From the NCBI RefSeq assembly GCF_017349295.1, contig NZ_JAFMPK010000035.1:1-64000 (forward strand): a DNA stretch of 64,000 nucleotides, read 5' to 3'. The DNA is from Myceligenerans salitolerans (GTDB lineage Bacteria > Actinomycetota > Actinomycetes > Actinomycetales > Cellulomonadaceae). The position numbers and the translations under genes are program-made. The notes beneath the pieces were generated by a model that saw nothing but the letters and a program-made list of their open reading frames with translations, made no database searches and was not told where the DNA came from. Of the stretch, positions 1 to 64,000 are shown piece after piece (positions within the stretch are counted from its first letter, which is position 1; the number at the start of each line of letters is the position of its first letter).

Positions 1-899
1 CGCTTTTCCTCCCGGTGGGTGTGGATGAGGTAGGGGATGATGATGGCGGCGACGATGATCAGGAGGATGGCGCCGACGGCGGCGGCGTTGGCGTAGTCGA
101 AGCTGGATTTGAAGACGAACATGTCCACGGCGGGGACTTTGGTCTGGTAGTTGGCTGGTTTGGAGATCGACATGATGAGGTCGAAGGATTTGAGGGACAT
201 GTGTCCGATGATGATCAGTGCGGACAGGGCTACCGGGGACAGTTGGGGAAACAGGACGTGGCGGTAGAGCTGGAGTTCGCTGGCGCCGTCCATGCGTGCG
301 GCTTCGCGTAGTTCGTGGGGGATGCCGCGGAATCCGGCCAGGAACAGGGCCATGACGTAGCCGGACAGTTGCCAGATGGCGGGGATGGCGATGGCCGTGA
401 TGCCGAGGGTGACGTTGTTCCACCAGTTGTTCTGCAGGAAGTCCAGGCCGATGATCTGGAAGAGGCGGTTGAGGCCGGAGGCTTGTTGGTCCTGGTTGGA
501 GTTGAGCAGCCAGCGCCATACGACGCCGGAGGCGACGAAGGAGACGGCCATGGGGAACAGGTAGATGGAGCGGAAGAAGCCTTCGCCCTTGACGGGTTTT
601 TCCAGGAGCCAGGCCCAGCCGAAGCCCATGAGCATGGTGCCGGCGAGGAACACGCCGGTGAACAGCAGCAGGTTGGTCAGGGAGTGCTGGAAGTCCTCGC
701 TGGCCAGGAGGGTCAGGTAGTTGTCGAACCAGACGGTGACCGCGGGTTGCTGGCCGGTGGCCTGGGCCGCGGTGTGGTTGTCGGTGAACGACATCTGGAA
801 GTTCGCCGCGATCAGCCCGTAGACGAACACCCCCAGAAGCAGCAACGAAGGAGCGAGCAGAAGCAGGGCAGGCCCCACCCGCCGCAGGGTCTTGGACAT
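1..899 (-). CDS. Sugar ABC transporter permease (MalF type), 3' end beyond left edge
   Basis: Inner-membrane permease of a carbohydrate ABC importer. The reading frame opens at ATG 899 and stays open for 299 codons to the left edge, so the C-terminus is missing. The N-terminus (MSKTLRRVGPALLLL) is a first membrane helix, followed by a long external loop and further helices. The cytoplasmic EAA loop that docks the ATPase is visible (ELREAARMDGAS, then LYRHVLFPQL). The binding-protein gene lies 154 bp upstream on the same strand, with a stem-loop between, so the two form one operon. A second permease gene would be expected just outside the window. The substrate cannot be read from the sequence. 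Confidence 0.9.
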   Translation of the reverse strand, partial: MSKTLRRVGPALLLLAPSLLLLGVFVYGLIAANFQMSFTDNHTAAQATGQQPAVTVWFDNYLTLLASEDFQHSLTNLLLFTGVFLAGTMLMGFGWAWLLEKPVKGEGFFRSIYLFPMAVSFVASGVVWRWLLNSNQDQQASGLNRLFQIIGLDFLQNNWWNNVTLGITAIAIPAIWQLSGYVMALFLAGFRGIPHELREAARMDGASELQLYRHVLFPQLSPVALSALIIIGHMSLKSFDLIMSISKPANYQTKVPAVDMFVFKSSFDYANAAAVGAILLIIVAAIIIPYLIHTHREEK

Positions 900-958
900 G
901 GGTTTCCTCGAAGGTCGATGCACCCGCCACGAAGCCCGCCGGGGAAGGCCGCGGCCGG

Positions 959-1003
959 GCAGGACCTCCGGGCGCCGTCGTGGGAGCCACCCGGAGGTCC
1001 TGC
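959..1003 (-). promoter_or_regulatory. Intercistronic stem-loop between sugar-binding protein and permease genes
   Basis: Perfect 14-bp inverted repeat: arms GCAGGACCTCCGGG (959-972) and CCCGGAGGTCCTGC (990-1003) with a 17-nt loop. No T-tract follows. It sits inside the operon, so a leaky terminator or 3'-end stabiliser that raises receptor mRNA over permease mRNA is the likely role, as for malE-malF type operons. Confidence 0.75.
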
Positions 1004-1053
1004 GCCGCCGTGTTACGCCCGGCGGGCTTGCGGGTCGTGCTGGGTCGGTCGTC

Positions 1054-2340
1054 TCAGCTTTGTGTGGCTGTGGCGAGTTCGGTCTGGAAGGCGTCCAGGT
1101 CGGAGGCGCCGGTGGTGAACTTGCTGGTGGCGTCGCTGATCGCGTTCAGGGTCGCGACCGGGGTCGCGGCGCCGTGTGCCAGGGAGGAGACGATGGTGTC
1201 GTTCGCGAACGACTCGATCGCGCCTTGCTGGTACTCGGAGAAGTCCGCGGGGTCGGCATCGGTCCGTGCCGGGATGGAGCCCTTGGCGGCGTTGAACGCG
1301 GTCTGCCCCTCCAGGGACCCGATGGTCTCCAGCCACGCCTTGGTGCCCTCGGGGTGGGGCGCACCGACCGGCAGGGTGAAGGAATCGGCCAGGAAGTCGA
1401 ACGTGCCGGCAGTACCCGGAGAAGCAACGGCCACGAAGTCGGTGCCCAACTCCTTGTCCTGCTCCTCGAACGCGGCCACCGCCCAGTCACCCATGATGTT
1501 GAACGCGGCCTGACCATCGATGACCTGCTGAGTGGCCTCCGGCCAGTCCAGACCGTCCCGGTCGGAGTTCGTGAACGACATGATCGTCTCGAAGTCCTCC
1601 AACGCACCGGTCACCTCATCCGAGGACCAGTCCGTCGACCCGTCCCACAGACCCGAGTACGCCTGCGCACCCAGATCGGCCAGCAGCACCGTCTCCAGCA
1701 GATGCACCTGCGTCCACGTGGTCGCCACCGAGATCGGCGTCACCCCCGCCTCGTCCAGCTCCTCCAGATCCGCGATGAACGCATCCAGGTCCTCGTACTC
1801 ACCCGAGGGATCCAGCCCCGCATCCTCCAGCACCGCAGGATTGGCCCACAACACGTTCGCCCGGTGAATGTTCGACGGGATCGAGTAGATCGCCCCGTCC
1901 TCGGTCGAGAGCCGCTCCACCAGATCCGCCGGGAACGCGTCCGTCAGCCCGAACTCCTCGTACAGACCCGACACGTCCTCGATCTGAGCCGCATCGATGT
2001 AGTCCTGCAACTCCGCACCCGCGTGAGCCTGGAACGTGTCCGGCGGGTCCTGCGCCTGCAGACGCGTCTGCAGCAGATCCTTCGCCGCCGACCCCGCACC
2101 ACCAGCCACCGCACCGTTCACGAACTCGATGTCCGGGTGCTGCTCCTGGAACACCCCCACCAGAGCATCCAACCCCGCCTTCTCCGAACCCGCAGCCCAC
2201 CACGTGAACACCTCCACCTGATCACCGCCACCCTCGGAGCCGGCATCACCAGAACCACTACCGCCACCACACGCCGCCAGAACCATCCCCAGCACAGCGG
2301 CCGAAGCCACCACACCGGCCGACTTTCGATCTACTCGCAT
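1054..2340 (-). CDS. Sugar ABC transporter substrate-binding lipoprotein
   Basis: Extracytoplasmic solute-binding protein of a carbohydrate ABC importer, 428 residues, a usual length for the family. Start ATG 2340 is chosen because it gives a lipoprotein signal: MRVDRKS, hydrophobic stretch, lipobox LAAC with Cys24, then a Gly/Ser-rich tether. An upstream in-frame start exists but would bury this signal behind about 43 extra residues. A GGAAGG ribosome site lies 12 nt upstream. The mature part shows the SBP family 1 pattern (EVFTWWAAGSEKAGLDALV near the N-terminus, AAFNIMGDWAVAAF in the middle). It is first gene of the operon with the permease downstream. No ATPase gene is in view; such importers often share one. 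Sugar unknown. Confidence 0.9.
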   Translation of the reverse strand: MRVDRKSAGVVASAAVLGMVLAACGGGSGSGDAGSEGGGDQVEVFTWWAAGSEKAGLDALVGVFQEQHPDIEFVNGAVAGGAGSAAKDLLQTRLQAQDPPDTFQAHAGAELQDYIDAAQIEDVSGLYEEFGLTDAFPADLVERLSTEDGAIYSIPSNIHRANVLWANPAVLEDAGLDPSGEYEDLDAFIADLEELDEAGVTPISVATTWTQVHLLETVLLADLGAQAYSGLWDGSTDWSSDEVTGALEDFETIMSFTNSDRDGLDWPEATQQVIDGQAAFNIMGDWAVAAFEEQDKELGTDFVAVASPGTAGTFDFLADSFTLPVGAPHPEGTKAWLETIGSLEGQTAFNAAKGSIPARTDADPADFSEYQQGAIESFANDTIVSSLAHGAATPVATLNAISDATSKFTTGASDLDAFQTELATATQS

Positions 2341-2463
2341 TTCGAGCCTGAGCCTTCCTAGGTCGTTCGCAGATGTGCTCGCCGGAGGGGCCGGCGCACG
2401 ATGTCGTGGCGCCCCGCACCGCCGGCGAACGGTCGGGCCCGTGAGCCCCGTGACCTGCCTTCC

Positions 2464-2492
2464 ATGCAACGGGGGTGCGTGCGGGGTGTCAA
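2464..2492 (-). promoter_or_regulatory. Candidate promoter of the sugar ABC operon
   Basis: On the minus strand, a consensus -35 TTGACA (2487-2492) is followed after exactly 17 bp by TTGCAT (2464-2469). The -35 is perfect, the -10 weak (3 of 6), consistent with an activated or de-repressed sugar promoter. Transcription would start about 115 nt upstream of ATG 2340. Confidence 0.45.
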
Positions 2493-2704
2493 TCGGTGGG
2501 GATTTTTGACGCCGGACCGTGACCTGTTGACCTCTCGCCAGGGCCTCACCAGCGCTTATGCCCGGGTTCGTCCGCCCGTGACGTCGTGACTAGGTGGTTC
2601 CCACATCTTCGCTTGGTTACTGTTCAGCAACGGATCAGTCATCACTAGCATCGCGGGTGGCCCTCATGCGATGCGGGCGATGTTGCTCGCATCGTCGGTG
2701 CGCG

Positions 2705-2722
2705 CGTGACGACGTCGTCACG
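2705..2722. promoter_or_regulatory. 18-bp perfect palindrome, candidate operator upstream of S1 protease
   Basis: CGTGACGACGTCGTCACG reads the same on both strands and lies 63 bp before the protease ATG. Length and perfect symmetry fit a dimeric repressor or activator site. No regulator of matching type is adjacent. Just upstream, GCATCGC (2648-2654) pairs with GCGATGC (2668-2674). Confidence 0.5.
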
Positions 2723-2785
2723 TCCGCGTGCCGTGTTCCTCACCCACACCCCGGCTCCGGCCGGGCCCCATCGAGGGAGTAGCAG

Positions 2786-4363
2786 ATGCTCAGATCGTCG
2801 AGAAACTCCTATCGCAAGCCTGTGACAGCGCTGACGCCGTGGGCTGTCGCGACCGTACTCGTCGGCGCCACACTCGTCGGCGCCCCAGCCACCGGTGCCG
2901 AACCGGCCGAGCCCGCTCCGGCACCCGCGCCGGGCCTGACGGGCATCGCGCCGGAGCAGGTCGAGGCGTTCGAGCGGGATCTCGGCCTCACGCCCGAGGA
3001 GATTCCCGCACGGCTCGCGCTGGACGCCGGCGCAGCGGGCCTGGAGAAGCACTTCGCCTCGTCGCTCGGCGACGACTACGCGGGCACCTGGGTGTCCGAG
3101 AGCGGTGACGCTGTCCACGTGGCCGTCACGACGAAGGCCGCGGCGAACGCGGTTCGCGAGACGGGTGCCGAGGCCGTCGTCGTGCGGCACGGACTCGACG
3201 ACCTCACGCGGTGGAAGGAGGCGCTCGACGACATCGGAGCGCCCCGGTCGGTTCACGCGTGGTACGCCGACCCGGAAGCCAACGAACTCGTCATCGAGGC
3301 CGCCGACGCCGACGCCGCGCGTGCTCTGGCGAAGTCGGCGGGCGTACCGTCTGGTGTCGTGCGGGTGCGGCACTCCGAGACGGCTCCCGTACCCGCGCGC
3401 GACATCGTGGGCGGCAACGAGTTCCACCGGCCCACCGGTGACGGGTTCGTGACGTTGTGCTCGATCGGCTTCGCCGTCGCGGGCGGATTCGTGACGGCCG
3501 GCCACTGCGGGAACACGGGCGACGCGGTCAACGCGCCCGACGGTGCCGCGCTCGGTACGTACGCCGGCTCCCAGTTCCCGGGACGCGACTGGGCGTGGGT
3601 CAGGACCAACAGCAACTGGACACCGACTCCGGCGGTGAACAACTACGGGGGCGGCACGGTCGCGGTCGCGGGCTCGAACGAGATGCCGATCGGCGCCTCG
3701 GTGTGCCGGTCGGGCCGTACCACCGGCTGGCGCTGCGGCGTCATCCAGGAGAAGAACGTCACGATCAACTACGGGAACGGCGACATCCCGGGGATGGCGA
3801 CCGGCTCGGCCTGTGCCGAGGGAGGCGACTCCGGCGGCTCGGTGATCTCGGGTGACCAGGCGCAGGGTGTGACCTCAGGCCGGATCGGCGACTGCTCGAG
3901 CAACGGCCGGTTCATCTACCAGCCGATCAACCCGATCCTGGCGAACTACAACCTGAGCCTCACCACCACCGGGGGCGGCGGGGGCGGCCGAGAGATCGTC
4001 GGGTACGAGGGCAAGTGCATCGACGTGCCCAACTCCAACTTCTCCGACGGCGTGCCCCTGCAGATCTGGACCTGCAACGGTACGGGCGCCCAGCGGTGGA
4101 CGTTCCACTCCGACGGCACGGTGCGTGCCGGTGGCATGTGCATGGACCTCGCCTGGGGCGATCCCACGAACGGGACGACCGTGCAGATCGTGAACTGCAA
4201 CGGGAACGTCGCGCAGCAGTGGGTCCTGTCCGGGGCCGGTGACCTGGTGTCGATTGCCGCGAACAAGTGCGTGGACGTCCAGGGCTGGAACGGCAACGAC
4301 GGCACGAAGCTCGTGATCTGGGAGTGCCACGGCGGCGCGAACCAGAAGTGGTGGCTCAGGTGA
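2786..4363 (+). CDS. Secreted S1 (alpha-lytic/streptogrisin-like) serine protease with C-terminal ricin-B lectin domain
   Basis: Extracellular chymotrypsin-fold protease made as a preproenzyme of 525 residues. Signal peptide about 1-38 (hydrophobic core, then GAPATGAEP); alpha-lytic-type prodomain about 50-200, a folding chaperone cleaved on maturation; catalytic domain from about 207. The triad is visible: His240 (VTAGHC), Asp268 (GRDWAWV), Ser349 (EGGDSGGS). A Gly linker (394-401) leads to a ricin-type beta-trefoil lectin (403-525) with three QxW-like repeats (AQRW, AQQW, NQKW) and paired cysteines, suggesting anchoring to polysaccharide. Start ATG 2786 has GAGGGAG 6 nt upstream. Its last 8 bp overlap the end of the convergent ftsK-like gene. 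Substrate unknown. Confidence 0.92.
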   Translation: MLRSSRNSYRKPVTALTPWAVATVLVGATLVGAPATGAEPAEPAPAPAPGLTGIAPEQVEAFERDLGLTPEEIPARLALDAGAAGLEKHFASSLGDDYAGTWVSESGDAVHVAVTTKAAANAVRETGAEAVVVRHGLDDLTRWKEALDDIGAPRSVHAWYADPEANELVIEAADADAARALAKSAGVPSGVVRVRHSETAPVPARDIVGGNEFHRPTGDGFVTLCSIGFAVAGGFVTAGHCGNTGDAVNAPDGAALGTYAGSQFPGRDWAWVRTNSNWTPTPAVNNYGGGTVAVAGSNEMPIGASVCRSGRTTGWRCGVIQEKNVTINYGNGDIPGMATGSACAEGGDSGGSVISGDQAQGVTSGRIGDCSSNGRFIYQPINPILANYNLSLTTTGGGGGGREIVGYEGKCIDVPNSNFSDGVPLQIWTCNGTGAQRWTFHSDGTVRAGGMCMDLAWGDPTNGTTVQIVNCNGNVAQQWVLSGAGDLVSIAANKCVDVQGWNGNDGTKLVIWECHGGANQKWWLR

Positions 4364-7208
4364 GCGCCGGGTCGAGCACGACCTGACAGAGCACCGGGCC
4401 GGTAGGACCGCACCACACGGCACGCCCTGGGACGCCTCCCGAACCCGCGACGGTCGCGGGGGCTCCCAGGGCGACGTCGTCCGCGCGGTCGCGGCTCAGC
4501 ATCACGAGACGTGGACCGACGCCCAGGGAGTGGACGACTCCGGGGTGGCGCGTGGAGACGGCGACCGGTACGCCGGAGGGTGGTTCCCAGCCCGGCCGGA
4601 CCGAGCGAACGGCCTCCAGATCGTCGACGAGCAGGAGATCGGCCTCCGGGGCGGACGGCGAGCCGGGCGTGACGGTTCCCACTCTCATGCCGCTCATCCG
4701 CGCCCCGTGCGCCAAGGCGGCCAGCGCGGTGGAGCGGCCCGATCTCGCGCGGCCGAGCACGGCGAGGTTGCCGTCAGCGGGGTCCCAGCGGATCGCCGTG
4801 CGGCGCTGCTGGCCCGGGAGATCGCCGAGCGCGAGCAGGAGCCCGGGCGCCGGCCGGTGTTCTGCAGAGGCCAGCTCGGCATGAGTGACACGCTCGGGAA
4901 GCGGCGGCTGCCAGAGCGGGGCGTGGGCCGCGGGACCACCGTAGGCCGTGCGGATCGCCGCGACGAGATGGGTGGGCCCCAGGGGCTCGGCACGAGACCG
5001 GCGCGTTCCGGACGGTGACATGGTCGTGGACGCCCTGTCCGCCCTCTCGTCGCGGCTCCGCCCCCACGGCGTGGCTCGCCGGACCGGCGCAGTGGTCTCG
5101 CCCGGACCGGTGTGGGCGCACTGCAGCGCGACGGGGGAGCTTGACCCGATCCGCAGGATCGCCCGTCCAGGGCGAGCGACGGGGAGCGACGCGGCATCGG
5201 GACAGTCGACCACGTCGCGGGACTCGAGCGGATCCGTGACGCGGAGGGCGAGCCGCGCGGTGACGTTCGCACGTACGTCGTTGCTGACGGCTCCGGCCGG
5301 TCGCTGGGTCGCCAGGACCAGATGCACACCGAGCGATCGTCCCTGTGCGGCGATCCGGGCCAGGTCGGGAAGCAGGCCGGGCAGCTCGTCGGCGAGGGCG
5401 CGGAACTCGTCGACCACGACCACGAGGCGCGGCATGGTGCCCGCTGCCAGCGCCGCGATATCGGCGACGCCATGGTCGGCGAGGACCGTCTTGCGGCGTC
5501 GTAGTTCGGCATGTATTCCTTCGAGCGCCCGTGCCGCCAGCACCGGATCGAGGTCCGTGACGTGTCCGACGACGTGCGGCAGATCGGTCAGAGGGCCGAG
5601 CCCGGCACCGCCCTTGAAATCGACGAGGCCGAGCATCAGCCGGTCGGGCGGGTGCTGCAGGGCGAGTCCGAGCACGAGGGCGCGTAACAGTTCCGACTTG
5701 CCGGAGCCCGTGGTGCCGGCGACGAGGAGGTGCGGTCCGTCGGCCACCAGGTCCCATGTGACGGTGCCGGTCGTGGTGCGGCCGAGGGGTACGGCCCAGC
5801 TGCCGCCGCGGTGGCCCGTGACGCCCGCCGCGACACCGTCGAGGTCGTGCAGGCCGCCGAGCGGGACGTCGTCCGGCAGGTTGCTCACGGCGTCCGTGGG
5901 ACGGGCGGCACCGCTGAGCGTGGCCGGCGTCCGGCCGAGGTGCCGGGCGCCGGCCAGGAGCCGGGCGTAGTGTTCCGCCCACTGCGTCGTCACGCCGACG
6001 AGCGGCAGGGTCCGTCGGCCTCCCTCCGGTCCCGTGACGTGGATGTGGCGGTCCCGGACGGTGATGACGGTGCGGCATCCCGCGACGGCACCGAGGACGA
6101 CTGCGACGGCGCCCCGGGCGACCGCGCGACGCGCGGTGGCATGGTCGTCGGGCGAGCCGTGGTCGACCACGAGGACCGGGCCGACGGGGAGGTCGTCCGT
6201 CTCGGTGCCGCTGAGTCCCGGGCCGGTGAGTCCCGTGCCGGTGAGGCGGGGAGCGCGGCCGGCGAGAGCCGCGTCCGGCTCTGCCGGGAGCATGGCATGG
6301 TCGGCGGCGAGCCAGCGGCACCACGCCCAGTGGTGCGTGGCTCCGAGCACCAGCACCGGCCGCCCGTGTACGAGGAGGTCGGCGACGACGGCACGGGCCA
6401 CGGCGCGCGCGGGATCCGGTGCGCCGACGACCGCCACGGACCCGTCGCCCAGGAGCTCGTCCCACATCCCGCCGGGCCAGCCGGGACGGGGCCCCGCCTT
6501 CGACCAGGCGGACCGGGCCGCGCGCCAGGTACCCGGCGAGGCCTGGTGGGCGGCGACCGCGAAGGCGAGCAGCGCATCGGGTCCCGCTCGGTAGGCCTTG
6601 CCGGCGAGCGCGCCGGCCGTTCCGGCCGGTGCGCTGCGTCGCCGGAGCACCTGGGGAAGCACCGCCGCGAGACCCAGCAGCGCGAACAGGGCGAACACGG
6701 GCTGTCGCAGAACGACGGCCACGCCGACCGAGGCGAGTACGGGCAGGAGGCTGAGGAGCCACGTCACGTCGGCCGATGATCGCGGGGGAGCGAGGACTCT
6801 GCCCGCACCACCGCGCCGCAGGCGCAGTCCGTGACGGCGCCGCATGCCGTGGCCGCTCCGGTCGATCAGGCGTCGGACATCACGGACCAGTCCTCCGGTG
6901 ACGGGGAGGAGGACACCCGCCGCCGCTCCTTCGGTCCTCGTCAGCATCCACGACGCGCGGAGCACCGCGGCGGCGGCCGGTCCCGGCGCCGGGACCGGCC
7001 GCCCGGCCGCCAGCGTCGCGCCGGGGAGCAGTGGCCGTTCTCCGGCACGGCCGTCCTCGGGGACGGAGGCGCCGTCGGCCAGGAGGGCGCCCCGCAGCAG
7101 CTCCGGGCGGCGGAGAAGTGCGGCGAGCGGCTCTCGGAAGGTGGCGGGGGAGACGCCGTCGGACAGTTCGACGTCCTCCCCGGGGTGCACGGTCACGCGG
7201 ACGGTCAT
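4356..7208 (-). CDS. FtsK/SpoIIIE-domain ATPase, EccC-like (type VII secretion family)
   Basis: 950-residue membrane ATPase of the FtsK/HerA superfamily. Residues about 148-187 form two membrane helices. The main ATPase domain has Walker A GTTGSGKS (498-505), FKGGAG after strand 2, Walker B VVVVDEF with Asp600-Glu601, and sensor segment LATQRPAG. A second C-terminal P-loop domain is degenerate: GRARSGRS (819-826) has Arg825 instead of the Walker lysine, followed by LLLVDDLE. Tandem ATPase domains, one decayed, and lack of the FtsK gamma DNA-binding domain fit EccC/EssC secretion motors better than DNA translocases. ATG 7208 (MTVRVTVHPG) is preferred to an upstream start because the preceding 20 residues are Arg/Pro-rich. 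No WXG100, EccB, EccD or mycosin gene is visible nearby. Confidence 0.8.
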   Translation of the reverse strand: MTVRVTVHPGEDVELSDGVSPATFREPLAALLRRPELLRGALLADGASVPEDGRAGERPLLPGATLAAGRPVPAPGPAAAAVLRASWMLTRTEGAAAGVLLPVTGGLVRDVRRLIDRSGHGMRRRHGLRLRRGGAGRVLAPPRSSADVTWLLSLLPVLASVGVAVVLRQPVFALFALLGLAAVLPQVLRRRSAPAGTAGALAGKAYRAGPDALLAFAVAAHQASPGTWRAARSAWSKAGPRPGWPGGMWDELLGDGSVAVVGAPDPARAVARAVVADLLVHGRPVLVLGATHHWAWCRWLAADHAMLPAEPDAALAGRAPRLTGTGLTGPGLSGTETDDLPVGPVLVVDHGSPDDHATARRAVARGAVAVVLGAVAGCRTVITVRDRHIHVTGPEGGRRTLPLVGVTTQWAEHYARLLAGARHLGRTPATLSGAARPTDAVSNLPDDVPLGGLHDLDGVAAGVTGHRGGSWAVPLGRTTTGTVTWDLVADGPHLLVAGTTGSGKSELLRALVLGLALQHPPDRLMLGLVDFKGGAGLGPLTDLPHVVGHVTDLDPVLAARALEGIHAELRRRKTVLADHGVADIAALAAGTMPRLVVVVDEFRALADELPGLLPDLARIAAQGRSLGVHLVLATQRPAGAVSNDVRANVTARLALRVTDPLESRDVVDCPDAASLPVARPGRAILRIGSSSPVALQCAHTGPGETTAPVRRATPWGRSRDERADRASTTMSPSGTRRSRAEPLGPTHLVAAIRTAYGGPAAHAPLWQPPLPERVTHAELASAEHRPAPGLLLALGDLPGQQRRTAIRWDPADGNLAVLGRARSGRSTALAALAHGARMSGMRVGTVTPGSPSAPEADLLLVDDLEAVRSVRPGWEPPSGVPVAVSTRHPGVVHSLGVGPRLVMLSRDRADDVALGAPATVAGSGGVPGRAVWCGPTGPVLCQVVLDPALT

Positions 7209-7440
7209 GGCGTCCACGTTGCCCGACGGCTGTCGCGGGCGAGCGGGCCGTCCCGCGGCCCTGTGCACGACCGGTGTTCTCCACCGGCTTTCGTCCGCGT
7301 CACCGCCTGCGACCTCGGTGGTCGGGGAAGACCCCGGGTCGTCGGACCCACGGACTCAGGGTGGCTGTACGACCTGGGTATGACACAGCGTCCGCACAGG
7401 ACCATCCTCTCGCACGACGCGGGACCACCGGCCCGATCCG

Positions 7441-7483
7441 TAGATTCCGAGGTGTTCTTGAAACATCCCTTCGTTCCGAGGAG
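7441..7483 (+). promoter_or_regulatory. Candidate -10 and ribosome site of the MacB/FtsX-type operon
   Basis: TAGATT (7441-7446) would start RNA near 7453. The ribosome site GAGGAG (7478-7483) sits 7 nt before GTG 7491 and decides that start. The 282-bp gap to the divergent ftsK-like gene holds nothing else recognisable. Confidence 0.45.
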
Positions 7484-7490
7484 AACTTCC

Positions 7491-8303
7491 GTGGACACCA
7501 CCGTGTACGTCCCCGTCGACGGCACCCGCGCCGTCCGGGCGCGTGACCTCACCAAGACCTATGGATCCGGGGAGGCCGCCGTGCACGCCCTGGCGGGTGT
7601 CGACGTGGACTTCGCCGCCGGCGAGTTCACGGCGATCATGGGCCCGTCGGGTTCGGGCAAGTCGACACTGATGCATCTGCTCGCCGGCCTCGACACGGCG
7701 ACGTCGGGGCAGGCGTTCGTCGGGACCACCGACGTCACCGCCCTGAACGACAGCGCCCTGACGAAGCTGCGCCGCGACCGTGTCGGCTTCGTCTTCCAGC
7801 AGTTCAATCTCCTGCCGATGTTCACCGCCGAGCAGAACATCACGCTCCCCGTGGAACTGGCCGGCGGCACGGTCGACCGCCAGTGGTTCGGCACCCTCGT
7901 CGAGACGCTCGGTCTGACCGAGCGACTGACGCACCGTCCGGCCGAGATGTCCGGCGGCCAGCAGCAGCGCGTCGCGATCGCCCGCGCGCTCATCGCGCAG
8001 CCCGACGTCGTCTTCGCCGACGAGCCCACCGGTAACCTCGACTCCCGGTCCGGCGCCGAGGTGCTGAGCTTCCTGCGCCGCAGCGTCCGCGAGCTCGGCC
8101 GCACGATCATCATGGTCACGCACGACCCCGCCGCCGCGGCCTACGCCGACCGTGTCGTCCTGCTCGCCGACGGCCGGATCGCGGGTGACATCAGCGACCC
8201 GACGCCCGAGTCGGCGCTGGCCGGCCTGGACGCGCTGCGCACGCTGGAGCCGAACGTGTCGACGGGCACCACGCCGGTCGTTCCCGGGGCTGGTGCGCGA
8301 TGA
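7491..8303 (+). CDS. ABC transporter ATP-binding protein (MacB/LolD family)
   Basis: 270-residue cytoplasmic ATPase that drives a partner FtsX-type permease. Walker A GPSGSGKST is at 51-59, Q-loop FVFQQFNLLP, signature MSGGQQQR, Walker B VVFADEPTGNLDSRS, and switch His in VTHDP. The FNLLP and ADEPTGNLDS wording is typical of the MacB/LolD/FtsE group. GTG 7491 is chosen over the much longer open frame from 6831 because the extra part lies antisense to the ftsK-like gene and because GAGGAG sits 7 nt before the GTG. Its stop overlaps the permease start (ATGA at 8300-8303), so the two are co-translated. Such pairs export peptides or lipids or act as mechanical transmitters; the cargo is not evident. 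Confidence 0.93.
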   Translation: MDTTVYVPVDGTRAVRARDLTKTYGSGEAAVHALAGVDVDFAAGEFTAIMGPSGSGKSTLMHLLAGLDTATSGQAFVGTTDVTALNDSALTKLRRDRVGFVFQQFNLLPMFTAEQNITLPVELAGGTVDRQWFGTLVETLGLTERLTHRPAEMSGGQQQRVAIARALIAQPDVVFADEPTGNLDSRSGAEVLSFLRRSVRELGRTIIMVTHDPAAAAYADRVVLLADGRIAGDISDPTPESALAGLDALRTLEPNVSTGTTPVVPGAGAR

Positions 8304-10936
8304 CCACGACCACGACGACTTCGTCCACCGACGCCCCGGGCACGTCGCCCTCCGGCGTCGCCGGTTCGCCCCCGAAGCGCAACGACCTGCCCACGGTCCG
8401 GTACACGATGGCGCAGATGCGCCGCAGCGCCGGCCGCCTGACCGCAGCCGGGATCGCGATCCTCATCGGCACGGCCTTCGTCGCCGTGACGCTCCTGGCC
8501 GGCAACGTCATCACCCGCGCCACCTACGACACGATCGCCGCGCGCTACGCCGACGCCGACGTGCTGGTCACCACCTCCGGCAACGACTGGCGGGAGGACG
8601 TCGAGGCCGTGCGCGGCACCGAGGGCGTCGTCGCCGCGGACGCCGTCCGGAGCGCGTACCTGAACCTCGCCGAGAACGGCGAGTTCGCATACGCCGAAGG
8701 CGTCGCCCGTCCCCAGGACGACCGTCTCATGCCGCTCGACCTGACCGAGGGCAAGTGGCCGTCCGAACGCGGCGAGATCGCGGTGCCCGACGGCGTCGCC
8801 GAACGGCTCGGCGTCGCGGTGGGCGACGAGATCGACATCCACCGCTGGGTGCAGACCGACCCCGAGACCGGCGACGGCGAGGAGGTCTCCGAGCCCGTCC
8901 GCGTCGTCGGCGTCACCGAGGACCCCTACGGCGCCTACGCCGCGAGCGGCGGCGCCGTCGTGGCCACGGCCGCCGACATCGAGGAGTGGGGTGACGAGCC
9001 CGTACCGGGCGATCCCTTCGAGATCGCCGCCGTTCTCGACCCGTCGGCCCTCGCCGGCGGTGAGCCCACGCAGGCGGTCCGTGACGCCCTGAACTCCGCG
9101 GTGGTGAGCGACGGAGACCACTCCGTCGTGACCGTGGACGAGCACGCCCAGCGGGTCAGCGCGGAGCGGACCGGGGGTGAGGACCTGGTCTTCCTGGTCT
9201 TCGTCCTCACGTTCGCCGCCGTCGCCCTCCTGGTCGCCGGCCTCGTCATCGCGAACACCTTCCAGGTACTGGTCGCCCAGCGCACCCGGACGCTCGCGCT
9301 GCTGCGCTGCATCGGTGCCGGGCGAGGCCAGCTCTACCGGTCCGTGCTGCTCGAAGCCGCCGTCCTGGGCGTGCTCGCCTCACTGGGCGGCGTGCTGACC
9401 GGCGTCCTGCTCGCCCAGACCGCACTGTTCGTCGCGCCGCAGTTCGACATCGGGGTGCCGCTGCCCACCATCGTCAGCCTCACCCCCCAGGTCGTGCTCA
9501 TCCCGCTCGCGGTCGGTACCGTCGTCACCCTGGTCGCCGCGTTGGCCCCCGCCAGGAACGCCACGCGTGTCGCACCGCTCGCCGCGCTGCGGCCCGCCGA
9601 GACCCTGAGCGTGCGCAAGGGCGCCGGCCGGGTACGGGCGATCTTCTCCGCTCTCGCCGTCCTCGGCGGTTCCGGTCTCGTGGGCCTCGGGGTCTACCTC
9701 GGCGCGGACGGGCGGGTCGACCTCGGGCTGGCGGCCACCGTCCTCGGCGGGGCGCTCTCGCTCATCGGCATCATCGTCGGGACGGTGTTCTGGCTGCCGA
9801 AGGTCGCCGCGTTCCTCGGGGCGATCGTCGCACGCACCGGGCCCGCCTCCCGCCTGGCGGCCGCGAACACGCTGCGCAACCCACGCCGTACGTCGGCCAC
9901 CGCCACGGCGCTGCTCATCGGCGTCACGCTCATCATGACCATGACCACCGGCGCCGCTGCCGCCCGGAGCACCGCGGACTCGACCCTCGACGAGACGTTC
10001 CCGGTGGACATCATGGTCATGCCCGGGTCGAGCGACGTCCCGGCCTCGGCGGTGGACGACATCGCCGGTGTGGAGGCCGTCAGCACCGTCACCGAGGTGT
10101 ACGCCGCGGACGCCGAACTGCCCGGTGGGGAGTACCTCTACCTGCAGGCCGCCGACATCGAGGACCTGCGCGGCACGGTGAACGACGAGTCCGCCGCCGA
10201 CGGCCTCGAACCGGGCACCGTGCTCCTCAGCGAGGGGCAGATGGAGAACCTGGATCTCGCCGAGGGCGACACCGTCGACGCGACCGGTACCGGTGGCGAG
10301 ACCGTGCCACTCCAGGTCGTGGAGACCAGCAACGTGGGTCTCACCAGCTTCGTCACGCTCGGTGACCTCCGCCGGCTCGATCCCGACGCGGCGCTCGCCG
10401 GGGTGTGGGCCTCGCTCGCCCCGGAGGCCGAACCCGCCGACGCCCTCGCCGACGTCCAGGACGCCATGTCGGACGACGGTGTGTTCGTCACGGGTCCCGC
10501 CGCTCAGCGCGCCCAGTTCGAGCAGGTGATCAACGTGATGCTCGGGATCGTCGTCGGTCTCCTGGCGGTCGCGGTGGTGATCGCGGTGATCGGCGTCGCC
10601 AACACCCTGTCCCTGTCCGTGATCGAGCGCCGGCGCGAGTCGGCGACGCTGCGGGCGATCGGCCTGAGCAAGTCGCAGCTGCGCGGCATGCTCGCGGTCG
10701 AGGGCATGCTCATCGCCGGGGTGGGTGCGGTGCTCGGTATCGTGCTCGGTCTCGCCTACGGCTGGACCGGAGCGCTGACGGCGCTGTCCATCATGGGCGA
10801 GGTCTCGCTCACGGTCCCGTGGCTCGATCTGGGCGTCGTCCTGGTCGTCGCGGTTGTCGCAGGCCTCGTCGCGTCGGTGGCCCCGGCCCGCAGCGCCCTG
10901 AAGGCGTCCCCGGTGGAGGCCCTCGGAGCGGAGTGA
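8300..10936 (+). CDS. FtsX-like ABC permease with two FtsX domains
   Basis: 878-residue membrane permease partnering the overlapping ATPase. A first membrane helix (about 47-68) is followed by a MacB-type periplasmic domain, then an FtsX core near 295-410 (three helices, with TRTLALLRCIGAGRGQLYR in the intracellular loop). A middle helix pair near 450-515 precedes a second external domain and a second FtsX core near 745-870 (RRRESATLRAIGLSKSQL). Two FtsX cores in one chain mean one polypeptide can form the whole permease, as in large actinobacterial and firmicute exporters. Acidic external loops suggest an outward sensor or substrate-handling role. A direct repeat and hairpin follow the stop. 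Confidence 0.92.
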   Translation: MTTTTTTSSTDAPGTSPSGVAGSPPKRNDLPTVRYTMAQMRRSAGRLTAAGIAILIGTAFVAVTLLAGNVITRATYDTIAARYADADVLVTTSGNDWREDVEAVRGTEGVVAADAVRSAYLNLAENGEFAYAEGVARPQDDRLMPLDLTEGKWPSERGEIAVPDGVAERLGVAVGDEIDIHRWVQTDPETGDGEEVSEPVRVVGVTEDPYGAYAASGGAVVATAADIEEWGDEPVPGDPFEIAAVLDPSALAGGEPTQAVRDALNSAVVSDGDHSVVTVDEHAQRVSAERTGGEDLVFLVFVLTFAAVALLVAGLVIANTFQVLVAQRTRTLALLRCIGAGRGQLYRSVLLEAAVLGVLASLGGVLTGVLLAQTALFVAPQFDIGVPLPTIVSLTPQVVLIPLAVGTVVTLVAALAPARNATRVAPLAALRPAETLSVRKGAGRVRAIFSALAVLGGSGLVGLGVYLGADGRVDLGLAATVLGGALSLIGIIVGTVFWLPKVAAFLGAIVARTGPASRLAAANTLRNPRRTSATATALLIGVTLIMTMTTGAAAARSTADSTLDETFPVDIMVMPGSSDVPASAVDDIAGVEAVSTVTEVYAADAELPGGEYLYLQAADIEDLRGTVNDESAADGLEPGTVLLSEGQMENLDLAEGDTVDATGTGGETVPLQVVETSNVGLTSFVTLGDLRRLDPDAALAGVWASLAPEAEPADALADVQDAMSDDGVFVTGPAAQRAQFEQVINVMLGIVVGLLAVAVVIAVIGVANTLSLSVIERRRESATLRAIGLSKSQLRGMLAVEGMLIAGVGAVLGIVLGLAYGWTGALTALSIMGEVSLTVPWLDLGVVLVVAVVAGLVASVAPARSALKASPVEALGAE

Positions 10937-10944
10937 CACGCCGT

Positions 10945-10991
10945 CCGGACCGGGAACCGCCGAGATGGTGACCGGACCGGGAACCGCCGAG
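10945..10991 (+). repeat. Tandem direct repeat, two 20-bp copies at 27-bp period
   Basis: CCGGACCGGGAACCGCCGAG occurs exactly at 10945-10964 and 10972-10991, separated by ATGGTGA. The second copy supplies the left arm of the terminator hairpin, so a small duplication in a 3' untranslated region is the simplest reading. Confidence 0.85.
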
Positions 10992-11025
10992 GTGCGAGCT
11001 GCCGCGCAGCACGTACCTCGGCGGT
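10983..11025 (+). terminator. Hairpin downstream of FtsX-type permease
   Basis: Perfect 11-bp stem: ACCGCCGAGGT (10983-10993) with ACCTCGGCGGT (11015-11025) around a 21-nt loop. No T-run, as is common for high-G+C terminators. It separates the ABC pair from the alcohol dehydrogenase gene. Confidence 0.65.
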
Positions 11026-11054
11026 CCTCGTCGTGGGGCCGGCTTCGGCGCCGG

Positions 11055-11060
11055 TAGCCT
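11055..11060 (+). promoter_or_regulatory. Candidate -10 of alcohol dehydrogenase gene
   Basis: TAGCCT, with transcription expected near 11067, gives a leader of about 30 nt that carries AGGAG upstream of ATG 11099. Confidence 0.4.
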
Positions 11061-11098
11061 GGGTGGTTCATTCCGCGAGCCGTCCAGGAGAGTCCGCG

Positions 11099-12139
11099 AT
11101 GCGCGCAGTGATCTTCGACGCCGTCGGCGCGACGCCCCGGGTGCGGGACGTTCCCGAGCCGGTTGCGCCCGACGGTGGCGTCGTCGTCCGGGTCGAGTCG
11201 ACCGGGCTGTGCCGCAGCGACTGGCACGCCTGGGCGGGCCACGACGACATCGCCCTCCCGCACGTGCCCGGCCACGAGCTGGCGGGTGTCGTCACCGCGG
11301 TCGGCACCGGTGTCGAGCGCTGGGGCGTCGGCGATCGCGTCACCGTCCCGTTCGTGTGCGGCTGCGGACGGTGTGCCTGGTGCGCCCAGGGCGACGCGCA
11401 GGTCTGCCCCGACCAGGAACAGCCCGGCTTCACCCACTGGGGATCGTTCGCCGAGAAGGTCGCCCTGCACGCCGCGGACACCAACCTGGTCGCCGTCCCC
11501 GACACCGTCGGCCTCGACGCGGCCGCCGCCCTCGGCTGCCGCTTCGCCACGGCCTATCGCGGCCTCGCCGGCCGTGCCGCCGTCCGCGAGTCCGAGTGGG
11601 TCACCGTGATCGGCGCGGGCGGTGTCGGACTGAGCGCCGTGATGATCGCGCGGGCGCTCGGCGCGCGCGTGATCGCCGTCGACCGTCACCGCGAGGCGCT
11701 CGACGCCGCCCGGTCGCTCGGCGCCGAGCACGTCGTCGTGTCCGACGGCGTGACCCGGGTACCCGACGCCGTCCACGAACTCACGAGCGGGGGCAGTCAC
11801 GTCGCCGTCGACGCCGTCGGCGGGGAGCGAACCTGTGCCGACGCGATCCTCAGCCTCCGGCGACGCGGCCGCCAGGTGCAGATCGGGCTGCTACCGCCCG
11901 TCGACGGGCACCCGCGCGTCCCGATGGACCGCGTCATCGGGTGGGAGCTCGACCTCCTCGGCAGCCACGGAATGTCGGCCGCCGACTACCCGGGAATGCT
12001 GGCGCTCATCGGCCAGGGCCGGCTCCGCCCGGACGACCTCGTGGAACGGGTGATCGGCCTCACCGAGGCGGCCGACCTGCTGCCGCGCTTCGACAGCGCG
12101 ACCGTCGCCGGGATGACGATGATCCACCCGGGCGGGTAG
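11099..12139 (+). CDS. Zinc-dependent alcohol dehydrogenase (medium-chain dehydrogenase/reductase)
   Basis: 346-residue NAD(P)-dependent oxidoreductase of the MDR family. Catalytic zinc ligands: Cys38 (GLCRSDWHAW) and His59-Glu60 (PGHELAG). Structural zinc: the four-cysteine lobe Cys89, 92, 95 and 103. The Rossmann fold shows VIGAGGVGLSAVM, and Asp-Arg-His after beta-2 (AVDRHREAL) favours NAD over NADP. ATG 11099 is chosen from AGGAG upstream and a normal family N-terminus. It stands alone between a terminator and convergent histidine-kinase gene. The sequence does not say which alcohol or polyol is oxidised. Confidence 0.93.
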   Translation: MRAVIFDAVGATPRVRDVPEPVAPDGGVVVRVESTGLCRSDWHAWAGHDDIALPHVPGHELAGVVTAVGTGVERWGVGDRVTVPFVCGCGRCAWCAQGDAQVCPDQEQPGFTHWGSFAEKVALHAADTNLVAVPDTVGLDAAAALGCRFATAYRGLAGRAAVRESEWVTVIGAGGVGLSAVMIARALGARVIAVDRHREALDAARSLGAEHVVVSDGVTRVPDAVHELTSGGSHVAVDAVGGERTCADAILSLRRRGRQVQIGLLPPVDGHPRVPMDRVIGWELDLLGSHGMSAADYPGMLALIGQGRLRPDDLVERVIGLTEAADLLPRFDSATVAGMTMIHPGG

Positions 12140-12165
12140 CGCCGGGGCCCTTCCCGAGTGATGCC

Positions 12166-13524
12166 TCAGCCGCGGCCCCAGCGGCGGCGCCTGCCCACCT
12201 CCGCGGAGGACACCGTCGATCCCACCGGCAGCACCGCCTGAGGGTCGTAGGTGCGTGGCACGCCCGCGAGGAACACGGAGAACACCGGAGGTGTGCGCTG
12301 GCTGAGTTCCAGGCGCCCGCCGTCGGCCGCGACGAGGTCCCGCGCGAGCGCCAGCCCGAGGCCTGTGCCGTTGCCGGAGGTCACGCCCCGTTCGAAGATC
12401 TGGCCGACCATGTCCTCCGGCACGCCCTCGCCCTCGTCCGTGACCTCGACCGCGACCATGCCGCGCGTGCCCGACGGGCGCGACCGCAGGGTCGTCGTGC
12501 CGTCCCCGTGTCGTAGCGAGTTCTCGAGCAACGTCGACAAGGTCTGAGCGAGTGCGCCCGGAGTGGCGAGCACGCGTTCGCCGTCGGGCTCCTCCACGAC
12601 GAGCGTGCGGCCCTCGGACTCGAACGTGTCGCGCCACTCCTCGTGCTGCTGCCGGAAGACGACCGCGAGGTCGACGGACTCGGTGGTGCCGCCCTGCGCC
12701 TTGCGTGACCGGGCCAGGAGGTCGTCGACCACGCCGACCAGCCGCTCCACCTGTTCCAGCGAGATGCGCGCCTCCTCCTGCACCTCGGGCTCCGAGGACA
12801 TGAGGGTGATCTCCTCCAGTCGCATCGTGAGCGCGGTGAGCGGAGTGCGGAGCTGGTGGGAGGCGTCGGAGGTGAACTGCCGTTCGACGGCGAGGCGGGC
12901 CGCGAGGCGGTCCGAGCTCCGTGCCAGTTCGGCCGCGACGAGGTCGATCTCCTCCACACCGGACGGCTCGAGCCGGGGCCGGACCTGTCCGGCGCCGAGC
13001 TGCTCGGCGGCCCCGGAGAGGTAGACGAACGGGCGGGACAGGCGCTCGGCCTGCCAGGCGGCGGTCACGGAGCCCGCGGTGAACGCCGCCGCGCTGCCGA
13101 CGAGCATGAGAAAGACGAGCTGACCGGACTTGATGTAGGCGGGCCAGGCCGAGACCTCGATGCTGACTCCGACGAAGGGGCGGGTCTTGGTGGCCCAGGC
13201 GGCGTCGATCACGGGGCCGGTCGGCGCCTCCCCCCGCGAGAGGAGAGTTCCGTTGGGCAGGCTGACCGTCACGTGCGCCGGCGTCTCGGTCTCGGCCGGC
13301 TGCACGGCCTCCGCGAGGAGCGCCTCGGGAAGCTCGCCCTCCTCGTAGGAGGCACGGGAGACCTCACGGGCGACGTCCTCAGCGAAGGTGACGGCCCGCT
13401 GCTCGATGCGCTTGACCTCGGTGTCGTAGACGAACCGGGCGCCGAAGATGGCGAAGGGAACCCCGAGCAGCAGAACCGCGACCGCGACCGCGACCATCGT
13501 CGCTTGGACGATGCGGTGGCGCAT
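12166..13524 (-). CDS. Sensor histidine kinase (HisKA type), partner of OmpR-type regulator
   Basis: 452-residue membrane sensor kinase. Helices at about 8-30 and 134-157 enclose an external sensor of about 100 residues; then HAMP-like linker, HisKA with phospho-acceptor His223 (DASHQLRTPLTAL), and HATPase_c with N box LLENSLRHGDG, G1 DEGEGVPEDM and G2 GNGTGLGLALARD. Its ATG lies 4 bp after the stop of the response regulator on the same strand, so the pair is one transcript. The ligand is unknown. The C-terminal 40 residues (Arg-rich GRRRRWGRG end) go beyond the ATPase domain. The convergent dehydrogenase ends 26 bp away. Confidence 0.93.
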   Translation of the reverse strand: MRHRIVQATMVAVAVAVLLLGVPFAIFGARFVYDTEVKRIEQRAVTFAEDVAREVSRASYEEGELPEALLAEAVQPAETETPAHVTVSLPNGTLLSRGEAPTGPVIDAAWATKTRPFVGVSIEVSAWPAYIKSGQLVFLMLVGSAAAFTAGSVTAAWQAERLSRPFVYLSGAAEQLGAGQVRPRLEPSGVEEIDLVAAELARSSDRLAARLAVERQFTSDASHQLRTPLTALTMRLEEITLMSSEPEVQEEARISLEQVERLVGVVDDLLARSRKAQGGTTESVDLAVVFRQQHEEWRDTFESEGRTLVVEEPDGERVLATPGALAQTLSTLLENSLRHGDGTTTLRSRPSGTRGMVAVEVTDEGEGVPEDMVGQIFERGVTSGNGTGLGLALARDLVAADGGRLELSQRTPPVFSVFLAGVPRTYDPQAVLPVGSTVSSAEVGRRRRWGRG

Positions 13525-13528
13525 GTGG

Positions 13529-14212
<684 letters not shown>

Positions 14213-14218
14213 TCCGCC

Positions 14219-14224
14219 ATGGTA
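14219..14224 (-). promoter_or_regulatory. -10 element of OmpR-type regulator, leaderless
   Basis: TACCAT on the minus strand, then 6 nt, then ATG 14212. No Shine-Dalgarno sequence. One of fourteen such starts in the window. Confidence 0.6.
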
Positions 14225-14386
14225 GGGCATAACGCGCGTCCTGGCTGCCATGGGCAGGGGTACATCTAGTGGTTTGACGAATCGGTTCGGCGACTCGTTC
14301 GGCGAACCCGCCACGAACCGTACGAATCATCCCCGTGTCCAGGCAAATTGCTACCACGGTATGACGCGCCGGTCAACGGCTCGCCA

Positions 14387-14392
14387 TACGCT
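14387..14392 (+). promoter_or_regulatory. -10 element of NarL-type sensor kinase, leaderless
   Basis: TACGCT, 7 nt, then GTG 14400. Decides the start of the kinase against upstream in-frame ATG codons at 14250 and 14361. Confidence 0.55.
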
Positions 14393-14399
14393 GGCCACC

Positions 14400-15848
14400 G
14401 TGGAGAGCCCCAGTCTGTACGAACGCGTGTCCGGGTGGTTCGAGCGCCATCGCTTCGCCACCGACGTGACCGTGGCGGTGGTCCTCGGGGGCTTCGTGCT
14501 CGTCGCCGCGGTCGGCGCCACCGAGGCGATGGTCTGGGCATCCGGGCTGCCGGGATGGTTCCCCGCCGTGTGGTCCGCGCTCATGATGGTGCCGATGGCC
14601 TGGGTGCGGACCCGGCCGGTCGCCTCGACGGGCGCCATGGTGGTGCTCGCGCTGGCCCACATGGGGCTCGGGGTGCCCGTCATGCTCCCTGCCGACCTGA
14701 TGCTTCCCTACTCCCTCTACGGCCTGACCGCCTACGGGCCGCGGTGGGGACCGCGGGCGGGCATCATCGCGGCGGCGGCCGGCTGTTTCCTGCTCTACCT
14801 GGAGACCAAGTTTCTGACCGGCGACACCGGCGGCGGCGCCGAGGCCGCGGGGACCTTCGCCTTCCTCATCTTCTGCACCGCCTGGGCGCTGGGCCTGTTC
14901 CGCCGGTCCCGGCGGGCCATGCTGGACGCCCTGCGCGATCGCGCGGAGCGGCTGCAACTGGAGAGCGCCCAGCAGGCGACGATCGCGGCCGGGGCCGAAC
15001 GCGCGCGCATCGCCCGGGAGATGCACGACGTCGTCGCGCACTCCCTGTCGGTCGTCATCGCCCAGGCCGACGGCGGCCGCTACGCCGCCCGGGCCGACCC
15101 GGAGGCGGCGAGCCGTGCCCTGGACACCATCGCGGAGACAGGTCGTGCGGCTCTGGCGGACATGCGCAAGATCCTCGGGGTGCTGCGCACGTCGCCCGAA
15201 CCGGGTGAGGCGCCGGGCGCACCGGCGTCGTCGGACGGGCCGGGCGCCACGGGCTCCGCCGCCGAGCCGGCTCCGATCGCCCCGCAGCCCGACGTCACCC
15301 AGATCGAGGCGCTCGTCGAGCAGTCCCGATCCGACGGGATGCGTGTCTCCTACGCCCGGATCGGCGAGGAGCGCCAGTTGCCGCCAGGCATCGGGCTCAA
15401 CATCTACCGCGTCGCCCAGGAGGCCCTCACGAACGTGCGCAAGCACGCCGGACCTGACCCCCGGGTGACCGTCCTGATCCGCTGGGGTGAACGCGAGATC
15501 GAGATGAAGGTGTCCGACGACGGGCGCGGGCTCGCCTCGAACAACCGGCCCGGTGCCCCCGGCGCGGGGTACGGTCTGGTCGGGATGCGGGAGCGCGCCG
15601 AGCTGTTCGGCGGGACGCTCACCGCCGGCGCGAGGTCCGGGGGCGGGTTCCAGGTGCGGTTCGTCGTGCCGGTGCCGGCCGCGCCGTCCGGCGCCGGGCA
15701 TCTCCGGTTCGCGCCGCACGAGACACCGGCTGACACGCCCGGGGCCGACGGCGCGCCGGCGGACGCTCCCGACGGAGCGCCACCTGGCGCGACGACCGGT
15801 GCCACGGCGGGCAGCTCCGCCCGCACAGCGACTGACGAGGAGTCATGA
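14400..15848 (+). CDS. NarL-family sensor histidine kinase (HisKA_3)
   Basis: 482-residue membrane kinase. Five or so helices (about 21-165) with little external sequence, then a dimerisation domain with His209 (AREMHDVVAHSLSVV), the HisKA_3 hallmark, and a HATPase_c domain (YRVAQEALTNVRKHAG, VSDDGRG, GYGLVGMRERAEL). The C-terminal 65 residues are Ala/Gly/Pro/Thr-rich and probably disordered. GTG 14400 is chosen because TACGCT lies 7 nt upstream and the N-terminus then leads directly to the first helix. Its stop overlaps the regulator start (ATGA at 15845-15848). Membrane-embedded sensors of this type often respond to envelope stress or antibiotics; here that is inference. Confidence 0.9.
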   Translation: MESPSLYERVSGWFERHRFATDVTVAVVLGGFVLVAAVGATEAMVWASGLPGWFPAVWSALMMVPMAWVRTRPVASTGAMVVLALAHMGLGVPVMLPADLMLPYSLYGLTAYGPRWGPRAGIIAAAAGCFLLYLETKFLTGDTGGGAEAAGTFAFLIFCTAWALGLFRRSRRAMLDALRDRAERLQLESAQQATIAAGAERARIAREMHDVVAHSLSVVIAQADGGRYAARADPEAASRALDTIAETGRAALADMRKILGVLRTSPEPGEAPGAPASSDGPGATGSAAEPAPIAPQPDVTQIEALVEQSRSDGMRVSYARIGEERQLPPGIGLNIYRVAQEALTNVRKHAGPDPRVTVLIRWGEREIEMKVSDDGRGLASNNRPGAPGAGYGLVGMRERAELFGGTLTAGARSGGGFQVRFVVPVPAAPSGAGHLRFAPHETPADTPGADGAPADAPDGAPPGATTGATAGSSARTATDEES

Positions 15849-16543
15849 CCGAGACCGCCGCCCCGACCCGCGTCGTCCTCGTCGACGACCAGCAGCTCGT
15901 CCGTGCGGGACTGCGCATGGTGATCGACTCGCAGCCCGACCTCACCGTCGTCGGCGAGGCGAGTGACGGCCTCCAGGCACTGCGCCTCCTCGCCGCCACC
16001 CCGGCCGACGTCGTCCTCATGGACGTGCGGATGCCCAACCTCAACGGCCTGCAGGCCACGGAACGGTTGCTGGGGGGCGACGGCGGAGGTGGTGCCGTAC
16101 CGCGCGTCGTCGTGCTGACGACGTTCGACCTCGACGAGTACGTGCTCGAGGCGATCCGGGTGGGCGCCAGCGGGTTTCTCCTCAAGGACGCGCCGCCGGA
16201 GGAACTGCTCGCCGCCGTGCGGACGGTGCACCGGGGCGACGCGGTGATCGCGCCGTCATCCACGCGGCGGCTGCTGGAGCACCTGGTCACCGCGCTGCCT
16301 ACGACCGATCCGCACGGCGCGGAGGCGCACCTGGCGCTGGGCGCGCTCACCGAGCGCGAACGCGAGGTGCTCGTGCTGATGGCGCGCGGCCGGTCGAACC
16401 AGGAGATCGCGGCGGAGCTGTACGTCGCCGAGGCGACCGTGAAGACGCACGTGGGGCGGGTCCTGGCCAAGCTGGGGGCGCGTGACCGCGTGCAGGCCGT
16501 GGTGACGGCGTACGAGACGGGGCTGGTGCGGCCGGGGGCGTGA
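15845..16543 (+). CDS. NarL/LuxR-family response regulator
   Basis: 232 residues. The receiver domain has Asp14-Asp15, phospho-acceptor Asp60 (VVLMDVRMPN), Thr in VVLTTFDLDEYV and Lys in FLLKDAPPEEL. The C-terminal LuxR helix-turn-helix reads LTEREREVLVLMARGRSN, then VAEATVKTHVGRVLAKLGAR. A short insertion (GGDGGGGAVPR) sits between receiver strands 3 and 4. Start overlaps the kinase stop, so the pair is translationally coupled. The downstream 238-bp gap and the toxin locus are on the same strand, but nothing shows they are regulated by it. Confidence 0.95.
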   Translation: MTETAAPTRVVLVDDQQLVRAGLRMVIDSQPDLTVVGEASDGLQALRLLAATPADVVLMDVRMPNLNGLQATERLLGGDGGGGAVPRVVVLTTFDLDEYVLEAIRVGASGFLLKDAPPEELLAAVRTVHRGDAVIAPSSTRRLLEHLVTALPTTDPHGAEAHLALGALTEREREVLVLMARGRSNQEIAAELYVAEATVKTHVGRVLAKLGARDRVQAVVTAYETGLVRPGA

Positions 16544-16693
16544 GTGCCTGTCCGTCGGCATGGTTCAGGGTGCTCGACGGGGCTTCCGGTCGCGTGGGTG
16601 ACCTGTCGATGGACGGGACTTGGCCGGCAGCTTTCCTGGCCGTGGCACCTTGCCCTGTTGTGGGTGAAATCGTGGCCTGAATAGGGATAAACG

Positions 16694-16724
16694 TTGACGA
16701 GCCCTACTTGAGCCTGGGTAAGTT
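16694..16724 (+). promoter_or_regulatory. Candidate promoter of DNRLRE/RHS toxin locus
   Basis: TTGACG (16694-16699) and TAAGTT (16719-16724) with a 19-bp spacer, slightly long. RNA would begin about 50 nt before GTG 16782, which has GGAG 5 nt upstream. The region 16650-16780 is visibly less G+C-rich than its flanks. Confidence 0.35.
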
Positions 16725-16781
16725 GTCTGCCGGTCCGGCGGCTCCGCGAGTGTCGTCCTGTTAGAGCGAAATGGAGCAGTC

Positions 16782-19700
16782 GTGGCGGTTCGACGTTCGA
16801 TGGCGGTTCGGTGGCCTGTTCTCGTGGCGGCGTTCGTGACCGTCGCTGCCTTGTTCGGTGTGGTGTTGGTGCCGGCGGTGTCGACACCGGCGTTCGCGGA
16901 TGAACTGCCGGTGACAGATCCCGTGTACGAAGGGCCTGAGGCCGAGGACGGTCCGACCGGGGACGGGCTGGCGGACGACGGTCGGCCGGTTCTCGAGGGA
17001 GCGGGTGACGGGTCGCAGCCGGTCGAGGACATCGAGGCGGTCTCACAGGCCGAGTCGGAGGCGCTGGCCGAGGCAGCGGAGACTGGCGAGGCGGTCGAGG
17101 TCGTCGCTCAGCGCTCCGAGCAGGGCGAGGTCTGGGCGCAGCCGGACGGCACCCTGGAGGGGCGTTCGTTCGTGGTTCCGCAGTGGACGCGGGCCGACGG
17201 TGATTGGGTCCGCGTGGACACCACGCTGCGGGAGGCCGACGGCGTGGTGGTACCGGTGGCTTCGACGGTGGATGTCGAGTTCTCCGCCGGTGGCGACGGG
17301 CCGCTGGTGCGGATAGACCGGATGGGCCGCGTGGTCGAGCTGACGTGGCCGGAGCCGCTGCCGAGTCCCGGTCTGGACGGTGACACCGCTACGTACAGCG
17401 AGGTACTGGACGGTGTGGACCTGCAGATGACGGCCACGGAAGACGGGTATGCCTCGTACTTCGTGGTGAAGACCCCCGAGGCTGCCACATCGCCGGAGCT
17501 GGCCGAGATCCGGTTCTCCCTGGAGACCCAGGGGCTCGACGTCTCGGAGACCGAGGACGGCGGGCTGGAAGCCCGGGACCAGGGCGCGGCCGGTGTGGTG
17601 TTCGCGGCTCCGCCGGCGGCGATGTGGGACACGGTTGCCGAGGAGCCGGATCAGGCCGGCGGGGAGTCCGCCGAGGCGACCTCCCTTCGGACGAGCGCTT
17701 CGGGTGCCGGCAGCGCGGACACCGCCGCGGACGCGGCGGGCGAGCATGGCGATCCCGACACGTTCGCCGAGGTTGGCGTCGAGGTCTCGGCGGAGCGCGA
17801 CCGGCTGACGCTGATCCCGGACCAGGGGTTGCTGAACGACCCGGAGACGACGTTCCCCGTGGTGATCGATCCGCAGTGGCACACGCCGAAGGCCGGAGCG
17901 TGGGCGTCGCCGAACAAGTCGTACCCGGACAACATGGGCTGGAAGTTCAACGGGAAGTCGACACAGGGCCTGGGCACGTGCACGGGCTGGTCGGACTGCC
18001 CGGGCGGGTCGACCTACCGGCTGATGTACCAGTTCGACGTGTCGCGGTTCAAGGGCACCAGGATCCTGTCCGCCGAGTTCGTGGTGAAGAACACGCACTC
18101 CGCGGTGTGCTCGAACCACCGTGTCGACCTGTGGCGTGTGGGGGCGATCAACTCGTCCAACACGTCGTGGAACAAGACGAGCAACTCGACGTTCTGGAAG
18201 GAACTGATCGCGCACGACTCGTTCCACTACGGCGGGAACCAGTCCACGTGCAACAGCGCGGCGGACGCGGAGTTCGGCATCCGGGACACGGTGCAGCAGT
18301 TCGCCGACAACCGTTGGGGGCGCCTGACGCTTGGCATGCGCGCGTACTCCGAGACCAACAAGTCGTACTGGAAGAAGTTCTCGCGCAACGGCTACGTGCG
18401 GGTGAAGTACAACCGTGCGCCCAACCGGATCAAGGCGACGCAGCTGTCGATGAACCCCGGCGGCTCCTGCGCGAAGTCGGGGGACGCACCGCGGATCCGG
18501 CAAATCGACAAGCTGGTTGCTTCGCAGGCCACGGACCCGGACGGGGACCGACTGCAGGTGCGGTTCACGATCACCGACACGAACAACAACCAGGTGTGGA
18601 CCTCGGGACTGGTGCCGTCGAGTTCGAAGGCGAATGGGTCGGCGTTCAGCGTGCAGGTGCCCAAGGCGGAGATCCCGGAGAACAAGCTGTTGCGGTGGGC
18701 GGTGCGCGTCTGGGACGGGCACGACACGAGCAAGTGGTCGTATGCGGACAGCGGCTGGCGGTGTCACTTCGTGTACGACACCTCACGGCCGAAGGAGCCG
18801 ACGATCACGTCCGCTCGGTGGCCCGCGTCCGACCCGGAGAACCCGGAGGACCCGTGGCTGGACGGCGTGGGACAGTCCGGTGGCTTCGACTTCTCGACGA
18901 CCTCGGGCGACGTGGTCAAGTACCGGTACGAAGTCAACGCGCAGCCGACCGGGTCGAGCCGGGAGGTGACCGCGGCGCAAGCGGGCTTCCACTTGATGCC
19001 CTCGGAACCAGGCGTCTACACCATCAACGCGCAGGCGCTGGACGCGGCAGGGAACAAGTCGACGACGGCGACCTACCAGGTGCGGATCGGATCGGGCCGG
19101 CCCCCGGTCTCCATGTGGGGGTTCGATGGTGCGGCGGCCGACAGTCCGCTGACGCTGTCCGGGGACGCCCATGTCGCCTCGATGCCGGCGGGCGAGCGTG
19201 TTGACGGTGACGCGCTGTTGCTTGACGGTGCCGGGGATTCAGGGATGGCGCCATCCTCCGAACGGGTTGCCACGACGTATTCGTTCGCCGTGGAGGCATG
19301 GGCGTACCTCGATACCAAGACGCCTGGGCAGGCAGTCGTGGTCTCGCAGGCCGGACCGGACTACATGGACTACAAGCTCTACTACACGGGTTCAGCCGAC
19401 GGCCGCAGTGATCGTTGGGCGTTCGGCCGGTACACCTCGGACCTGGCGATCATCGGCGTCGGATCGGACGTGCCTGTGCGGACCGGGCGATGGACCCACC
19501 TGGTGGGCGTGCACAACTCCATGACAAACCAGTTGCTGATCTACGTCGACGGTGTGCCAAGCACACCGCGATCGTTCTCGGACCCGGTCTCTGAGCTGGG
19601 TCCCGTCACCATCGGAGCTGGCCGCTACTCGGCAACCGCGAACCCGACATCGTTCTGGCCGGGCAGAGTCGACGGTGTGAACCTTTATGACCGGATGGTG

Positions 19701-20486
19701 CCCGTCGGGGAGGCTGCTGCGCTTGCGTACGCCCGGCCGTCGGTCGCGGCGCGTTGGTCGTTCGAGCCGACCACCGTCGACCCCACAGCGTCGCCGGTCA
19801 CGGTCGCGAGTGAGGTCGACACGACCGGCGGGCAGGGTCCGTCCTTGACGCTGTCCGCGGGCGCCGGGCTGAACCAGGAATGGTGGGTCGACGAGCAGGC
19901 GCTTGTGCTGGACGGAGTGGATGGATACGCGGCCACGTCTTCCGTGCCGCTGGACACCTCGAACTCGTTCACCCTGACTGGGTGGGCGCAGGCGGCCGGG
20001 GAACTCGACGGGTCCGCGACCGTGGCGGCGATCAACGGGTCGAGCGAGTCTGCCGTGCTGGTTGAGGCGGAACCCGGGATACCGGATGCCGAGGGGGAAC
20101 CTGCCGGGGTGACCTGGCGGCTGATCATGCGCGACGCAGATGGCTCGAGCGCGACAGTGGCTGAAGCGGTGGACACTTCGGAACTGTCCGCCACCGACTG
20201 GACTCACCTGGCGGTCGTGTACGACGCGGCGCGTCGAACGGCCCGCCTGGTGGTCAACGGAAACGACGCCGATGTGAACCCCATGATCGAGAACGTCGAC
20301 GTCTTCTCTGCCAGTGCCTCGGTTTCGGTGGGGCGTGGACGGTCAGCCGGCGCTTGGGGCGGGTACTGGCCCGGCCAGGTCGATGACGTGTGGCTGTTCA
20401 ACGGCACCTTGTCAGATGCGCAGATCAACCAGTTCCTCCACACCCAGTTCGGCATGCCGACCGAGGTTCCGGGGGGCGCGGAGTGA
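16782..20486 (+). CDS. Secreted DNRLRE- and LamG-domain protein, partner of RHS toxin
   Basis: 1234-residue exported protein. Signal peptide about 1-39 (VLVAAFVTVAALFG, then TPAFADE). An N-terminal region of about 300 residues typical of RHS-associated secreted proteins is followed by a DNRLRE domain (about 360-545, opening VDPQWHTPK, ending GYVRVKYNRAPN), an Ig-like segment, then two LamG/concanavalin-fold domains (about 779-985 and 990-1225, ARWSFEPTT and DDVWLFNGTLSDAQI). DNRLRE is the cell-wall-binding module found at the N-terminus of WapA, where it is fused to the RHS shell. Here it is a separate gene whose stop overlaps the start of the RHS gene (GTGA, 20483-20486). It is likely the surface anchor or adhesin part of a split WapA-like system. 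Confidence 0.82.
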   Translation: MAVRRSMAVRWPVLVAAFVTVAALFGVVLVPAVSTPAFADELPVTDPVYEGPEAEDGPTGDGLADDGRPVLEGAGDGSQPVEDIEAVSQAESEALAEAAETGEAVEVVAQRSEQGEVWAQPDGTLEGRSFVVPQWTRADGDWVRVDTTLREADGVVVPVASTVDVEFSAGGDGPLVRIDRMGRVVELTWPEPLPSPGLDGDTATYSEVLDGVDLQMTATEDGYASYFVVKTPEAATSPELAEIRFSLETQGLDVSETEDGGLEARDQGAAGVVFAAPPAAMWDTVAEEPDQAGGESAEATSLRTSASGAGSADTAADAAGEHGDPDTFAEVGVEVSAERDRLTLIPDQGLLNDPETTFPVVIDPQWHTPKAGAWASPNKSYPDNMGWKFNGKSTQGLGTCTGWSDCPGGSTYRLMYQFDVSRFKGTRILSAEFVVKNTHSAVCSNHRVDLWRVGAINSSNTSWNKTSNSTFWKELIAHDSFHYGGNQSTCNSAADAEFGIRDTVQQFADNRWGRLTLGMRAYSETNKSYWKKFSRNGYVRVKYNRAPNRIKATQLSMNPGGSCAKSGDAPRIRQIDKLVASQATDPDGDRLQVRFTITDTNNNQVWTSGLVPSSSKANGSAFSVQVPKAEIPENKLLRWAVRVWDGHDTSKWSYADSGWRCHFVYDTSRPKEPTITSARWPASDPENPEDPWLDGVGQSGGFDFSTTSGDVVKYRYEVNAQPTGSSREVTAAQAGFHLMPSEPGVYTINAQALDAAGNKSTTATYQVRIGSGRPPVSMWGFDGAAADSPLTLSGDAHVASMPAGERVDGDALLLDGAGDSGMAPSSERVATTYSFAVEAWAYLDTKTPGQAVVVSQAGPDYMDYKLYYTGSADGRSDRWAFGRYTSDLAIIGVGSDVPVRTGRWTHLVGVHNSMTNQLLIYVDGVPSTPRSFSDPVSELGPVTIGAGRYSATANPTSFWPGRVDGVNLYDRMVPVGEAAALAYARPSVAARWSFEPTTVDPTASPVTVASEVDTTGGQGPSLTLSAGAGLNQEWWVDEQALVLDGVDGYAATSSVPLDTSNSFTLTGWAQAAGELDGSATVAAINGSSESAVLVEAEPGIPDAEGEPAGVTWRLIMRDADGSSATVAEAVDTSELSATDWTHLAVVYDAARRTARLVVNGNDADVNPMIENVDVFSASASVSVGRGRSAGAWGGYWPGQVDDVWLFNGTLSDAQINQFLHTQFGMPTEVPGGAE

Positions 20487-23400
20487 GCAACAACCGAACA
20501 CGATCCTCACGGGTGAAGGCCGCCGGGCGGCGCGGGAATGCGACGAAGCAGGAGAAAATGACGAGGATCTTGACCGCCCACGGCGCTTCTCGTAGAGACA
20601 GGCGCTGGTTGCAGCTGGTTGCTGGGATGATCGTGACCGGCTCCCTGGTCGGGACCCTCCTGGTGCCGGTCATGACGGCCCCGGCCGCCGCTGCGACGGT
20701 CGACCCACCTGATCCGGAGCCAGGTGTCGTGGTCGCCGGCGAGGACCACACGAAGGTGGCTGCCGCGAACACGGACATGCTGCCGGAGGTTGAGGCGCCG
20801 GCTGCCGACCTGCCTGAGCGGGGATCTGCGACCGTTCCCGTCGAACCCAGTGGTGTGACTCGTCGGAACGGAGCGGGCGCGGACCCCGACGAGAGTTCTG
20901 CTTGGCGCCCCACGCAGGTCGGTGGGATTCCGATCGCGTTCTCACCGGCAGGGGGCGCGAGCATCGAGGAAGTCGCCGTGCGCGTCCGCGAGGGCAAGGC
21001 TTCCGGGAACCCCGTAATCGAGTTGAGCCTGCCTGCAGGATCGACACCACAGGCCGCGAAGAATCACGACACGACCGACGTCGGCAATGTGACTACGGCG
21101 ACCGTCGACGTGCAGGTCGACTATTCCGCGTTCGCCGGCGCGTTCGGCGGCGACTATGCCGGCCGGCTCACGCTGGTGAACGAGAACGGAACACCGGTCG
21201 ACACGGTGAACGACGCGGAGAAGCAGACGCTGACCGCGCAGGGCGTCGAGCTGAGTGCTACCTCGCCGACGACGTTGGCTGTGGCGGCTACGACGGCAGG
21301 TGACACAGGGGATTTCGGCGCGACGCCGTTGGCGAAGGCTGCATCGTGGTCGACGGATCTGCGGTCGGGTTCGTTCGCGTGGAACTATCCGATCGGTGTG
21401 CCGGATGTCCCTGGGTCTTTCACGCCGACGCTGGGACTTTCGTACAACTCGGGCGGGATCGATGGGCGCACCTCGAGCACGAACAACCAGGCTTCGCTGG
21501 TGGGCGACGGGTTTGATCTGTGGCCCGGCTACATCGAGCGCAAGTACAAGTCCTGCTCGATCGACGACGTCAAGAACGATGAGGGTCGCGCGATCGGCGA
21601 CCAGTGCTGGGACTACGACAACGCGCACATCTCGTTCAACGGCGCGGCCGGCGAGTTGGTACCTGACGGCGAGAATTCCTGGCGTCTGGCCAAGGACGAC
21701 GGCACGAAGGTCGATCTGCTCACGAACAGCGCTCGCGCCAACGGTGACAACAACAACGAGTACTGGCGAGTGACGACTCCTGAAGGTGTGAAGTACTTCT
21801 TCGGCTATCACCGTTTGCCGGGCTGGAGCTCGGGCGACAGGGCGACGAACTCGACATGGACGGTTCCGGTCCTGGGTGACGACGCGGGAGATCCCTGCCA
21901 TGCGTCCACGCGGGCTGGGTCCGTGTGTGATCAGGGGTGGCGGTGGAACCTGGACTACGCGGTGGACCCTGCGGGGAACGTGATCGCCTACTACTACAGC
22001 AAGGGCAACAATTCCTACGGCAGCCTGGGGGATCCGGAGAACAACGTTCGCTACACGCGAGGCGGGACGCTCAACCGGATCGACTACGGCCTGGATTCGT
22101 CGGATGTGTCAGGGGCGACGCCACTGGGGCGGGTGACGTTCGGATACAGCGAACGGTGTATTCCCGGCGCTGTCGAGGGATTCGGGTGTAGCGCCATCAA
22201 CGAACAGCCCAACGGCTGGTTCGACACGCCGTGGGACCTGAACTGCAGCGCGACGGCGACGTGCGACAACGGCCGTACCTCTCCGTCGTTCTGGGGCCGC
22301 AAGCGCCTGACGTCGATCGCCACGAAGGTGAACGTCGACGGTGCGTTCACGCCGGTGGACTCGTGGGACCTGACGCATGAGTGGGGGACCGCGGACACCG
22401 ACTATCAGCTGCTGCTGAAGTCGATCATCCGCACCGGAGAGACCGGTCATGCCACGGACGCCGACCTGGCCGGTGACATCACGTTGCCGCCGGTCGAGTT
22501 CGGCTACGAGCAACTGGTCAACCGGTTGGACGAAACGGGGGACGGGCAGGCCCCGTTCGTCAAGGCTCGCCTGGCCACCATCGTGGACGAGACCGGGGGA
22601 CAGGTCGACGTCGGTTACTCCGAACCGGCGTGCGACGCGACGAACCTCCCGGCGGAGAACACCAACACCACCCGCTGTTTCCCGCAGCGTCGGCTGCCCG
22701 GGGCGGATCTGTCGCCGGTCACGGACTGGTTCAACAAATACGTCGTCACCTCCACGGTGACGACCGACAGGACGGGCGGCGCACCGGACACCGAGACGCG
22801 TTACCAGTACCTGGGTGGGGGCGCCTGGCACTGGGACGACGCCACCGGTATCACACCGGATGAGGAGAAGACCTGGTCGGACTGGCGCGGCTACGGCCAC
22901 GTGCGGACCACGAAGGGGTCAGTGACCGAGCAGATCAGCCAGTCGGAATCCTGGTTTCTGCGCGGCATGGACGGTGACCGCTCCGACCGGTCCGGCGGCA
23001 CTCGTTCCGTCGAGGTCGAGCTCGGCACCGGCGAAGGAGACCCGATCGCTGACAGCGATTGGCTGTCCGGCTTCACCTACAAGACGGCCCAGTACTCCGA
23101 GATCGACGGCCAGGTCCTGTCCAAGTCGGTCAATCGGCCCTGGTGGCACCGTACGGCCATCAGTCAGCGTGACTGGGGCACCATCCGATCTGGATTTCTC
23201 CGCACGGCCGAGACGAAGACGTGGACCTCGCTGGGGACCGGCGGGTCGCCCTGGCGTGTGACGCAGACCAACACCACGTATGACGACACGGTGGCCGGCA
23301 GAGTGCTCGAGGTCACCGACCGTGGGGACACGAGCACGAGTGGTGACGAGCGCTGCTCGAAGATGGAGTACGCCACCAACACCACCAAGAACATCTTGGG

Positions 23401-26400
23401 CCTGCACGAACGCAAGCAGACTTGGGCGGTGCGGTGCGACCAGACGCCTGACCGCGTGAACGGCGACGTCATCAACGACGTCCGCTACGCCTACGACGGT
23501 CAGGGATATGGGGCCGCACCGACGGCGGGGCGCATCACCCGGACCGCCGATCTCGCCGGGTTCGACGGTACGACTGCCCAGTACGTCGAAGCGTCTTCCA
23601 CCTACGACGCCTACGGCCGGGTCACGTCGGTGACCGACCTGTCCGCTGATTTGGCCGTGACGTCGAACGGCGAGGGCGCACTGACGCGCACGCCCCGGTC
23701 CGACGGCCGGACCGCGACCACGTCATACACCCCGGCCAGTGGGTTTGCCACCTCGATGACCGAGACCACACCGCCTGCCACGCCAGGGGACTCCGCGACG
23801 GCACTGGCCAACACCACGACACTCGATCCGCGGCGCGGGACACCCACGCGTGTCGTGGACACCAATGGCAAGAACACGTTCGTGCGCACCGACGCGCTGG
23901 GGCGCACGGTCAAGGTGTGGCTGTCGAACCGGGCGACCTCTTCGACGCCCTCCATGCAGTACACCTACCGGATTGCCAAGAACACACCGGTCGCGGTCGG
24001 TACCGCAACGATCAACGACGCGGAACAGCAGCAGACTTCCTGGACGATCTACGACGGGCAACTGCGCGAACGACAGACCCAGTCCCCGGGGCCTGAGGGT
24101 GGCCGGATCATCACCGATACGTTCTATGACGCGCGCGGTCTCAACCACCAGTCCTACGAGCCGTACTACAACGACCAAGCACCGAACGCGGCAATCTTCG
24201 ACCCGTATGACTCGTCGGCCGTCGACACGATGATCCGCACCGACTTCGACGGCACAGGCCGTCCGACCAGGTCGCGGACGATGTACAGCGATTCGGACGG
24301 GGAATACACGGTCGGCGCAACCAGGTGGATCTATCGCGGCGACCGCACGACGACGATCCCGCCGAGCGGCGCGACGGCAATGACCGCGATCACGGATGCA
24401 CGGGGGCAGACGGTCGAACTGCGTCGGCACGAGGATGCCGCCTCCGCCGGTCCTGAGGACACTTCAGGGTTCGACTCGACCAGCTACACATACACAACCC
24501 GCGGGGAACTGGCGACGGTCGCCGACCCGGAAGGTAACCAGTGGTCCTACGAGTTCGACCAGCGCGGCCGGCAGGTATCGGCTACCGATCCCGATGCAGG
24601 GACCACGACCAGCACCTATGACGACCGTGGCCAACTGGTTATGACCACCAATGCCGCGAACGAGACGACGTGGAACGCCTATGACGGTCTCGGGCGACCG
24701 ATCGAGACTCGTCAGGATGGCCCGACCGGAGAGCTGATCTCTTCGTGGACCTACGACACGGTCTCGGGAGCCAAGGGACAGCCGGCGTCGTCCACGTCGT
24801 ACGTGGACGGCAACGCGTACACGACGCGCGTCACCCACTACGACTCGCTGTACCGGCCGCTGCGCAACCTGGTACAGATCCCCGCGGTCGAGGGCGACCT
24901 GGCCGGCAACTACATGACCAGCACGGGCTACACCCCCGCTGGCAACATCAGCGGTATCGGAATGCCTGCTGCGGGATCGCTTCCGGGCCAGGCTGTCGTG
25001 TTCGACTACGACGACGCCACCAACTGGCTGCGCGACGTCGACTTCGCCAACGGCCTGCACGCCGAAAGCACCTACGACTACACCGGCAAACTGACCCAGA
25101 TCGACATGTCCACGGGCCTGGGCCGGAACGTGTACGCCACCAACACCTACGAGGACGGCACCAACAGGCTGTCCACCTTCCGCGTCGACCGGCTCGACCA
25201 GCTCGGCGTGGACCGGTACGAGACATACGAGTACGACGACGCCGGGAACGTCCTGTCCCTCAAGGACGTGTCTCGCACCGGTACGGACGTGCAGTGCTTC
25301 ACATACGACCACCTGACCCAGCTCACCGAAGCGTGGGCGCAGGACACGCCGGGTTGCGAGTCGGGTGGAGCTGCTGCCGAGACGGCTGGCACCCTGGGTG
25401 GCCCAGCCCCCTACTGGCACGAATGGACCTACGACGGGGCCGGCTCCCGGCAGAGCGAAATTCTCCACGGCATCGGCGGCACGGACACACCTACTGACGT
25501 ATCGCGCCAGTACACCTACGACACCGCCCAGCCCCACACGGCCACGTCCGTGAACCAGCAGGTCGCCGCCGGTGACAGCAGCCCGGCGGTTGACTCGCTC
25601 GAGCAGTACGCCTACGACGCGGTGGGGCGAACCATCTCCCGCCAGATCAACGGTGACACGCAGACGCTGGACTGGGGTCCCGACGGTCGCCTTGCAGCGG
25701 TCACAAACGCCGACGAGTCCGGCGCAGAGTACATCTACGACGCAGACGGGCAGCGGCTCATCGGTCGCAGTACCGACGCCGATGGCGCTACCGAAAGCAC
25801 CCTGTACCTCGGGCACACCGAGATCACGGTCAGCTCGGCCGAACCTGGCGTGGAACGCGCTACCCGCTACATCGACGTTGGCGGTGGGCACGTGGCCGTG
25901 ATCGACGACCAGGGTGGCACTGAGTTCGTCATGGCCGACCACCACGGCACCGGCCAACTCACCATCAACGCCGCCGACACCTCACAGGTCTCCCAACGCC
26001 GCACCACTCCGTTCGGCACCGAACGCGGCACCGACAGCATCCCCCTCGGAGAATGGCCCGGCTCGCGCGGATTCGTCGGCGGCTACGACGACCGTGAAAC
26101 CACCGTCCTGGTCTCTTTGGGAGCACGCGAGTACGACCCTGCTCTGGGCAGATTCATCAGTCTGGATCCGATCATGGACCTGACTGACCCGACTCAGATG
26201 CACGGGTACAACTACGCCAACAACAGTCCCATCACTCTGTCTGATCCCGACGGTCTCGAACCGCGCCCGTGGCACGAGGAAGACAAGGGCTTCTCTGATT
26301 TCGACGACGAGGTCATCGACGACTATGACGGCGACCTGGATGGAAGCACCGTCGCGGGCGGCGGTCTCTGGGGCGCGGGCGGGGACACGTCCGACACCGG

Positions 26401-27514
26401 CGGCGGAGCTGCGGCCGACGGCGCCGGCAGCCAAGGTCCTGCCTCGACCGGTCCCACAGCCCAAGAGATCGCTCATGCCCAGGAAGTGATGGACAAGTCC
26501 ATCACGGACGTCGCCTTCGAGCTCGGCTTCGAGGCCATCAAGGACTTCATCGGCTGGAACGACCTCATGGGCTGCGTCAACGACGGCTCGGTCGGTGCCT
26601 GCGCCTCACTTGTTCTCGGCGTCGTCCCCATAGGCAAGGTCGCCAAGGCGCTCAAGGTCGTCACAAACATCGTCATCGGCGGCATCAAGTTCTACAACCA
26701 GCAGAAGAAGGCTCGCAAGCTTCTCGAGGCTGCCGGGAGCACATGCAACAGCTTCGCACCGGGAACACTGGTCCTGCTCGCAGATGGCACCTGGAAACCT
26801 ATCGAGGACATCGAACTCGGGGACGACGTCCTCGCCGCAGATGAAGACACAGGCGAGACAACCCAAGGGCGCGAAGTTACCGCCCTCATTACTGGTGAGG
26901 GTGAAAAGACGCTGGTCACCCTCGTCGTGACCGACGATCGCGGCGACACGCAACAGATCGTCGCCACCGACGAGCACCCATTCTGGGTGTCCGAGCTTGA
27001 GGCCTGGGTCGACGCGATCGACTTGACCTCCGGAGATTGGCTTCAGACCTCGGCAGGAACACGGGCGCAGGTTACGGCGGTTCATCTCCAGCGTAATCAC
27101 GCGGTCGTTCATAACCTGGCTGTGGCGACCGATCACACTTACTACGTCGCCGCTGACGAGGATGCCAGTCCACTTCTCGTCCACAATGACTCCTGTCCCT
27201 TGCTGCCATCGGATGAGGCCCGTGCTGCCTTCAACAAACAGCTGAAGAAGTACGGCAAGGACGGATTCAAAGTGCTTGAGGGTGGTCGGGTCCGATTTTA
27301 TGGCAGAGTGTCTCCCGCTTCTAACCCTGGCGAAATGGTAGGACGTCGGATGGTTCGTGAGTGGGATCCGATAACGGGGGGTAAGAGGATCTGGCATGAA
27401 ACTATCGACGGCGATGGTCAAGTGCGGATCGTGCGTCCTGACGTTAACGTAACAGGCGGATCCAAAGTGCACTACGTGTTCGACCGTTCTGGGAGATTTA
27501 CTGGGAGATTCTAG
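20483..27514 (+). CDS. RHS/YD-repeat polymorphic toxin with Hint domain and unassigned C-terminal toxin
   Basis: 2343-residue secreted toxin. A signal peptide hydrophobic core lies at about 42-58. Actinobacterial RHS N-terminal region (FAWNYPIGVPDVPG), many YD repeats (such as YDGLGRPIETRQDG) forming a hollow shell, RHS core near 1884-1925 (YDPALGRFISLDP to SDPDGLEP), a hydrophobic pretoxin segment, Hint autoprotease 2088-2236 (Cys2088 in CNSFAPGTLVLLADG; block B ATDEHPFW; end LLVHND), then a 107-residue C-terminal domain (2237-2343) I cannot assign. Hint would free the tip. GTG 20483 overlaps the upstream stop; ATG 20558, with AGGAG only 3 nt before it, would give a shorter ordinary signal peptide. 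Base composition loosens towards the 3' end, as in exchangeable toxin tips. Confidence 0.9.
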   Translation: MSNNRTRSSRVKAAGRRGNATKQEKMTRILTAHGASRRDRRWLQLVAGMIVTGSLVGTLLVPVMTAPAAAATVDPPDPEPGVVVAGEDHTKVAAANTDMLPEVEAPAADLPERGSATVPVEPSGVTRRNGAGADPDESSAWRPTQVGGIPIAFSPAGGASIEEVAVRVREGKASGNPVIELSLPAGSTPQAAKNHDTTDVGNVTTATVDVQVDYSAFAGAFGGDYAGRLTLVNENGTPVDTVNDAEKQTLTAQGVELSATSPTTLAVAATTAGDTGDFGATPLAKAASWSTDLRSGSFAWNYPIGVPDVPGSFTPTLGLSYNSGGIDGRTSSTNNQASLVGDGFDLWPGYIERKYKSCSIDDVKNDEGRAIGDQCWDYDNAHISFNGAAGELVPDGENSWRLAKDDGTKVDLLTNSARANGDNNNEYWRVTTPEGVKYFFGYHRLPGWSSGDRATNSTWTVPVLGDDAGDPCHASTRAGSVCDQGWRWNLDYAVDPAGNVIAYYYSKGNNSYGSLGDPENNVRYTRGGTLNRIDYGLDSSDVSGATPLGRVTFGYSERCIPGAVEGFGCSAINEQPNGWFDTPWDLNCSATATCDNGRTSPSFWGRKRLTSIATKVNVDGAFTPVDSWDLTHEWGTADTDYQLLLKSIIRTGETGHATDADLAGDITLPPVEFGYEQLVNRLDETGDGQAPFVKARLATIVDETGGQVDVGYSEPACDATNLPAENTNTTRCFPQRRLPGADLSPVTDWFNKYVVTSTVTTDRTGGAPDTETRYQYLGGGAWHWDDATGITPDEEKTWSDWRGYGHVRTTKGSVTEQISQSESWFLRGMDGDRSDRSGGTRSVEVELGTGEGDPIADSDWLSGFTYKTAQYSEIDGQVLSKSVNRPWWHRTAISQRDWGTIRSGFLRTAETKTWTSLGTGGSPWRVTQTNTTYDDTVAGRVLEVTDRGDTSTSGDERCSKMEYATNTTKNILGLHERKQTWAVRCDQTPDRVNGDVINDVRYAYDGQGYGAAPTAGRITRTADLAGFDGTTAQYVEASSTYDAYGRVTSVTDLSADLAVTSNGEGALTRTPRSDGRTATTSYTPASGFATSMTETTPPATPGDSATALANTTTLDPRRGTPTRVVDTNGKNTFVRTDALGRTVKVWLSNRATSSTPSMQYTYRIAKNTPVAVGTATINDAEQQQTSWTIYDGQLRERQTQSPGPEGGRIITDTFYDARGLNHQSYEPYYNDQAPNAAIFDPYDSSAVDTMIRTDFDGTGRPTRSRTMYSDSDGEYTVGATRWIYRGDRTTTIPPSGATAMTAITDARGQTVELRRHEDAASAGPEDTSGFDSTSYTYTTRGELATVADPEGNQWSYEFDQRGRQVSATDPDAGTTTSTYDDRGQLVMTTNAANETTWNAYDGLGRPIETRQDGPTGELISSWTYDTVSGAKGQPASSTSYVDGNAYTTRVTHYDSLYRPLRNLVQIPAVEGDLAGNYMTSTGYTPAGNISGIGMPAAGSLPGQAVVFDYDDATNWLRDVDFANGLHAESTYDYTGKLTQIDMSTGLGRNVYATNTYEDGTNRLSTFRVDRLDQLGVDRYETYEYDDAGNVLSLKDVSRTGTDVQCFTYDHLTQLTEAWAQDTPGCESGGAAAETAGTLGGPAPYWHEWTYDGAGSRQSEILHGIGGTDTPTDVSRQYTYDTAQPHTATSVNQQVAAGDSSPAVDSLEQYAYDAVGRTISRQINGDTQTLDWGPDGRLAAVTNADESGAEYIYDADGQRLIGRSTDADGATESTLYLGHTEITVSSAEPGVERATRYIDVGGGHVAVIDDQGGTEFVMADHHGTGQLTINAADTSQVSQRRTTPFGTERGTDSIPLGEWPGSRGFVGGYDDRETTVLVSLGAREYDPALGRFISLDPIMDLTDPTQMHGYNYANNSPITLSDPDGLEPRPWHEEDKGFSDFDDEVIDDYDGDLDGSTVAGGGLWGAGGDTSDTGGGAAADGAGSQGPASTGPTAQEIAHAQEVMDKSITDVAFELGFEAIKDFIGWNDLMGCVNDGSVGACASLVLGVVPIGKVAKALKVVTNIVIGGIKFYNQQKKARKLLEAAGSTCNSFAPGTLVLLADGTWKPIEDIELGDDVLAADEDTGETTQGREVTALITGEGEKTLVTLVVTDDRGDTQQIVATDEHPFWVSELEAWVDAIDLTSGDWLQTSAGTRAQVTAVHLQRNHAVVHNLAVATDHTYYVAADEDASPLLVHNDSCPLLPSDEARAAFNKQLKKYGKDGFKVLEGGRVRFYGRVSPASNPGEMVGRRMVREWDPITGGKRIWHETIDGDGQVRIVRPDVNVTGGSKVHYVFDRSGRFTGRF

Positions 27515-27516
27515 CG

Positions 27517-27783
27517 ATGGGTGTTTTAAATAGGTTGGACGTGATGTTCCGCCTTCGAGGGCTCTCTGCTGCCCGCACAAGCCGGTCCGAAGTTGCGGAG
27601 TGGGCGATGGGATTTTTGCGAGACGAAGAGATGGAGATTCGTGACCGATGTATTGAGATTGCACTTGATCGAATGGCTGGTGCCGACCTATTGGTTGCTC
27701 CTGGAGAATGGTTGCACAGTCGTGAAGATTTCCGGCTATGGCTCCGCGAGTTCAAGCAATGTGTTGGAGATGGCGGGGAATAG
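27517..27783 (+). CDS. Small protein, presumed immunity to the RHS toxin
   Basis: 88-residue protein with no recognised domain and no signal peptide, so cytoplasmic. Start 2 bp after the toxin stop, with GGGAG about 9 nt upstream. It is mostly predicted helical and acidic in its second half (FLRDEEMEIRDRC, WLREFKQCVGDGGE). Its codons use far more A and T at third positions than neighbouring genes (for example ATTTTGCGA-like strings), as expected for a recently exchanged cassette. Position immediately after a toxin tip is the classical place of the cognate immunity gene; function is inferred from that alone. No second toxin-immunity cassette follows. Confidence 0.65.
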   Translation: MGVLNRLDVMFRLRGLSAARTSRSEVAEWAMGFLRDEEMEIRDRCIEIALDRMAGADLLVAPGEWLHSREDFRLWLREFKQCVGDGGE

Positions 27784-28054
27784 GAGTTAGCTCGTGGAAA
27801 TCGGCTTGGGCGCCGGCCAGGTCCAGGACACGACTCCGGCGTTGGCTGGGTGCGGGGCGTCAGCCATGGTCGAGTCGGCCAGTTCCACCCAGAGGCACTG
27901 CCGTGAGCAAGATTCAGATGGCGTCGTTCGACCGCGGTGGAACCGCTGGGGAACTTGTCCTTGCTGACCATCGGCTGGATCGATGGCAGGATGAGCGACG
28001 CGGTTTGGGTCGAGGGCAGGCCTGAGCGCATGTCTTGCTCGGCCCTCGTGCCGG
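27784..28054. other. Gap between toxin cassette and purK
   Basis: No gene is supported. Open frames run through on both strands; the minus-strand one ends at 27787 with a Trp-rich tail (VVSWTWPAPKPISTS) and the plus-strand one from 27903 codes about 40 residues. Neither has a ribosome site or recognisable family. A decayed remnant of an earlier toxin or immunity cassette is possible. Confidence 0.4.
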
Positions 28055-28060
28055 TACCCT
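28055..28060 (+). promoter_or_regulatory. -10 element of purK, leaderless
   Basis: TACCCT, 8 nt, then GTG 28069. No Shine-Dalgarno sequence. It supports this start over the longer frame from 27937. Confidence 0.5.
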
Positions 28061-28068
28061 TGATCCAC

Positions 28069-29355
28069 GTGACTCCCCCCGTGATCGCCGTCGTCGGCGG
28101 CGGACAGCTCGCCCGGATGATGGCCCCCGCAGCCGCGGAACTCGGAGTGCATCTCCGCGTCCTCGTCGAGAGCCCAGGCACCTCCGCCGCTCAGGTCGTG
28201 ACGGACGCTCCGGTCGGTGCGGCGTCCGAGGAGGCCACGATCCGTGCCCTCATCGCCCCGCCCGGCGGTCAGGACGCGGCCGACGTCCTGACCTTCGAGC
28301 ACGAGCACGTGCCGAACGCCCTGCTCACCGACCTGATCGAGCACGGGACGCCGGTGCGTCCCGGCCCGCACGCCCTTGTCGCCGCGCAGGACAAGATCGT
28401 CATGCGCACGCGCCTGGGCGAGCTCGGCGTGCCGTGCCCGCGCTGGCGCGCACTGCCGTCCACGGTCGACGGGGGCAGGGCGGCGCTCACGGAGTTCCTG
28501 GCCGAGGTCGGCGGTGAGGCGGTCGTCAAGCTGGCCCGCGGCGGCTACGACGGCAAGGGCGTCCGCGTGGTCTCCGGCGCGGACGAGGCCGACGACTGGC
28601 TGGTCGCGGCCAGTGAGGGCGGGCCGCCGGTGCTCGTCGAGGAGAAGGCGCCCTTCCGGCGCGAGCTGTCCGCGCTCGTGGCGCGTCGTCCGTCCGGCGA
28701 GGTCCGCACCTGGCCTGTGGTCGAGTCGATCCAGCGCGACGGCGTGTGCGCGGAGGTGGTCGCCCCGGCGCCGGACCTGTCCGACGACGTCGCCGCGCAG
28801 GCCCGCGAGATCGCCGTCGCCGTCGCGGAGGGGCTCGACGTGACGGGCGTGCTGGCGGTGGAGCTGTTCGAGGTGCCGAGCGACCAGTCCGACCCCGGTG
28901 GTCCGACGACGGTCCTGGTGAACGAACTCGCGATGCGCCCGCACAACTCGGGCCACTGGACCATCGACGGGTCGGTGACGAGCCAGTTCGAGCAGCATCT
29001 GCGCGCGGTCCTGGACCTGCCGCTCGGGTCGACGGACCCGGTCGCGCCGTGGACCGTGATGGTGAACGTGCTCGGTTCCACGCGCGAGGAACTGACCGAT
29101 GCGTTGCCGGAACTGCTCGAGCGCTTCGACACGGCCCGGGTCAACCTGTACGGCAAGGGCATCCGCCCCGGCCGCAAGCTGGGCCATGTGAACGTGAGCG
29201 GCACCGACCTCGACGAGGTGCGCGCCGCCGCCAGGGCAGCCGCGGCCCTCCTGATGGGGGACGATGACGGTGGCCGGGCGTACAGCACAGGTGCGAGGGC
29301 GGAGTCCGCCGTTCCCGTGGCCGGGCCCGCCGAGACGAAGGAGAACGCACGGTGA
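28069..29355 (+). CDS. purK: N5-carboxyaminoimidazole ribonucleotide synthase
   Basis: 428-residue ATP-grasp enzyme of purine synthesis: carboxylates AIR with bicarbonate and ATP to give N5-CAIR, the substrate of PurE. N-terminal [20 protein letters not shown]-grasp core ([16 protein letters not shown]), and the end of the active site [17 protein letters not shown] are diagnostic. GTG 28069 is chosen because the family motif starts six residues later and a TACCCT hexamer lies 8 nt before; the open frame extends upstream but is not PurK-like. The C-terminus carries about 30 extra Ala/Gly/Glu residues. Stop overlaps purE start (GTGA 29352-29355). Confidence 0.96.
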
Positions 29356-29870
29356 GCACCAACCCGCAGGTCGGAATCGTCATGGGGTCCGACTCGGACT
29401 GGCCCGTGATGCGCGCGGCGGCAGATGCGCTTGCCGAGTTCGACGTCCCGGTCGAGATCGACGTCGTCTCCGCGCACCGCATGCCGACGGAGATGATCGA
29501 CTACGGCCGCGCCGCCGCCGGGCGCGGCCTGCGAGCGATCATCGCGGGCGCGGGCGGGGCGGCCCACCTGCCCGGCATGCTCGCGGCCGTGACACCGCTG
29601 CCCGTGATCGGCGTGCCCGTCCCGCTCAAGTACCTGGACGGCATGGACTCGCTGCTCTCGATCGTGCAGATGCCGGCGGGCGTGCCGGTCGCCACGGTGT
29701 CGATCGGCGGCGCCCGCAACGCGGGCCTTCTCGCGGTCCGCATCCTGGCCTCCGGCACGGACGAGGCCGCGGCCACGCTCCGCGAGCGGATGGTGGCCTT
29801 CCAGTCCGACCTCCGCGACGTCGCCCACACCAAGGGCGACAAGCTCCGCGCGTCCGTAGCTGAGGAGTAG
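29352..29870 (+). CDS. purE: N5-carboxyaminoimidazole ribonucleotide mutase
   Basis: 172-residue class I PurE, converting N5-CAIR to CAIR in purine synthesis. Signature GSDSDWPVM near the N-terminus, SAHRMP with the catalytic His, [12 protein letters not shown], and [20 protein letters not shown], all standard for the family. GTG start lies inside the purK stop, so translation is coupled. Convergent with the DUF5719 gene 27 bp away; small hairpins lie between. Confidence 0.97.
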
Positions 29871-29896
29871 CTCCTCCCCTGGCAGCAGATTCTGCC
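29862..29896. terminator. Two small hairpins between purE and DUF5719 gene
   Basis: GAGGAG (29862-29867) pairs with CTCCTC (29871-29876) around the purE stop TAG; GGCAG (29881-29885) pairs with CTGCC (29892-29896). Weak stems, placed between convergent genes. Confidence 0.35.
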
Positions 29897-29897
29897 G

Positions 29898-31517
29898 TCA
29901 GTCCGCCACCACGTCCCGTACGGCGACCGTGCTCTCCGTCGCCGCCGTCTTCGGCGGGGTGAGGGTCGCGATCAGCGAGCCGTCGGTCAGCCGCAGGGAC
30001 CATACCGCGGGCGTGTCGCCGCCGGCGGTCAGGCCGATCGCGGCCACGTCGTCGCCCAGCGGTTCCAGGGACTCGTCCGACAGGTCGACGTCCTCGCCCG
30101 CGGGGATCTCGACGTCGTGCGTGCCCGTCTCGGTCCCGTCCGCCGCGTAGCCGGTGACCGTGACCTCGGCCGTACCGGTCGGGTCGGTGTCCTCGCCCCG
30201 TGCGGCCGGGACGGCGGCGACGTTCACCGCCCACGACACGTCGTCGGGCACGGCGAGCAGGCCGGAGGAGGGCTGTCGCGCACCCGCCTCGCCGCCGGCC
30301 GTGTCCGCACCGGCGCCCGCGTCGCCGTCGTCGGTCCCGTCGGACATCCCCGCCGCGCCGCCGTCGTCCACCGCCTGCCCGGCGATCCATGCCGTGTCGT
30401 ACGGGTCCTCGCCGACGGGGGAGTCCTCGGGCGCCGAGCCGCGTCGGTGCACCAGCCCGCCGGCGACCACCGGCACCGCCGCGTCCACGACCACGGCGTA
30501 CCGTCCCCGGGGCAGTCCGCCGAGCGGGATGTCGGTCACGGCCCCGGCGTGCAACGAGATCTCGTCGATCCCGCGCAGCCATTCGCGACCGTCCTTCCCG
30601 TACACGCTGAGCCGTACCGTCCCGTCGTGGTCGCCCGGGGCGAGCAGCCGGATCGCCGGCGCGCCGGGATCCTCCACGGACTCGCCGCGGCTGTCCACCC
30701 CGACCACGGCCACGGCCGACGCCGGCGCGGCACCTCCGGTCACGAGGTCCGCACCCTGCGGCACCAGCCCGTCGATCCGGTGATGCTGCAGGTACGCCGC
30801 CACGCGGGCGCCCTGGCTCACCGCGTGCACCACGATGCGCCCCTGCTGGGGGGCGATCGCCTCGAGGGTGGTCGACACCTGCTGTCCCGCCGGCACCACG
30901 ACGACGGCCTGCCCGCCGAGCGTGACCGCCCCCGACGGACCCCACACCTCCAGCGACACCGAGGCCGCGGTGCGCCCCGGGTTCTGCAGCAGGAGGCGCG
31001 AGCTCGACCCGACCTCGGACGACCCGCCCACGAGCCAGTGCTCGATCGCCGGTTCCCGGCAGGCGCCCGCCACGAGCCCGCGCAGGTCGCCGGCCGTCGT
31101 GACCGACGTCGCCGTGGCCGCCGCGACCGCGCCCGGCCCGGCCCGGACCACACGTGCCGCTTCGGCGCCCGTCCCGTCACCGCTCCCTTCCCCTTCCGCG
31201 GCCCGGCCGTCGTCCTCGACGGTGGACTCCCGCCCGTCGAGTCCGACGACGTCGGGCGCCTCGGCGGCGACCGCCAGGCCGGACTCGGTCTCGACCGGGC
31301 TGGCGTCGAACTGGTCGTCGCCGACGTCCTCCTGGACGAGTTCGGCGGGCGACGGGCAGACCAGCGTCGTCTCGCCGGGTGCGGTCTCGACCGTGCGGGG
31401 AGGAACCGTGCCGGTCGCGTCGCCCGGGACGTGCTGGGCGAGCATCGCGACCGCCGCGACGCACGCCACGCTGATGGCGTGCGCGCCCACGCGCCGTGTC
31501 GTCCTCCAGGCGGTCAT
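29898..31517 (-). CDS. DUF5719 family secreted or membrane-anchored protein
   Basis: 539 residues of unknown function. A single N-terminal helix (ISVACVAAVAMLAQHV, about 14-29) acts as signal anchor or signal peptide; the rest is external, acidic and Val/Gly/Ala-rich with repeated beta-strand patterns (RLLLQNPGRTAASVSLEVWG, then RLSVYGKDGREW). These repeats are the DUF5719 hallmark. In Actinobacteria the family sits after the large WhiB-linked glycosyltransferase, as here: that gene ends 72 bp upstream on the same strand, so co-transcription and a joint role at the envelope are likely. A low-complexity Asp/Gly segment (DGTDDGDAGAGADTAGGEAG) interrupts the last third. Confidence 0.85.
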   Translation of the reverse strand: MTAWRTTRRVGAHAISVACVAAVAMLAQHVPGDATGTVPPRTVETAPGETTLVCPSPAELVQEDVGDDQFDASPVETESGLAVAAEAPDVVGLDGRESTVEDDGRAAEGEGSGDGTGAEAARVVRAGPGAVAAATATSVTTAGDLRGLVAGACREPAIEHWLVGGSSEVGSSSRLLLQNPGRTAASVSLEVWGPSGAVTLGGQAVVVVPAGQQVSTTLEAIAPQQGRIVVHAVSQGARVAAYLQHHRIDGLVPQGADLVTGGAAPASAVAVVGVDSRGESVEDPGAPAIRLLAPGDHDGTVRLSVYGKDGREWLRGIDEISLHAGAVTDIPLGGLPRGRYAVVVDAAVPVVAGGLVHRRGSAPEDSPVGEDPYDTAWIAGQAVDDGGAAGMSDGTDDGDAGAGADTAGGEAGARQPSSGLLAVPDDVSWAVNVAAVPAARGEDTDPTGTAEVTVTGYAADGTETGTHDVEIPAGEDVDLSDESLEPLGDDVAAIGLTAGGDTPAVWSLRLTDGSLIATLTPPKTAATESTVAVRDVVAD

Positions 31518-31589
31518 CGTGACCGCCTCCGCCGTGTCGTCGTCCTCGTCGTCACCGTGATCGCCTCCGCCACGTGGTCGTTCGGCTCG

Positions 31590-34500
31590 TCATCGTGGCC
31601 TCCGTCCTCGCACCGGTAGCGCGAGCAGCGCGAACACCGCGCCGACGAGGCCCAGTGCGAACAGCCATCCGGTGCGGTGCGGCGTGTGGTGGACGATGTC
31701 GAGGCGGCCGCCCTCGGTCCCCAGCTCGAAGCCCTGCAGGGCTGCCCCGGCGGCGTGCACCTCGACCGGCTCCAGGCGGCGCCCGTCGAGCGTCGCCGAC
31801 CAGTGCGGGTCGGCCGACTCGGCGATCACGACCCGCCGGCCCGCGTCGCCCGGCGCCACGTCGACGTGCACGCTCGGACCGCCGGACGCCAGCGGGGTGA
31901 CCGACCGGCCGTCCTCGACCCGCGCCCATCCTGGGGACGGGTCCTGTTCGGTCCGCACGCGCCAGAGCGTGACGGGCTGTCCCTGCGTCACACGTTCCAC
32001 CCCGGGGATCATGTCCAGCGACGCCGTCAGCTCGGCGTTCCCGACGGCCCGGCCCGAACCGTCCGTGGCGTCGTCGCCCACGTCCGGGGTCGAGACCTGG
32101 ACGGCTCCGATCCCGAGCGCGGCGAGCCGCTCGGCCACGTCGGGGTCGTTCCCTGCGGCGAGCCGGACGGCGACGTCGTCGACGGCGCCCCGCGCGGTGT
32201 CCTCGGCGTGCGCTCCGGCGGCCACCGACGCGTCCACGAGCTGTGTCCCGTCCTCCCGGAGCAGTGCGTACTCGACGGCGCCGTCGTCGCCGGTCCCGAG
32301 CTGGAGCACGCGTGCCTGCCTGGGCGCAGCCTGCATCTGCTGCCCGACGGCGGGAACCGCGGGATCCGCGGTGGCGTGCATGCCGTCCTCGGACAGCGGC
32401 CCACCGAGATACCACGAGGCGAGACCGGCCGCGCTCACGAGGCCGATGGTGAGAGGCACTGCGACCCCGGCGACCGCCACGGTCCGCGCGGCCCGGCGCG
32501 CTCTCACCGCCCGCGTGGTGCACAGCGCGGCACCACCGAGGCCGAGCAGCACGACCGAGGCGAGGGCCGTGCCCGAGCCCCGGCCGCCCAGGACGCCGGC
32601 CTCCAGGCCGAGCGCCTCGAGCGCTCGTGCGCCGAGGCCGCCCGGACCGGCGCCGGCCAGCACCACGACGGTGAGCCCGGCGGCGGCGAGGATCCAGCCG
32701 ACGCGCGCTCCCGCGGCCCGGCGGCCGACCAGCGCGACGAGTGCCACGGCGCCGAGCAGACCGCCGAGCAGGTACGGCCCCAGCTCCAGACCCGGCCACG
32801 TGCCACCGAACCACGCGCCCGGGTCGGCGGACTGGCCGAGCATCACTTCCCACCCGGCGGGCCCGCCGCCCGCGAAATGGTCCGGCGGAGCGAGCGGGTC
32901 GGCCACGAGGACACCGAGGTCGCCGGTGCGCCCCACGTGGATCAGCAGGGGTGCACACGCGACCAGGGCAGGCAGGGCCGCCAGAGCCAGGTGGACCCGG
33001 CGGGACGGAGCGGCGAACGCCGCGGCGGCCAGCACCACGACGGCGACCGGCAGCAGTACGGGCGCGCCGGACACGGCGACGGCCAGCATCAGCCCCGCCG
33101 CTCCGGCGGCGCCGAGACGATGACCGCGTCCCTCCTCGACGAACGCGCCGTCGAGCACCGGCCGGTCGTTGACCGCGTCGACGCTGGACCGGGTGGGCAG
33201 GTCGATCCGCTGCGCACCGACGGACCGGACAAGAGCCAGAGCCACCCACGGCAGCGCGAGGTGCGCCACGAGCGCCCCGAGCAGGCCTTGCGACAGCGCG
33301 CCCAGCAGCGGCGGAGCGGCCGCCCACGCGAACGCCGCGACGGCCCGCACCCACACCGAGCGGGTCACGGCCCCCGCAGCGGCCCAGCCGCCGAGGGCGG
33401 CCAGGGGGAGCGCCACGACGAACAGCACGTGGACGGCGGTCTGCAGCGAGTCCCCGGCCAGCAGGGCGAGCACGGTCAGCGTGAGCAGCAGCGGATCCCC
33501 CGGCGCGCTCTCCCCGAGGCCCGACCGCACCCAGCCCGACGTCGCGGCCGTCCACACCTGGCCCGTGTCGGAAGCCGCCGGCAGGAGCGCACCCCCGACG
33601 AGCCGGCCGCCCGAGGCGAGCGTGCCGAGCACCGGACCGAACACGGCGGCGGCCAGACCCGTCGCGACGACCATGACGAGCGCCAGCACCATGCGCCTGC
33701 GGGCCGCGATGCGGCGCAGATCCTCTCGGTCCAGGTCGTCGGGGCCGGTGTACCGGGCGTCGGCGCGTGCCAGGCGCCGCTCGCGAAGTTCCCGGAGGGT
33801 CTGACGCCAGGTGCCGAGCAGCGGGCGCAGCACGCGGTACGGCTGGGTCGAGCTCCGTGCCGTGCGGCGCCGCGCCCGCAGGACGCTGCTCAGGCCGAGC
33901 AGCATCCACAGCGGGGCCATCAGCTCGTCGCGGGCGGCGGCCGGCTGCTTCACGGCGAGCCGGTAGGCCGCCCGGAACGGCGCGCCGGCCACGACCGCGA
34001 GCATCACCCAGCCGAGCAGCCAGGAGGACGCGGCGACGAGCCGGAAGCGCAGCTGCGCGCGGCGCATCCGGGTCCGGTGGGAGGGGTCGGCGAGCGACTG
34101 CTGCGCATGCCGCACCACGGCACCGGGCACGACGATCACGCGGTGCCCGGCCAGCCGTACCCGGCGGCAGAACTCGAGGGAGTCCCCGAACGGTCCGTAC
34201 TCGGCGTCGGTCCCGTCCAGATCGCGCCACACCGACGTGCGCACCAGCGCCCCGGCCAGGCCGACGGCGAGCACGTCCTCGCGTGCGTCGTGCTGGCCCT
34301 GGTCGATCTCGGTCTCGTCCAGCCCCGTCATCCGCCGACCCAGCGGGGAGACGGTGTAGCCGACCTGGAGCAGGACGCCGCGGTCGGCCCCGGCGGGGTC
34401 ACGCGGCGTCCCGTCGTCGTCAGCCTCCCACTTGCGCTGCTTGCAGCCGGCCACGGCGACCGTGCTGGTGTGCTCCACCGAGCGGAGCAGGGTCGCCAGT

Positions 34501-34919
34501 GCGCCCGGCGCGGGGGCGGAGTCGTCGTGCAGGAGCCAGAGCCAGTCCGGGGTGGGCGCGTCGGACGAGGCGGAGATCTCGGCGATCGCGGCGTTGACCG
34601 CGTCGCCGAAGGACCGCGAATGGCTCGCGGCGACGTAGCGCGCACCGTCGAGGCTGAGACCCCGGTGCGCGGCCGTCGAGGGCGCGGTGTCGACGTCGAC
34701 GACGACCACCGAGTGCGGTGCCGGGGACTGCGCCCGCACCGCGGCGAGCGTCGCCTCGAGGTAGGGACTGCGTCCGCGCGTGACGACCACGGCCGTCACG
34801 GTGACAACGGTGGGGACAGCTCCGGTGACCGACCTGACCGCGGCGAGTGCGGTGTCGGTGGTGCGGCGGGGCGGGAGCCCGGTGGGTGGCGACGTCATCT
34901 CGCCGACCATCATGCGCAT
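31590..34919 (-). CDS. Large membrane glycosyltransferase (GT2 fused to multi-helix domain)
   Basis: 1109 residues. GT2 domain about 38-290: VTAVVVTRGRSPYLEATL, nucleotide-sugar Asp in VVDVD, and catalytic-site LLHDDSAPA. Membrane helices then follow through to about 850, with an extracellular region before a last helix near the C-terminus (FALGLVGAVFALLALPV) and a basic tail. The external part ends in a beta-sandwich-like stretch (RVVIAESADPHWSATLDGRR). This layout is that of the actinobacterial glycosyltransferase next to whiB2 and DUF5719. It probably transfers a sugar onto a lipid carrier or surface polymer. Start ATG 34919 is uncertain: ATG 34898 (MTSPPTG) is equally good; a minus-strand TACCCT at 34936-34941 would start RNA near 34929. 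Confidence 0.85.
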   Translation of the reverse strand: MRMMVGEMTSPPTGLPPRRTTDTALAAVRSVTGAVPTVVTVTAVVVTRGRSPYLEATLAAVRAQSPAPHSVVVVDVDTAPSTAAHRGLSLDGARYVAASHSRSFGDAVNAAIAEISASSDAPTPDWLWLLHDDSAPAPGALATLLRSVEHTSTVAVAGCKQRKWEADDDGTPRDPAGADRGVLLQVGYTVSPLGRRMTGLDETEIDQGQHDAREDVLAVGLAGALVRTSVWRDLDGTDAEYGPFGDSLEFCRRVRLAGHRVIVVPGAVVRHAQQSLADPSHRTRMRRAQLRFRLVAASSWLLGWVMLAVVAGAPFRAAYRLAVKQPAAARDELMAPLWMLLGLSSVLRARRRTARSSTQPYRVLRPLLGTWRQTLRELRERRLARADARYTGPDDLDREDLRRIAARRRMVLALVMVVATGLAAAVFGPVLGTLASGGRLVGGALLPAASDTGQVWTAATSGWVRSGLGESAPGDPLLLTLTVLALLAGDSLQTAVHVLFVVALPLAALGGWAAAGAVTRSVWVRAVAAFAWAAAPPLLGALSQGLLGALVAHLALPWVALALVRSVGAQRIDLPTRSSVDAVNDRPVLDGAFVEEGRGHRLGAAGAAGLMLAVAVSGAPVLLPVAVVVLAAAAFAAPSRRVHLALAALPALVACAPLLIHVGRTGDLGVLVADPLAPPDHFAGGGPAGWEVMLGQSADPGAWFGGTWPGLELGPYLLGGLLGAVALVALVGRRAAGARVGWILAAAGLTVVVLAGAGPGGLGARALEALGLEAGVLGGRGSGTALASVVLLGLGGAALCTTRAVRARRAARTVAVAGVAVPLTIGLVSAAGLASWYLGGPLSEDGMHATADPAVPAVGQQMQAAPRQARVLQLGTGDDGAVEYALLREDGTQLVDASVAAGAHAEDTARGAVDDVAVRLAAGNDPDVAERLAALGIGAVQVSTPDVGDDATDGSGRAVGNAELTASLDMIPGVERVTQGQPVTLWRVRTEQDPSPGWARVEDGRSVTPLASGGPSVHVDVAPGDAGRRVVIAESADPHWSATLDGRRLEPVEVHAAGAALQGFELGTEGGRLDIVHHTPHRTGWLFALGLVGAVFALLALPVRGRRPR

Positions 34920-35014
34920 CGTGAGCCGGATCCGCAGGGTAAGAAGGGAATCCGGCGTGTCGCGCTCCGCCGGGCGTGTTCCCTGGCAGAATGCCCGTCC
35001 GGCGCGGGCCGCGA

Positions 35015-35039
35015 GCCGTCGGCGCGAGAGCCCGACGGC
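35015..35039 (-). terminator. Hairpin downstream of whiB
   Basis: GCCGTCGG (35015-35022) pairs with CCGACGGC (35032-35039), loop 9 nt, starting 16 bp after the whiB stop. It may partly insulate the glycosyltransferase gene. Confidence 0.5.
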
Positions 35040-35054
35040 AGGGTGGGCGACGGG

Positions 35055-35381
35055 TCAGACCGCGCGCCGCTTGAGCTTGCGCCGCTCCCGCTCGGAGAGG
35101 CCGCCCCAGATGCCGAACCGCTCGTCGTTCGCAAGGGCGTAGTCCAGGCACTCGGCCTTGACCTCACAGCCCTGACAGACCTTCTTGGCCTCGCGCGTGG
35201 AGCCGCCCTTCTCCGGGAAGAACGCCTCGGGGTCGGTCTGCGCGCACAGCGCTCGTTCCTGCCAGCCGAGCAGGGCGTCGTCCTGCTCCTCGTCGAAGAG
35301 CGACAGCACGTCCGCCATGGTCTCGCTCGGGCGTTCGGTGTCGGACGGAATCTCGCCGTCCGGTTCCAGCATGTCCCACAT
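35055..35381 (-). CDS. whiB: WhiB-family iron-sulfur transcription regulator (WhiB2/WhmD type)
   Basis: 108-residue Wbl protein that binds a [4Fe-4S] cluster and regulates cell division or sporulation genes with the principal sigma factor. Cluster cysteines are Cys46, Cys69, Cys72 and Cys78; the GIWGG turn is at 90-94, followed by a basic C-terminal tail (RKLKRRAV) for DNA contact. The segment ALCAQTDPEAFFPEKGGSTR is nearly identical in WhiB/WhmD orthologues, supporting WhiB2 over other paralogues. ATG 35381 has GGAGGGG upstream; an in-frame ATG at 35414 would add 11 residues. A near-consensus promoter lies 85-113 bp upstream. Divergent from TIGR03089. Confidence 0.95.
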   Translation of the reverse strand: MWDMLEPDGEIPSDTERPSETMADVLSLFDEEQDDALLGWQERALCAQTDPEAFFPEKGGSTREAKKVCQGCEVKAECLDYALANDERFGIWGGLSERERRKLKRRAV

Positions 35382-35465
35382 GATGTGCCCCTCCATGCCG
35401 CCTCTGTCGGTCATGTGTCGCGCGTGTCCGCGCTCTTGCTTCGCTACGAAAACTGCATACATGGA

Positions 35466-35494
35466 ATTACACGCGTGTCGTCTGGAGTCGTCAA
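35466..35494 (-). promoter_or_regulatory. Near-consensus promoter of whiB
   Basis: Minus strand: TTGACG (35489-35494), 17-bp spacer, TGTAAT (35466-35471), each 5 of 6 to the vegetative consensus. It is the strongest promoter seen in the window and lies in a local A+T-rich patch. The leader would be about 78 nt. Confidence 0.75.
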
Positions 35495-35595
35495 GCGGAA
35501 GTGTGCTATCGGCAGAGGGCTTCACAAGAAAATCGCCCCCACCTCGGCGGACGGTCACGCGTGGCGCGTCGGGGCGCGCGGGACTGCGCGCCGCG

Positions 35596-35601
35596 TAGCC
35601 T
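35596..35601 (+). promoter_or_regulatory. -10 element of TIGR03089 gene, leaderless
   Basis: TAGCCT, 6 nt, then ATG 35608. No ribosome-binding site. Confidence 0.6.
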
Positions 35602-35607
35602 CTGGGC

Positions 35608-36387
35608 ATGCTTGTCTCCACGCTTCTCGACCGCCTCCAGTCCGATCCCGGCCGTCCCCGGCTCACCTGGTACGGCGACGACGGCGAACGGATCGAACTC
35701 TCCGGGGCGGTCCTCGCGAACTGGGTCGCGAAGACCACCAATCTGCTCGTCGAGGAGTACGACGCACAGCCCGGCTCGATGGTTGGGGTGAACCTTCCGG
35801 TCCACTGGCGCACCGTGACCTGGGCACTCGCGACATGGCGGGTGGGCGCCACGGTGGTGCTGCTCGGCGACTCCGGGGCGCCGGAACTCGACGTCGTGGT
35901 CACGGACTCGCCGGAACGCTGGACGGCGTCGCCCGCCGAACTCGTCGTGGTCAGCCTCCCCGCACTGGCCCGCCGGTACGACGGCGACCTGCCGTCCGGT
36001 GCGACGGACGCGGCCGCGGCGGTGATGACGTACGCCGACCAGGTGATCTACGCGCCCGAGCCCGAACCTGGCCGCGTGGCCCTCACCGGCGTCCGCGGCG
36101 GCCCGACGGGTCCCGGCGGGGCCCGCACGGGCGAGGGCGCCGACGGTTCGCCGCCGGCGGCGGCCGTGCGGCACGGCGAACTCGTGCCCGAGCCGGCTGG
36201 TGAGACCGGCCGCGTACTCGTCGACGGCCGGGCCAACGCGGCCGAGGTGCTGCGCGGCGTCCTGCGGGTCTGGGCCGGAGGAGGGTCCGTGGTGCTCACG
36301 AGCCCTGCCACGGCCGCCGCGCTGGAGGCCGACACCGCACGCCGTGACCGGCTCGTGACCACCGAGAAGATCGAGACGATCGCCTGA
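35608..36387 (+). CDS. TIGR03089 family protein
   Basis: 259-residue actinobacterial protein of unknown function. The N-terminus (LDRLQSDPGRPRLTWYGDDG, WVAKTTNLLVEE, and LATWRVGATVVLLGDS) resembles the N-terminal lobe of acyl-CoA synthetase/adenylating enzymes, but the family is too short for a catalytic enzyme and lacks the AMP-binding P-loop. ATG 35608 follows a TAGCCT hexamer by 6 nt. It lies between whiB (divergent) and two LCP ligase genes on the same strand, the order I recall for mycobacteria, so an envelope link is likely. Confidence 0.85.
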   Translation: MLVSTLLDRLQSDPGRPRLTWYGDDGERIELSGAVLANWVAKTTNLLVEEYDAQPGSMVGVNLPVHWRTVTWALATWRVGATVVLLGDSGAPELDVVVTDSPERWTASPAELVVVSLPALARRYDGDLPSGATDAAAAVMTYADQVIYAPEPEPGRVALTGVRGGPTGPGGARTGEGADGSPPAAAVRHGELVPEPAGETGRVLVDGRANAAEVLRGVLRVWAGGGSVVLTSPATAAALEADTARRDRLVTTEKIETIA

Positions 36388-36453
36388 CCTGTTCTCCACG
36401 AACCCTCTACCGTCCCTCTGTGCGGCCTCTGCGCTCGTGCAAGTCCGCTCCCC

Positions 36454-36459
36454 TATGCT
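36454..36459 (+). promoter_or_regulatory. -10 element of first LCP gene, leaderless
   Basis: TATGCT, 8 nt, then GTG 36468. Confidence 0.5.
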
Positions 36460-36467
36460 CTGAAGTT

Positions 36468-37757
36468 GTGACCTTTCCCGACTTCAGCACGCCCGGAGCG
36501 GGCCTGGACCACTCGGCCGGCCCTGCTCACGCGCGGGTTCTGAGCGGGAAGGCATCGACGGCGCGAGTCGTGGCGCTGGTCATGACCGGGGTGCTGGCGT
36601 TCGCGATCTCGGGCGCGTCCGCGGCGGTCGTGCGATGGACCGGGAACATCGAGACGGCGTCCACAGGCGTGCTGACGAACCGTCCGAAGAAGGTCACCCC
36701 GACCGACCCGAGCGCGGGTGAGCCGGTCAACCTGCTGCTCATGGGCAGCGACTCGCGCGAGGGCGCGAACGTGAACATCGGCGGTGCGGCCGACGGCGGC
36801 GAACGGTCCGACACGACGATCCTCCTGCACATCTCCGGTGACCGGACGCGTGTCGAGGCCGTCTCGATCCCGCGGGACACCACGGTGGACATCCCGTCGT
36901 GCGTCACCGCCGGCGGGGCCACCACCGCCCCGCTGTACGCCCAGAAGTTCAACGCCGCCTTCGCCGCGGGCGCACTGGCAGGCGGCGACACGGCGTCGGG
37001 CGCCCTGTGCGCGATGCAGACCGTCGAGGCCCTGACCGGCGTCTTCCTCGACGGGTTCATGGTGATCGACTTCCAGGGATTCCAGCGGATGATCGACGCC
37101 GTCGGCGGCGTCGAGCTCTGCATCGAGGAGGAGATCGACGCGCCCGAGGCGAACGACCTGCACCTGGAACCAGGAGTGCAGCCGCTGAACGGGAAGCTCG
37201 CGCTCGACTACGCCCGTGCGCGCAAGGGGGTCGGCGACGGCAGCGACCTGAGCCGCATCGGCCGGCAGCAGGAACTGCTCGCCGCCCTCGTGCGCACCGT
37301 GCTCAGCGCGGACACGCTCGCGAACCCGACCAAGACCCTGAGCTTCGTCGACGCGGTCACCAGCTCGATGACCATGGACGACGAGACGGCGCAGCTCGAC
37401 AACCTCACCGGGCTCGCCTACAGCCTGCGCGGCCTGAGCCCCGACGCCGTCACGTTCCTCACGGTGCCGAACACGCCCGACCCGGCCAATCCCGCCGCGA
37501 ACGTGGTGTGGACCGAGGAGGCGGGCCTCCTCTGGGAGAACATCAAGCACGACCGACCGATCGACCACGACCCCGCCGCGGCCTCCGCCTCGCCGTCGGC
37601 CACCGACGGCACCTCGGCCGCCTCCGGCGCGTCCGCCTCGCCGTCGGCGCCGGATGGCGAGACGATCGACTCCACGGCGTCCCCCAGCACCGACGACGTC
37701 AAGGAAGCCGGTACGGATCCGTTCACCGGCGCCGACACGACCGCCGTCTGCGGCTGA
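36468..37757 (+). CDS. LCP (LytR-CpsA-Psr) family cell-wall polymer ligase
   Basis: 429-residue membrane-anchored phosphotransferase that moves lipid-linked glycopolymers onto peptidoglycan. One helix at about 32-55, then an external LCP domain: LLLMGSDSREG with the metal-binding Asp, GERSDTTILLHI, SIPRDTTVDIP with the Arg that holds pyrophosphate, IDAVGGVELC, and LDYARARKG. The C-terminal 70 residues are Ala/Ser/Pro/Thr-rich and probably disordered. GTG 36468 is preferred to 36420 because a TATGCT hexamer precedes it. A second LCP gene follows 11 bp later, so the two form an operon. Which polymer each handles is not visible. Confidence 0.92.
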   Translation: MTFPDFSTPGAGLDHSAGPAHARVLSGKASTARVVALVMTGVLAFAISGASAAVVRWTGNIETASTGVLTNRPKKVTPTDPSAGEPVNLLLMGSDSREGANVNIGGAADGGERSDTTILLHISGDRTRVEAVSIPRDTTVDIPSCVTAGGATTAPLYAQKFNAAFAAGALAGGDTASGALCAMQTVEALTGVFLDGFMVIDFQGFQRMIDAVGGVELCIEEEIDAPEANDLHLEPGVQPLNGKLALDYARARKGVGDGSDLSRIGRQQELLAALVRTVLSADTLANPTKTLSFVDAVTSSMTMDDETAQLDNLTGLAYSLRGLSPDAVTFLTVPNTPDPANPAANVVWTEEAGLLWENIKHDRPIDHDPAAASASPSATDGTSAASGASASPSAPDGETIDSTASPSTDDVKEAGTDPFTGADTTAVCG

Positions 37758-37768
37758 CGGAGAGAGAC

Positions 37769-39256
37769 ATGCCAGATCCCACGACCGACGACGACGCCAC
37801 CCGGGTGAACGAGGACGCCCGGGTCGCGTCGCCGATCCCGCCGAGTTTCACGCCGCAGCAGGCGGGGGACCGGCCGGGGGCGGACGGCGCGATCGCCGTC
37901 GGCGACGCGGCGCGGGGGACCGTACGGCCGGGCGCGGAACCATCCGGCCGGGCGCGCCCTCTGGCCGAGACTCCCGGGGCCGGCGTGCCCGTGGGCGAAC
38001 GCACCAGTGAGCCACGCATCAAACGACAGTCTTCCCGGGAGGTCCCAGTGTCCGGTGGCAAGAACCCACCGCCAGTCCCGCCGCGTTCCGTGCCGCCGCG
38101 CGGCGCGCAGCCGCCGCAAGCCATCCCCCCGCGCCGAGCCACGGGCCGCGCGTCGGGCCTGAACGCCGCTCCCGTGCCGCAGCAGAGGCGGCCCGCGTCC
38201 GCGCACGGTACCCAGCGCCCGCTCGCGCCGGTGCGGCAGCGGCCGCCCGGTGGCGGACAGGCTCCCCCGCCGGGGTACGGCCAGGCCCGCCCCGCCCCGC
38301 GTCCCGGGCGACCACGCCGCAAGGGCCGGGGCAAGCTCATCGCGATGCTCGTGGTGCTCGCGCTGCTCGCCTGGCCGATCGGTCTGCTCGTCTGGGCGAA
38401 CGGCAAGATCCAGCACGTCGACGCACTCTCGGGCGCGCCCGGCACCCCGGGCACCACCTACCTGATCGCCGGCTCCGACGCCCGCGGGTCGGGAGGGATC
38501 GACGACGCCACCACCGGCGCCCGTACCGACACGATCCTGCTGCTGCACGAGCCGGCCTCCGGTCCGACGGCGCTCATCTCGCTCCCGCGGGACACCTACG
38601 CGCAGATCCCGGGTGTCGGCGGACAGAAGCTGAACGCCGCGTACGCCTTCGGCGGGCCCGAACTCCTCGTGCAGACCGTCGAGGAGCTCAGCGGGCTCAC
38701 CATCGACCACTACGCCGAGGTCGGGTTCGGCGGGGTGAGCGACATCGTGGACGCCGTCGGGGGCGTGGAGCTGTGCTACGACCGGAACGTCGACGACTGG
38801 CGCTCCAAGATGCAGTGGACCGCCGGCTGCCACGAGGTGACCGGCGAGGAGGCGCTCGCGTTCTCCCGCATGCGCTACTCCGACCCGGAAGGTGACATCG
38901 GCCGGGCCAAGCGCCAGCGTCAGGTGATCGGCAAGGTCGGGCAGGCCATCAAGGACCCCGCGCTGCTCCTCAACCCTGCCAAGCAGATCTCGCTCGCGAA
39001 CGCCGGCCTCGGCTCACTGGCCGTCGACCAGGACACCGGCGTGGTCGACCTCGCCTTCCTCGCCGTCCGGTTCCAGAGCGCCAACGGTGAGGACGGCGTC
39101 ACCGGCACGCCGCCCATCGAGAGCCTCGGCTACGACCCGGGCAACGGCGCCGGCTCCACGGTGCTGCTCGGCCCCGAGGAGGCAGTGGCCCAGTTCTGGA
39201 CGGACCTGCGCGACGGCAACCTGGAACCGGGCGAGGTGAACTCGCTCACCCAGTAG
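37769..39256 (+). CDS. LCP family cell-wall polymer ligase, Pro-rich N-terminus
   Basis: 495 residues. A cytoplasmic N-terminal region of about 185 residues is Pro/Arg/Gly/Ala-rich and likely disordered (PPPVPPRSVPPRGAQPP); one helix near 190-210 (LIAMLVVLALLAWPIGLLV); then the external LCP domain: YLIAGSDARGSGG, ARTDTILLLH, SLPRDTYAQIPG, VDAVGGVELCYD, and ALAFSRMRYSD. ATG 37769 with GGAGAGAG upstream is chosen; the frame is open much further up but overlaps the first LCP gene. Two adjacent LCP paralogues with different tails suggest distinct acceptor polymers. A bidirectional terminator follows. Confidence 0.92.
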   Translation: MPDPTTDDDATRVNEDARVASPIPPSFTPQQAGDRPGADGAIAVGDAARGTVRPGAEPSGRARPLAETPGAGVPVGERTSEPRIKRQSSREVPVSGGKNPPPVPPRSVPPRGAQPPQAIPPRRATGRASGLNAAPVPQQRRPASAHGTQRPLAPVRQRPPGGGQAPPPGYGQARPAPRPGRPRRKGRGKLIAMLVVLALLAWPIGLLVWANGKIQHVDALSGAPGTPGTTYLIAGSDARGSGGIDDATTGARTDTILLLHEPASGPTALISLPRDTYAQIPGVGGQKLNAAYAFGGPELLVQTVEELSGLTIDHYAEVGFGGVSDIVDAVGGVELCYDRNVDDWRSKMQWTAGCHEVTGEEALAFSRMRYSDPEGDIGRAKRQRQVIGKVGQAIKDPALLLNPAKQISLANAGLGSLAVDQDTGVVDLAFLAVRFQSANGEDGVTGTPPIESLGYDPGNGAGSTVLLGPEEAVAQFWTDLRDGNLEPGEVNSLTQ

Positions 39257-39273
39257 GCCTCCAGGACGGAACA

Positions 39274-39345
39274 CGGCCCCGCCGGCCAGGACGGCGCCGT
39301 CGCCGACTCGGGCGACGACGCGACGCGTCCGGACCGGCGGGGCCG
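39274..39345. terminator. Bidirectional terminator between LCP gene and zincin-fold gene
   Basis: CGGCCCCGCCGG (39274-39285) pairs perfectly with CCGGCGGGGCCG (39334-39345). Inside the 48-nt loop a second hairpin, GTCGCC with GGCGAC, can form. It lies between convergent genes. Confidence 0.7.
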
Positions 39346-39354
39346 AGCCGTCCC

Positions 39355-39831
39355 TCAGCGTTCGCCGAAGTGGGGGTCGATCTCTTCCGGAGCGCGCGCC
39401 AGCAGCCGCGCCACCTGCTCGACGACGACGTCACGCACCAGATCGGCGAGGTCGTGCTCGTCGTGCGAACGGACCTCGATCGGACGCCGGTACGCCACCA
39501 CCCGCGCGGGCTGGCCGGCCTCCGCCGGGAAGTAACGGCCCAGCGGTACGCCACCGTCCTCCCAGGGGGCCGGGTCGGACGGCGGGACGTCCTCCACGGC
39601 GAACTGCGTGCCGTTGAGCGCCTTCCCCCACCGTCGGTCGAGAGACTGCGCGACGTCGAGGACGAGATCGTCGAACACCTCCGCCCGCGTGCGGTACGCG
39701 GGCGATCCCGGTGGGAAGAGCGGCCCGCGCAGACCGCGGCCGCGCCGGTCGCGCCGCCTGGGCCGGGCCGTGCCCGGGTGCGGGCCTTTCCGGCCGTCCG
39801 GTGTCGCGGGGCGAGAGAACTTCGAGACCAC
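39355..39831 (-). CDS. Zincin-like metallopeptidase family protein (DUF1025) lacking the HExxH motif
   Basis: 158 residues. The family core is clear: RRGRGLRGPLFPPGSPAYRT, FDDLVLDVAQSLDRRW, FAVEDVPPSDP, VPLGRYFPA and ARVVAYRRPIE. In catalytic members HExxHxxG follows; here the equivalent helix reads LVRDVVVEQVARLLA, with no zinc histidines. The protein is therefore probably a non-catalytic or structural relative, as in other actinobacteria with whiB/manA neighbours. GTG 39831 is chosen because TATCGT lies 6 nt upstream and the conserved region begins soon after; the open frame extends back to 40500 antisense to the DUF2142 gene. Confidence 0.8.
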   Translation of the reverse strand: MVSKFSRPATPDGRKGPHPGTARPRRRDRRGRGLRGPLFPPGSPAYRTRAEVFDDLVLDVAQSLDRRWGKALNGTQFAVEDVPPSDPAPWEDGGVPLGRYFPAEAGQPARVVAYRRPIEVRSHDEHDLADLVRDVVVEQVARLLARAPEEIDPHFGER

Positions 39832-39837
39832 AGCACG

Positions 39838-39843
39838 ACGATA
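39838..39843 (-). promoter_or_regulatory. -10 element of zincin-fold gene, leaderless
   Basis: TATCGT on the minus strand, 6 nt, then GTG 39831. Confidence 0.55.
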
Positions 39844-40002
39844 CGTCCCCGCGGGCCCTGCCCCCGACAGGCTCGGCCATCGGGCCGGCCCACCGTCGCG
39901 AACGCGGTCGTCCCCGGCCCCGTCCGTCGACGGCGTCGTGCGTCCGCGCGGTGCGTCGGCGCCGCTCGGCCCGGACTGGATGAGCGCGCGAGGAGGTTGC
40001 CA

Positions 40003-40008
40003 TACGCT
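40003..40008 (+). promoter_or_regulatory. -10 element of first DUF2142 gene, leaderless
   Basis: TACGCT, 6 nt, then GTG 40015. It fixes the start; the open frame from 39370 would add 215 residues of antisense translation. Confidence 0.6.
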
Positions 40009-40014
40009 GATGCC

Positions 40015-41685
40015 GTGCGTGACGACATCGCCTTGGCGCGCTATCGAGTCGCCCTCGCCCTCATCACGGCACTCGTTGCCGCCTCCACCGCCTGCTGGGC
40101 CGCGCTGACCCCCGCCTTCCGCGCACCCGACGAGGTGCAGCACCTCAACAGCGCCCTGCGTCTCGCCCACGGCGGCGGCTGGCCCGCGCCGGGCGAGGCG
40201 CTCGTCAGTCCGGGCGTGGACGCCGCCCGCGACGAGGCCGCCGTCGACACCGACGTCCCCGGCCGCTACCTCGACCGCGTCGAGAAGGACCAGTACGCCG
40301 AGGCGGTGCCGATGCCCGACGGCGACCGGACCGTCGTCGGCCCGGGCAACGCCCTCGCGGACGACGTACCACCGGGCACGGACACCAGCACCTGGGACGT
40401 CGAGGAGATCGACCAGATGACCCAGCACCCGCCGCTGTACTACGCGGTGGCGGCGGGCTGGCTGCACCTGACCGGGGCCGCCGAGGCGCGCTGGGACCAC
40501 CAGGTCCTGGTGCTTCGCCTCCTCGACGTGCTGCTGTTCCTGCCCGTGCCGCTCCTGGCCGCGGGCGCCACGCGGCTGGTCACCGGATCACGGACGGCGG
40601 CACTCGTCGCGGCCTCCGTCCCCCTGTTCCTCCCGCAGCTCGGCCACATCATGGGCAGCGTCACGAACGATGCGCTCGTCGTGCTCACGGGCGCAGGTGC
40701 GGCGTACCTCTGCGCGCGGGTGGTGACCGGCGACCTGCGACGGACCACGGCGGCGGTCCTCGGGGGCGTGCTCGGCATCGGGCTCCTCACCAAGGTCATG
40801 GCGGCATTCACGGTGCCGGTGGTGCTGGCGGCATACCTGCTGGCCGTGCCCGCCGCTCCCCGGTCACGGCGTCTCGCGCCGGCGGGGATCGCCCTGGCCG
40901 TCGCCTTCGCGCTCGGCGGCTGGTGGTGGCTGCGGAACCTCATGGAGTTCGGGACGGTGCAGCCCGTGGGCATCCCCGAGCGGTTCGAGCCCGTGGAGGA
41001 CCGTGGCCTCTGGTACTTCGTCAGCACCACGGTGCGGCACCTGACCTGGTCGTTCTTCGGGAGTTTCGGGCTCCTCGACGTCCGGGTACCCGAGACCGTC
41101 TACTGGACGGGGGCCATCCTGACGGCCGTGCTGTGCCTCGTGGCGCTGGCGCGTTCGCCCCAGCGGCGGGCGCTCGTGGTGCTCCTGCTCCAGCCGGCGC
41201 TCCTGTGGTGTGCCGTCATCGTCAACGCCTGGCCCCGGTTCGCCGAGACGGGCTGGGTCGTCGCGGTCCAGGGCCGCTACATGTTCGGTGCGGTCGTGGG
41301 ACTGGCGGCGGGCGCCGCCGCCGGTGTGCTGGTGCTCGTCATGCTCCGGTCGAGCAGCCGTTCACGGCCGGAGGCCGGCGTGTGGGTCGTGCCGGCGTCG
41401 CTGGTGGGCGCCACCGCCGTGGCGGCATCCGGCATGGCCTTCGCGTTCCGCGGGTTCTACCGGGCGCCGGGCGAGGACCTGGGCACGGCACTCGAGCGGT
41501 GGTCCGGATGGAGCCCGCTCACCGGAATTCAGCTGGCGGGCTGGTTCGCGGTCGCGGTGCTGGTCGCCGTGGCGGCCGTCGTCGCCACCGTCCGGTACGC
41601 GCGAAGCGTCAGCGCGGTGGCTCCCACTGCCGAGGAGACCGCCAGGACCCCCGCCACGACGGCGGGCACCACCGGCTCCGAGTAG
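40015..41685 (+). CDS. DUF2142 family membrane protein (putative GT-C glycosyltransferase), copy 1
   Basis: 556-residue polytopic membrane protein. A first helix (about 12-30) is followed by an external loop with acidic motif PDEVQHL and MTQHPPLYYAVAAGW, then about ten helices and a hydrophilic Thr/Ala tail. DExxH after helix 1 and QHPPLYY are shared with two neighbours at 41529-43130 and 43171-44871. The layout (first loop with catalytic acids, many helices) is that of GT-C enzymes that use polyprenyl-phosphate sugars; catalysis is inference. Its 3' end overlaps the end of copy 2 by 157 bp in antisense. Confidence 0.82.
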   Translation: MRDDIALARYRVALALITALVAASTACWAALTPAFRAPDEVQHLNSALRLAHGGGWPAPGEALVSPGVDAARDEAAVDTDVPGRYLDRVEKDQYAEAVPMPDGDRTVVGPGNALADDVPPGTDTSTWDVEEIDQMTQHPPLYYAVAAGWLHLTGAAEARWDHQVLVLRLLDVLLFLPVPLLAAGATRLVTGSRTAALVAASVPLFLPQLGHIMGSVTNDALVVLTGAGAAYLCARVVTGDLRRTTAAVLGGVLGIGLLTKVMAAFTVPVVLAAYLLAVPAAPRSRRLAPAGIALAVAFALGGWWWLRNLMEFGTVQPVGIPERFEPVEDRGLWYFVSTTVRHLTWSFFGSFGLLDVRVPETVYWTGAILTAVLCLVALARSPQRRALVVLLLQPALLWCAVIVNAWPRFAETGWVVAVQGRYMFGAVVGLAAGAAAGVLVLVMLRSSSRSRPEAGVWVVPASLVGATAVAASGMAFAFRGFYRAPGEDLGTALERWSGWSPLTGIQLAGWFAVAVLVAVAAVVATVRYARSVSAVAPTAEETARTPATTAGTTGSE

Positions 41686-43130
41686 AACCCGGGCTCGGCC
41701 GGTTCGCGGAGTTCCAGGACGAGCCACACCACGAGATCCGCCAGCGCGACGGTCACCCATGCCGGCACGAGCACCCGGGGCCGGAGCGAGAGACCGGCCG
41801 CGACCCCGAGGAAGAGCGGCAGGGCCACCGGCAGGAAGTAGCGCGGATAGACCCCGCCGCTGCTCGCGGCGTACAGGACCTGCATGGTGGCGGCGACGCC
41901 CACGGCCGCCCAGGGCAGCGTGGCGAGCAGGAGGCGGTCGGCGGGACGGACGGGCGGCGCGGAAGACGGCGTCCGGGCCGGGCCGTCGCCGGAGGTGGTC
42001 CCGGCCGCCACGGCACCGGTGCCGCTCCGGGCCGGCGCCGCGGCGGCCGGTTCGTCCGGGAGCGGACCCGTGACCGGCACCCGCTGCTCTCGCCGGTGCC
42101 GCAGGAGCTGTCGCAGCACGGCGAGGAACAAGGGCGTCCAGACGAGCAGCACCGCCGTGACGACCAGCGTCGTCATCGGGTGGAGCGTGCGCGGCGGCAC
42201 GCGCCCCGCCCACCAGAACAGGTCGGGCAGCCGCGCCCAGGTGACCGGATCGAGCACGACGGCCCACACCGGCCGCTCGACCCGGTTCTGGTTCTCCAGC
42301 GCCCAGTCGAAGTGCGAGCCCTGGATGTTCCCGGTGAGCGCCACGTTCCGTGCGTAGAACCAGCCCGCGGCGGCCAGCGCCGTCGCCGGCCCGCCCACCG
42401 CGAGCCATATCGCGGGGCCCCGGCGGCCCCGGCCCTGCGCCGCCCGGACCACCCCGGCGAGCACGGCGACGGCCGCCACCACGACGGCGATGACGGCCGT
42501 GGACAGCCGTGTCAGGGCGCAGCCCGCCGCGAGCAGGCAGAGGGCGGCCACGAGCCGGCCGTCGAGGCCGCGCCGGATCGCCGTCGCCGTCACGCCGTAC
42601 ATGGCCGTCACCAGGACGGCAGCCAGGAGGTCGTTGTACCCGGAGCCGCCCGCGTGCGCGACGGCGGCCGCCAGGGCCGCCACGAGGGCGACGAGGGTCG
42701 GCAGAGGGCTGCCCGGCCGGCACAGGCGCCGCGCGCTCCACCACGCGACGACCACGAACAGCCCTGCCAGGAGCGTGTTCACCGCGCGTGCGGCATAGAC
42801 GGCGGCGACCGGGTGACCGGCGTCCGCCAGCGGTCCTACGAGGGGCGCGACGAGCAGGTAGTACAGGGGAGGATGCTGCGCGGTCCACTGCACCGGGGCG
42901 AGCCACGCACCGTCGGGCCGCAGCTCCAGGCCGTCCTCGAAGACGGGCAGCTCCCCGTGCCACACCTGGTAGGCGTAGTCCATGTGCGGTGGCTCGTCGC
43001 CCGTGGCATAGGGCGGGTCGGTGAGCAGCACGGTGAGGGACAGCAGGACCGCGGTGAGAACCGCCGCGGCGACGCCGGCGTGCTCGCGGCGCCGTGGATC
43101 GCGCGCGGCGCGGACGAGGGTGCGGATCAC
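41529..43130 (-). CDS. DUF2142 family membrane protein, copy 2
   Basis: 533 residues. Helix 1 (VAAAVLTAVLLSLTVLL, about 21-37), motif GDEPPHMDYAY, then WTAQHPPLYYLLVAP, and about ten helices. Two long insertions of low complexity lie in the second half (RREQRVPVTGPLPDEPAA). GTG 43130 follows TATGCT by 6 nt. The last helix and Thr/Ala tail are encoded by DNA that also encodes the last helix of copy 1 on the other strand. Copy 3 is 40 bp upstream on the same strand but each has its own -10. Confidence 0.82.
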   Translation of the reverse strand: MIRTLVRAARDPRRREHAGVAAAVLTAVLLSLTVLLTDPPYATGDEPPHMDYAYQVWHGELPVFEDGLELRPDGAWLAPVQWTAQHPPLYYLLVAPLVGPLADAGHPVAAVYAARAVNTLLAGLFVVVAWWSARRLCRPGSPLPTLVALVAALAAAVAHAGGSGYNDLLAAVLVTAMYGVTATAIRRGLDGRLVAALCLLAAGCALTRLSTAVIAVVVAAVAVLAGVVRAAQGRGRRGPAIWLAVGGPATALAAAGWFYARNVALTGNIQGSHFDWALENQNRVERPVWAVVLDPVTWARLPDLFWWAGRVPPRTLHPMTTLVVTAVLLVWTPLFLAVLRQLLRHRREQRVPVTGPLPDEPAAAAPARSGTGAVAAGTTSGDGPARTPSSAPPVRPADRLLLATLPWAAVGVAATMQVLYAASSGGVYPRYFLPVALPLFLGVAAGLSLRPRVLVPAWVTVALADLVVWLVLELREPAEPGFYSEPVVPAVVAGVLAVSSAVGATALTLRAYRTVATTAATATSTATANQPAS

Positions 43131-43136
43131 GCCGTC

Positions 43137-43142
43137 AGCATA
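43137..43142 (-). promoter_or_regulatory. -10 element of second DUF2142 gene, leaderless
   Basis: TATGCT on the minus strand, 6 nt, then GTG 43130. Confidence 0.55.
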
Positions 43143-43170
43143 GGAGATCCGGCCCGGCCCCGGCCCCGCG

Positions 43171-44871
43171 TCACGCGTGCGGGACGCCCGCGGCCGGCCG
43201 GGTGGAGTCCGCTGCCGCGGGGACGACGGCGGGCGGCCTGACGACCCGCCACGTCACGCCCGCCGCGGCGGCCGCACCGGCCGTCACGATCGCGACGAGC
43301 ACCCAGGGCTGCCACGGATACCAGTACGTCACGGCCGACACGGCCGACACGAGCGCGGACCAGCCCGACCCGTGCTCCGGCAGCCAGTACAGGACCCAGG
43401 TGTCGTACTGGAAGGCCGCGTGCAGCCCGAGGGCGAGTACGAGCACACCGGCGGGCACCCACCGGCGCCACGCGGGCCGCAACGCGATCGCGCCGGCGAC
43501 GGCGACGAGCACCACCCCGGCGAATCCCGCGTACAGGTAGCGGCCCTGCTGAGCGGCGCTGAAGTCCTGGAACGCGGCGAACTGCTCCCAGGAGCCCCGG
43601 GCCACGATCGCTCCCAGCATCGGCACGGCGGCGAGCAGCACGACGGCGGTCGCGCGCGGCACCGTCCGCCGTACCAGCGCCACCGCGACGCCCGCGACGA
43701 CCAGGGCGAGCGCGACGCGGGCCGCCCACCAGGACGCGTCGTGCGCCTCGGCGACGGCGTGGTCCTGCACGAAGAACGTCGTCACGAAGCGTTCCAGCAT
43801 GTGACCGAGCCAGCGTCCACCTCCGTCGGACCAGCCGTAGACGGGCGTGAGGTCCGGTACCTCCGTCTTGGAGCCGTGCGGCTGGATCGCCCCGTACAGG
43901 ACGAGGTTGCGCACCCACCAGGCGACCCCGGGCAGCGTCGCGACGGCGGCCACGGCCAGCGACCCGATCGCCGCCCGGCGCCGGTCACGCGAACGGTAGG
44001 CAGCGACGCCGTAGGCCAGCGCGATCCACGCGGGGAACATGAGGGCGAACCCCTTGGTCAGCAGTGCCGCGGCGGCCACGGTCCCGACGACGAGCGCGGT
44101 GCGGCGCGACAGGTCGCCGGTCATCACCCGCACCAGCAGGTACGTGAGTGCGGTTCCGAGCAGGACGAGCAGGTTGTCGTTGTTGACGGCCGAGGACAGA
44201 TGCTCCATCTCCGGGACCGCGACGGGCGCGAGCGCGGCCGCGACGGGCAGCGGCCCGGGCAGTCCGAGCCGCCGGGCGGACGCCCACAGCAGCAGCGGGA
44301 TCGGTGCCGCGAGCAAGGCGTTCAGCCATCGCAGGGAGAGCCACACCTGGTCCATCGGTGCCGTGGTCCAGTCCGGGATGGCGTGCAGTGCGGCGGCGCC
44401 CAGCAGGTAGTACAGCGGTGGATGCTGGACGAGCTGGTCGGGAACGGGCGCGACGGTGCCGTCGGCGCGTTCCGGCTTCCAGTGGGCGAGGCCGCCGCCG
44501 TCGACGAACGACGGCCGCTCCCCGCGCGGAGGCGCGGGCTCCTTGCCGTCGGGGTGGATGCCCTCCACGCGGTCCGCGAGGAACTGCTGCCCGGAGTACA
44601 GCCGGTCGCCGAAGAGGAAGTGGCCGGCGTTGACGCCGTCCGCCACGAAGATCGTGCCCGGGTCGGGCCACGGCCAGGCCTGGCCTTGCTCGACCTGGAC
44701 GATCAGGTCGACGTGCTTCAGCTCGTCCGGTGAGCGGACGTTGGGGAAGACGGCGGTCTGCGCGAGCATCACGGTCACGTGCAGCACCGTGATCAGCCAG
44801 ACGACGACGGGGACGGCCCGCAGGGGTGCCGTCGCACGCGCGCCGACGTCTCGAAGTTGCTCGCGGTTCAC
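43171..44871 (-). CDS. DUF2142 family membrane protein, copy 3
   Basis: 566 residues. Helix 1 (VVVWLITVLHVTVMLA, about 22-37), motif SPDELKHVDLI, LVQHPPLYYLLGAA, then about ten helices, the family pattern. The loop between the acidic motif and QHPPLYY is longer than in copies 1 and 2 (about 110 residues, Gly/Pro/Asp-rich). GTG 44871 follows TAATCT by 6 nt, and no Shine-Dalgarno sequence is present. Upstream (same strand, 22 bp) ends the flippase-like gene. Likely a glycosyltransferase of the same surface-polymer pathway; sugar unknown. Confidence 0.83.
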   Translation of the reverse strand: MNREQLRDVGARATAPLRAVPVVVWLITVLHVTVMLAQTAVFPNVRSPDELKHVDLIVQVEQGQAWPWPDPGTIFVADGVNAGHFLFGDRLYSGQQFLADRVEGIHPDGKEPAPPRGERPSFVDGGGLAHWKPERADGTVAPVPDQLVQHPPLYYLLGAAALHAIPDWTTAPMDQVWLSLRWLNALLAAPIPLLLWASARRLGLPGPLPVAAALAPVAVPEMEHLSSAVNNDNLLVLLGTALTYLLVRVMTGDLSRRTALVVGTVAAAALLTKGFALMFPAWIALAYGVAAYRSRDRRRAAIGSLAVAAVATLPGVAWWVRNLVLYGAIQPHGSKTEVPDLTPVYGWSDGGGRWLGHMLERFVTTFFVQDHAVAEAHDASWWAARVALALVVAGVAVALVRRTVPRATAVVLLAAVPMLGAIVARGSWEQFAAFQDFSAAQQGRYLYAGFAGVVLVAVAGAIALRPAWRRWVPAGVLVLALGLHAAFQYDTWVLYWLPEHGSGWSALVSAVSAVTYWYPWQPWVLVAIVTAGAAAAAGVTWRVVRPPAVVPAAADSTRPAAGVPHA

Positions 44872-44877
44872 GGCAGA

Positions 44878-44883
44878 AGATTA
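44878..44883 (-). promoter_or_regulatory. -10 element of third DUF2142 gene, leaderless
   Basis: TAATCT on the minus strand, 6 nt, then GTG 44871. The hexamer lies between the genes, 10 bp after the flippase-like stop. Confidence 0.55.
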
Positions 44884-44893
44884 TCGGCCCGGC

Positions 44894-45874
44894 TCATGAA
44901 GCCCGGGTGATCTTGGAAATAGGTTCGCCGGTGCCGGGCGGGCGTACCCCGCGTCGTGCCAGCACGAGGCCCGCGCCCGCCAGCACACCGTCGACCACCG
45001 TCAGAACGACCCGGCTGACCAGGACCGCGAGCGCCGGTGCCGCGGCACCGGGGAGGGAGCCGGCCAGGACGCCGGCCAGCACGACCTCGCGCACGCCCGC
45101 GCCGGCGGGTGCGATCACGACCAGGAACCCGACGGTCCAGGCGAGTGCCCAGCCGCCGACCGCCAGCGCGAAGGTGCGTGCCGACGGCGTCATGCCCAGT
45201 CCGGTGGCCAGCAGCCAGGTCTGCGTCCCGGCGACGAGCCAGCCGGCAACCGACCACGCCGTCGTGGCCGCCAGGCCGCGCCAGGTCAGGGGGCGGGTGA
45301 GAGGTGCCCGGCCGCCGATCCGCAGGGCGAGGCCGATGAGGCGGTTCAGCACGGGCGGCAGGAGGACGACGGCGATCGCGGGAGTGGTCCACACGACCCA
45401 GCCCCAGGCACCGAGCGCGCCCGCCGACACGAACGGGAGCGCGACCGCTCCGACGGCGGCGCCGGAGACCACCGACACCAGTACCGCCACTCCCATCGAG
45501 GCGACCGACCGGTGCCGGGGAATGCGGTGGTCGGCGCCGATCTCCGCTGCCGCGACCACGTTCCACACGCCGCCGGGCAGGTACTTGCCGAGCTGGCTGA
45601 GTCCGAAGACGCTCACGGCGTCTCGCAGGGACAGCCGCGAGCCGAGGTCGGCCAGGACGGCTCGCCAGGCGATCAGCGTGCACCACACGTAGACGAACCC
45701 GAGGACGACGACGGCGGCCAGCGTGCCGCCCGAGAGCATCGCGGCGGCGTCGGCCAGCTCGTGGCGGGCACCGACGACGTACCAGGCGGCGAGCCCGACG
45801 GTCACGGCGAGGAAGCCCCACCGCACGCCGGGCGACCTCATCGTGCGGGCCGCGATGCCCAGCGCGCGCTTCAC
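44894..45874 (-). CDS. Flippase-like membrane protein (LPG synthase TM / UPF0104 family)
   Basis: 326-residue membrane protein with about eight helices. Family marks: FGLSQLGKYLPGGVWNV (the GKYLPG motif), and VIAPAGAGVREVVLAGVLAG near the end. The family includes the lysyl-PG synthase flippase domain and many proteins of unknown function beside glycosyltransferases, where export of a lipid-linked sugar is assumed. GTG 45874 overlaps the stop of the GT4 gene (GTGA 45871-45874), so it is translationally coupled in a GT2-GT4-flippase operon. The open frame continues upstream to 47302 but there is antisense or out-of-frame to the GT4 gene. Confidence 0.88.
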   Translation of the reverse strand: MKRALGIAARTMRSPGVRWGFLAVTVGLAAWYVVGARHELADAAAMLSGGTLAAVVVLGFVYVWCTLIAWRAVLADLGSRLSLRDAVSVFGLSQLGKYLPGGVWNVVAAAEIGADHRIPRHRSVASMGVAVLVSVVSGAAVGAVALPFVSAGALGAWGWVVWTTPAIAVVLLPPVLNRLIGLALRIGGRAPLTRPLTWRGLAATTAWSVAGWLVAGTQTWLLATGLGMTPSARTFALAVGGWALAWTVGFLVVIAPAGAGVREVVLAGVLAGSLPGAAAPALAVLVSRVVLTVVDGVLAGAGLVLARRGVRPPGTGEPISKITRAS

Positions 45875-47097
45875 GCGTCGCCTCCGCCCCGCGGGTGGTG
45901 GTCTGGCGCCGCGGGGACGCCGTCGCCCCGTCCACCCCTCGCCGGCGCGGAGCCTGTCATGATGCCGAGGAGCGGAGTCACGACCGACGGCGGGCGGATC
46001 GCGTCGCGGCCCGTGGCTGCGCGGGTGCGGGCGGCGTCGAGGCGGGCCGGGTCCGTGAGGTCGGTGAGGGTCTTCGCGAGGGCGTGCGGGTCGGCGGGCG
46101 GGACGAGTTCGGCGACGTCGCCGACGGCGCGGCGTTGCGGGGGAGTGTCGGAGGTGACGACGACGCACCCGGCAGCGAGTCCCTGGTAGACCTTGTTCGG
46201 CACGACCCGGAGCCCTTTCGGGGTGTCGCTGAAGATGCCGAGGCAGACGTCGTGTGCGGCGACCAGCGCGGGGAGGTCGGCGGGCTCGATCCAGTCGTGC
46301 CAGGTGACCCCTGGCGTGCCGCGGAGCACCTCGCGGGCGGCGGACAGGTCCTGCCCGGACCCGATCATCGTCACGTGCAGGTCCGCTCCCGCGGCGACGG
46401 CGTCCCGGACGGCTTCGGCGATCACCCGGGTGCCCTGCAGCGGTGTGTACAGGCCGAAGAACACGACCCGCAGCCCGCGGCCGTCGGCCGCCGTGTCCGG
46501 CTGCCCGGCCAGGCCGGCGTCGTCGGGTGTGCCGTCGGGCTCGGCGGAGGCGAGGGCCGGTGCGGCCGCGTCGAACCAGGCGGGCGGGGCGCCGACCAGG
46601 ACCGTGACGCCCTTGGCTGGGTCCGGGAGCATGGCGCGGTGCTCGTCCGTGTCCGTGACGACGACGTCCGCGCAGCCGGTCGCAACGCGGTCCAGCAGGT
46701 TCAGCAGCCGGACCCGCAGGCCTGTGGCCCCGCGGTCGGTCGCGGTGTCCCCGGCGAAGACCAGATGGTCGAGGACGACGGTGGAGCGGGGGAACAGTGC
46801 TCGCGCCAGGACGACGTCGAAGTGCCCCAGGTAGCCCACGAGCACGGTGTCGGGTCGCCCGTGTGCGCGGCGTAGCCGGACCGCTCCGGCCACGAGGCTC
46901 GCCCAGCAGGTCAGCAGCCGGATCAGCAGGAGCGGCAGGCGCCACGGCTGCTGCAGCATGCGGACCCGTTCCGCCGTGGAGAACCCGAGCGGGCGGTTCA
47001 GCTCGGTGACCTCGGCGCCGTGGGCGCGCAGGCCGGTGACGAGGACGGCGACGCGGGGGTGGCGTTCGGCGTCGTACGTGCCGAACGTCAGGATCAC
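45871..47097 (-). CDS. GT4-family glycosyltransferase
   Basis: 408-residue cytoplasmic GT-B transferase. N-terminal fold MILTFGTYDAERHPRVAVLV; C-terminal donor domain with RVVFFGLYTPLQGTRVIAEA, LHVTMIGSGQDL, WIEPADLPALVAAHDVCLG and PNKVYQGLAAGCVVVT, the GT4 donor-binding loop (usual E-x7-E replaced by K-V-Y-Q-G-L-A-A). Starts GTG 47097 inside the stop of the GT2 gene and ends inside the start of the flippase gene. Both overlaps are 4 bp, so the three are made together. Likely adds a sugar to a lipid-linked intermediate. A Ser/Gly/Asp tail ends the protein. Confidence 0.9.
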   Translation of the reverse strand: MILTFGTYDAERHPRVAVLVTGLRAHGAEVTELNRPLGFSTAERVRMLQQPWRLPLLLIRLLTCWASLVAGAVRLRRAHGRPDTVLVGYLGHFDVVLARALFPRSTVVLDHLVFAGDTATDRGATGLRVRLLNLLDRVATGCADVVVTDTDEHRAMLPDPAKGVTVLVGAPPAWFDAAAPALASAEPDGTPDDAGLAGQPDTAADGRGLRVVFFGLYTPLQGTRVIAEAVRDAVAAGADLHVTMIGSGQDLSAAREVLRGTPGVTWHDWIEPADLPALVAAHDVCLGIFSDTPKGLRVVPNKVYQGLAAGCVVVTSDTPPQRRAVGDVAELVPPADPHALAKTLTDLTDPARLDAARTRAATGRDAIRPPSVVTPLLGIMTGSAPARGGRGDGVPAAPDHHPRGGGDA

Positions 47098-48239
47098 GAC
47101 AGGCCCGCCGGTTCCTCGGCGCGGCCGCCGGCCGCGTCGCGCAGCACCTCGGACCGCCCCGCCTTGAGAGCGGGCCGCGTGGCGGCGCCGGGCTCCCCGG
47201 GGCCGGGCGTTCCGGTGGTCGTGCCGGCTGTCGTCCCGGTGGTCGCGCCGGGGCCGGAGCTCGCGTCGCGTCCCGCCGTCGTCGGGACCGGGCGGGAGTC
47301 ACGCCCGTACTGGACCTCCTTGAGGCGCTCCAGCGTCTCCTCCATCAGCGTGCGGTTCGTCTTCTGCAGATCCGCGATGACCAGCAGGGCGAACGACAGC
47401 AGCGCCCCCACCAGCATCGAGGAGCCCAGGATCAGGGACTGGATGTGCTGGCCCGCCTGGCCGAGCATCAGGAGCACGAGATACCGGCCGAAGGGGATCA
47501 GGCAGCCCAGGCCGAAGATCACGCCGAGTGTCACGAACACCGTGTGCGGCTTGTACATGAGGTACGAGCGTGCGATCGCCTGGCCCGACTTGCGGATGTG
47601 CTGCCACATGCTGGAGAACAGGCGTGACTCGCGGGTCTTCGGGTTGGTGGTGACCGGGACGCTCGCGATCCGCAGGCGCTTGTTGCCCGCCTGGATGATC
47701 GTCTCCATGCAGTAGCTGAACTGCGTGACCACGTTCAGGCGCATCAGCGACGCGCGGGAGTACGCGCGGAACCCGCTGGCGGCGTCGGGCAGATCGGTCT
47801 CGGCGGCGAAGTTGACCACCTCGCTGCCCACCTTCTGCAGCGCCTTCTTCAGCGGGGAGAAGTGCTCGATCGTGGCGGTCTGCCGGTCGGCGATCGCGAT
47901 GTCCGCCTCGCCGGCGACCACCGGCGCGACCAGGTCGCCGATGCGCTCCTGCGGGTACTGGTTGTCGCCGTCGGTGTTCACGACGACGTCGGCGCCGTGG
48001 CGCAGCGCGTAGTCGACGCCGTCGCGGAACGAACGGGCCAGACCCATGGTCCGCGCGTGACGGACGAAGTGCCGCACGCCCAGGCGGCGCGCCACCTCGA
48101 CCGTCGCGTCGGTGGACCCGTCGTCGATGACCAGGATCTCGACCTCGTCGATCCCGGGGATCTCGCGGGGGACCGTGGCGAGCACGAGGGGGAGCGTCTC
48201 CGCCTCGTTGAGGCAGGGGATCTGCACGAACAGCTTCAT
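47094..48239 (-). CDS. GT2-family polyprenyl-phosphate glycosyltransferase with two C-terminal helices
   Basis: 381 residues. GT-A domain: FVQIPCLNEAETLPLVL, VIDDGSTDATVEVA (39-44 DDGSTD), NTDGDNQYP holding the metal-binding DxD, DAASGFRAYS as acceptor site. Two helices follow (about 245-265 and 280-305), the DPM1/ArnC-like build that makes dolichol- or undecaprenyl-phosphate sugars, the donors used by GT-C enzymes such as the nearby DUF2142 proteins may be. A Thr/Gly/Pro-rich tail of about 70 residues ends it. ATG 48239 opens the GT2-GT4-flippase operon; a minus-strand TACGAT at 48277-48282 would give a leader of about 30 nt. Confidence 0.9.
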   Translation of the reverse strand: MKLFVQIPCLNEAETLPLVLATVPREIPGIDEVEILVIDDGSTDATVEVARRLGVRHFVRHARTMGLARSFRDGVDYALRHGADVVVNTDGDNQYPQERIGDLVAPVVAGEADIAIADRQTATIEHFSPLKKALQKVGSEVVNFAAETDLPDAASGFRAYSRASLMRLNVVTQFSYCMETIIQAGNKRLRIASVPVTTNPKTRESRLFSSMWQHIRKSGQAIARSYLMYKPHTVFVTLGVIFGLGCLIPFGRYLVLLMLGQAGQHIQSLILGSSMLVGALLSFALLVIADLQKTNRTLMEETLERLKEVQYGRDSRPVPTTAGRDASSGPGATTGTTAGTTTGTPGPGEPGAATRPALKAGRSEVLRDAAGGRAEEPAGLS

Positions 48240-48276
48240 GGGGAGGGACTTCCGCCTCGGGGCTGGGGCACCACCC

Positions 48277-48282
48277 ATCGTA
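48277..48282 (-). promoter_or_regulatory. Candidate -10 of GT2-GT4-flippase operon
   Basis: TACGAT on the minus strand, transcription near 48270, leader about 31 nt to ATG 48239. Confidence 0.35.
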
Positions 48283-48406
48283 CTGAGCGGCGGAGCGGTG
48301 GGGGAACGGGGGAAGGCCGGACGCCGCGGGGGCACCGTGTCCGGCGGATCGGCAGATCGGCGGGAACGGCCCGGCGTGTTCGTGACATTGCTCCCGGTCA
48401 GCGGCG

Positions 48407-48412
48407 TACGCT
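48407..48412 (+). promoter_or_regulatory. -10 element of DUF3499 gene, leaderless
   Basis: TACGCT, 6 nt, then GTG 48419. Confidence 0.6.
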
Positions 48413-48418
48413 CAGCGG

Positions 48419-48793
48419 GTGAGATCGGTGAGACAGTGCTCGAGGTCCGCATGTACCCATGCTGCGGTCGCGACACTCACGTACGTGTACGCGGACTCGA
48501 CGGCGGTGCTGGGTCCGCTCGCGCACCTCGCCGAGCCCCATAGCTACGACCTGTGCTCCGAGCACGCGGAAGGCCTGACCGCGCCACGCGGCTGGGAGGT
48601 GGTCCGGCTGGTCGCCGAGTTCCCCGCGGAACCCGCCCCCTCACCCGACGATCTCTCGGCACTGGCCGACGCCGTGCGCGAGGCGGGCCGCACCCGCAGG
48701 GCACCGGACGACACGACCGAGTCCCCGACGGAGCCGGGCGTCACGGAGACGGCACGCCGGGGCCATCTGAGGGTGCTGCGGGCAGAGGACTGA
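48419..48793 (+). CDS. DUF3499 family protein
   Basis: 124 residues, function unknown. The family core is complete: CSRSACTHAAVATLTYVYAD, then LAEPHSYDLCSEHAEGLTAP. Three conserved cysteines and a His (Cys8, Cys12 and the DLCSEH pair) look like a zinc-ribbon. The C-terminal half is hydrophilic and variable. GTG start with TACGCT 6 nt upstream. Between the GT2 operon and manA; the family lies near manA/manB/whiB2 in many actinobacteria (recalled for M. tuberculosis Rv3258c), so a link to mannose metabolism or its regulation is possible. Confidence 0.9.
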   Translation: MRSVRQCSRSACTHAAVATLTYVYADSTAVLGPLAHLAEPHSYDLCSEHAEGLTAPRGWEVVRLVAEFPAEPAPSPDDLSALADAVREAGRTRRAPDDTTESPTEPGVTETARRGHLRVLRAED

Positions 48794-48798
48794 CGGCT

Positions 48799-48814
48799 CC
48801 GCCGGTCCCGGCGG
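48799..48814. terminator. Small hairpin between DUF3499 and manA
   Basis: CCGCCGGTCCCGGCGG folds on itself; placed in the 30-bp gap between convergent genes. Confidence 0.35.
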
Positions 48815-48823
48815 CGCGCGTCG

Positions 48824-50047
48824 CTACGGAACCCAGGCGCAGACGACGTGACCCGTCCCCGTCAGCGTGAGGGCCCCGGAGACGTCCGGGACGAACGCCG
48901 AACCACCGCGAGCCAGGCTCGTCGCCGCACCGTTCCCGCAGGTCAGAGTCGTCTCGCCGTCGAGGCACAAGACGATCCGCGGGCCGTCGTCGGGCAGCTC
49001 CACGCCCTCGCTCGGGTCGACGTCGGCCAGCGTCAGCGCGAACTCGGCGACCGGTGCCCGGTACGTCTGCACCTGGCCGCGGCTGCCGGACGTCGCGACC
49101 TCGGGCAGCACCGGCGGCCGCGCCGCGAACGACGCACACTCGACCAGCGCACCCGCGTCGACCAGCTTGCTCGTCAGCCCCGCGCGCAGCACGTTGTCCG
49201 ACGACGCCATGATCTCCGTCCCCACCCCCGACAGGTAGGCGTGCAGCTCACCGGCCGGGGTGAACAGCGCCTCGCCGGGCTCCAGCGTGAAGCGGTTCAT
49301 CAGGAGCGACGCGATCGCGCCCGGATCGCCGGGATGCTGGTCCGCCAGGTCGACGACCGTGCGGTCCGCGCGCTCGAACGGGGAGCCCGCGGCCAGGCGC
49401 TCGCGGACCGAGTCGACCGTCCGCTCGATGTCGGACCGGCAGCCGGTGTCCTGGCGGGCCCGGATGAGCACGTCGAACGCGGCTCGCATGCCCGCGGCCG
49501 AGCGATCGGCACGGAGTGCGGCCACCACCTCGTCGACCAGCCTGCCGCCGAGGCCGTCCAGCAGGCTGAGCGCGGCGCGGGTGCCGCGCAGGCCCGCGAG
49601 TCCCTCGAACTGCGTGAGCGCCACGAGCATCTCGGGCTTGTGCTGGTCGTCGTGGAAGGAGCGCTTCGGCGATCCGGCCGGGAGGCCGAGCCGGTTCTCG
49701 CGGTTGAAGCCCTCCCGCGCGGTGTGCGGCTTCGGGTGGACCTGGAGGGAGAGCGCGCGGCGTGCGGCCAGCACCTTGAGGAGGTACGGCAGGCGGGGAC
49801 CGAACTCGTCGGCGACGCGCTTCCCGAGCATGGCGTCGGGGGCCGAGCGGATGAGCGAGTGGAGGGTCGTGCCGTCGTCGGCCGGACCGGTGCGGGACGG
49901 GGCGCTCGGGTGGGCGCCGAGCCACAGCTCGGCCTGGGGCGTGCCGTCCGGCTCGGCGCCGAGCAGACGGGGGATGGCGTCGTAGGCCCCCCAGTCGTAC
50001 GTCTGGACCGTGTTCCTCAGCCGGAGGGGGACGTCGGTGGCGTGCAC
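48824..50047 (-). CDS. manA: Mannose-6-phosphate isomerase, class I
   Basis: 407-residue zinc enzyme interconverting fructose-6-P and mannose-6-P, the entry to GDP-mannose. Two cupin domains. The first zinc motif is LQVHPKPHTAREGF, then NHKPEMLVAL-type DQHKPEMLVALT; the C-terminal part has GELHAYLSGVGTEIMASSDNV, the type I signature. GTG 50047 is chosen because TAAACT lies 7 nt upstream and the family N-terminus (LRLRNTVQTYDWGAYDAI) starts close after; the frame is open to 50209 but without family likeness. With manB at 57162 it supplies mannose precursors for the many mannosyl-type transferases around. Confidence 0.95.
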   Translation of the reverse strand: MHATDVPLRLRNTVQTYDWGAYDAIPRLLGAEPDGTPQAELWLGAHPSAPSRTGPADDGTTLHSLIRSAPDAMLGKRVADEFGPRLPYLLKVLAARRALSLQVHPKPHTAREGFNRENRLGLPAGSPKRSFHDDQHKPEMLVALTQFEGLAGLRGTRAALSLLDGLGGRLVDEVVAALRADRSAAGMRAAFDVLIRARQDTGCRSDIERTVDSVRERLAAGSPFERADRTVVDLADQHPGDPGAIASLLMNRFTLEPGEALFTPAGELHAYLSGVGTEIMASSDNVLRAGLTSKLVDAGALVECASFAARPPVLPEVATSGSRGQVQTYRAPVAEFALTLADVDPSEGVELPDDGPRIVLCLDGETTLTCGNGAATSLARGGSAFVPDVSGALTLTGTGHVVCAWVP

Positions 50048-50054
50048 CCGGGCG

Positions 50055-50060
50055 AGTTTA
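50055..50060 (-). promoter_or_regulatory. -10 element of manA, leaderless
   Basis: TAAACT on the minus strand, 7 nt, then GTG 50047. Confidence 0.55.
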
Positions 50061-50159
50061 TCGGGCGTGGTCCGGCGCCGTGTGACGGCTCGGGGGAGGG
50101 GGAGTGAGGGTGGGCGGGCATGAGGTCCTGGCGTGTCGCGGCCCAGCCGCCATGAACGA

Positions 50160-50204
50160 CGGCGGCCGGACCGGAAGGCATCGTCACTTCCCGTCCGGCC
50201 GCCG
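50160..50204 (-). terminator. Strong hairpin downstream of amidase gene
   Basis: CGGCGGCCGGAC (50160-50171) pairs with GTCCGGCCGCCG (50193-50204); after one mismatch GGAAG (50173-50177) pairs with CTTCC (50187-50191), leaving a 9-nt loop. It begins 20 bp after the amidase stop. Confidence 0.75.
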
Positions 50205-50224
50205 GTCATGGGCCGTGACCGGTG

Positions 50225-52561
50225 TCAGTTCAGGTACGCGGCCGCCTCCCAGCGAACCGAGTCGTACACGACCCCTGAGCCACCGAGCACGACGATCCGC
50301 TGCGGGTCGAGCCGATCGAGCTCTGCCTCGATGGCGGACGGCAGCGTCGACTCGTCGGTCAGCAGCACGGGACCGCCGAGGCTGCCGGCCGCCGCGGCGC
50401 CCGACAAGGCGTCCGGGAAGTTTCGCCCGTTCGCGATGTAGACCACGGACGTCCCGGGCCGGAACGCTGCCTCGGAGATCTCCGCCGAGGTCTCCCACCG
50501 GTTGCCGCCGGCCAGTCGGCTCACTCCACCGCTGGTGTGCGTCGCGAGTTCCGCCTCGATGGCGGTGCTGACGACGCCCGACCCACCGAGCACGATGATC
50601 CGCTGGGGCCGGAGCCGGTCCAGCTCGTCCGCGACCGTGCCCGGTAGGGCGTCGTCGTCGGTCAGGAGCACCGGGCCGCCGAGGATGCCGGCGGCTGCCG
50701 CGCCCGACAGCGCGTCGGGGAAGTTGCGGCCGTTCGCCACGTAGGCGACCGCGACGCCCGGGTCGAAGGTCGCGGCCGAGATGGCGGCCGAGGTCTCCCA
50801 CCGGTTCGCGCCCGACAGGCGGGACACGTTCGCCGAGAACGCCGCGAGCGTGGCCTCGACCTCGGACGAGACGACGCCCTCCCCGCCGACGACGACGATC
50901 CGGGTCGGGTTCAGGCGCTCCAGCTCGTTCCGGACCACGGCGGGAATCCGGTCGGTGGCGGTCAGCAGGACCGGGCCGTCGAGCGTGCCGGCGGCCGCGG
51001 CGGCGGACAGTGCGTCGGGGAAGTTGCGACCGCTGGCCACATAGGCCACGTCGACGCCCGCCGTGAAGGTCGCCTCGGAGATCGCCGCCGAGGTCTCGTA
51101 ACGGTTCGCACCGGCGAGCCGCTCGGGCAACTGCGCCGTGTAGTGCTCTGCCCAGTTCCTCGCCGTGGCGCGGATCGTGCTCAGCAGCGGGTAACCCAGG
51201 TTGCCCGGGCAGGCCGTGGCATGGGTGTCACGGTGGCCGAACACGTGCGCGAGTTCCACCTGGTCGCCCGGGTAGTACTTGCCGCCCTCGGTGTGGCCGA
51301 CGGCGGTGAACGTGGACGTGCCCTCGGGGTCGACGCCGTACCGCGCCAGCTTGAAGCCGATGATGTTTCCGACGCCGGTCAGCTGCGCCTCCTGCGGCGC
51401 GACCTCCTGGTAGTTGCCCAGCATGGAGACACCGACCGTGCCTGTGTTCCAGCCTCCCGTGTGGGCGCCGATGATCGGTTCCTCGATGCTGCCGGCGGCG
51501 CCCTCGTAGATGTTGCCCCACTTGTCGACCAGGAAGTTGTAGCCGATGTCGCACCAGCCGTTGGAGTCCTGGTGGAACGCCTGGTCGTTGCGGATCTGCT
51601 GCATGGCTTCCGCGACGGTGGCGTAGTCGTTCGCCCCCGCGGTGTGGTGGACGGCCGCCTTCTCGAGGCCGTCGGGTGCCGGGTACCAGGTCGGTCCGTC
51701 CCCAGGATCGTCACACCGGGGTGCGGCGCCCCACTCCTCGCGCGTGATGATCGTCGGCCCGAAGGATCCGGAGCTCGACGTCGTCGTCTCCGCCGACGTC
51801 GTGGACATGGTCGACGCCGACTCCTGGGAACCCGCGATCTTCCCGCCGGTCAGTGCCTCCGGCGAGTCGACGGTCTCGGAGGACACGAGCACGAGCTCCA
51901 CACCCTCGGGCACGGTCCGCACGCCGTCGACCGTGGCGAGCTGCACGGCGTCGGACTCACCGACGTAGACGGGGACCGAGGTCGTGACGTCGGACTCCTG
52001 GTCGGGCCCGTCCGTCTGCTTCTCGAGGTGCGTCCAGTCGCTCCACGTGCCGTCGAGCGCGCGTGTCCGCACCTGGAGCTCGGGGACGGTGTCGTCGATC
52101 GGCGTCGGCCACTTCGCGCCGACCGTCTGGAAGCCCTCGGGGACCTCGAGCACGCCCGCGAGAAGGCCTGCCTGGTCGGTGGTGTCGAGAGTCACGGCGC
52201 CGTCGTCCGTGGTGTCCGGCGTCGGCTCGGTCGCCGTGTCCTCGGGAGCGGACTCGACGACGTCGTCCACCGTCGTCTCCGGGGCGGTGTCGATGTCGAT
52301 GGAATCGACGTTCGCCTCGGCCGTGCCCGACTCCGGAAGGGTGGAGTCGGTCGTGGTGGTACCCGTCGGCTCCGGCTCCAGGTCGGTGGACCGGTCGTGG
52401 GTGAGCGCGACGGCGCTCGGGGCGAGCGCGCTCGTGAGGGCCAGGGTGGGGATCGCTCCCAGGGCGAGAGCCCGTCCGGCGATGACCCGGGTGACGGGGA
52501 CCACCGGCGTGGAGCGCTTGGCGGTGTACTTCTTCTGTGCAGGCCGTGCGTGCCTTGCCAC
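50225..52561 (-). CDS. Secreted N-acetylmuramoyl-L-alanine amidase (PGRP/Ami_2) with three cell-wall-binding repeats
   Basis: 778-residue peptidoglycan hydrolase cutting the amide bond between MurNAc and L-Ala. Long signal peptide (about 1-52); Asp/Thr/Glu-rich linker to about 130; a conserved N-terminal beta region (about 130-235); PGRP-type amidase domain about 268-470 with REEWGAAPRCD, His305-His306 (AAVHHTAGA), and FGHRDTHATACPG with His443 and Cys451, the zinc ligands; then three CW_binding_2 repeats (about 480-575, 580-675, 680-775), each with NRxETSA, GRNFPDAL, GPVLLT and VVLGGxGVVS. GTG 52561 has GAGGAGGAG upstream, clear in contrast to the many leaderless starts here. A minus-strand TAGGCT (52616-52621) may be its -10. 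Confidence 0.93.
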   Translation of the reverse strand: MARHARPAQKKYTAKRSTPVVPVTRVIAGRALALGAIPTLALTSALAPSAVALTHDRSTDLEPEPTGTTTTDSTLPESGTAEANVDSIDIDTAPETTVDDVVESAPEDTATEPTPDTTDDGAVTLDTTDQAGLLAGVLEVPEGFQTVGAKWPTPIDDTVPELQVRTRALDGTWSDWTHLEKQTDGPDQESDVTTSVPVYVGESDAVQLATVDGVRTVPEGVELVLVSSETVDSPEALTGGKIAGSQESASTMSTTSAETTTSSSGSFGPTIITREEWGAAPRCDDPGDGPTWYPAPDGLEKAAVHHTAGANDYATVAEAMQQIRNDQAFHQDSNGWCDIGYNFLVDKWGNIYEGAAGSIEEPIIGAHTGGWNTGTVGVSMLGNYQEVAPQEAQLTGVGNIIGFKLARYGVDPEGTSTFTAVGHTEGGKYYPGDQVELAHVFGHRDTHATACPGNLGYPLLSTIRATARNWAEHYTAQLPERLAGANRYETSAAISEATFTAGVDVAYVASGRNFPDALSAAAAAGTLDGPVLLTATDRIPAVVRNELERLNPTRIVVVGGEGVVSSEVEATLAAFSANVSRLSGANRWETSAAISAATFDPGVAVAYVANGRNFPDALSGAAAAGILGGPVLLTDDDALPGTVADELDRLRPQRIIVLGGSGVVSTAIEAELATHTSGGVSRLAGGNRWETSAEISEAAFRPGTSVVYIANGRNFPDALSGAAAAGSLGGPVLLTDESTLPSAIEAELDRLDPQRIVVLGGSGVVYDSVRWEAAAYLN

Positions 52562-52672
52562 GAATACTCCTCCTCACGGATCACGTCCGGTGAATTCGCA
52601 TCAGCGGACGCGGGGAGCCTACTGGCCGACGGATGAAAGGAGCCGGATCGAGGGGGTGAAATCGGTGGCCGA

Positions 52673-55207
52673 TCACTGCGCCTGTTGTTTCCTGGCCCGC
52701 CAGAGGTGGCTGATCGACCACCTGCTCGCTCGCTCGGTCCGCGACATCGCGTCGGAGGGGCGAACGCCCAGGTCTGTCACCCGGTGCAGGAGGGCAGCCG
52801 GCCCGAACCATTCCCCCGCGCGCCGGATCGCGCGGGAGGACTGGGCCCGGTAGGCGTCCGGATCGGCCCACAGGCGGTCCACGACGGAAAGCGCGTCGTG
52901 CGGTGACGCGTACACGGCGGCATCACCGAAAGTCGGTTCCATGTAGTGCGGCAGAACCACGACGAGACCGGCATGCAACGCCTCGACGGTGGCCATGCCG
53001 AACGACTCGAAGAGCTCGGGTCCGTGGAAGTAGACCCAGAAATCCAGCTCGTTCAGGAACTCGGAGGGAGCGTGCGAGCCGAACGGGTACACCGTCCAGG
53101 CGTTGTCGACGTCGAGCCCGGTGCGGCGACTCGCCTGGGTCGCACCTCCCAGCACGCGGATGTCCCTCGATCCGTCGACGGGGTAGACCTCTTGGAGCAC
53201 CTCGGCGTCGGGCCACTTCTCGAAGCCGTCGCGAGAGTGCCTGCCGATCACCGGCGGACGATCGGGGGCCGCGTCCCTGGGTTCGGCCGGTGCGGAAGGA
53301 AGGATTCCGTGCCAGTCGTTCTCCGTCAGCAGGCCAGGTGCGACGAGTCCCTCGAGGAGCTTGCGGATGACCTTCGACTCGGGGGCGACCTGTGGAGTCA
53401 CGCCGAACATCGCTTCCGCCGTGGTGACGACCGTCGACATGTCGTACATCGGGTTCGAGCCGTCGGCGTCGTGCGGAGGATGATTGACGATCTGAACGAG
53501 GCGGCGGGTGGTGATCGCACACCTTTGTGGCTCGGCGAACTGCAGAACCGTCGGATGACGCACGACCGTGAGATCGGCGGCCAACTCGGTGGCCGACGAG
53601 ACGATCTCAGCTCCGGGCCGCACAGCGACGTCCAGAATTCGGGGGTCGATCCGGAGACCGTGCTTGGGCACAGCGGAATCGAGTTGCAGGAGCGCGACGC
53701 GATGGCCCGCGTCGAGCAGCGCGGTGATCTCGTTACGCGCGAGGCTCGTGTTCCCGCCGGGAAAGCGGAAGTCGGTTGCGTAGACCACATCGACGTGATG
53801 AGGCCTTCGATGTCGCGGTAACAGCATGATCGGCGCGGAGAACGGGCGGGAACCCCCGGCGGAGGGACCGGCTTCGAGCGCGGACGCCGGGGCCGTGGCG
53901 TGCCAGTGCTGGAACGACTCCGCGTACCACCGCCGGTCCTGGTCGAAGGCCACGGGTCGGTCAGGACTCCGATCGGAGCGGATGATCCGGGTCGGCGCCT
54001 TCCCGACGACGCCGATCGCCAGGCCGGTCAGCGCCTTGACTCTGCCCGCCAGTTCTGCGTCCGAGTACCGTTCCGTGCGGTCCCAGCCGCCGGCGAGCAC
54101 GGGATGCTCTCGTCGGAGCATCATGGTGTCGCGTTCGGGGCCTATGAAACCAAGGTTCTCGCCGGAACCGACGAAGTACAGGTCGTCGGTGGCGTGGACG
54201 GCCGGTGCGATACAGCCGACACGCTCCGGGTGGTTCTCCAGGTAGTCGACCTGGCGCTCCACCGCGCGTGGGTGCAGCCAGGTTCCGGGATGGTGGAAGG
54301 TGACGTAGGTGCCGCTGGCTGCACGGGCGATGGCCAGTCGGCGCGCCTCCGTGGGGCCGGCCTCGTCCTCGACCCGGATGTGGCGGATTCGCGGATCGGC
54401 CACGGCCCACGGGCTTCTTCGGGGCAGTGCAGGGACCTGCCGGACGACGATGATCTCCACATTGCGGTAGGACTGCTCCAGAAGCGTCCTCGCGCCGCCC
54501 GGCGTCCATGGTCCGTCGGCAGACGCGACCACGCTGACCAAGGGGCCGCTGTCCACGCGAGACGTCGGTGAGCACTCGAGCCGTTCGAAGGCGCTTCCCG
54601 CTCCCCCACCCACCACGGGCGGTTCCAGTCCTGCGTCGGTGAGAACTGCTTTCAGCGCCCTGGTCGCGGCCTCGAACTCCCGGCCCGTCCTGTCGTGGCG
54701 ACGGCGGAGCGAATTGGCGACGAGCAGCTGCCCCTGACGGTGCGTCGAGTCCGCGGTGCGGAGGGTTCGGACGTAGTGCTTCAGCGCCTCCGTCCGTCCG
54801 TCCAGGGCCAGCAGCTCCAGGAAGTCGAGGGTCTCCCGATCCTGGAGCGCGGCCCTCCCACCGACAACGGCGACCAGTTCGAACAGCGCCAGTGCATCCG
54901 CGCGGTCGTCGTCGTCGCGAGCGGTGCGGGCGACCGTCCTCGCGAGGCGTGCGATGACCCGGAGATCGAGCGTGCCGGCGAGTTCGCGCCGAGCGTCGTC
55001 GGTGCTCGCGTCGTGTACGAGCCTTGCCAGTTCAGCGTACGTCCGGCCGCCGTACGTGGCCGCGGCCGCGATCAGGTCGCGGGCGCGGGTCGTGCCGGTA
55101 CGTATCGACATCTCGGCGAGCCCTCGCGACCGACGTGCGTACGCGGCGGCGAGGCGGTCCTCGATACCGGCTCGTGCATCCGAGGTTCGGTCCGGCGCAG
55201 TGCTCAC
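52673..55207 (-). CDS. Two-module glycosyltransferase (GT2-like plus GT4-like)
   Basis: 844 residues, cytoplasmic, no membrane helix. Helical Ala/Arg-rich region 1-220; a GT2-like module about 225-430 (PLVSVVASADGPWTPGGART, EQSYRNVEIIVV, TFHHPGTWLHPRA at the usual DxD place, lacking a clear DxD); then a GT4-like module about 495-815 (VYATDFRFPGGNTSLARNEI, VVRHPTVLQF, WVYFHGPELFESFGMATVEA, with the E-x7-E motif ESFGMATVE). It resembles teichoic-acid or capsule enzymes with two transfer steps. GTG 55207 follows TAACCT by 6 nt. Between amidase and a divergent cell-wall-binding-repeat gene, so a wall-polymer role fits. The first module may be inactive. Confidence 0.85.
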   Translation of the reverse strand: MSTAPDRTSDARAGIEDRLAAAYARRSRGLAEMSIRTGTTRARDLIAAAATYGGRTYAELARLVHDASTDDARRELAGTLDLRVIARLARTVARTARDDDDRADALALFELVAVVGGRAALQDRETLDFLELLALDGRTEALKHYVRTLRTADSTHRQGQLLVANSLRRRHDRTGREFEAATRALKAVLTDAGLEPPVVGGGAGSAFERLECSPTSRVDSGPLVSVVASADGPWTPGGARTLLEQSYRNVEIIVVRQVPALPRRSPWAVADPRIRHIRVEDEAGPTEARRLAIARAASGTYVTFHHPGTWLHPRAVERQVDYLENHPERVGCIAPAVHATDDLYFVGSGENLGFIGPERDTMMLRREHPVLAGGWDRTERYSDAELAGRVKALTGLAIGVVGKAPTRIIRSDRSPDRPVAFDQDRRWYAESFQHWHATAPASALEAGPSAGGSRPFSAPIMLLPRHRRPHHVDVVYATDFRFPGGNTSLARNEITALLDAGHRVALLQLDSAVPKHGLRIDPRILDVAVRPGAEIVSSATELAADLTVVRHPTVLQFAEPQRCAITTRRLVQIVNHPPHDADGSNPMYDMSTVVTTAEAMFGVTPQVAPESKVIRKLLEGLVAPGLLTENDWHGILPSAPAEPRDAAPDRPPVIGRHSRDGFEKWPDAEVLQEVYPVDGSRDIRVLGGATQASRRTGLDVDNAWTVYPFGSHAPSEFLNELDFWVYFHGPELFESFGMATVEALHAGLVVVLPHYMEPTFGDAAVYASPHDALSVVDRLWADPDAYRAQSSRAIRRAGEWFGPAALLHRVTDLGVRPSDAMSRTERASRWSISHLWRARKQQAQ

Positions 55208-55213
55208 CGAGGA

Positions 55214-55219
55214 AGGTTA
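55214..55219 (-). promoter_or_regulatory. -10 element of two-module glycosyltransferase, leaderless
   Basis: TAACCT on the minus strand, 6 nt, then GTG 55207. Confidence 0.6.
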
Positions 55220-55310
55220 CCCGTGCGTGTGCCGCGCCCTTGCCAAGGGCATGGTGTCCATGGGGGACTTTTTCACCATTGGTCAAGAACGGACTTCACC
55301 CGCTACTTCC

Positions 55311-55341
55311 TTGGAAGAAGCGCTCTCCGTGGGTCTAGGGT
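55311..55341 (+). promoter_or_regulatory. Candidate promoter of cell-wall-binding-repeat protein
   Basis: TTGGAA (55311-55316), 19 bp, TAGGGT (55336-55341). RNA from about 55348; leader about 25 nt with GAAGGAG before ATG 55373. Confidence 0.4.
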
Positions 55342-55372
55342 GTGGCCGACATCCCCCAACGAAGGAGTTGCC

Positions 55373-56662
55373 ATGCCCAGGCTCGGCACCTTGCTGAAGC
55401 CCACGAAGCTGTCTGCGAAGCGCCATGCGTGCCGTGCGGTCGCGGCCACGGCGACCGCCGCACTGGCGGTCACCGCCCTCGGGGGCACCGTGTCCGCAGC
55501 GCCCGAGGCCGCCCCCGGACCGCGCGCGGACCTCGCCCCGATCGAGTCCCCCGTGAGCAAGATCCCCGCCGAGACGCGGGCCCGGATCACGGCCGAACTT
55601 CGGAAGACGCACGGAGTCCCGGCCGACGCCGGCGTGGAGAGCACCGCCGCCGCCGAGGAGGTCTTCCGTGTGTCCGGCCGGGACCGCTACGCAACCTCGG
55701 TGGAGACCTCGTGGTACACCCCCTGGGGTGACATCGACGGGGACGGGGAACTCGGCGAGGTCGAGTTCGAGGACGGTTCCTTCTGGGTCGAAGAGCCCGC
55801 CCCCGTCGTGTACGTCGCGACCGGCGGCAACTACCCGGACGCGCTCAGCGCGGCTGCACCCGCGGGTCTGCAGGGCGGGCCGCTGCTCCTGACGCGCACG
55901 GACTCGCTACCTGGAATCGTCGCGGACGAGATCGAGCGACTGCAGCCGGAACAGATCGTCGTCGCGGGCGGTGAGGGCGCAGTGTCGGCGGACGTCTACG
56001 ACGAACTGGCCGAGATCGAGCCGAACATCCGCCGGGACGCCGGCAGCACCCGGTACGAGACATCGCGCGTGCTCTCCGAGCGCGGTTTCGCCCACCTGGG
56101 AGACCAGTTCCCGGGTGGGGCCTTCATCACGACGGGCAAGAACTTCCCCGACGCGCTCGCCTCCAGCGCTGCCGGTGGTACGTACGCCTTGCCGGTCGTG
56201 CTCGTCCCCGGGGCCGCTTCCGGGCTCGACGCCGAGACGGAGGCACTGTTCTCCCGTATGGGCATCGACTGGGCCTCGATCGTCGGCGGCACGGGTGCGG
56301 TCAGCGAGGGCATCGAAGCCGACCTGATCGACCGGATGGGCGGCGACTACGTCGAGCGCCTGGGCGGTGCCACGCGGTACGAGACCGCTGTCGCCATCAA
56401 CGACGGCTACTTCGGGTGGGACCACGACGTGAACGGCTACCTGCCTGTCGGGGCCAACATCGCCACGGGCAAGAACTTCCCCGACGCTCTGGGCGCCGGT
56501 GCCCTCGCGGGGATGTACCAGGAGCCGTTGTACACGTCGCGTCAGGACTGTCTGCCGAACGACACCCTCGACCACATGCGGTACCTGGAGGTCCAGGAGG
56601 TCTGGCTCTACGGCGGCGAGAGCGCGCTGAGCCCTGCGGTCGAGGCACTCACGACCTGCTGA
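55373..56662 (+). CDS. Secreted cell-wall-binding-repeat (CW_binding_2) protein with EF-hand-like insertion
   Basis: 429 residues. Signal peptide about 1-42 (ATAALAVTALGG, VSAAPEAA). No catalytic domain; three CW_binding_2 repeats from about 97 (SGRDRYATS), 221 (DAGSTRYETS) and 330 (GGATRYETA), each with NFPDAL-type cores. In repeat 1 a 20-residue insertion contains DIDGDGELGEVE (120-131), a textbook EF-hand/dockerin calcium loop. Repeat 3 has a degenerate version (DHDVNGYL, 350-357) at the same place. ATG 55373 with GAAGGAG upstream. The amidase at 50225 carries the same repeats without insertions. Likely a wall-anchored surface protein whose folding or binding depends on calcium. Confidence 0.88.
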   Translation: MPRLGTLLKPTKLSAKRHACRAVAATATAALAVTALGGTVSAAPEAAPGPRADLAPIESPVSKIPAETRARITAELRKTHGVPADAGVESTAAAEEVFRVSGRDRYATSVETSWYTPWGDIDGDGELGEVEFEDGSFWVEEPAPVVYVATGGNYPDALSAAAPAGLQGGPLLLTRTDSLPGIVADEIERLQPEQIVVAGGEGAVSADVYDELAEIEPNIRRDAGSTRYETSRVLSERGFAHLGDQFPGGAFITTGKNFPDALASSAAGGTYALPVVLVPGAASGLDAETEALFSRMGIDWASIVGGTGAVSEGIEADLIDRMGGDYVERLGGATRYETAVAINDGYFGWDHDVNGYLPVGANIATGKNFPDALGAGALAGMYQEPLYTSRQDCLPNDTLDHMRYLEVQEVWLYGGESALSPAVEALTTC

Positions 56663-56695
56663 TCACCTCCGTCCAGCACATGCTGGCACCGTGAC

Positions 56696-56725
56696 GGGGC
56701 CGTCCTCCTCCGGGAGGGCGGCCCC
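56696..56725 (+). terminator. UNCG-loop terminator after CW_binding_2 gene
   Basis: 13-bp stem with one G-U pair: GGGGCCGTCCTCC (56696-56708), loop TCCG, GGAGGGCGGCCCC (56713-56725). The loop is of the stable UNCG class; a weak T-rich stretch (GTTGACGTTTCT) follows. Confidence 0.8.
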
Positions 56726-57149
56726 GTTGACGTTTCTGACCGCCTGCACGATCCGCCGGCGACCACCCACCGACTCCACGATCTGCACCGCTGTCGTCCC
56801 GACGCCGCTCGCACCAGATCATGGGGGCTCGTCCGGTCGGTGACCGGGCGTGAACGGCTGGGCCGTGCCGTCGATCGGGTCAGGCCTGCCCGCAGCAGTT
56901 CGAGGGGTGGAGATCGAGCCGCCTGCGTCGATCCAGACGGCATTCGGCCGACCCTGCCGAAGTCCTTCCAGCGACGTCAGGAGGCGCTCGGCATGCTCCG
57001 GTCCGACGAGGAGGTTGTTGACCTCCGCCTGAGGGGCGTCCTGCCAACCCGCCAGCGAGTGTTCGACGCCGCCCACATCGAGCGGGAGCGCGACGGTGGT
57101 GGGCCTCCGCGACGACGCCTTCGGACGAACCGCACGTCCGCGCGACCAG
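56726..57149. other. Stretch without assigned gene between CW_binding_2 protein and manB
   Basis: About 420 bp. A minus-strand open frame ending at 56819 has plausible codon use over about 60 codons (HSLAGWQDAPQAEVNNLLVG and ERLLTSLEGLRQG) but no start codon with a ribosome site or -10 in frame, and no family I know. An adjacent minus frame has its own ATG near 57164 (MARVLVARTCGSSEG), so one frameshifted or decayed gene is possible. Not annotated as CDS. Confidence 0.4.
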
Positions 57150-57155
57150 TACCCT
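57150..57155 (+). promoter_or_regulatory. -10 element of manB, leaderless
   Basis: TACCCT, 6 nt, then GTG 57162. Confidence 0.6.
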
Positions 57156-57161
57156 TGCCAT

Positions 57162-58634
57162 GTGTCGATCGACCTCACCCAGATCATCAAGGCCTACGAC
57201 GTCCGCGGCACCGTGCCGGACCAGCTCTCGCCCGGCGTGGCGCGCGCCATCGGGGCCGCGTTCGCGCGGGTCGTGGTGCTGAACGCCCAGGACAGGCGCG
57301 CCGGCGGTGACCAGGCTCGCCCCGGCGTCGTCGTCGGCCACGACATGCGGGAGTCCGGCCCTGAGCTCGTCGCGGCGTTCGCCGAGGGGCTGACCGCCGC
57401 CGGCGTCGACGTCGTGCGCATCGGGCTGTGCTCGACGGACGGTCTGTACCACGCCTCCGGCGTCCTGGACCTGCCGGGCGCGATGTTCACCGCCAGCCAC
57501 AACCCGGCCGAGTACAACGGCATCAAGCTGTGCAAGGCCGGGGCGGCGCCCGTCGGGCAGGAGACCGGCCTCGCGGAGGTCCGGGAGCTGGCCCAGGGCT
57601 ACCTGGACGGCGGGCTTCCCGAGCCCGCCGCTGAGCCGGGCACGGTCACGGACCGCGACATGCTCGGCGACTACGCGGCCTTCCTGCGCGGCCTCGTCGA
57701 CCTCTCGGGCCTCCGCCCGCTCAAGGTCGTCGTCGACGCCGGCAACGGCATGGGCGGGCACACCGTTCCGGCCGTCCTCGGCACGGGGGCCGGACTGCCG
57801 GAGCTGCCGCTGGAGATCGTGCCGCTGTACTTCGAGCTGGACGGCTCCTTCCCGAACCACGAGGCGAATCCGCTCGAGCCCAAGAACCTGCTGGACCTGC
57901 AGGCAGCCGTGGTGGCGAACGAAGCGGACATCGGCCTCGCGTTCGACGGCGACGCCGACCGCTGCTTCGTCGTGGACGAGAAGGGCGCCCCGGTCTCGCC
58001 GTCGGCCATCACCGCGCTGGTAGGACTGCGTGAGGTGGAGAAGGAGCGGGCCGAGGGCCGCGACTCGATCGTGATCCACAACCTGATCACGTCCCGTGCC
58101 GTGCCGGACTTCCTCACCGCTGCGGGCGCCACCACCGTGCGCACGCGCGTGGGCCACTCCTTCATCAAGGCGCAGATGGCCGAGCACACAGCCGTGTTCG
58201 GCGGGGAGCACAGCGCCCACTACTACTTCCGCGACTTCTTCTTCGCGGACACCGGCATGCTCGCCGCGATGCACGTGCTCGCGGCGCTCGGCACGCAGGA
58301 GCACCCGCTGAGCGCGCTCGGCGAGATGTACGAGCCGTACGTGGCCTCGGGCGAGATCAACTCGCGGGTCACGGACGTCCCCGCGGCCCGGGCGCGCGTC
58401 TACGAGGCGTACGTGACCCGGGAAGGCGCGGGTGCCGTCGAGGTCGACGAGCTCGACGGGCTCACGGTGTCCCACTGGGACGGGCAGCCTCAGTGGTGGT
58501 TCAACCTGCGTGCCTCGAACACAGAGCCGTTGCTGCGGCTCAACGTGGAGGCCGCGGACGCCGACATCATGGAGAAGGTGCGCGACGACGTGCTGTCTCT
58601 GGTGCGCGCCGACGACCCGGAGCAGGACGCGTGA
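57162..58634 (+). CDS. manB: Phosphomannomutase/phosphoglucomutase
   Basis: 490-residue alpha-D-phosphohexomutase converting mannose-6-P to mannose-1-P (and possibly the glucose pair), next step after ManA. Catalytic phosphoserine Ser112 in FTASHNPAEYNGIK; metal loop DGDADR at 262-267; sugar-binding GGEHSAHYYF; phosphate-binding end NLRASNTEPLLRLNVEA. N-terminus DLTQIIKAYDVRGTVPDQL is the actinobacterial ManB form. GTG 57162 is chosen because TACCCT lies 6 nt upstream; the frame is open 22 codons further. Stop overlaps the Trm112-like start (GTGA 58631-58634). Confidence 0.95.
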   Translation: MSIDLTQIIKAYDVRGTVPDQLSPGVARAIGAAFARVVVLNAQDRRAGGDQARPGVVVGHDMRESGPELVAAFAEGLTAAGVDVVRIGLCSTDGLYHASGVLDLPGAMFTASHNPAEYNGIKLCKAGAAPVGQETGLAEVRELAQGYLDGGLPEPAAEPGTVTDRDMLGDYAAFLRGLVDLSGLRPLKVVVDAGNGMGGHTVPAVLGTGAGLPELPLEIVPLYFELDGSFPNHEANPLEPKNLLDLQAAVVANEADIGLAFDGDADRCFVVDEKGAPVSPSAITALVGLREVEKERAEGRDSIVIHNLITSRAVPDFLTAAGATTVRTRVGHSFIKAQMAEHTAVFGGEHSAHYYFRDFFFADTGMLAAMHVLAALGTQEHPLSALGEMYEPYVASGEINSRVTDVPAARARVYEAYVTREGAGAVEVDELDGLTVSHWDGQPQWWFNLRASNTEPLLRLNVEAADADIMEKVRDDVLSLVRADDPEQDA

Positions 58635-58903
58635 CGCCGGGGAACGGCGGGAACGCCGAGGCTGCGGGGGCCGGCGTGGCCGGTTCCGGGACGGAGGCCG
58701 AGACGGCTCGGGCCGCCGGGGCCGACCTGCCCGACTGGGTGCGTTTCATGCTGCGCTGCCCGGTCACCGGCGCCACGCTGATCGACGGCGCCGGCCCGGA
58801 CGGCGCGCCCGAGTTGCACTCGACAGATCCGGACAGGCCGCTGGCCTACCCGGTGCGGGACGGTATCCCGGTGCTTCTGGAGTCGGACGCGCGCGAACTC
58901 TGA
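58631..58903 (+). CDS. Trm112-like (DUF343) small protein
   Basis: 90 residues. The C-terminal 55 form the Trm112 fold: VRFMLRCPVTGATLIDGAG, then LAYPVRDGIPVLLESDA. Only one cysteine remains, so it does not bind zinc as eukaryotic Trm112 does. The N-terminal 35 residues are Ala/Gly-rich and variable. GTG lies within the manB stop, so it is coupled to manB, the usual place for this family in actinobacteria. Bacterial Trm112-like proteins are thought to stabilise partner methyltransferases or act in envelope glycolipid steps; role here unknown. Confidence 0.85.
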   Translation: MTPGNGGNAEAAGAGVAGSGTEAETARAAGADLPDWVRFMLRCPVTGATLIDGAGPDGAPELHSTDPDRPLAYPVRDGIPVLLESDAREL

Positions 58904-58990
58904 CAGGGACGGATGGCTCCACTGATCCATCACGATTCGCGGTGATGTGTCGAAGGTGTGATGTGTTCCAATCGGTGCCGACATGGACGC

Positions 58991-58996
58991 TACGCT
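58991..58996 (+). promoter_or_regulatory. Candidate -10 of acyltransferase/SGNH gene
   Basis: TACGCT; RNA from about 59003, leader about 32 nt with GAGAAGG before ATG 59035. Upstream, CATCAC (58928-58933) and GTGATG (58942-58947) form a small inverted repeat that may be an operator or terminator. Confidence 0.4.
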
Positions 58997-59034
58997 GTGG
59001 CGGCCGATCTGCCGTCTCCGACTGAGAAGGGCTG

Positions 59035-61230
59035 ATGACCAGCGCTCCTGCACTTCGTGAGCCCGTTTCCGCGCCTGGCCGCCCGTCAGAGCACCCCGGA
59101 GGACTACCCGTCCTCGACGCCCGCCCACCGGTCCGTCCAGGACGGGTCCCGGAGGGACGGGCGGGAGACGCCACCCCGTCCCGAGGTGGCGACTTCCGGC
59201 CCGAGCTGCACGGCCTGCGGGCCGTCGCCGTGCTTCTCGTGGTCGCATATCACGTCTGGTTCGGCAGGGTCTCGGGCGGCGTCGACGTCTTCCTGTTCCT
59301 CACCGGGTTCCTGATCACCGGGTCACTCGCCCGGACGGCCCGGCGCACAGGGCGGATCCGGCCGTTCGCGTTCCTGTCGCGTCTCGCCTCGCGACTCCTT
59401 CCGCCCGTGGTGATCGTCCTCGTAGGCACCGTGCTCGCGACGTTCTTCCTGCTGCCGCGCGGACGCCTCCTGGAGACGATCGACGAGGCGATCGCCTCGC
59501 TGCTGTACCACGAGAACTGGTACCTCGCCGAGCGCGCCGTGGACTACAACACCCGCGACGAAGGCTCGAGCGTGCTGCAGCACTTCTGGTCGCTCTCGAT
59601 CCAGGGGCAGTTCTACCTGGTGTGGCTCGTGGTCGCGGCCTTCGGGCTCGCGATCGTGTGGAAGTCGCTGTCCCGGATCCGGGCGGCGTTCCTCCTGATC
59701 ATCGTGCCTGTCGCGGTCGCGTCGCTCGGCTGGTCCGTGTACCTCACCGCGACGAACCAGGTCTGGGCCTACTTCGACACGGGCGCGCGGCTGTGGGAGT
59801 TCGCCGTCGGCGGCATTCTCGCTCTGACCATCCACCGGATCGTGCTGCCGCGCGCGGTGCGGTTCGTACTCGGCTGGGCCGGTCTGCTCGCGCTCATCGC
59901 GTGCGGGGCGTTGTTCGACGTCTCGACGATGTTCCCGGGATGGATCGCGTTGTGGCCGGTCCTGTCCGCGGCGCTCGTTCTCGTCGCCGGGCACACGAAG
60001 GTTCCCGGGTCGGCCGACCGCCTGCTGCAGTGGCGGCCGCTCGCGGTGATCGCCGACTGGTCGTACGCCCTGTACCTCTGGCACTGGCCCGTGCTCATGC
60101 TGTACCTCAACGTGACCGGGATGAGCCGGGTCGATGCGCTCGGAGGCGCGTACGTCGTGGGCATCTCTCTCGCCCTCGCCTGGGTCACCACGTTCCTGCT
60201 CGACCATCGACCGCTGCGGCCACCGCGGGCAGAGCAGCCGGCGCGACAGCTCGGTCATGCCGCGCTGTGGGCTGTTCCGGCCCTGCTCGCGGGTCTTTGC
60301 GTACAGCAACAGGTCGCGCTCGCCGATCAGCGCGAGGCCGAGCGAGAGGCCTTCCTGGCGTCGAACGAGGGCCGGTACCCGGGAGCAGGCGTGATCATCG
60401 ATCCCGAGCTCCACCGCGACATGCCAGATCTGCCGTGGATTCCGTCCGTCGGAGCGCGCGATGATCTCCCGGCGGTCTCGTCAGGAGAGTGCTTCCTGCA
60501 AGTGGCGAGCACCGGGCTGACGTTCTGTGAATCCGGCGACGTGACCGGTGACAGGACGATCGCGATCGTCGGGTCGTCGCGGGCTGCGCACTATCTCGAG
60601 GCATTCGACGCACCAGCCGCCGAGAACGGCTGGCGGCTGGTCACGATCACCAAGCCCGGATGCCAGTACTCGGCCGACCCCGGTGAGACGCCCGTGGGCC
60701 GGGCCGTCGTGCCGGCCGACGGCCCGGCAGGGAACGAGGACGCGGCCGTGCCCAGCGCCGCCGACTGCCGGTCGTGGAACCAGGCAGCACACGCCTTTCT
60801 GATGTCCAGCCCGCCGGACCTGGTCATCACTCTCGGCACCCGGCGACTCGAGGACCAGGAGAAGTATCCCGAGGGTTTCGTCGCACGGTGGCGCGACCTG
60901 ACCGCGGCCGGTTCCCGGGTGCTCGCACTGGAGGACATCCCCCGTCTGGAGGAAGACCTGCTCGCGTGCGCGGAACTCAGGGGTCCTCGCGCCTGCGTGC
61001 TCCACGTGCCGGATCTGCGTGGCGCCGCCTCGGTGGCCAGTCGCTACGCAGGTGTCCCCGAGGGGGTCACGTTCCGTAGTTTCACGCCGTTCATCTGTCC
61101 GGACGGAACCTGCTCGCCGGTACGCGGTAACGTGCTCGTGTATCGCGACGCGTCGCACCTCACCGCGACCTACGCCGCGACCTTGGCGCCGGTCGCCGAG
61201 CGGTTCGTGCGCGAGGCGACAGGGTGGTGA
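59035..61230 (+). CDS. Membrane acyltransferase with SGNH domain (OafA/YrhL type)
   Basis: 731 residues. Acyltransferase_3 domain of ten helices (about 60-420): FRPELHGLRAVAVLLVVAYH with the catalytic His, GGVDVFLFLTGFLI, YHENWYLAERAVDYN, QHFWSLSIQGQFYLVW and LYLWHWPVLM. Then a linker and an external SGNH domain (about 490-730): IAIVGSSRAAHYLEAF (block I, normally GDSH, here GSSR) and final Asp-His in YRDASHLTA. Such proteins move acetyl groups from cytoplasmic acetyl-CoA to surface polysaccharide or peptidoglycan. ATG 59035 has GAGAAGG upstream. A second member lies at the right edge, with a sulfotransferase-like gene between. Confidence 0.92.
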   Translation: MTSAPALREPVSAPGRPSEHPGGLPVLDARPPVRPGRVPEGRAGDATPSRGGDFRPELHGLRAVAVLLVVAYHVWFGRVSGGVDVFLFLTGFLITGSLARTARRTGRIRPFAFLSRLASRLLPPVVIVLVGTVLATFFLLPRGRLLETIDEAIASLLYHENWYLAERAVDYNTRDEGSSVLQHFWSLSIQGQFYLVWLVVAAFGLAIVWKSLSRIRAAFLLIIVPVAVASLGWSVYLTATNQVWAYFDTGARLWEFAVGGILALTIHRIVLPRAVRFVLGWAGLLALIACGALFDVSTMFPGWIALWPVLSAALVLVAGHTKVPGSADRLLQWRPLAVIADWSYALYLWHWPVLMLYLNVTGMSRVDALGGAYVVGISLALAWVTTFLLDHRPLRPPRAEQPARQLGHAALWAVPALLAGLCVQQQVALADQREAEREAFLASNEGRYPGAGVIIDPELHRDMPDLPWIPSVGARDDLPAVSSGECFLQVASTGLTFCESGDVTGDRTIAIVGSSRAAHYLEAFDAPAAENGWRLVTITKPGCQYSADPGETPVGRAVVPADGPAGNEDAAVPSAADCRSWNQAAHAFLMSSPPDLVITLGTRRLEDQEKYPEGFVARWRDLTAAGSRVLALEDIPRLEEDLLACAELRGPRACVLHVPDLRGAASVASRYAGVPEGVTFRSFTPFICPDGTCSPVRGNVLVYRDASHLTATYAATLAPVAERFVREATGW

Positions 61231-61296
61231 CCGAAGCTCTCGGATGGATGGCGGTCCGTGGCAAAGAGCCGGTTCCTGGCGCCTTGATCCTTCCCG

Positions 61297-61302
61297 TAAT
61301 CT
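61297..61302 (+). promoter_or_regulatory. -10 element of sulfotransferase-like gene, leaderless
   Basis: TAATCT, 6 nt, then ATG 61309. A GTG at 61303 directly abuts the hexamer and is therefore rejected as the start. Confidence 0.6.
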
Positions 61303-61308
61303 GTGCGC

Positions 61309-62547
61309 ATGCCTGAGACCATCGACGCGCTCGAGCCTGGTACCCGTCTGGTCCACATCGGCCTGCCGAAGACCGGGTCCACCGCACTCCAGTACGCGGC
61401 CAAGACCCTGAAGTGGGAGCTGCGTGACGAGGGCGTCAACTATCCGGGCAAGGCGGAGAACCATCACAAGAGCACGTCGTGGCTCGCGGGCCTCAAGATC
61501 GACTATCTGCCGGATCCCACACCGAAGGAGCAGTGGTGGCGGGCGGTCGAGCGCGAACTTGACCGGTTCCCCGACCAGCGCGGGCTCCTGTCGTTCGAGA
61601 TGATCTGCACCGCCGATGCCACTGGAGCGCGCCGTACCGTCGACGAGGTCGGTGGGCACGGAAAGCATCCCGTTCACATCGTCCTGGTACTACGCAATCT
61701 CGGCACCTTCGTCCCGTCCTACTGGCAGGAGAGTCTCAAGCGGGGGAACACCAACTCGCTCGACGAGTACCTGCGCAAGGCGCTCGAGGATCCGGCGGCG
61801 GTCAAGGCCTCGGGCGCGTTTCACCGAACGGACGGTCTCGGGCTCCTCGAACGTTGGGCGAACGCCGTCGGCCCGGAGAACGTCACGGTGGTCGTCCTGG
61901 AGAAGGAGCATCCGACGAGGCTGCTCGACACCTTCGAGGGGCTGCTCGATCTGCCGGAAGGGCTGCTCCACTCGAAGAAGCTGGATGGAGCAGGGCAGAA
62001 CCGGGGCATGTCGGCCGCAGAGGCCGCGCTCGTCCTCCGGCTCAACCGGCAGATCAGGGGCAAGTGGCGAGCCCCGCGTCCGGACCACCGGGCGCTGGTG
62101 TTCAAGGGTGTGGTGAACCGCATGCTCGCACGCCGGACGCCGGTCGAGTCCGAGGGAAAGCTCATGGTCCCGCGCTGGGCGGCGGACACGCTGGTCGAAG
62201 CCGGGCGCCTGCTCGTCGAGAGCGTCCGGTCCACCGGCGTGCGGGTCGTGGGTGACCTGGCGGAGCTGGAACGGCGGGTCCCGTATACGGATGACGCCAC
62301 CTTCCCGCCCCAGGAGATCCCGTTCGACCTCGCAGTCGAGGCGCTGCTCGGCATGTACTCTCGCGCGACGGGCTGGGACGCGAACCACAAGAAGAGGGTC
62401 GGCGCCGGTACCGGGGTGGAGCAGCTCACCGAAGAACTCGCGGGCGCGCGGGAGGAGGTGGCTCGCCTCACGGCCGAGATCGAGCAGCTGCGGGGTACGA
62501 GTTCCCGGGCCGGTCTGGCACGCTGGGGCATTCGGTCTCCGAAGTGA
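61309..62547 (+). CDS. Sulfotransferase-like P-loop protein with C-terminal coiled coil
   Basis: 412 residues, no signal peptide. N-terminal LVHIGLPKTGSTALQYAAKT carries the PKTGST loop (20-25) that binds the 5'-phosphosulfate of PAPS in sulfotransferases. Downstream, LRNLGTFVPSYWQESLKRGN fits the 3'-phosphate region. The C-terminal 45 residues are a heptad coiled coil (LTEELAGAREEVARLTAEIE). Proteins like this occur in actinobacterial and proteobacterial surface-polysaccharide loci. Sulfation or a related transfer to a glycan is inferred; no PAPS-synthesis gene is in view. ATG 61309 is fixed by the TAATCT hexamer. Between two acyltransferase/SGNH genes. Confidence 0.78.
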   Translation: MPETIDALEPGTRLVHIGLPKTGSTALQYAAKTLKWELRDEGVNYPGKAENHHKSTSWLAGLKIDYLPDPTPKEQWWRAVERELDRFPDQRGLLSFEMICTADATGARRTVDEVGGHGKHPVHIVLVLRNLGTFVPSYWQESLKRGNTNSLDEYLRKALEDPAAVKASGAFHRTDGLGLLERWANAVGPENVTVVVLEKEHPTRLLDTFEGLLDLPEGLLHSKKLDGAGQNRGMSAAEAALVLRLNRQIRGKWRAPRPDHRALVFKGVVNRMLARRTPVESEGKLMVPRWAADTLVEAGRLLVESVRSTGVRVVGDLAELERRVPYTDDATFPPQEIPFDLAVEALLGMYSRATGWDANHKKRVGAGTGVEQLTEELAGAREEVARLTAEIEQLRGTSSRAGLARWGIRSPK

Positions 62548-62553
62548 CGTCCG

Positions 62554-62581
62554 GCTCGCCGGTCACAGGCACCCGGTGAGC
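62554..62581. terminator. Hairpin between sulfotransferase-like and acyltransferase genes
   Basis: 9-bp stem with one G-U pair, GCTCGCCGG (62554-62562) and CCGGTGAGC (62573-62581), loop 10 nt, in the 36-bp gap between convergent genes. Confidence 0.5.
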
Positions 62582-62583
62582 TG

Positions 62584-64000
62584 CTACGCCGTAGGCCCCC
62601 CGGCAGGGTCCTGCCCGGTGGGTCCGGGCGAGGGCCGCTGCGTGGTCGTGCCGTCGGCGGGCTTCTCGGGCGATGACTGCCCGGCAGGCGCCTTCCTTGT
62701 GGGGACGTGCTTCGTCAGTCGTTCCAGAAGCGCGTCCTCGAAGGTGCGGATATAGGTCATCGACAGGTGATGCCCGTCCCGGTAGGGAATGACGCTGCCG
62801 ATGACAGCCGGGCAGGTGGTCGCGTCGCAGTAGAAGTCCAGGGTCTTCACCACCGGGACGCCCGCGAGCTCGGCGATGACCTGGAATCCGTCCGGTTCGC
62901 TGGTCGACGTTTCACGTGAGACGTCACACGCGCCGTCGCGTAGTTCCCGCTCGCTCGCCTCGATGATGCACTGCTCACCCTCGTCACCGATGCGGGGGTT
63001 GTCCTCGATCACCACGAGCTTCGTGCCCCGGGCCCGGAGCGCCTCCCAGTTGGTCACGGTCCGCTGTGGGTTGTCGAGACCACCGAGCCGCCCGCGGCCT
63101 CCGGCGAAGACGACCGCATCGTACGGTTCCCCGCCGAAAAGCAGGTCCTCGCTCTGCTGGATACGGTTGGAGCAGCGGTCCGACAGCTCCGGGTCGTCCG
63201 CGCGGAGCGGTGACCAGACGCATCCGTTGCTGGTCAACGGAGTGATCTCCCAGCCGTAGCGTTCCGCCGCATCCTCGAGGACCGGGCTGAACAGGGCTGC
63301 ATGGGAGTTGCCGATCAGCGCTATGCGTATGGGACCGTCGCCGAGTGTGCAGGAGTCGATGTCGGTCGCCTCGGCCGCGGTGTAGCAGCGGTAGGCGTTG
63401 CCGGTGTCCGCCTTCAGCGCGCTGCGGTCCGGCACGATCTCCGTATCGGCCAGCACCGTCTCGCATGCGTCGCCGGTCACCATCGCGGCATACCCGTAGC
63501 AGTCACCCAGGGTTGCCTGGGCCTCGGCGGCCTCCTCCTCCAGTTGCTCGGCCGCAGCATCGGTCTCGAGGGTGCCCTGGTGTGCGACGACCGCGAGGGA
63601 CACGACCGAGCCGACGAGAACGACGGCGATGACCGACTTCGCCCAGGCGGCGTTCCAGCCCCGTGCGACGGGTCGTTCGAACAGATAGTGACCCAGGACG
63701 GCGAGGCCGATCGCTGCCACGATCATCCCGATGCCTTCGAGCAGTGAGGGCACCGCATCCTCGCCGAAGAGGTAGCGGTAGCCGATGAGGATGGGGAAGT
63801 GCCAGAGGTAGATCCCGAAGGCGACACCTCCCAGCCACGCCATCACCCGGTTCGACAGCAGCCGGGTGGCCGACCAGGAGACCTCGCGCTCTCGTGTGGC
63901 GAGCAGGAGCAGGGTCGCGCACGTGACCGGCCAGAGAGCCGCCACGCCGGGGAAAACGCCCTCCACCGGCAGCACCACGCCGCACGCCACGAGCCCCAGC
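62584..64000 (-). CDS. Membrane acyltransferase with SGNH domain, 5' end beyond right edge
   Basis: The frame is open to the right edge, so the N-terminal acyltransferase part is cut; about 470 residues are visible. The last helices of the Acyltransferase_3 domain (GGVAFGIYLWHFPILIGYRY, AVLGHYLFERPVARGW) precede a single spanning helix (SVIAVVLVGSVVSLAVV) and an external SGNH domain: IALIGNSHAALFSPVLEDA as block I, VVFAGGRGRLGG, and catalytic Asp-His in PYRDGHHLSMTYI. A Thr/Pro/Gly-rich tail ends it. Same architecture as the 59035 protein but clearly diverged, so the two may acetylate different sugars or positions of one glycan. Confidence 0.88.
   Translation of the reverse strand, partial: LGLVACGVVLPVEGVFPGVAALWPVTCATLLLLATREREVSWSATRLLSNRVMAWLGGVAFGIYLWHFPILIGYRYLFGEDAVPSLLEGIGMIVAAIGLAVLGHYLFERPVARGWNAAWAKSVIAVVLVGSVVSLAVVAHQGTLETDAAAEQLEEEAAEAQATLGDCYGYAAMVTGDACETVLADTEIVPDRSALKADTGNAYRCYTAAEATDIDSCTLGDGPIRIALIGNSHAALFSPVLEDAAERYGWEITPLTSNGCVWSPLRADDPELSDRCSNRIQQSEDLLFGGEPYDAVVFAGGRGRLGGLDNPQRTVTNWEALRARGTKLVVIEDNPRIGDEGEQCIIEASERELRDGACDVSRETSTSEPDGFQVIAELAGVPVVKTLDFYCDATTCPAVIGSVIPYRDGHHLSMTYIRTFEDALLERLTKHVPTRKAPAGQSSPEKPADGTTTQRPSPGPTGQDPAGGPTA

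What the first reader, a model, noticed from the sequence alone, without database searches (positions are those of the whole stretch)
27189..27511. Unassigned 107-residue toxin tip behind a Hint domain
The tip after LLVHND contains conserved-looking features (NPGEMVGRRMVREWDP, then RIWHETIDGDGQVRIVRP, and HYVFDRSGRFTGRF) that I cannot match to a nuclease, deaminase, ADP-ribosyltransferase or peptidase family. The two His-containing motifs (WHETID, VHYVFD) with several arginines would suit an RNase-like active site, but that is a guess.
Basis: partly seen in the sequence, partly recalled or inferred. Interest (0 to 1): 0.72.

Follow-up and report, generated by a model that had tools for sequence, protein, structure and literature searches.

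The report
Ntox9-family toxin tip with immunity gene
The last 107 residues of this huge secreted RHS protein are not an unknown toxin: they belong to a toxin family named Ntox9 in 2012, never tested as far as could be found and absent from today's family databases, and the small gene right behind it is the conserved partner that most likely protects the producer.

Summary
The tip is real (27191-27511, 107 aa, after a PT-HINT domain) but not unassignable. It has no hit in Pfam, NCBIfam or PDB because its family, Ntox9 (Zhang et al. 2012), is in none of them. Two tests support membership. Nine family members share exactly the published Ntox9 signature: RxY (R35, Y37), E (E57), WxE (W68, E70), H (H94). 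The published exemplar, a PrsW-RHS-Ntox9 protein of Streptomyces violaceusniger, was found in that strain's genome; its C-terminus is 60% identical to this tip. The likeliest activity, following the 2012 prediction, is a metal-independent colicin-E3-like RNase; an AlphaFold model gave no known fold, so this stays inferred. What is added: the 88-aa gene 2 bp downstream (27517-27783) has a homologue directly behind the toxin in every relative examined (leave-one-out E 4.5e-8 to 7e-31), across Actinomycetota, alpha- and betaproteobacteria and Chlamydiota; the 2012 table lists no immunity protein for Ntox9. Tip and partner form a low-GC cassette (54%, window 71%) swapped between different Hint domains. 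A new member of a known, uncharacterised kind.

The parts
20483..27514 (+). RHS-repeat polymorphic toxin gene (2343 aa if begun at GTG 20483, which overlaps the stop of the gene before; mechanical ORF from 20390); signal-peptide-like stretch near the N terminus
   Evidence: (RHS_repeat, Rhs_assc_core, PT-HINT)
26771..27190 (+). PT-HINT autoprocessing domain, ending ...YYVAADEDASPLLVHND
   Evidence: Pfam PF07591 E 2.1e-21, residues 24-163 of window:26702-27511
27191..27511 (+). Ntox9 toxin domain, 107 aa; invariant R33, R35, Y37, E57, R66, W68, E70, H94 in the family alignment
   Evidence: signature in PMC3482391
27517..27783 (+). conserved immunity-protein gene, 88 aa, 2-bp gap after the toxin stop codon
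   Evidence: homologue directly behind the toxin in all relatives examined; leave-one-out profile E 4.5e-8 to 6.9e-31

Best explanation
The tip is an Ntox9-family toxin domain of an RHS/PT-HINT polymorphic toxin. Most likely course: the large RHS protein is exported; the Hint domain cuts behind ...LLVHND and frees the 107-residue tip; the tip enters a neighbouring bacterium and acts there as a metal-independent endoribonuclease, using one histidine (H94) together with glutamates (E57, E70) and arginines (R35, R66) that lie on adjacent antiparallel strands, in the manner predicted for colicin E3. Producer and kin are protected by the 88-residue protein encoded 2 bp downstream. Shown here: family membership (about 0.95), conserved residues, Hint domain, conserved linkage of the partner gene, cassette exchange. 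Inferred: cleavage site, delivery, RNase activity, neutralisation.
For: Published Ntox9 signature 'mostly beta; RxY, E, WxE and H; mechanism likely similar to colicin E3' (PMC3482391) is met residue by residue in nine members. The named exemplar architecture PrsW-RHS-Ntox9 of S. violaceus(niger) was recovered: genome G1242 is S. violaceusniger Tu 4113 (100% over 4 kb of a plasmid of equal length), its ORF carries PrsW (E 1.3e-9) and 16 RHS repeats, it is the only RHS fusion of the two PrsW genes there, and its tip is 60% identical to the window's. Model: N-terminal helix plus antiparallel strands, pLDDT 81, i.e. mostly beta as predicted. Partner gene. Cassette: Hint 36% but tip 78% identical to the Isoptericola protein; GC 54.5% (tip) and 53% (partner) against 71%.
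Against: No structure match: best Foldseek E 0.08, best Z 6.2 to an engineered OspA sheet, so the colicin-E3 analogy has no structural support here. The model rests on only two sequences. No assay of any member was found. The RNase call is a prediction from residue pattern made by the authors of the family.
Confidence: 0.62

Rival explanations
1. It is an Ntox9 toxin, but the family is not an RNase: it modifies a protein or nucleotide, or cuts DNA, using the same R/Y/E/W-E/H face.
For: No fold match to any RNase among the listed hits; no biochemical work on the family found.
Against: No metal-binding or NAD-binding signature recognised among the invariant residues; the family's authors place it with metal-independent RNases.
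Confidence: 0.3
2. Two-histidine RNase A-like active site.
For: Both histidines are present in the window, Isoptericola, S. violaceusniger and Rhizobium members.
Against: H69 is E, M or Y in the Cupriavidus, Protochlamydia and L006 members while W68 and E70 stay invariant.
Confidence: 0.04
3. A decayed tip without activity.
For: None beyond lack of experiment.
Against: Open frame, all invariant residues kept, dN 0.18 with saturated dS against Isoptericola, partner gene kept.
Confidence: 0.03

Closest known systems
Ntox9 (Zhang, de Souza, Anantharaman, Iyer, Aravind 2012, PMC3482391)
   Same: Same residue signature, mostly-beta domain at the C terminus of RHS proteins, same phyla; 60% identity to the named S. 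violaceusniger exemplar.
   Different: Processing here is by a PT-HINT domain, not the PrsW listed for Ntox9; a conserved immunity gene is identified, where the 2012 table gives none.
Colicin E3-type rRNase (Tox-ColE3)
   Same: Predicted by the family's authors to share the mechanism: one His with acidic and basic residues, no metal.
   Different: No sequence match (PDB searches); not among the listed structural matches; membership not claimed.
BECR-fold and two-histidine RNase toxins (Ntox18, 19, 22, 26, 30, 50; EndoU; RNase A-like)
   Same: RHS/Hint tips with small immunity genes.
   Different: These groups are defined by two conserved His; this family has one. No Pfam hit of the tip to any Ntox or EndoU model held there.

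Membership tests
Ntox9 | Invariant RxY, E, WxE and H in this order | tested here: met
   R35-x-Y37, E57, W68-x-E70, H94 identical in all members that cover the position; signature text
Ntox9 | Homology to the named exemplar, PrsW-RHS-Ntox9 of S. violaceus(niger), gi 307326465 | tested here: met
   S. violaceusniger Tu 4113 PrsW-RHS ORF, tip 60% identical over 94 aa, pairwise E 5e-46; the gi number itself could not be looked up, identity rests on strain and unique architecture
Ntox9 | Mostly beta secondary structure | tested here: met
   AlphaFold2 model pLDDT 81: one N-terminal helix, then seven short strands and a short helix
Ntox9 | Occurrence in Actinobacteria, alpha- and betaproteobacteria, chlamydiae, with RHS repeats | tested here: met
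   Actinomycetota, Rhizobium, Cupriavidus, Protochlamydia
Ntox9 | Colicin-E3-like RNase activity | not testable with these tools
   Prediction of the 2012 authors; no assay found
Colicin E3 cytotoxic RNase fold | Shared fold | tested here: inconclusive
   Not among listed Foldseek/VIA matches; a missing match does not exclude it
Two-histidine metal-independent RNases (RNase A-like) | Two conserved catalytic histidines | tested here: not met
   Only H94 invariant; H69 varies H/E/M/Y
RHS/PT-HINT polymorphic toxin system | RHS core, pretoxin Hint, variable C-terminal tip, adjacent immunity gene | tested here: met

The most novel reading that the evidence does not exclude
Ntox9 is a distinct single-histidine enzyme with a fold not yet solved, and the small helical protein behind it is the founding member of an unnamed immunity superfamily that also occurs as orphan genes in other actinobacteria.
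Probability: 0.35. Interest if true: 0.5.

Novelty: new member of a known kind. Interest (0 to 1): 0.33.

Why it matters
It shows that automated annotation misses a toxin family named fourteen years ago, because no Pfam or NCBIfam model catches it. It supplies the alignment, the invariant residues and, for the first time as far as the library searched shows, a conserved immunity partner, so the family's predicted colicin-E3-like mechanism can be tested directly with a toxin/immunity pair from an environmental actinobacterium.

Tried and rejected
Pfam, NCBIfam, PADLOC and PDB sequence searches of the tip gave nothing. Only a weak PHROGs match, phrog_27306, E 0.003-0.006 (three members at most), not pursued because the family is unnamed. 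Viral contigs: no relative with profile or pattern scans. Phage records: none. Structure searches: no listed match is convincing; OspA-sheet matches at Z 5-6 were read as a generic antiparallel sheet. Colicin E3 and other RNase folds are absent from the lists, which does not exclude them. Genome hits L007 and L010 (E 2e-4, 5e-4) were rejected as chance: L010 lies in another reading frame of an unrelated gene. The immunity protein model was too poor to search (pLDDT 56). The immunity profile's weak PDB match (5i8l, E 0.002) is a sum of short repeats and was not trusted. The reading that every immunity homologue marks an Ntox9 toxin was rejected: four actinobacterial homologues stand without an Ntox9 gene beside them.

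Full report
What is there. The ORF 20390-27514 (+) encodes an RHS protein with an Rhs-associated core and a PT-HINT domain close to its end. After ...LLVHND come 107 residues, codons 27191-27511, then TAG. Two bases on, at 27517, an 88-aa ORF begins. The next gene is purK, so no further tip cassettes follow.

Database status. The tip has no match in Pfam, NCBIfam or the PDB, and none of nine family members has a meaningful one.

Relatives. Searches with the tip and then with a profile found Isoptericola luteus (78%, L002/L008), Streptomyces violaceusniger (60%, L041/L042), Rhizobium sullae pWSM1592_1 (55%, L003), an actinobacterium of another family (50% over the C-terminal half, L006), Cupriavidus metallidurans CH34 (L005) and three copies on the Protochlamydia naegleriophila plasmid (L004, L011). 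It is rare: 1 to 3 hits per 200-400 genomes of the phylum.

Identification. In the 2012 survey of polymorphic toxins (PMC3482391) the row Ntox9 reads: mostly beta; RxY, E, WxE and H; catalytic mechanism likely similar to colicin E3; Actinobacteria, alpha-, beta-, gammaproteobacteria, Bacteroidetes, chlamydiae, fusobacteria; no immunity protein; PrsW; RHS. The alignment of nine members has R35, Y37, E57, W68, E70 and H94 invariant wherever covered, which is that signature in that order. The text names one exemplar, an RHS protein of Streptomyces violaceus with an N-terminal PrsW domain (gi 307326465). A search of 287 genomes of what proved to be Streptomyces gave exactly one hit, in a genome identified as S. 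violaceusniger Tu 4113 by 100% identity over 4 kb to plasmid NC_015951.1 of the same length. The hit is the end of a 1739-aa frame with PrsW and 16 RHS repeats, and of the two PrsW genes in that genome only this one is so fused. The tip is 60% identical to the window's over 94 residues. Membership in Ntox9 is therefore as good as tested; the gi record itself could not be opened.

Active site. H69, the histidine of WHETID, is H, E, M or Y in relatives; R79 and R82 also vary. H94 of VHYVF does not. The two-histidine RNase idea is therefore not supported. In the AlphaFold model (two sequences, pLDDT 81, pTM 0.68) an N-terminal helix is followed by antiparallel strands; R35 and Y37 lie on strand 34-37, E57 on 51-58, R66, W68 and E70 on 65-72, H94 just before 95-97. 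Residues two apart on a strand point to one face, and in the 51-58/65-72 hairpin E57 should face R66, so the invariant residues very likely form one patch; this is inference from positions, no coordinates were available. Fold searches gave nothing convincing.

Partner gene. The 88-aa product has no family match. The gene directly behind each relative's toxin encodes a homologue. In a leave-one-out test on nine toxin loci, a profile of the other eight found that neighbour each time, E 4.5e-8 to 6.9e-31 against 2072 frames (in L011, which holds two pairs, both neighbours were found and the one still in the profile can rank first: the left-out ones scored 1.5e-18 and 2.5e-11). The upper end of the range, 6.9e-31, is such an in-profile score; for the truly left-out genes the best value is 5.8e-21. 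In the Protochlamydia locus one neighbour (L011:1195-1437) was found before it had been used in any profile. Weaker homologues also stand alone in other actinobacteria, as orphan immunity genes do. The 2012 paper lists none for Ntox9, and no other paper in the library names the family.

Cassette. Between window and Isoptericola the Hint part is 36% and the tip 78% identical; GC falls from 66% (RHS part) to 54.5% (tip) and 53% (partner) and rises to 73% in purK. Tip plus partner look like a unit that has moved together. Against Isoptericola dN is 0.18 with dS saturated, so the tip is under selection.

Verdict. An ordinary architecture with a rare, described but uncharacterised tip. The likely mechanism is metal-independent RNA cleavage as its authors proposed; that remains a prediction. 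The useful addition is the partner gene and the corrected active-site residues.

Noticed in passing
window 27517-27783: Immunity-like 88-aa protein family without any Pfam or NCBIfam model; weaker homologues occur as orphan genes in other actinobacteria (L036-L039).
   Followed up: partly
window 16782-20486: 1234-aa probably secreted protein with two Laminin_G_3 stretches whose stop overlaps the likely GTG start of the RHS toxin gene; probably co-expressed, role unknown.
   Followed up: no
window 14250-16543: Two-component pair (HisKA_3 kinase and LuxR-type regulator) just upstream of the toxin genes.
   Followed up: no
L006:1342-1671: Ntox9 C-terminal half at the end of a 110-aa frame with a hydrophobic segment instead of an RHS context, with the immunity homologue behind it; may be a truncated or frame-broken copy.
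   Followed up: no
L048:1456-1632: A Neisseria gonorrhoeae record holds a short stretch resembling the Ntox9 C-terminus (E 1.8e-5 in one 3-kb locus); the 2012 table lists MafB carriers for Ntox9.
   Followed up: partly
window 27191-27511 versus PHROGs: Weak match of three members to phrog_27306 (E 0.003-0.006), a phage family of unknown function.
   Followed up: no

Follow-up and report, generated by a model that had tools for sequence, protein, structure and literature searches.

In C. difficile, the proteins Cwp8, Cwp6 and SlpA are built with three tandem CWB2 repeats, and the neighbors of CWB2 genes in the AP and slpA loci include genes concerned with polysaccharides and mannose (PMC5842191, accessible text). 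A different body of knowledge concerns the short Dx[DN]xDG loop, which, according to the accessible text of PMC3123361, holds Ca2+ in loops of many unrelated proteins, for the most part extracellular, some of these loops having a helix-loop-strand context; convergent emergence of the motif is established, grafting of one such loop between two strands created a new site, and slippage has been proposed as an origin of the motif. Because the terms ‘cell wall’ and ‘S-layer’ are absent from the main text of PMC3123361, a CWB2 context for such a loop is probably an addition to the folds known to carry it. A literature search combining CWB2 or PF04122 with calcium or EF-hand retrieved, in the accessible parts of the sources, no report of CWB2 repeats with a calcium loop. 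A phage lysin likewise has an EF-like loop in a wall-acting protein, but it is not a CWB2 protein.

The DNA analyzed here is a stretch of 64,000 nucleotides of Myceligenerans salitolerans, hereafter referred to as the window. Positions 36420–63990 of it encode an LCP (LytR-CpsA-Psr) protein, DUF2142/PMT-like proteins, glycosyltransferases, phosphomannose isomerase, PMM/PGM and two AT3-SGNH acyltransferases, apparently representing a mannose-using wall-glycopolymer locus which encloses the only two CWB2 genes found in the genome (six PF04122 matches), those of a 429-residue protein and of an amidase (Table 1). The locus recalls the AP/slpA loci of C. difficile, in which CWB2 genes and genes for polysaccharides and mannose are likewise neighbors. 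The region separating the two CWB2 genes contains a frame of 844 aa (52673–55207, minus strand) that matched nothing in Pfam at E 1e-5. The 429-residue protein matches PF04122 in three stretches with 153.4 bits (curated cut-off 24.9) and begins with an apparent N-terminal signal peptide, as judged by eye; we infer that it is a three-repeat CWB2 wall-anchoring protein, putatively exported. Binding of an anionic wall glycopolymer marks the CWB2 family, and the locus context suggests that this protein would attach to the one synthesized by the neighboring gene products. Unlike Cwp8, Cwp6 and SlpA, it has no fused functional domain that could be seen and carries in repeat 1 an extra 22-residue insert with an EF-type loop. 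Cys393 and the C-terminal Cys429, both in repeat 3, are invariant in 8/8 aligned proteins and could form a disulphide of the three-repeat subfamily.

Table 1. Positions of the two CWB2 proteins, of the repeats and calcium-type loops of the 429-residue protein, and of a neighboring sugar-phosphate mutase gene in the window
Feature	Position	Strand	Remarks
Amidase (Amidase_2) with three ordinary CWB2 repeats	50225..52561	-	
429-residue protein, apparent signal peptide and three CW_binding_2 repeats	55373..56662	+	translation; PF04122 E 2.4e-45
CWB2 repeat 1, bears the insertion	55667..55996	+	PF04122 E 9.1e-16 across 330 bases
EF-type loop DIDGDGELGEVE, residues 120-131	55730..55765	+	ligands D1 D3 D5 E12, plus G6, L8
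CWB2 repeat 2, loop without Dx[DN]xDG motif	56033..56317	+	
CWB2 repeat 3, loop about 8 residues above usual length, common to relatives	56357..56644	+	
Half EF motif DHDVNGYLPVGA, residues 350-361	56420..56455	+	D1 D3 N5 G6 L8, no acid at 12
Phosphomannomutase/phosphoglucomutase	57096..58634	+	frame from first listed GTG

The original prediction held that repeat 1 of the 429-residue protein contains an inserted loop matching the EF-hand calcium loop at every ligand position, and that the repeats of the neighboring amidase have no such insertion. Both statements hold. The loop is complete and lies in a genuine insertion, which adds about 22 residues after helix 1 and before the strand that follows it; in all three amidase repeats this loop is of the usual short kind, without the motif. 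The PF04122 match accordingly spans 330 bases in repeat 1 versus 264–267 in the amidase repeats, and the helix 1-strand stretch comprises 38 residues in repeat 1 and 23 in repeat 3, being 14–18 residues long in 73 of the 89 repeat-like matches from the first 66 loci (a few of the other long stretches among these matches are spans misread by the search expression). All the features that define a Dx[DN]xDG loop, namely D1, D/N3, D5, G6 and a later acidic ligand, are present in repeat 1. Position 9 of an EF loop is a water-mediated position; in DIDGDGELGEVE it is occupied by Gly, and the remaining ligand positions fit an EF loop. In the DNA of this motif GACGGG occurs twice in tandem, which would fit an origin by slippage. 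A sequencing or frame artefact was ruled out, as the frame is open across the insert and homologues have inserts at the same place.

The fold of the protein was predicted with AlphaFold. With 10 sequences in the alignment, the model had a mean pLDDT of 89 and a pTM of 0.88, residues 31–43 and 47–51 falling below 50; with the three insert-bearing sequences alone, the mean pLDDT was 74, and residues 29–45 and 50–52 were below 50. The calcium-type loop (model residues 32–43) is thus the least confident part of both models, which is weak evidence against a site, because the alignment was shallow, only three sequences in it carrying the insert, and no ion was modeled. In a Foldseek search the model matched SlpA, Cwp8 and Cwp6 (TM 0.73–0.78 by query length, E 2.6e-20 to 1.7e-15), so the three-domain trefoil fold of the solved CWB2 members is predicted to be present. 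The loop spans from helix 17–25 to strand 58–62 of the model and, since it runs from helix to strand, is not a helix-loop-helix EF-hand. Like the loops described in the accessible text of PMC3123361, it lies between regular secondary structures, has homologues with or without the motif, combines the same motif with a later acid (E12) and is apparently extracellular. A Pfam search of the insert alone gave no hit at E up to 10, EF-hand and dockerin profiles included, although HMMER filters may drop short weak matches to profiles of this kind. The loop resembles those of the dockerin type (GDxDGDG...), and the best weak matches of the insert included 8x39, a serine protease chain with GDIDGNGEISSIDY, which was not significant (E 0.21). 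Dockerins have two such repeats and bind a partner. This identity was rejected, as only one complete loop is present in the window protein and there is no Pfam match.

In repeat 3, the motif residues DHDVNG (residues 350–355, positions 56420–56437) are followed by Pro at position 9 and, at position 12, by Ala in place of the closing acid, which is absent within the 12 residues. DHDVNG and DIDGDGELGEVE share their offset, each starting 15 residues past the Arg of its own RYxT. This second loop had been described as a decayed one, a reading that the relatives do not support: in six of them (five distinct 12-mers) the repeat 3 loop is as long as in the window (39 residues from RYxT to FPDAL), and Pro9 is found in 6/6 and D3 in 3/6, while D1, N5 and G6 are found in 0/6 in register. 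The motif residues of window repeat 3 thus look mostly gained rather than left over, as judged from the aligned sequences. With a shift of one residue, the E/D-G of three Cellulosimicrobium proteins (L067, L068 and L070) would align with the N-G of the window.

Matches to the 429-residue protein at E <= 0.001 were detected in 16 of 221 genomes of the host's family, the window's own included, and in none of the three other genomes of the host's genus searched. A scan of genome contigs with the single protein revealed no close relatives, and a scan with alignment A2 revealed four loci. On plasmids, 10 records matched, all below 60% identity and 0/10 covering 80% of the query; in viral contigs scanned with alignment A2, six loci were found at 27% identity, one of which (L170) has ordinary loops. 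The insert-bearing proteins found are that of the window and those of L067, L068 and L070, which share its insert position in repeat 1; the L067 protein is the same as that in L093 (Cellulosimicrobium cellulans PW), and the L068 protein the same as that in L094 (a Cellulosimicrobium MAG), L093 and L094 both being preceded by a UDP-GlcNAc 2-epimerase gene and followed downstream by a gene for an amidase with CWB2 repeats, with a stretch of no assignment in between. In repeat 1, the loop begins with DIDGDG in the window versus DGGLTG, DGGMTG and DGGRSG at the same six positions in the three Cellulosimicrobium homologues. In this ungapped register D1 and G6 are retained, and D3 and D5 are absent in 3/3; in a gapped register against TGVVDGVLDADE, TGVFNGVIDAGE and SGVLNGRIDADE, D/N5, G6, the hydrophobic residue at 8 and E12 are retained, but D1 and D3 are not. 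Whichever register is taken, the full ligand set is conserved in 0/3 of these proteins, the inserts of which are Gly/Asp-rich without the full motif; retention of the motif among orthologues would have been a sign of function, although such a loop does not strictly require it. The original prediction was to fall if the insertion proved unique and not conserved: the insertion is shared by three homologues, the full ligand set by none. As far as seen in the sequences, the insert position is shared, and the full calcium motif is the window lineage's own.

Whole-length identity to the window protein was 42, 41 and 40% for the insert-bearing homologues and 40–46% for four proteins without the insert. 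Three tree runs placed the four insert-bearing proteins together in their best trees, support for the group being weak (59/51, 70/57 and 60/22), and the tree program warned of long branches meeting, in one run those of the window's protein and the Cellulosimicrobium insert group. A single origin of the repeat 1 insert is likely, with weak clade support and with identity values that do not favor the insert-bearing homologues. Since close relatives are without the motif, the calcium-type loop seems to have been added locally within an established family, and the protein does not look like a new kind of wall binder.

A wider survey points to the rarity of such loops. Among 387 unique repeat envelopes, taken from 153 frames of loci L001–L169 and representing best hits near the 429-residue protein or PF04122 rather than a random sample, D.[DNS].[DNS]G occurred in three: window repeat 3, repeat 2 of L132, and L152, where it lies outside this loop; window repeat 1 is absent from this count because its envelope was split. 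Insertions of at least six residues numbered 26 in 391 unique repeats (L068 and L027 repeats counted twice, window repeat 1 missing owing to its split match), and as 21 of them fall in the helix 1-strand stretch, it is an insertion-tolerant place. A codon pattern for DxDxDG upstream of [FY]xDA was found in 11 of 80 CWB2-bearing genomes (reversed control, 2/80), and a tighter pattern, which misses other spacings and codings, in 0/12, 1/186, 6/249 and 9/396 genomes of overlapping samples (the last including the host's own genome), with no control match seen. Nearly all of these matches are background, because CWB2 repeats are present in only two of the 29 pattern-fetched loci, L131 (the window's own) and L132. 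The CWB2 protein of L132 (L132:766-2058:+), from another family, carries DDDQDGKPDGKG, of the DDDQDG type, in the same loop of repeat 2. In its genus, orthologues were matched in 8 of 12 genomes (the best in another genome with E 6.7e-34 and 39% identity), and no fetched repeat from that genus apart from L132 itself had the motif in this loop. In repeat 1 of L132, the helix 1-strand stretch, which in repeat 2 holds DDDQDGKPDGKG, contains a loop with two Cys, VCARTATSC, as if one loop were stabilized by different means. A calcium loop as a common CWB2 feature was rejected, being rare in the survey. CWB2 itself had no match at E 0.001 in 337 of 396 genomes of the order; the score-ranked matches across the order, reaching E 3.5e-18 among the matches listed, are unsuited to revealing inserts. 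Some genomes gave dozens of first-look CWB2 candidates (61 in G031 and 78 in G912, 14 of each being scored).

Considering these data, we put the chances that the repeat 1 loop binds a structural Ca2+ at about even. The motif may instead be incidental to an acidic, Gly-rich surface insert of an acidified CWB2 lineage and hold no specific metal, a possibility which we consider rather unlikely but which several observations favor: the protein has a net charge of -37 over 341 residues versus -11 to -17 in the insert-bearing homologues, its core minus the insert contains 14.5% D+E, the repeats of the window amidase are also more acidic (-15 versus -7 and +3 in two Cellulosimicrobium counterparts), the homologue inserts are rich in Gly and Asp without the full motif, and the loop is disordered in the models. 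The composition of the core, however, predicts 0.026 D.[DN].[DN]G per protein (5.9e-4 at each of 44 Gly), whereas two are observed, at one structural position, and the 12-residue motif arose in 0.02% of 200,000 shuffles of the 30-residue insert and in 0.065% of 20,000 shuffles of the mature protein, all these figures being post hoc and the protein unusually acidic. Moreover, Dx[DN]x[DN]G has only two occurrences in 28 gene-like frames of the window (15,063 residues; 24 of 26 frames picked by G+C pattern, the 429-residue protein and three more), both in the 429-residue protein, although several of the other frames examined are about as acidic. With the same reservations as to post hoc testing and acidity, the pair of motifs in repeats 1 and 3 is unlikely by chance. 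Both window CWB2 proteins are more acidic than the compared Cellulosimicrobium counterparts, perhaps reflecting a salt-adapted or otherwise acidified surface.

A more far-reaching proposal is that Ca2+ in repeat 1, and perhaps in repeat 3, shapes the glycopolymer-binding surface, extracellular Ca2+ switching attachment. The motifs at the same offset in two of the three repeats and the place of the gene among mannose, glycosyltransferase and LCP genes agree with this proposal, but the same repeats are found in homologues devoid of the ligands, which presumably bind, and the insert sits on an insertion-tolerant loop; we regard it as improbable. Least credible, and in our opinion highly improbable, is descent from an ancestral CWB2 protein with EF loops in repeats 1 and 3 that were lost in most descendants. 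Although repeats 1 and 3 share the offset, homologues keep D1 and G6 of repeat 1 in the ungapped register and half of the six relatives have D3 in repeat 3, all six same-length relatives, the insert-free paralogues L071, L082 and L191 included, are without D1, N5 and G6 in register, and in the 387 envelopes (repeat 1 uncounted) the motif occupies this loop only in window repeat 3 and L132 repeat 2.

The reading in which the repeat 1 loop holds a structural Ca2+ starts from the stretch between helix 1 and the strand, at which insertions are tolerated in CWB2 repeats. In an ancestor probably shared with a Cellulosimicrobium subfamily, the repeat 1 loop would have become a long Gly/Asp-rich insert, which in the window lineage would then have acquired the full Dx[DN]xDG loop in a helix-loop-strand context; the direction of change, a motif gained in the window lineage, is thus the one we infer. 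Extracellular Ca2+ being plentiful, the repeat 1 loop would most likely bind one Ca2+, and the bound ion would order an otherwise floppy 30-residue stretch on the trefoil surface. As for the half motif of repeat 3, it may contribute to another site of weaker binding, or it may only come near to the motif.

Should no Ca2+ be bound, the insert would be a commonplace acidic loop of the protein surface. The stages through which a convergent motif passes have been sought and are hard to document (PMC3123361), and the pair of the window and Cellulosimicrobium would, if the loop binds Ca2+, show intermediate ones. Were attachment to the glycopolymer sensitive to extracellular Ca2+, the window and the Cellulosimicrobium sequences (DGGLTG, DGGMTG, DGGRSG) would form a natural series for the birth of Dx[DN]xDG. 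If the loop does bind Ca2+, CWB2 would join the folds in which the motif arose, and a wall-anchoring module would gain a metal-dependent part.
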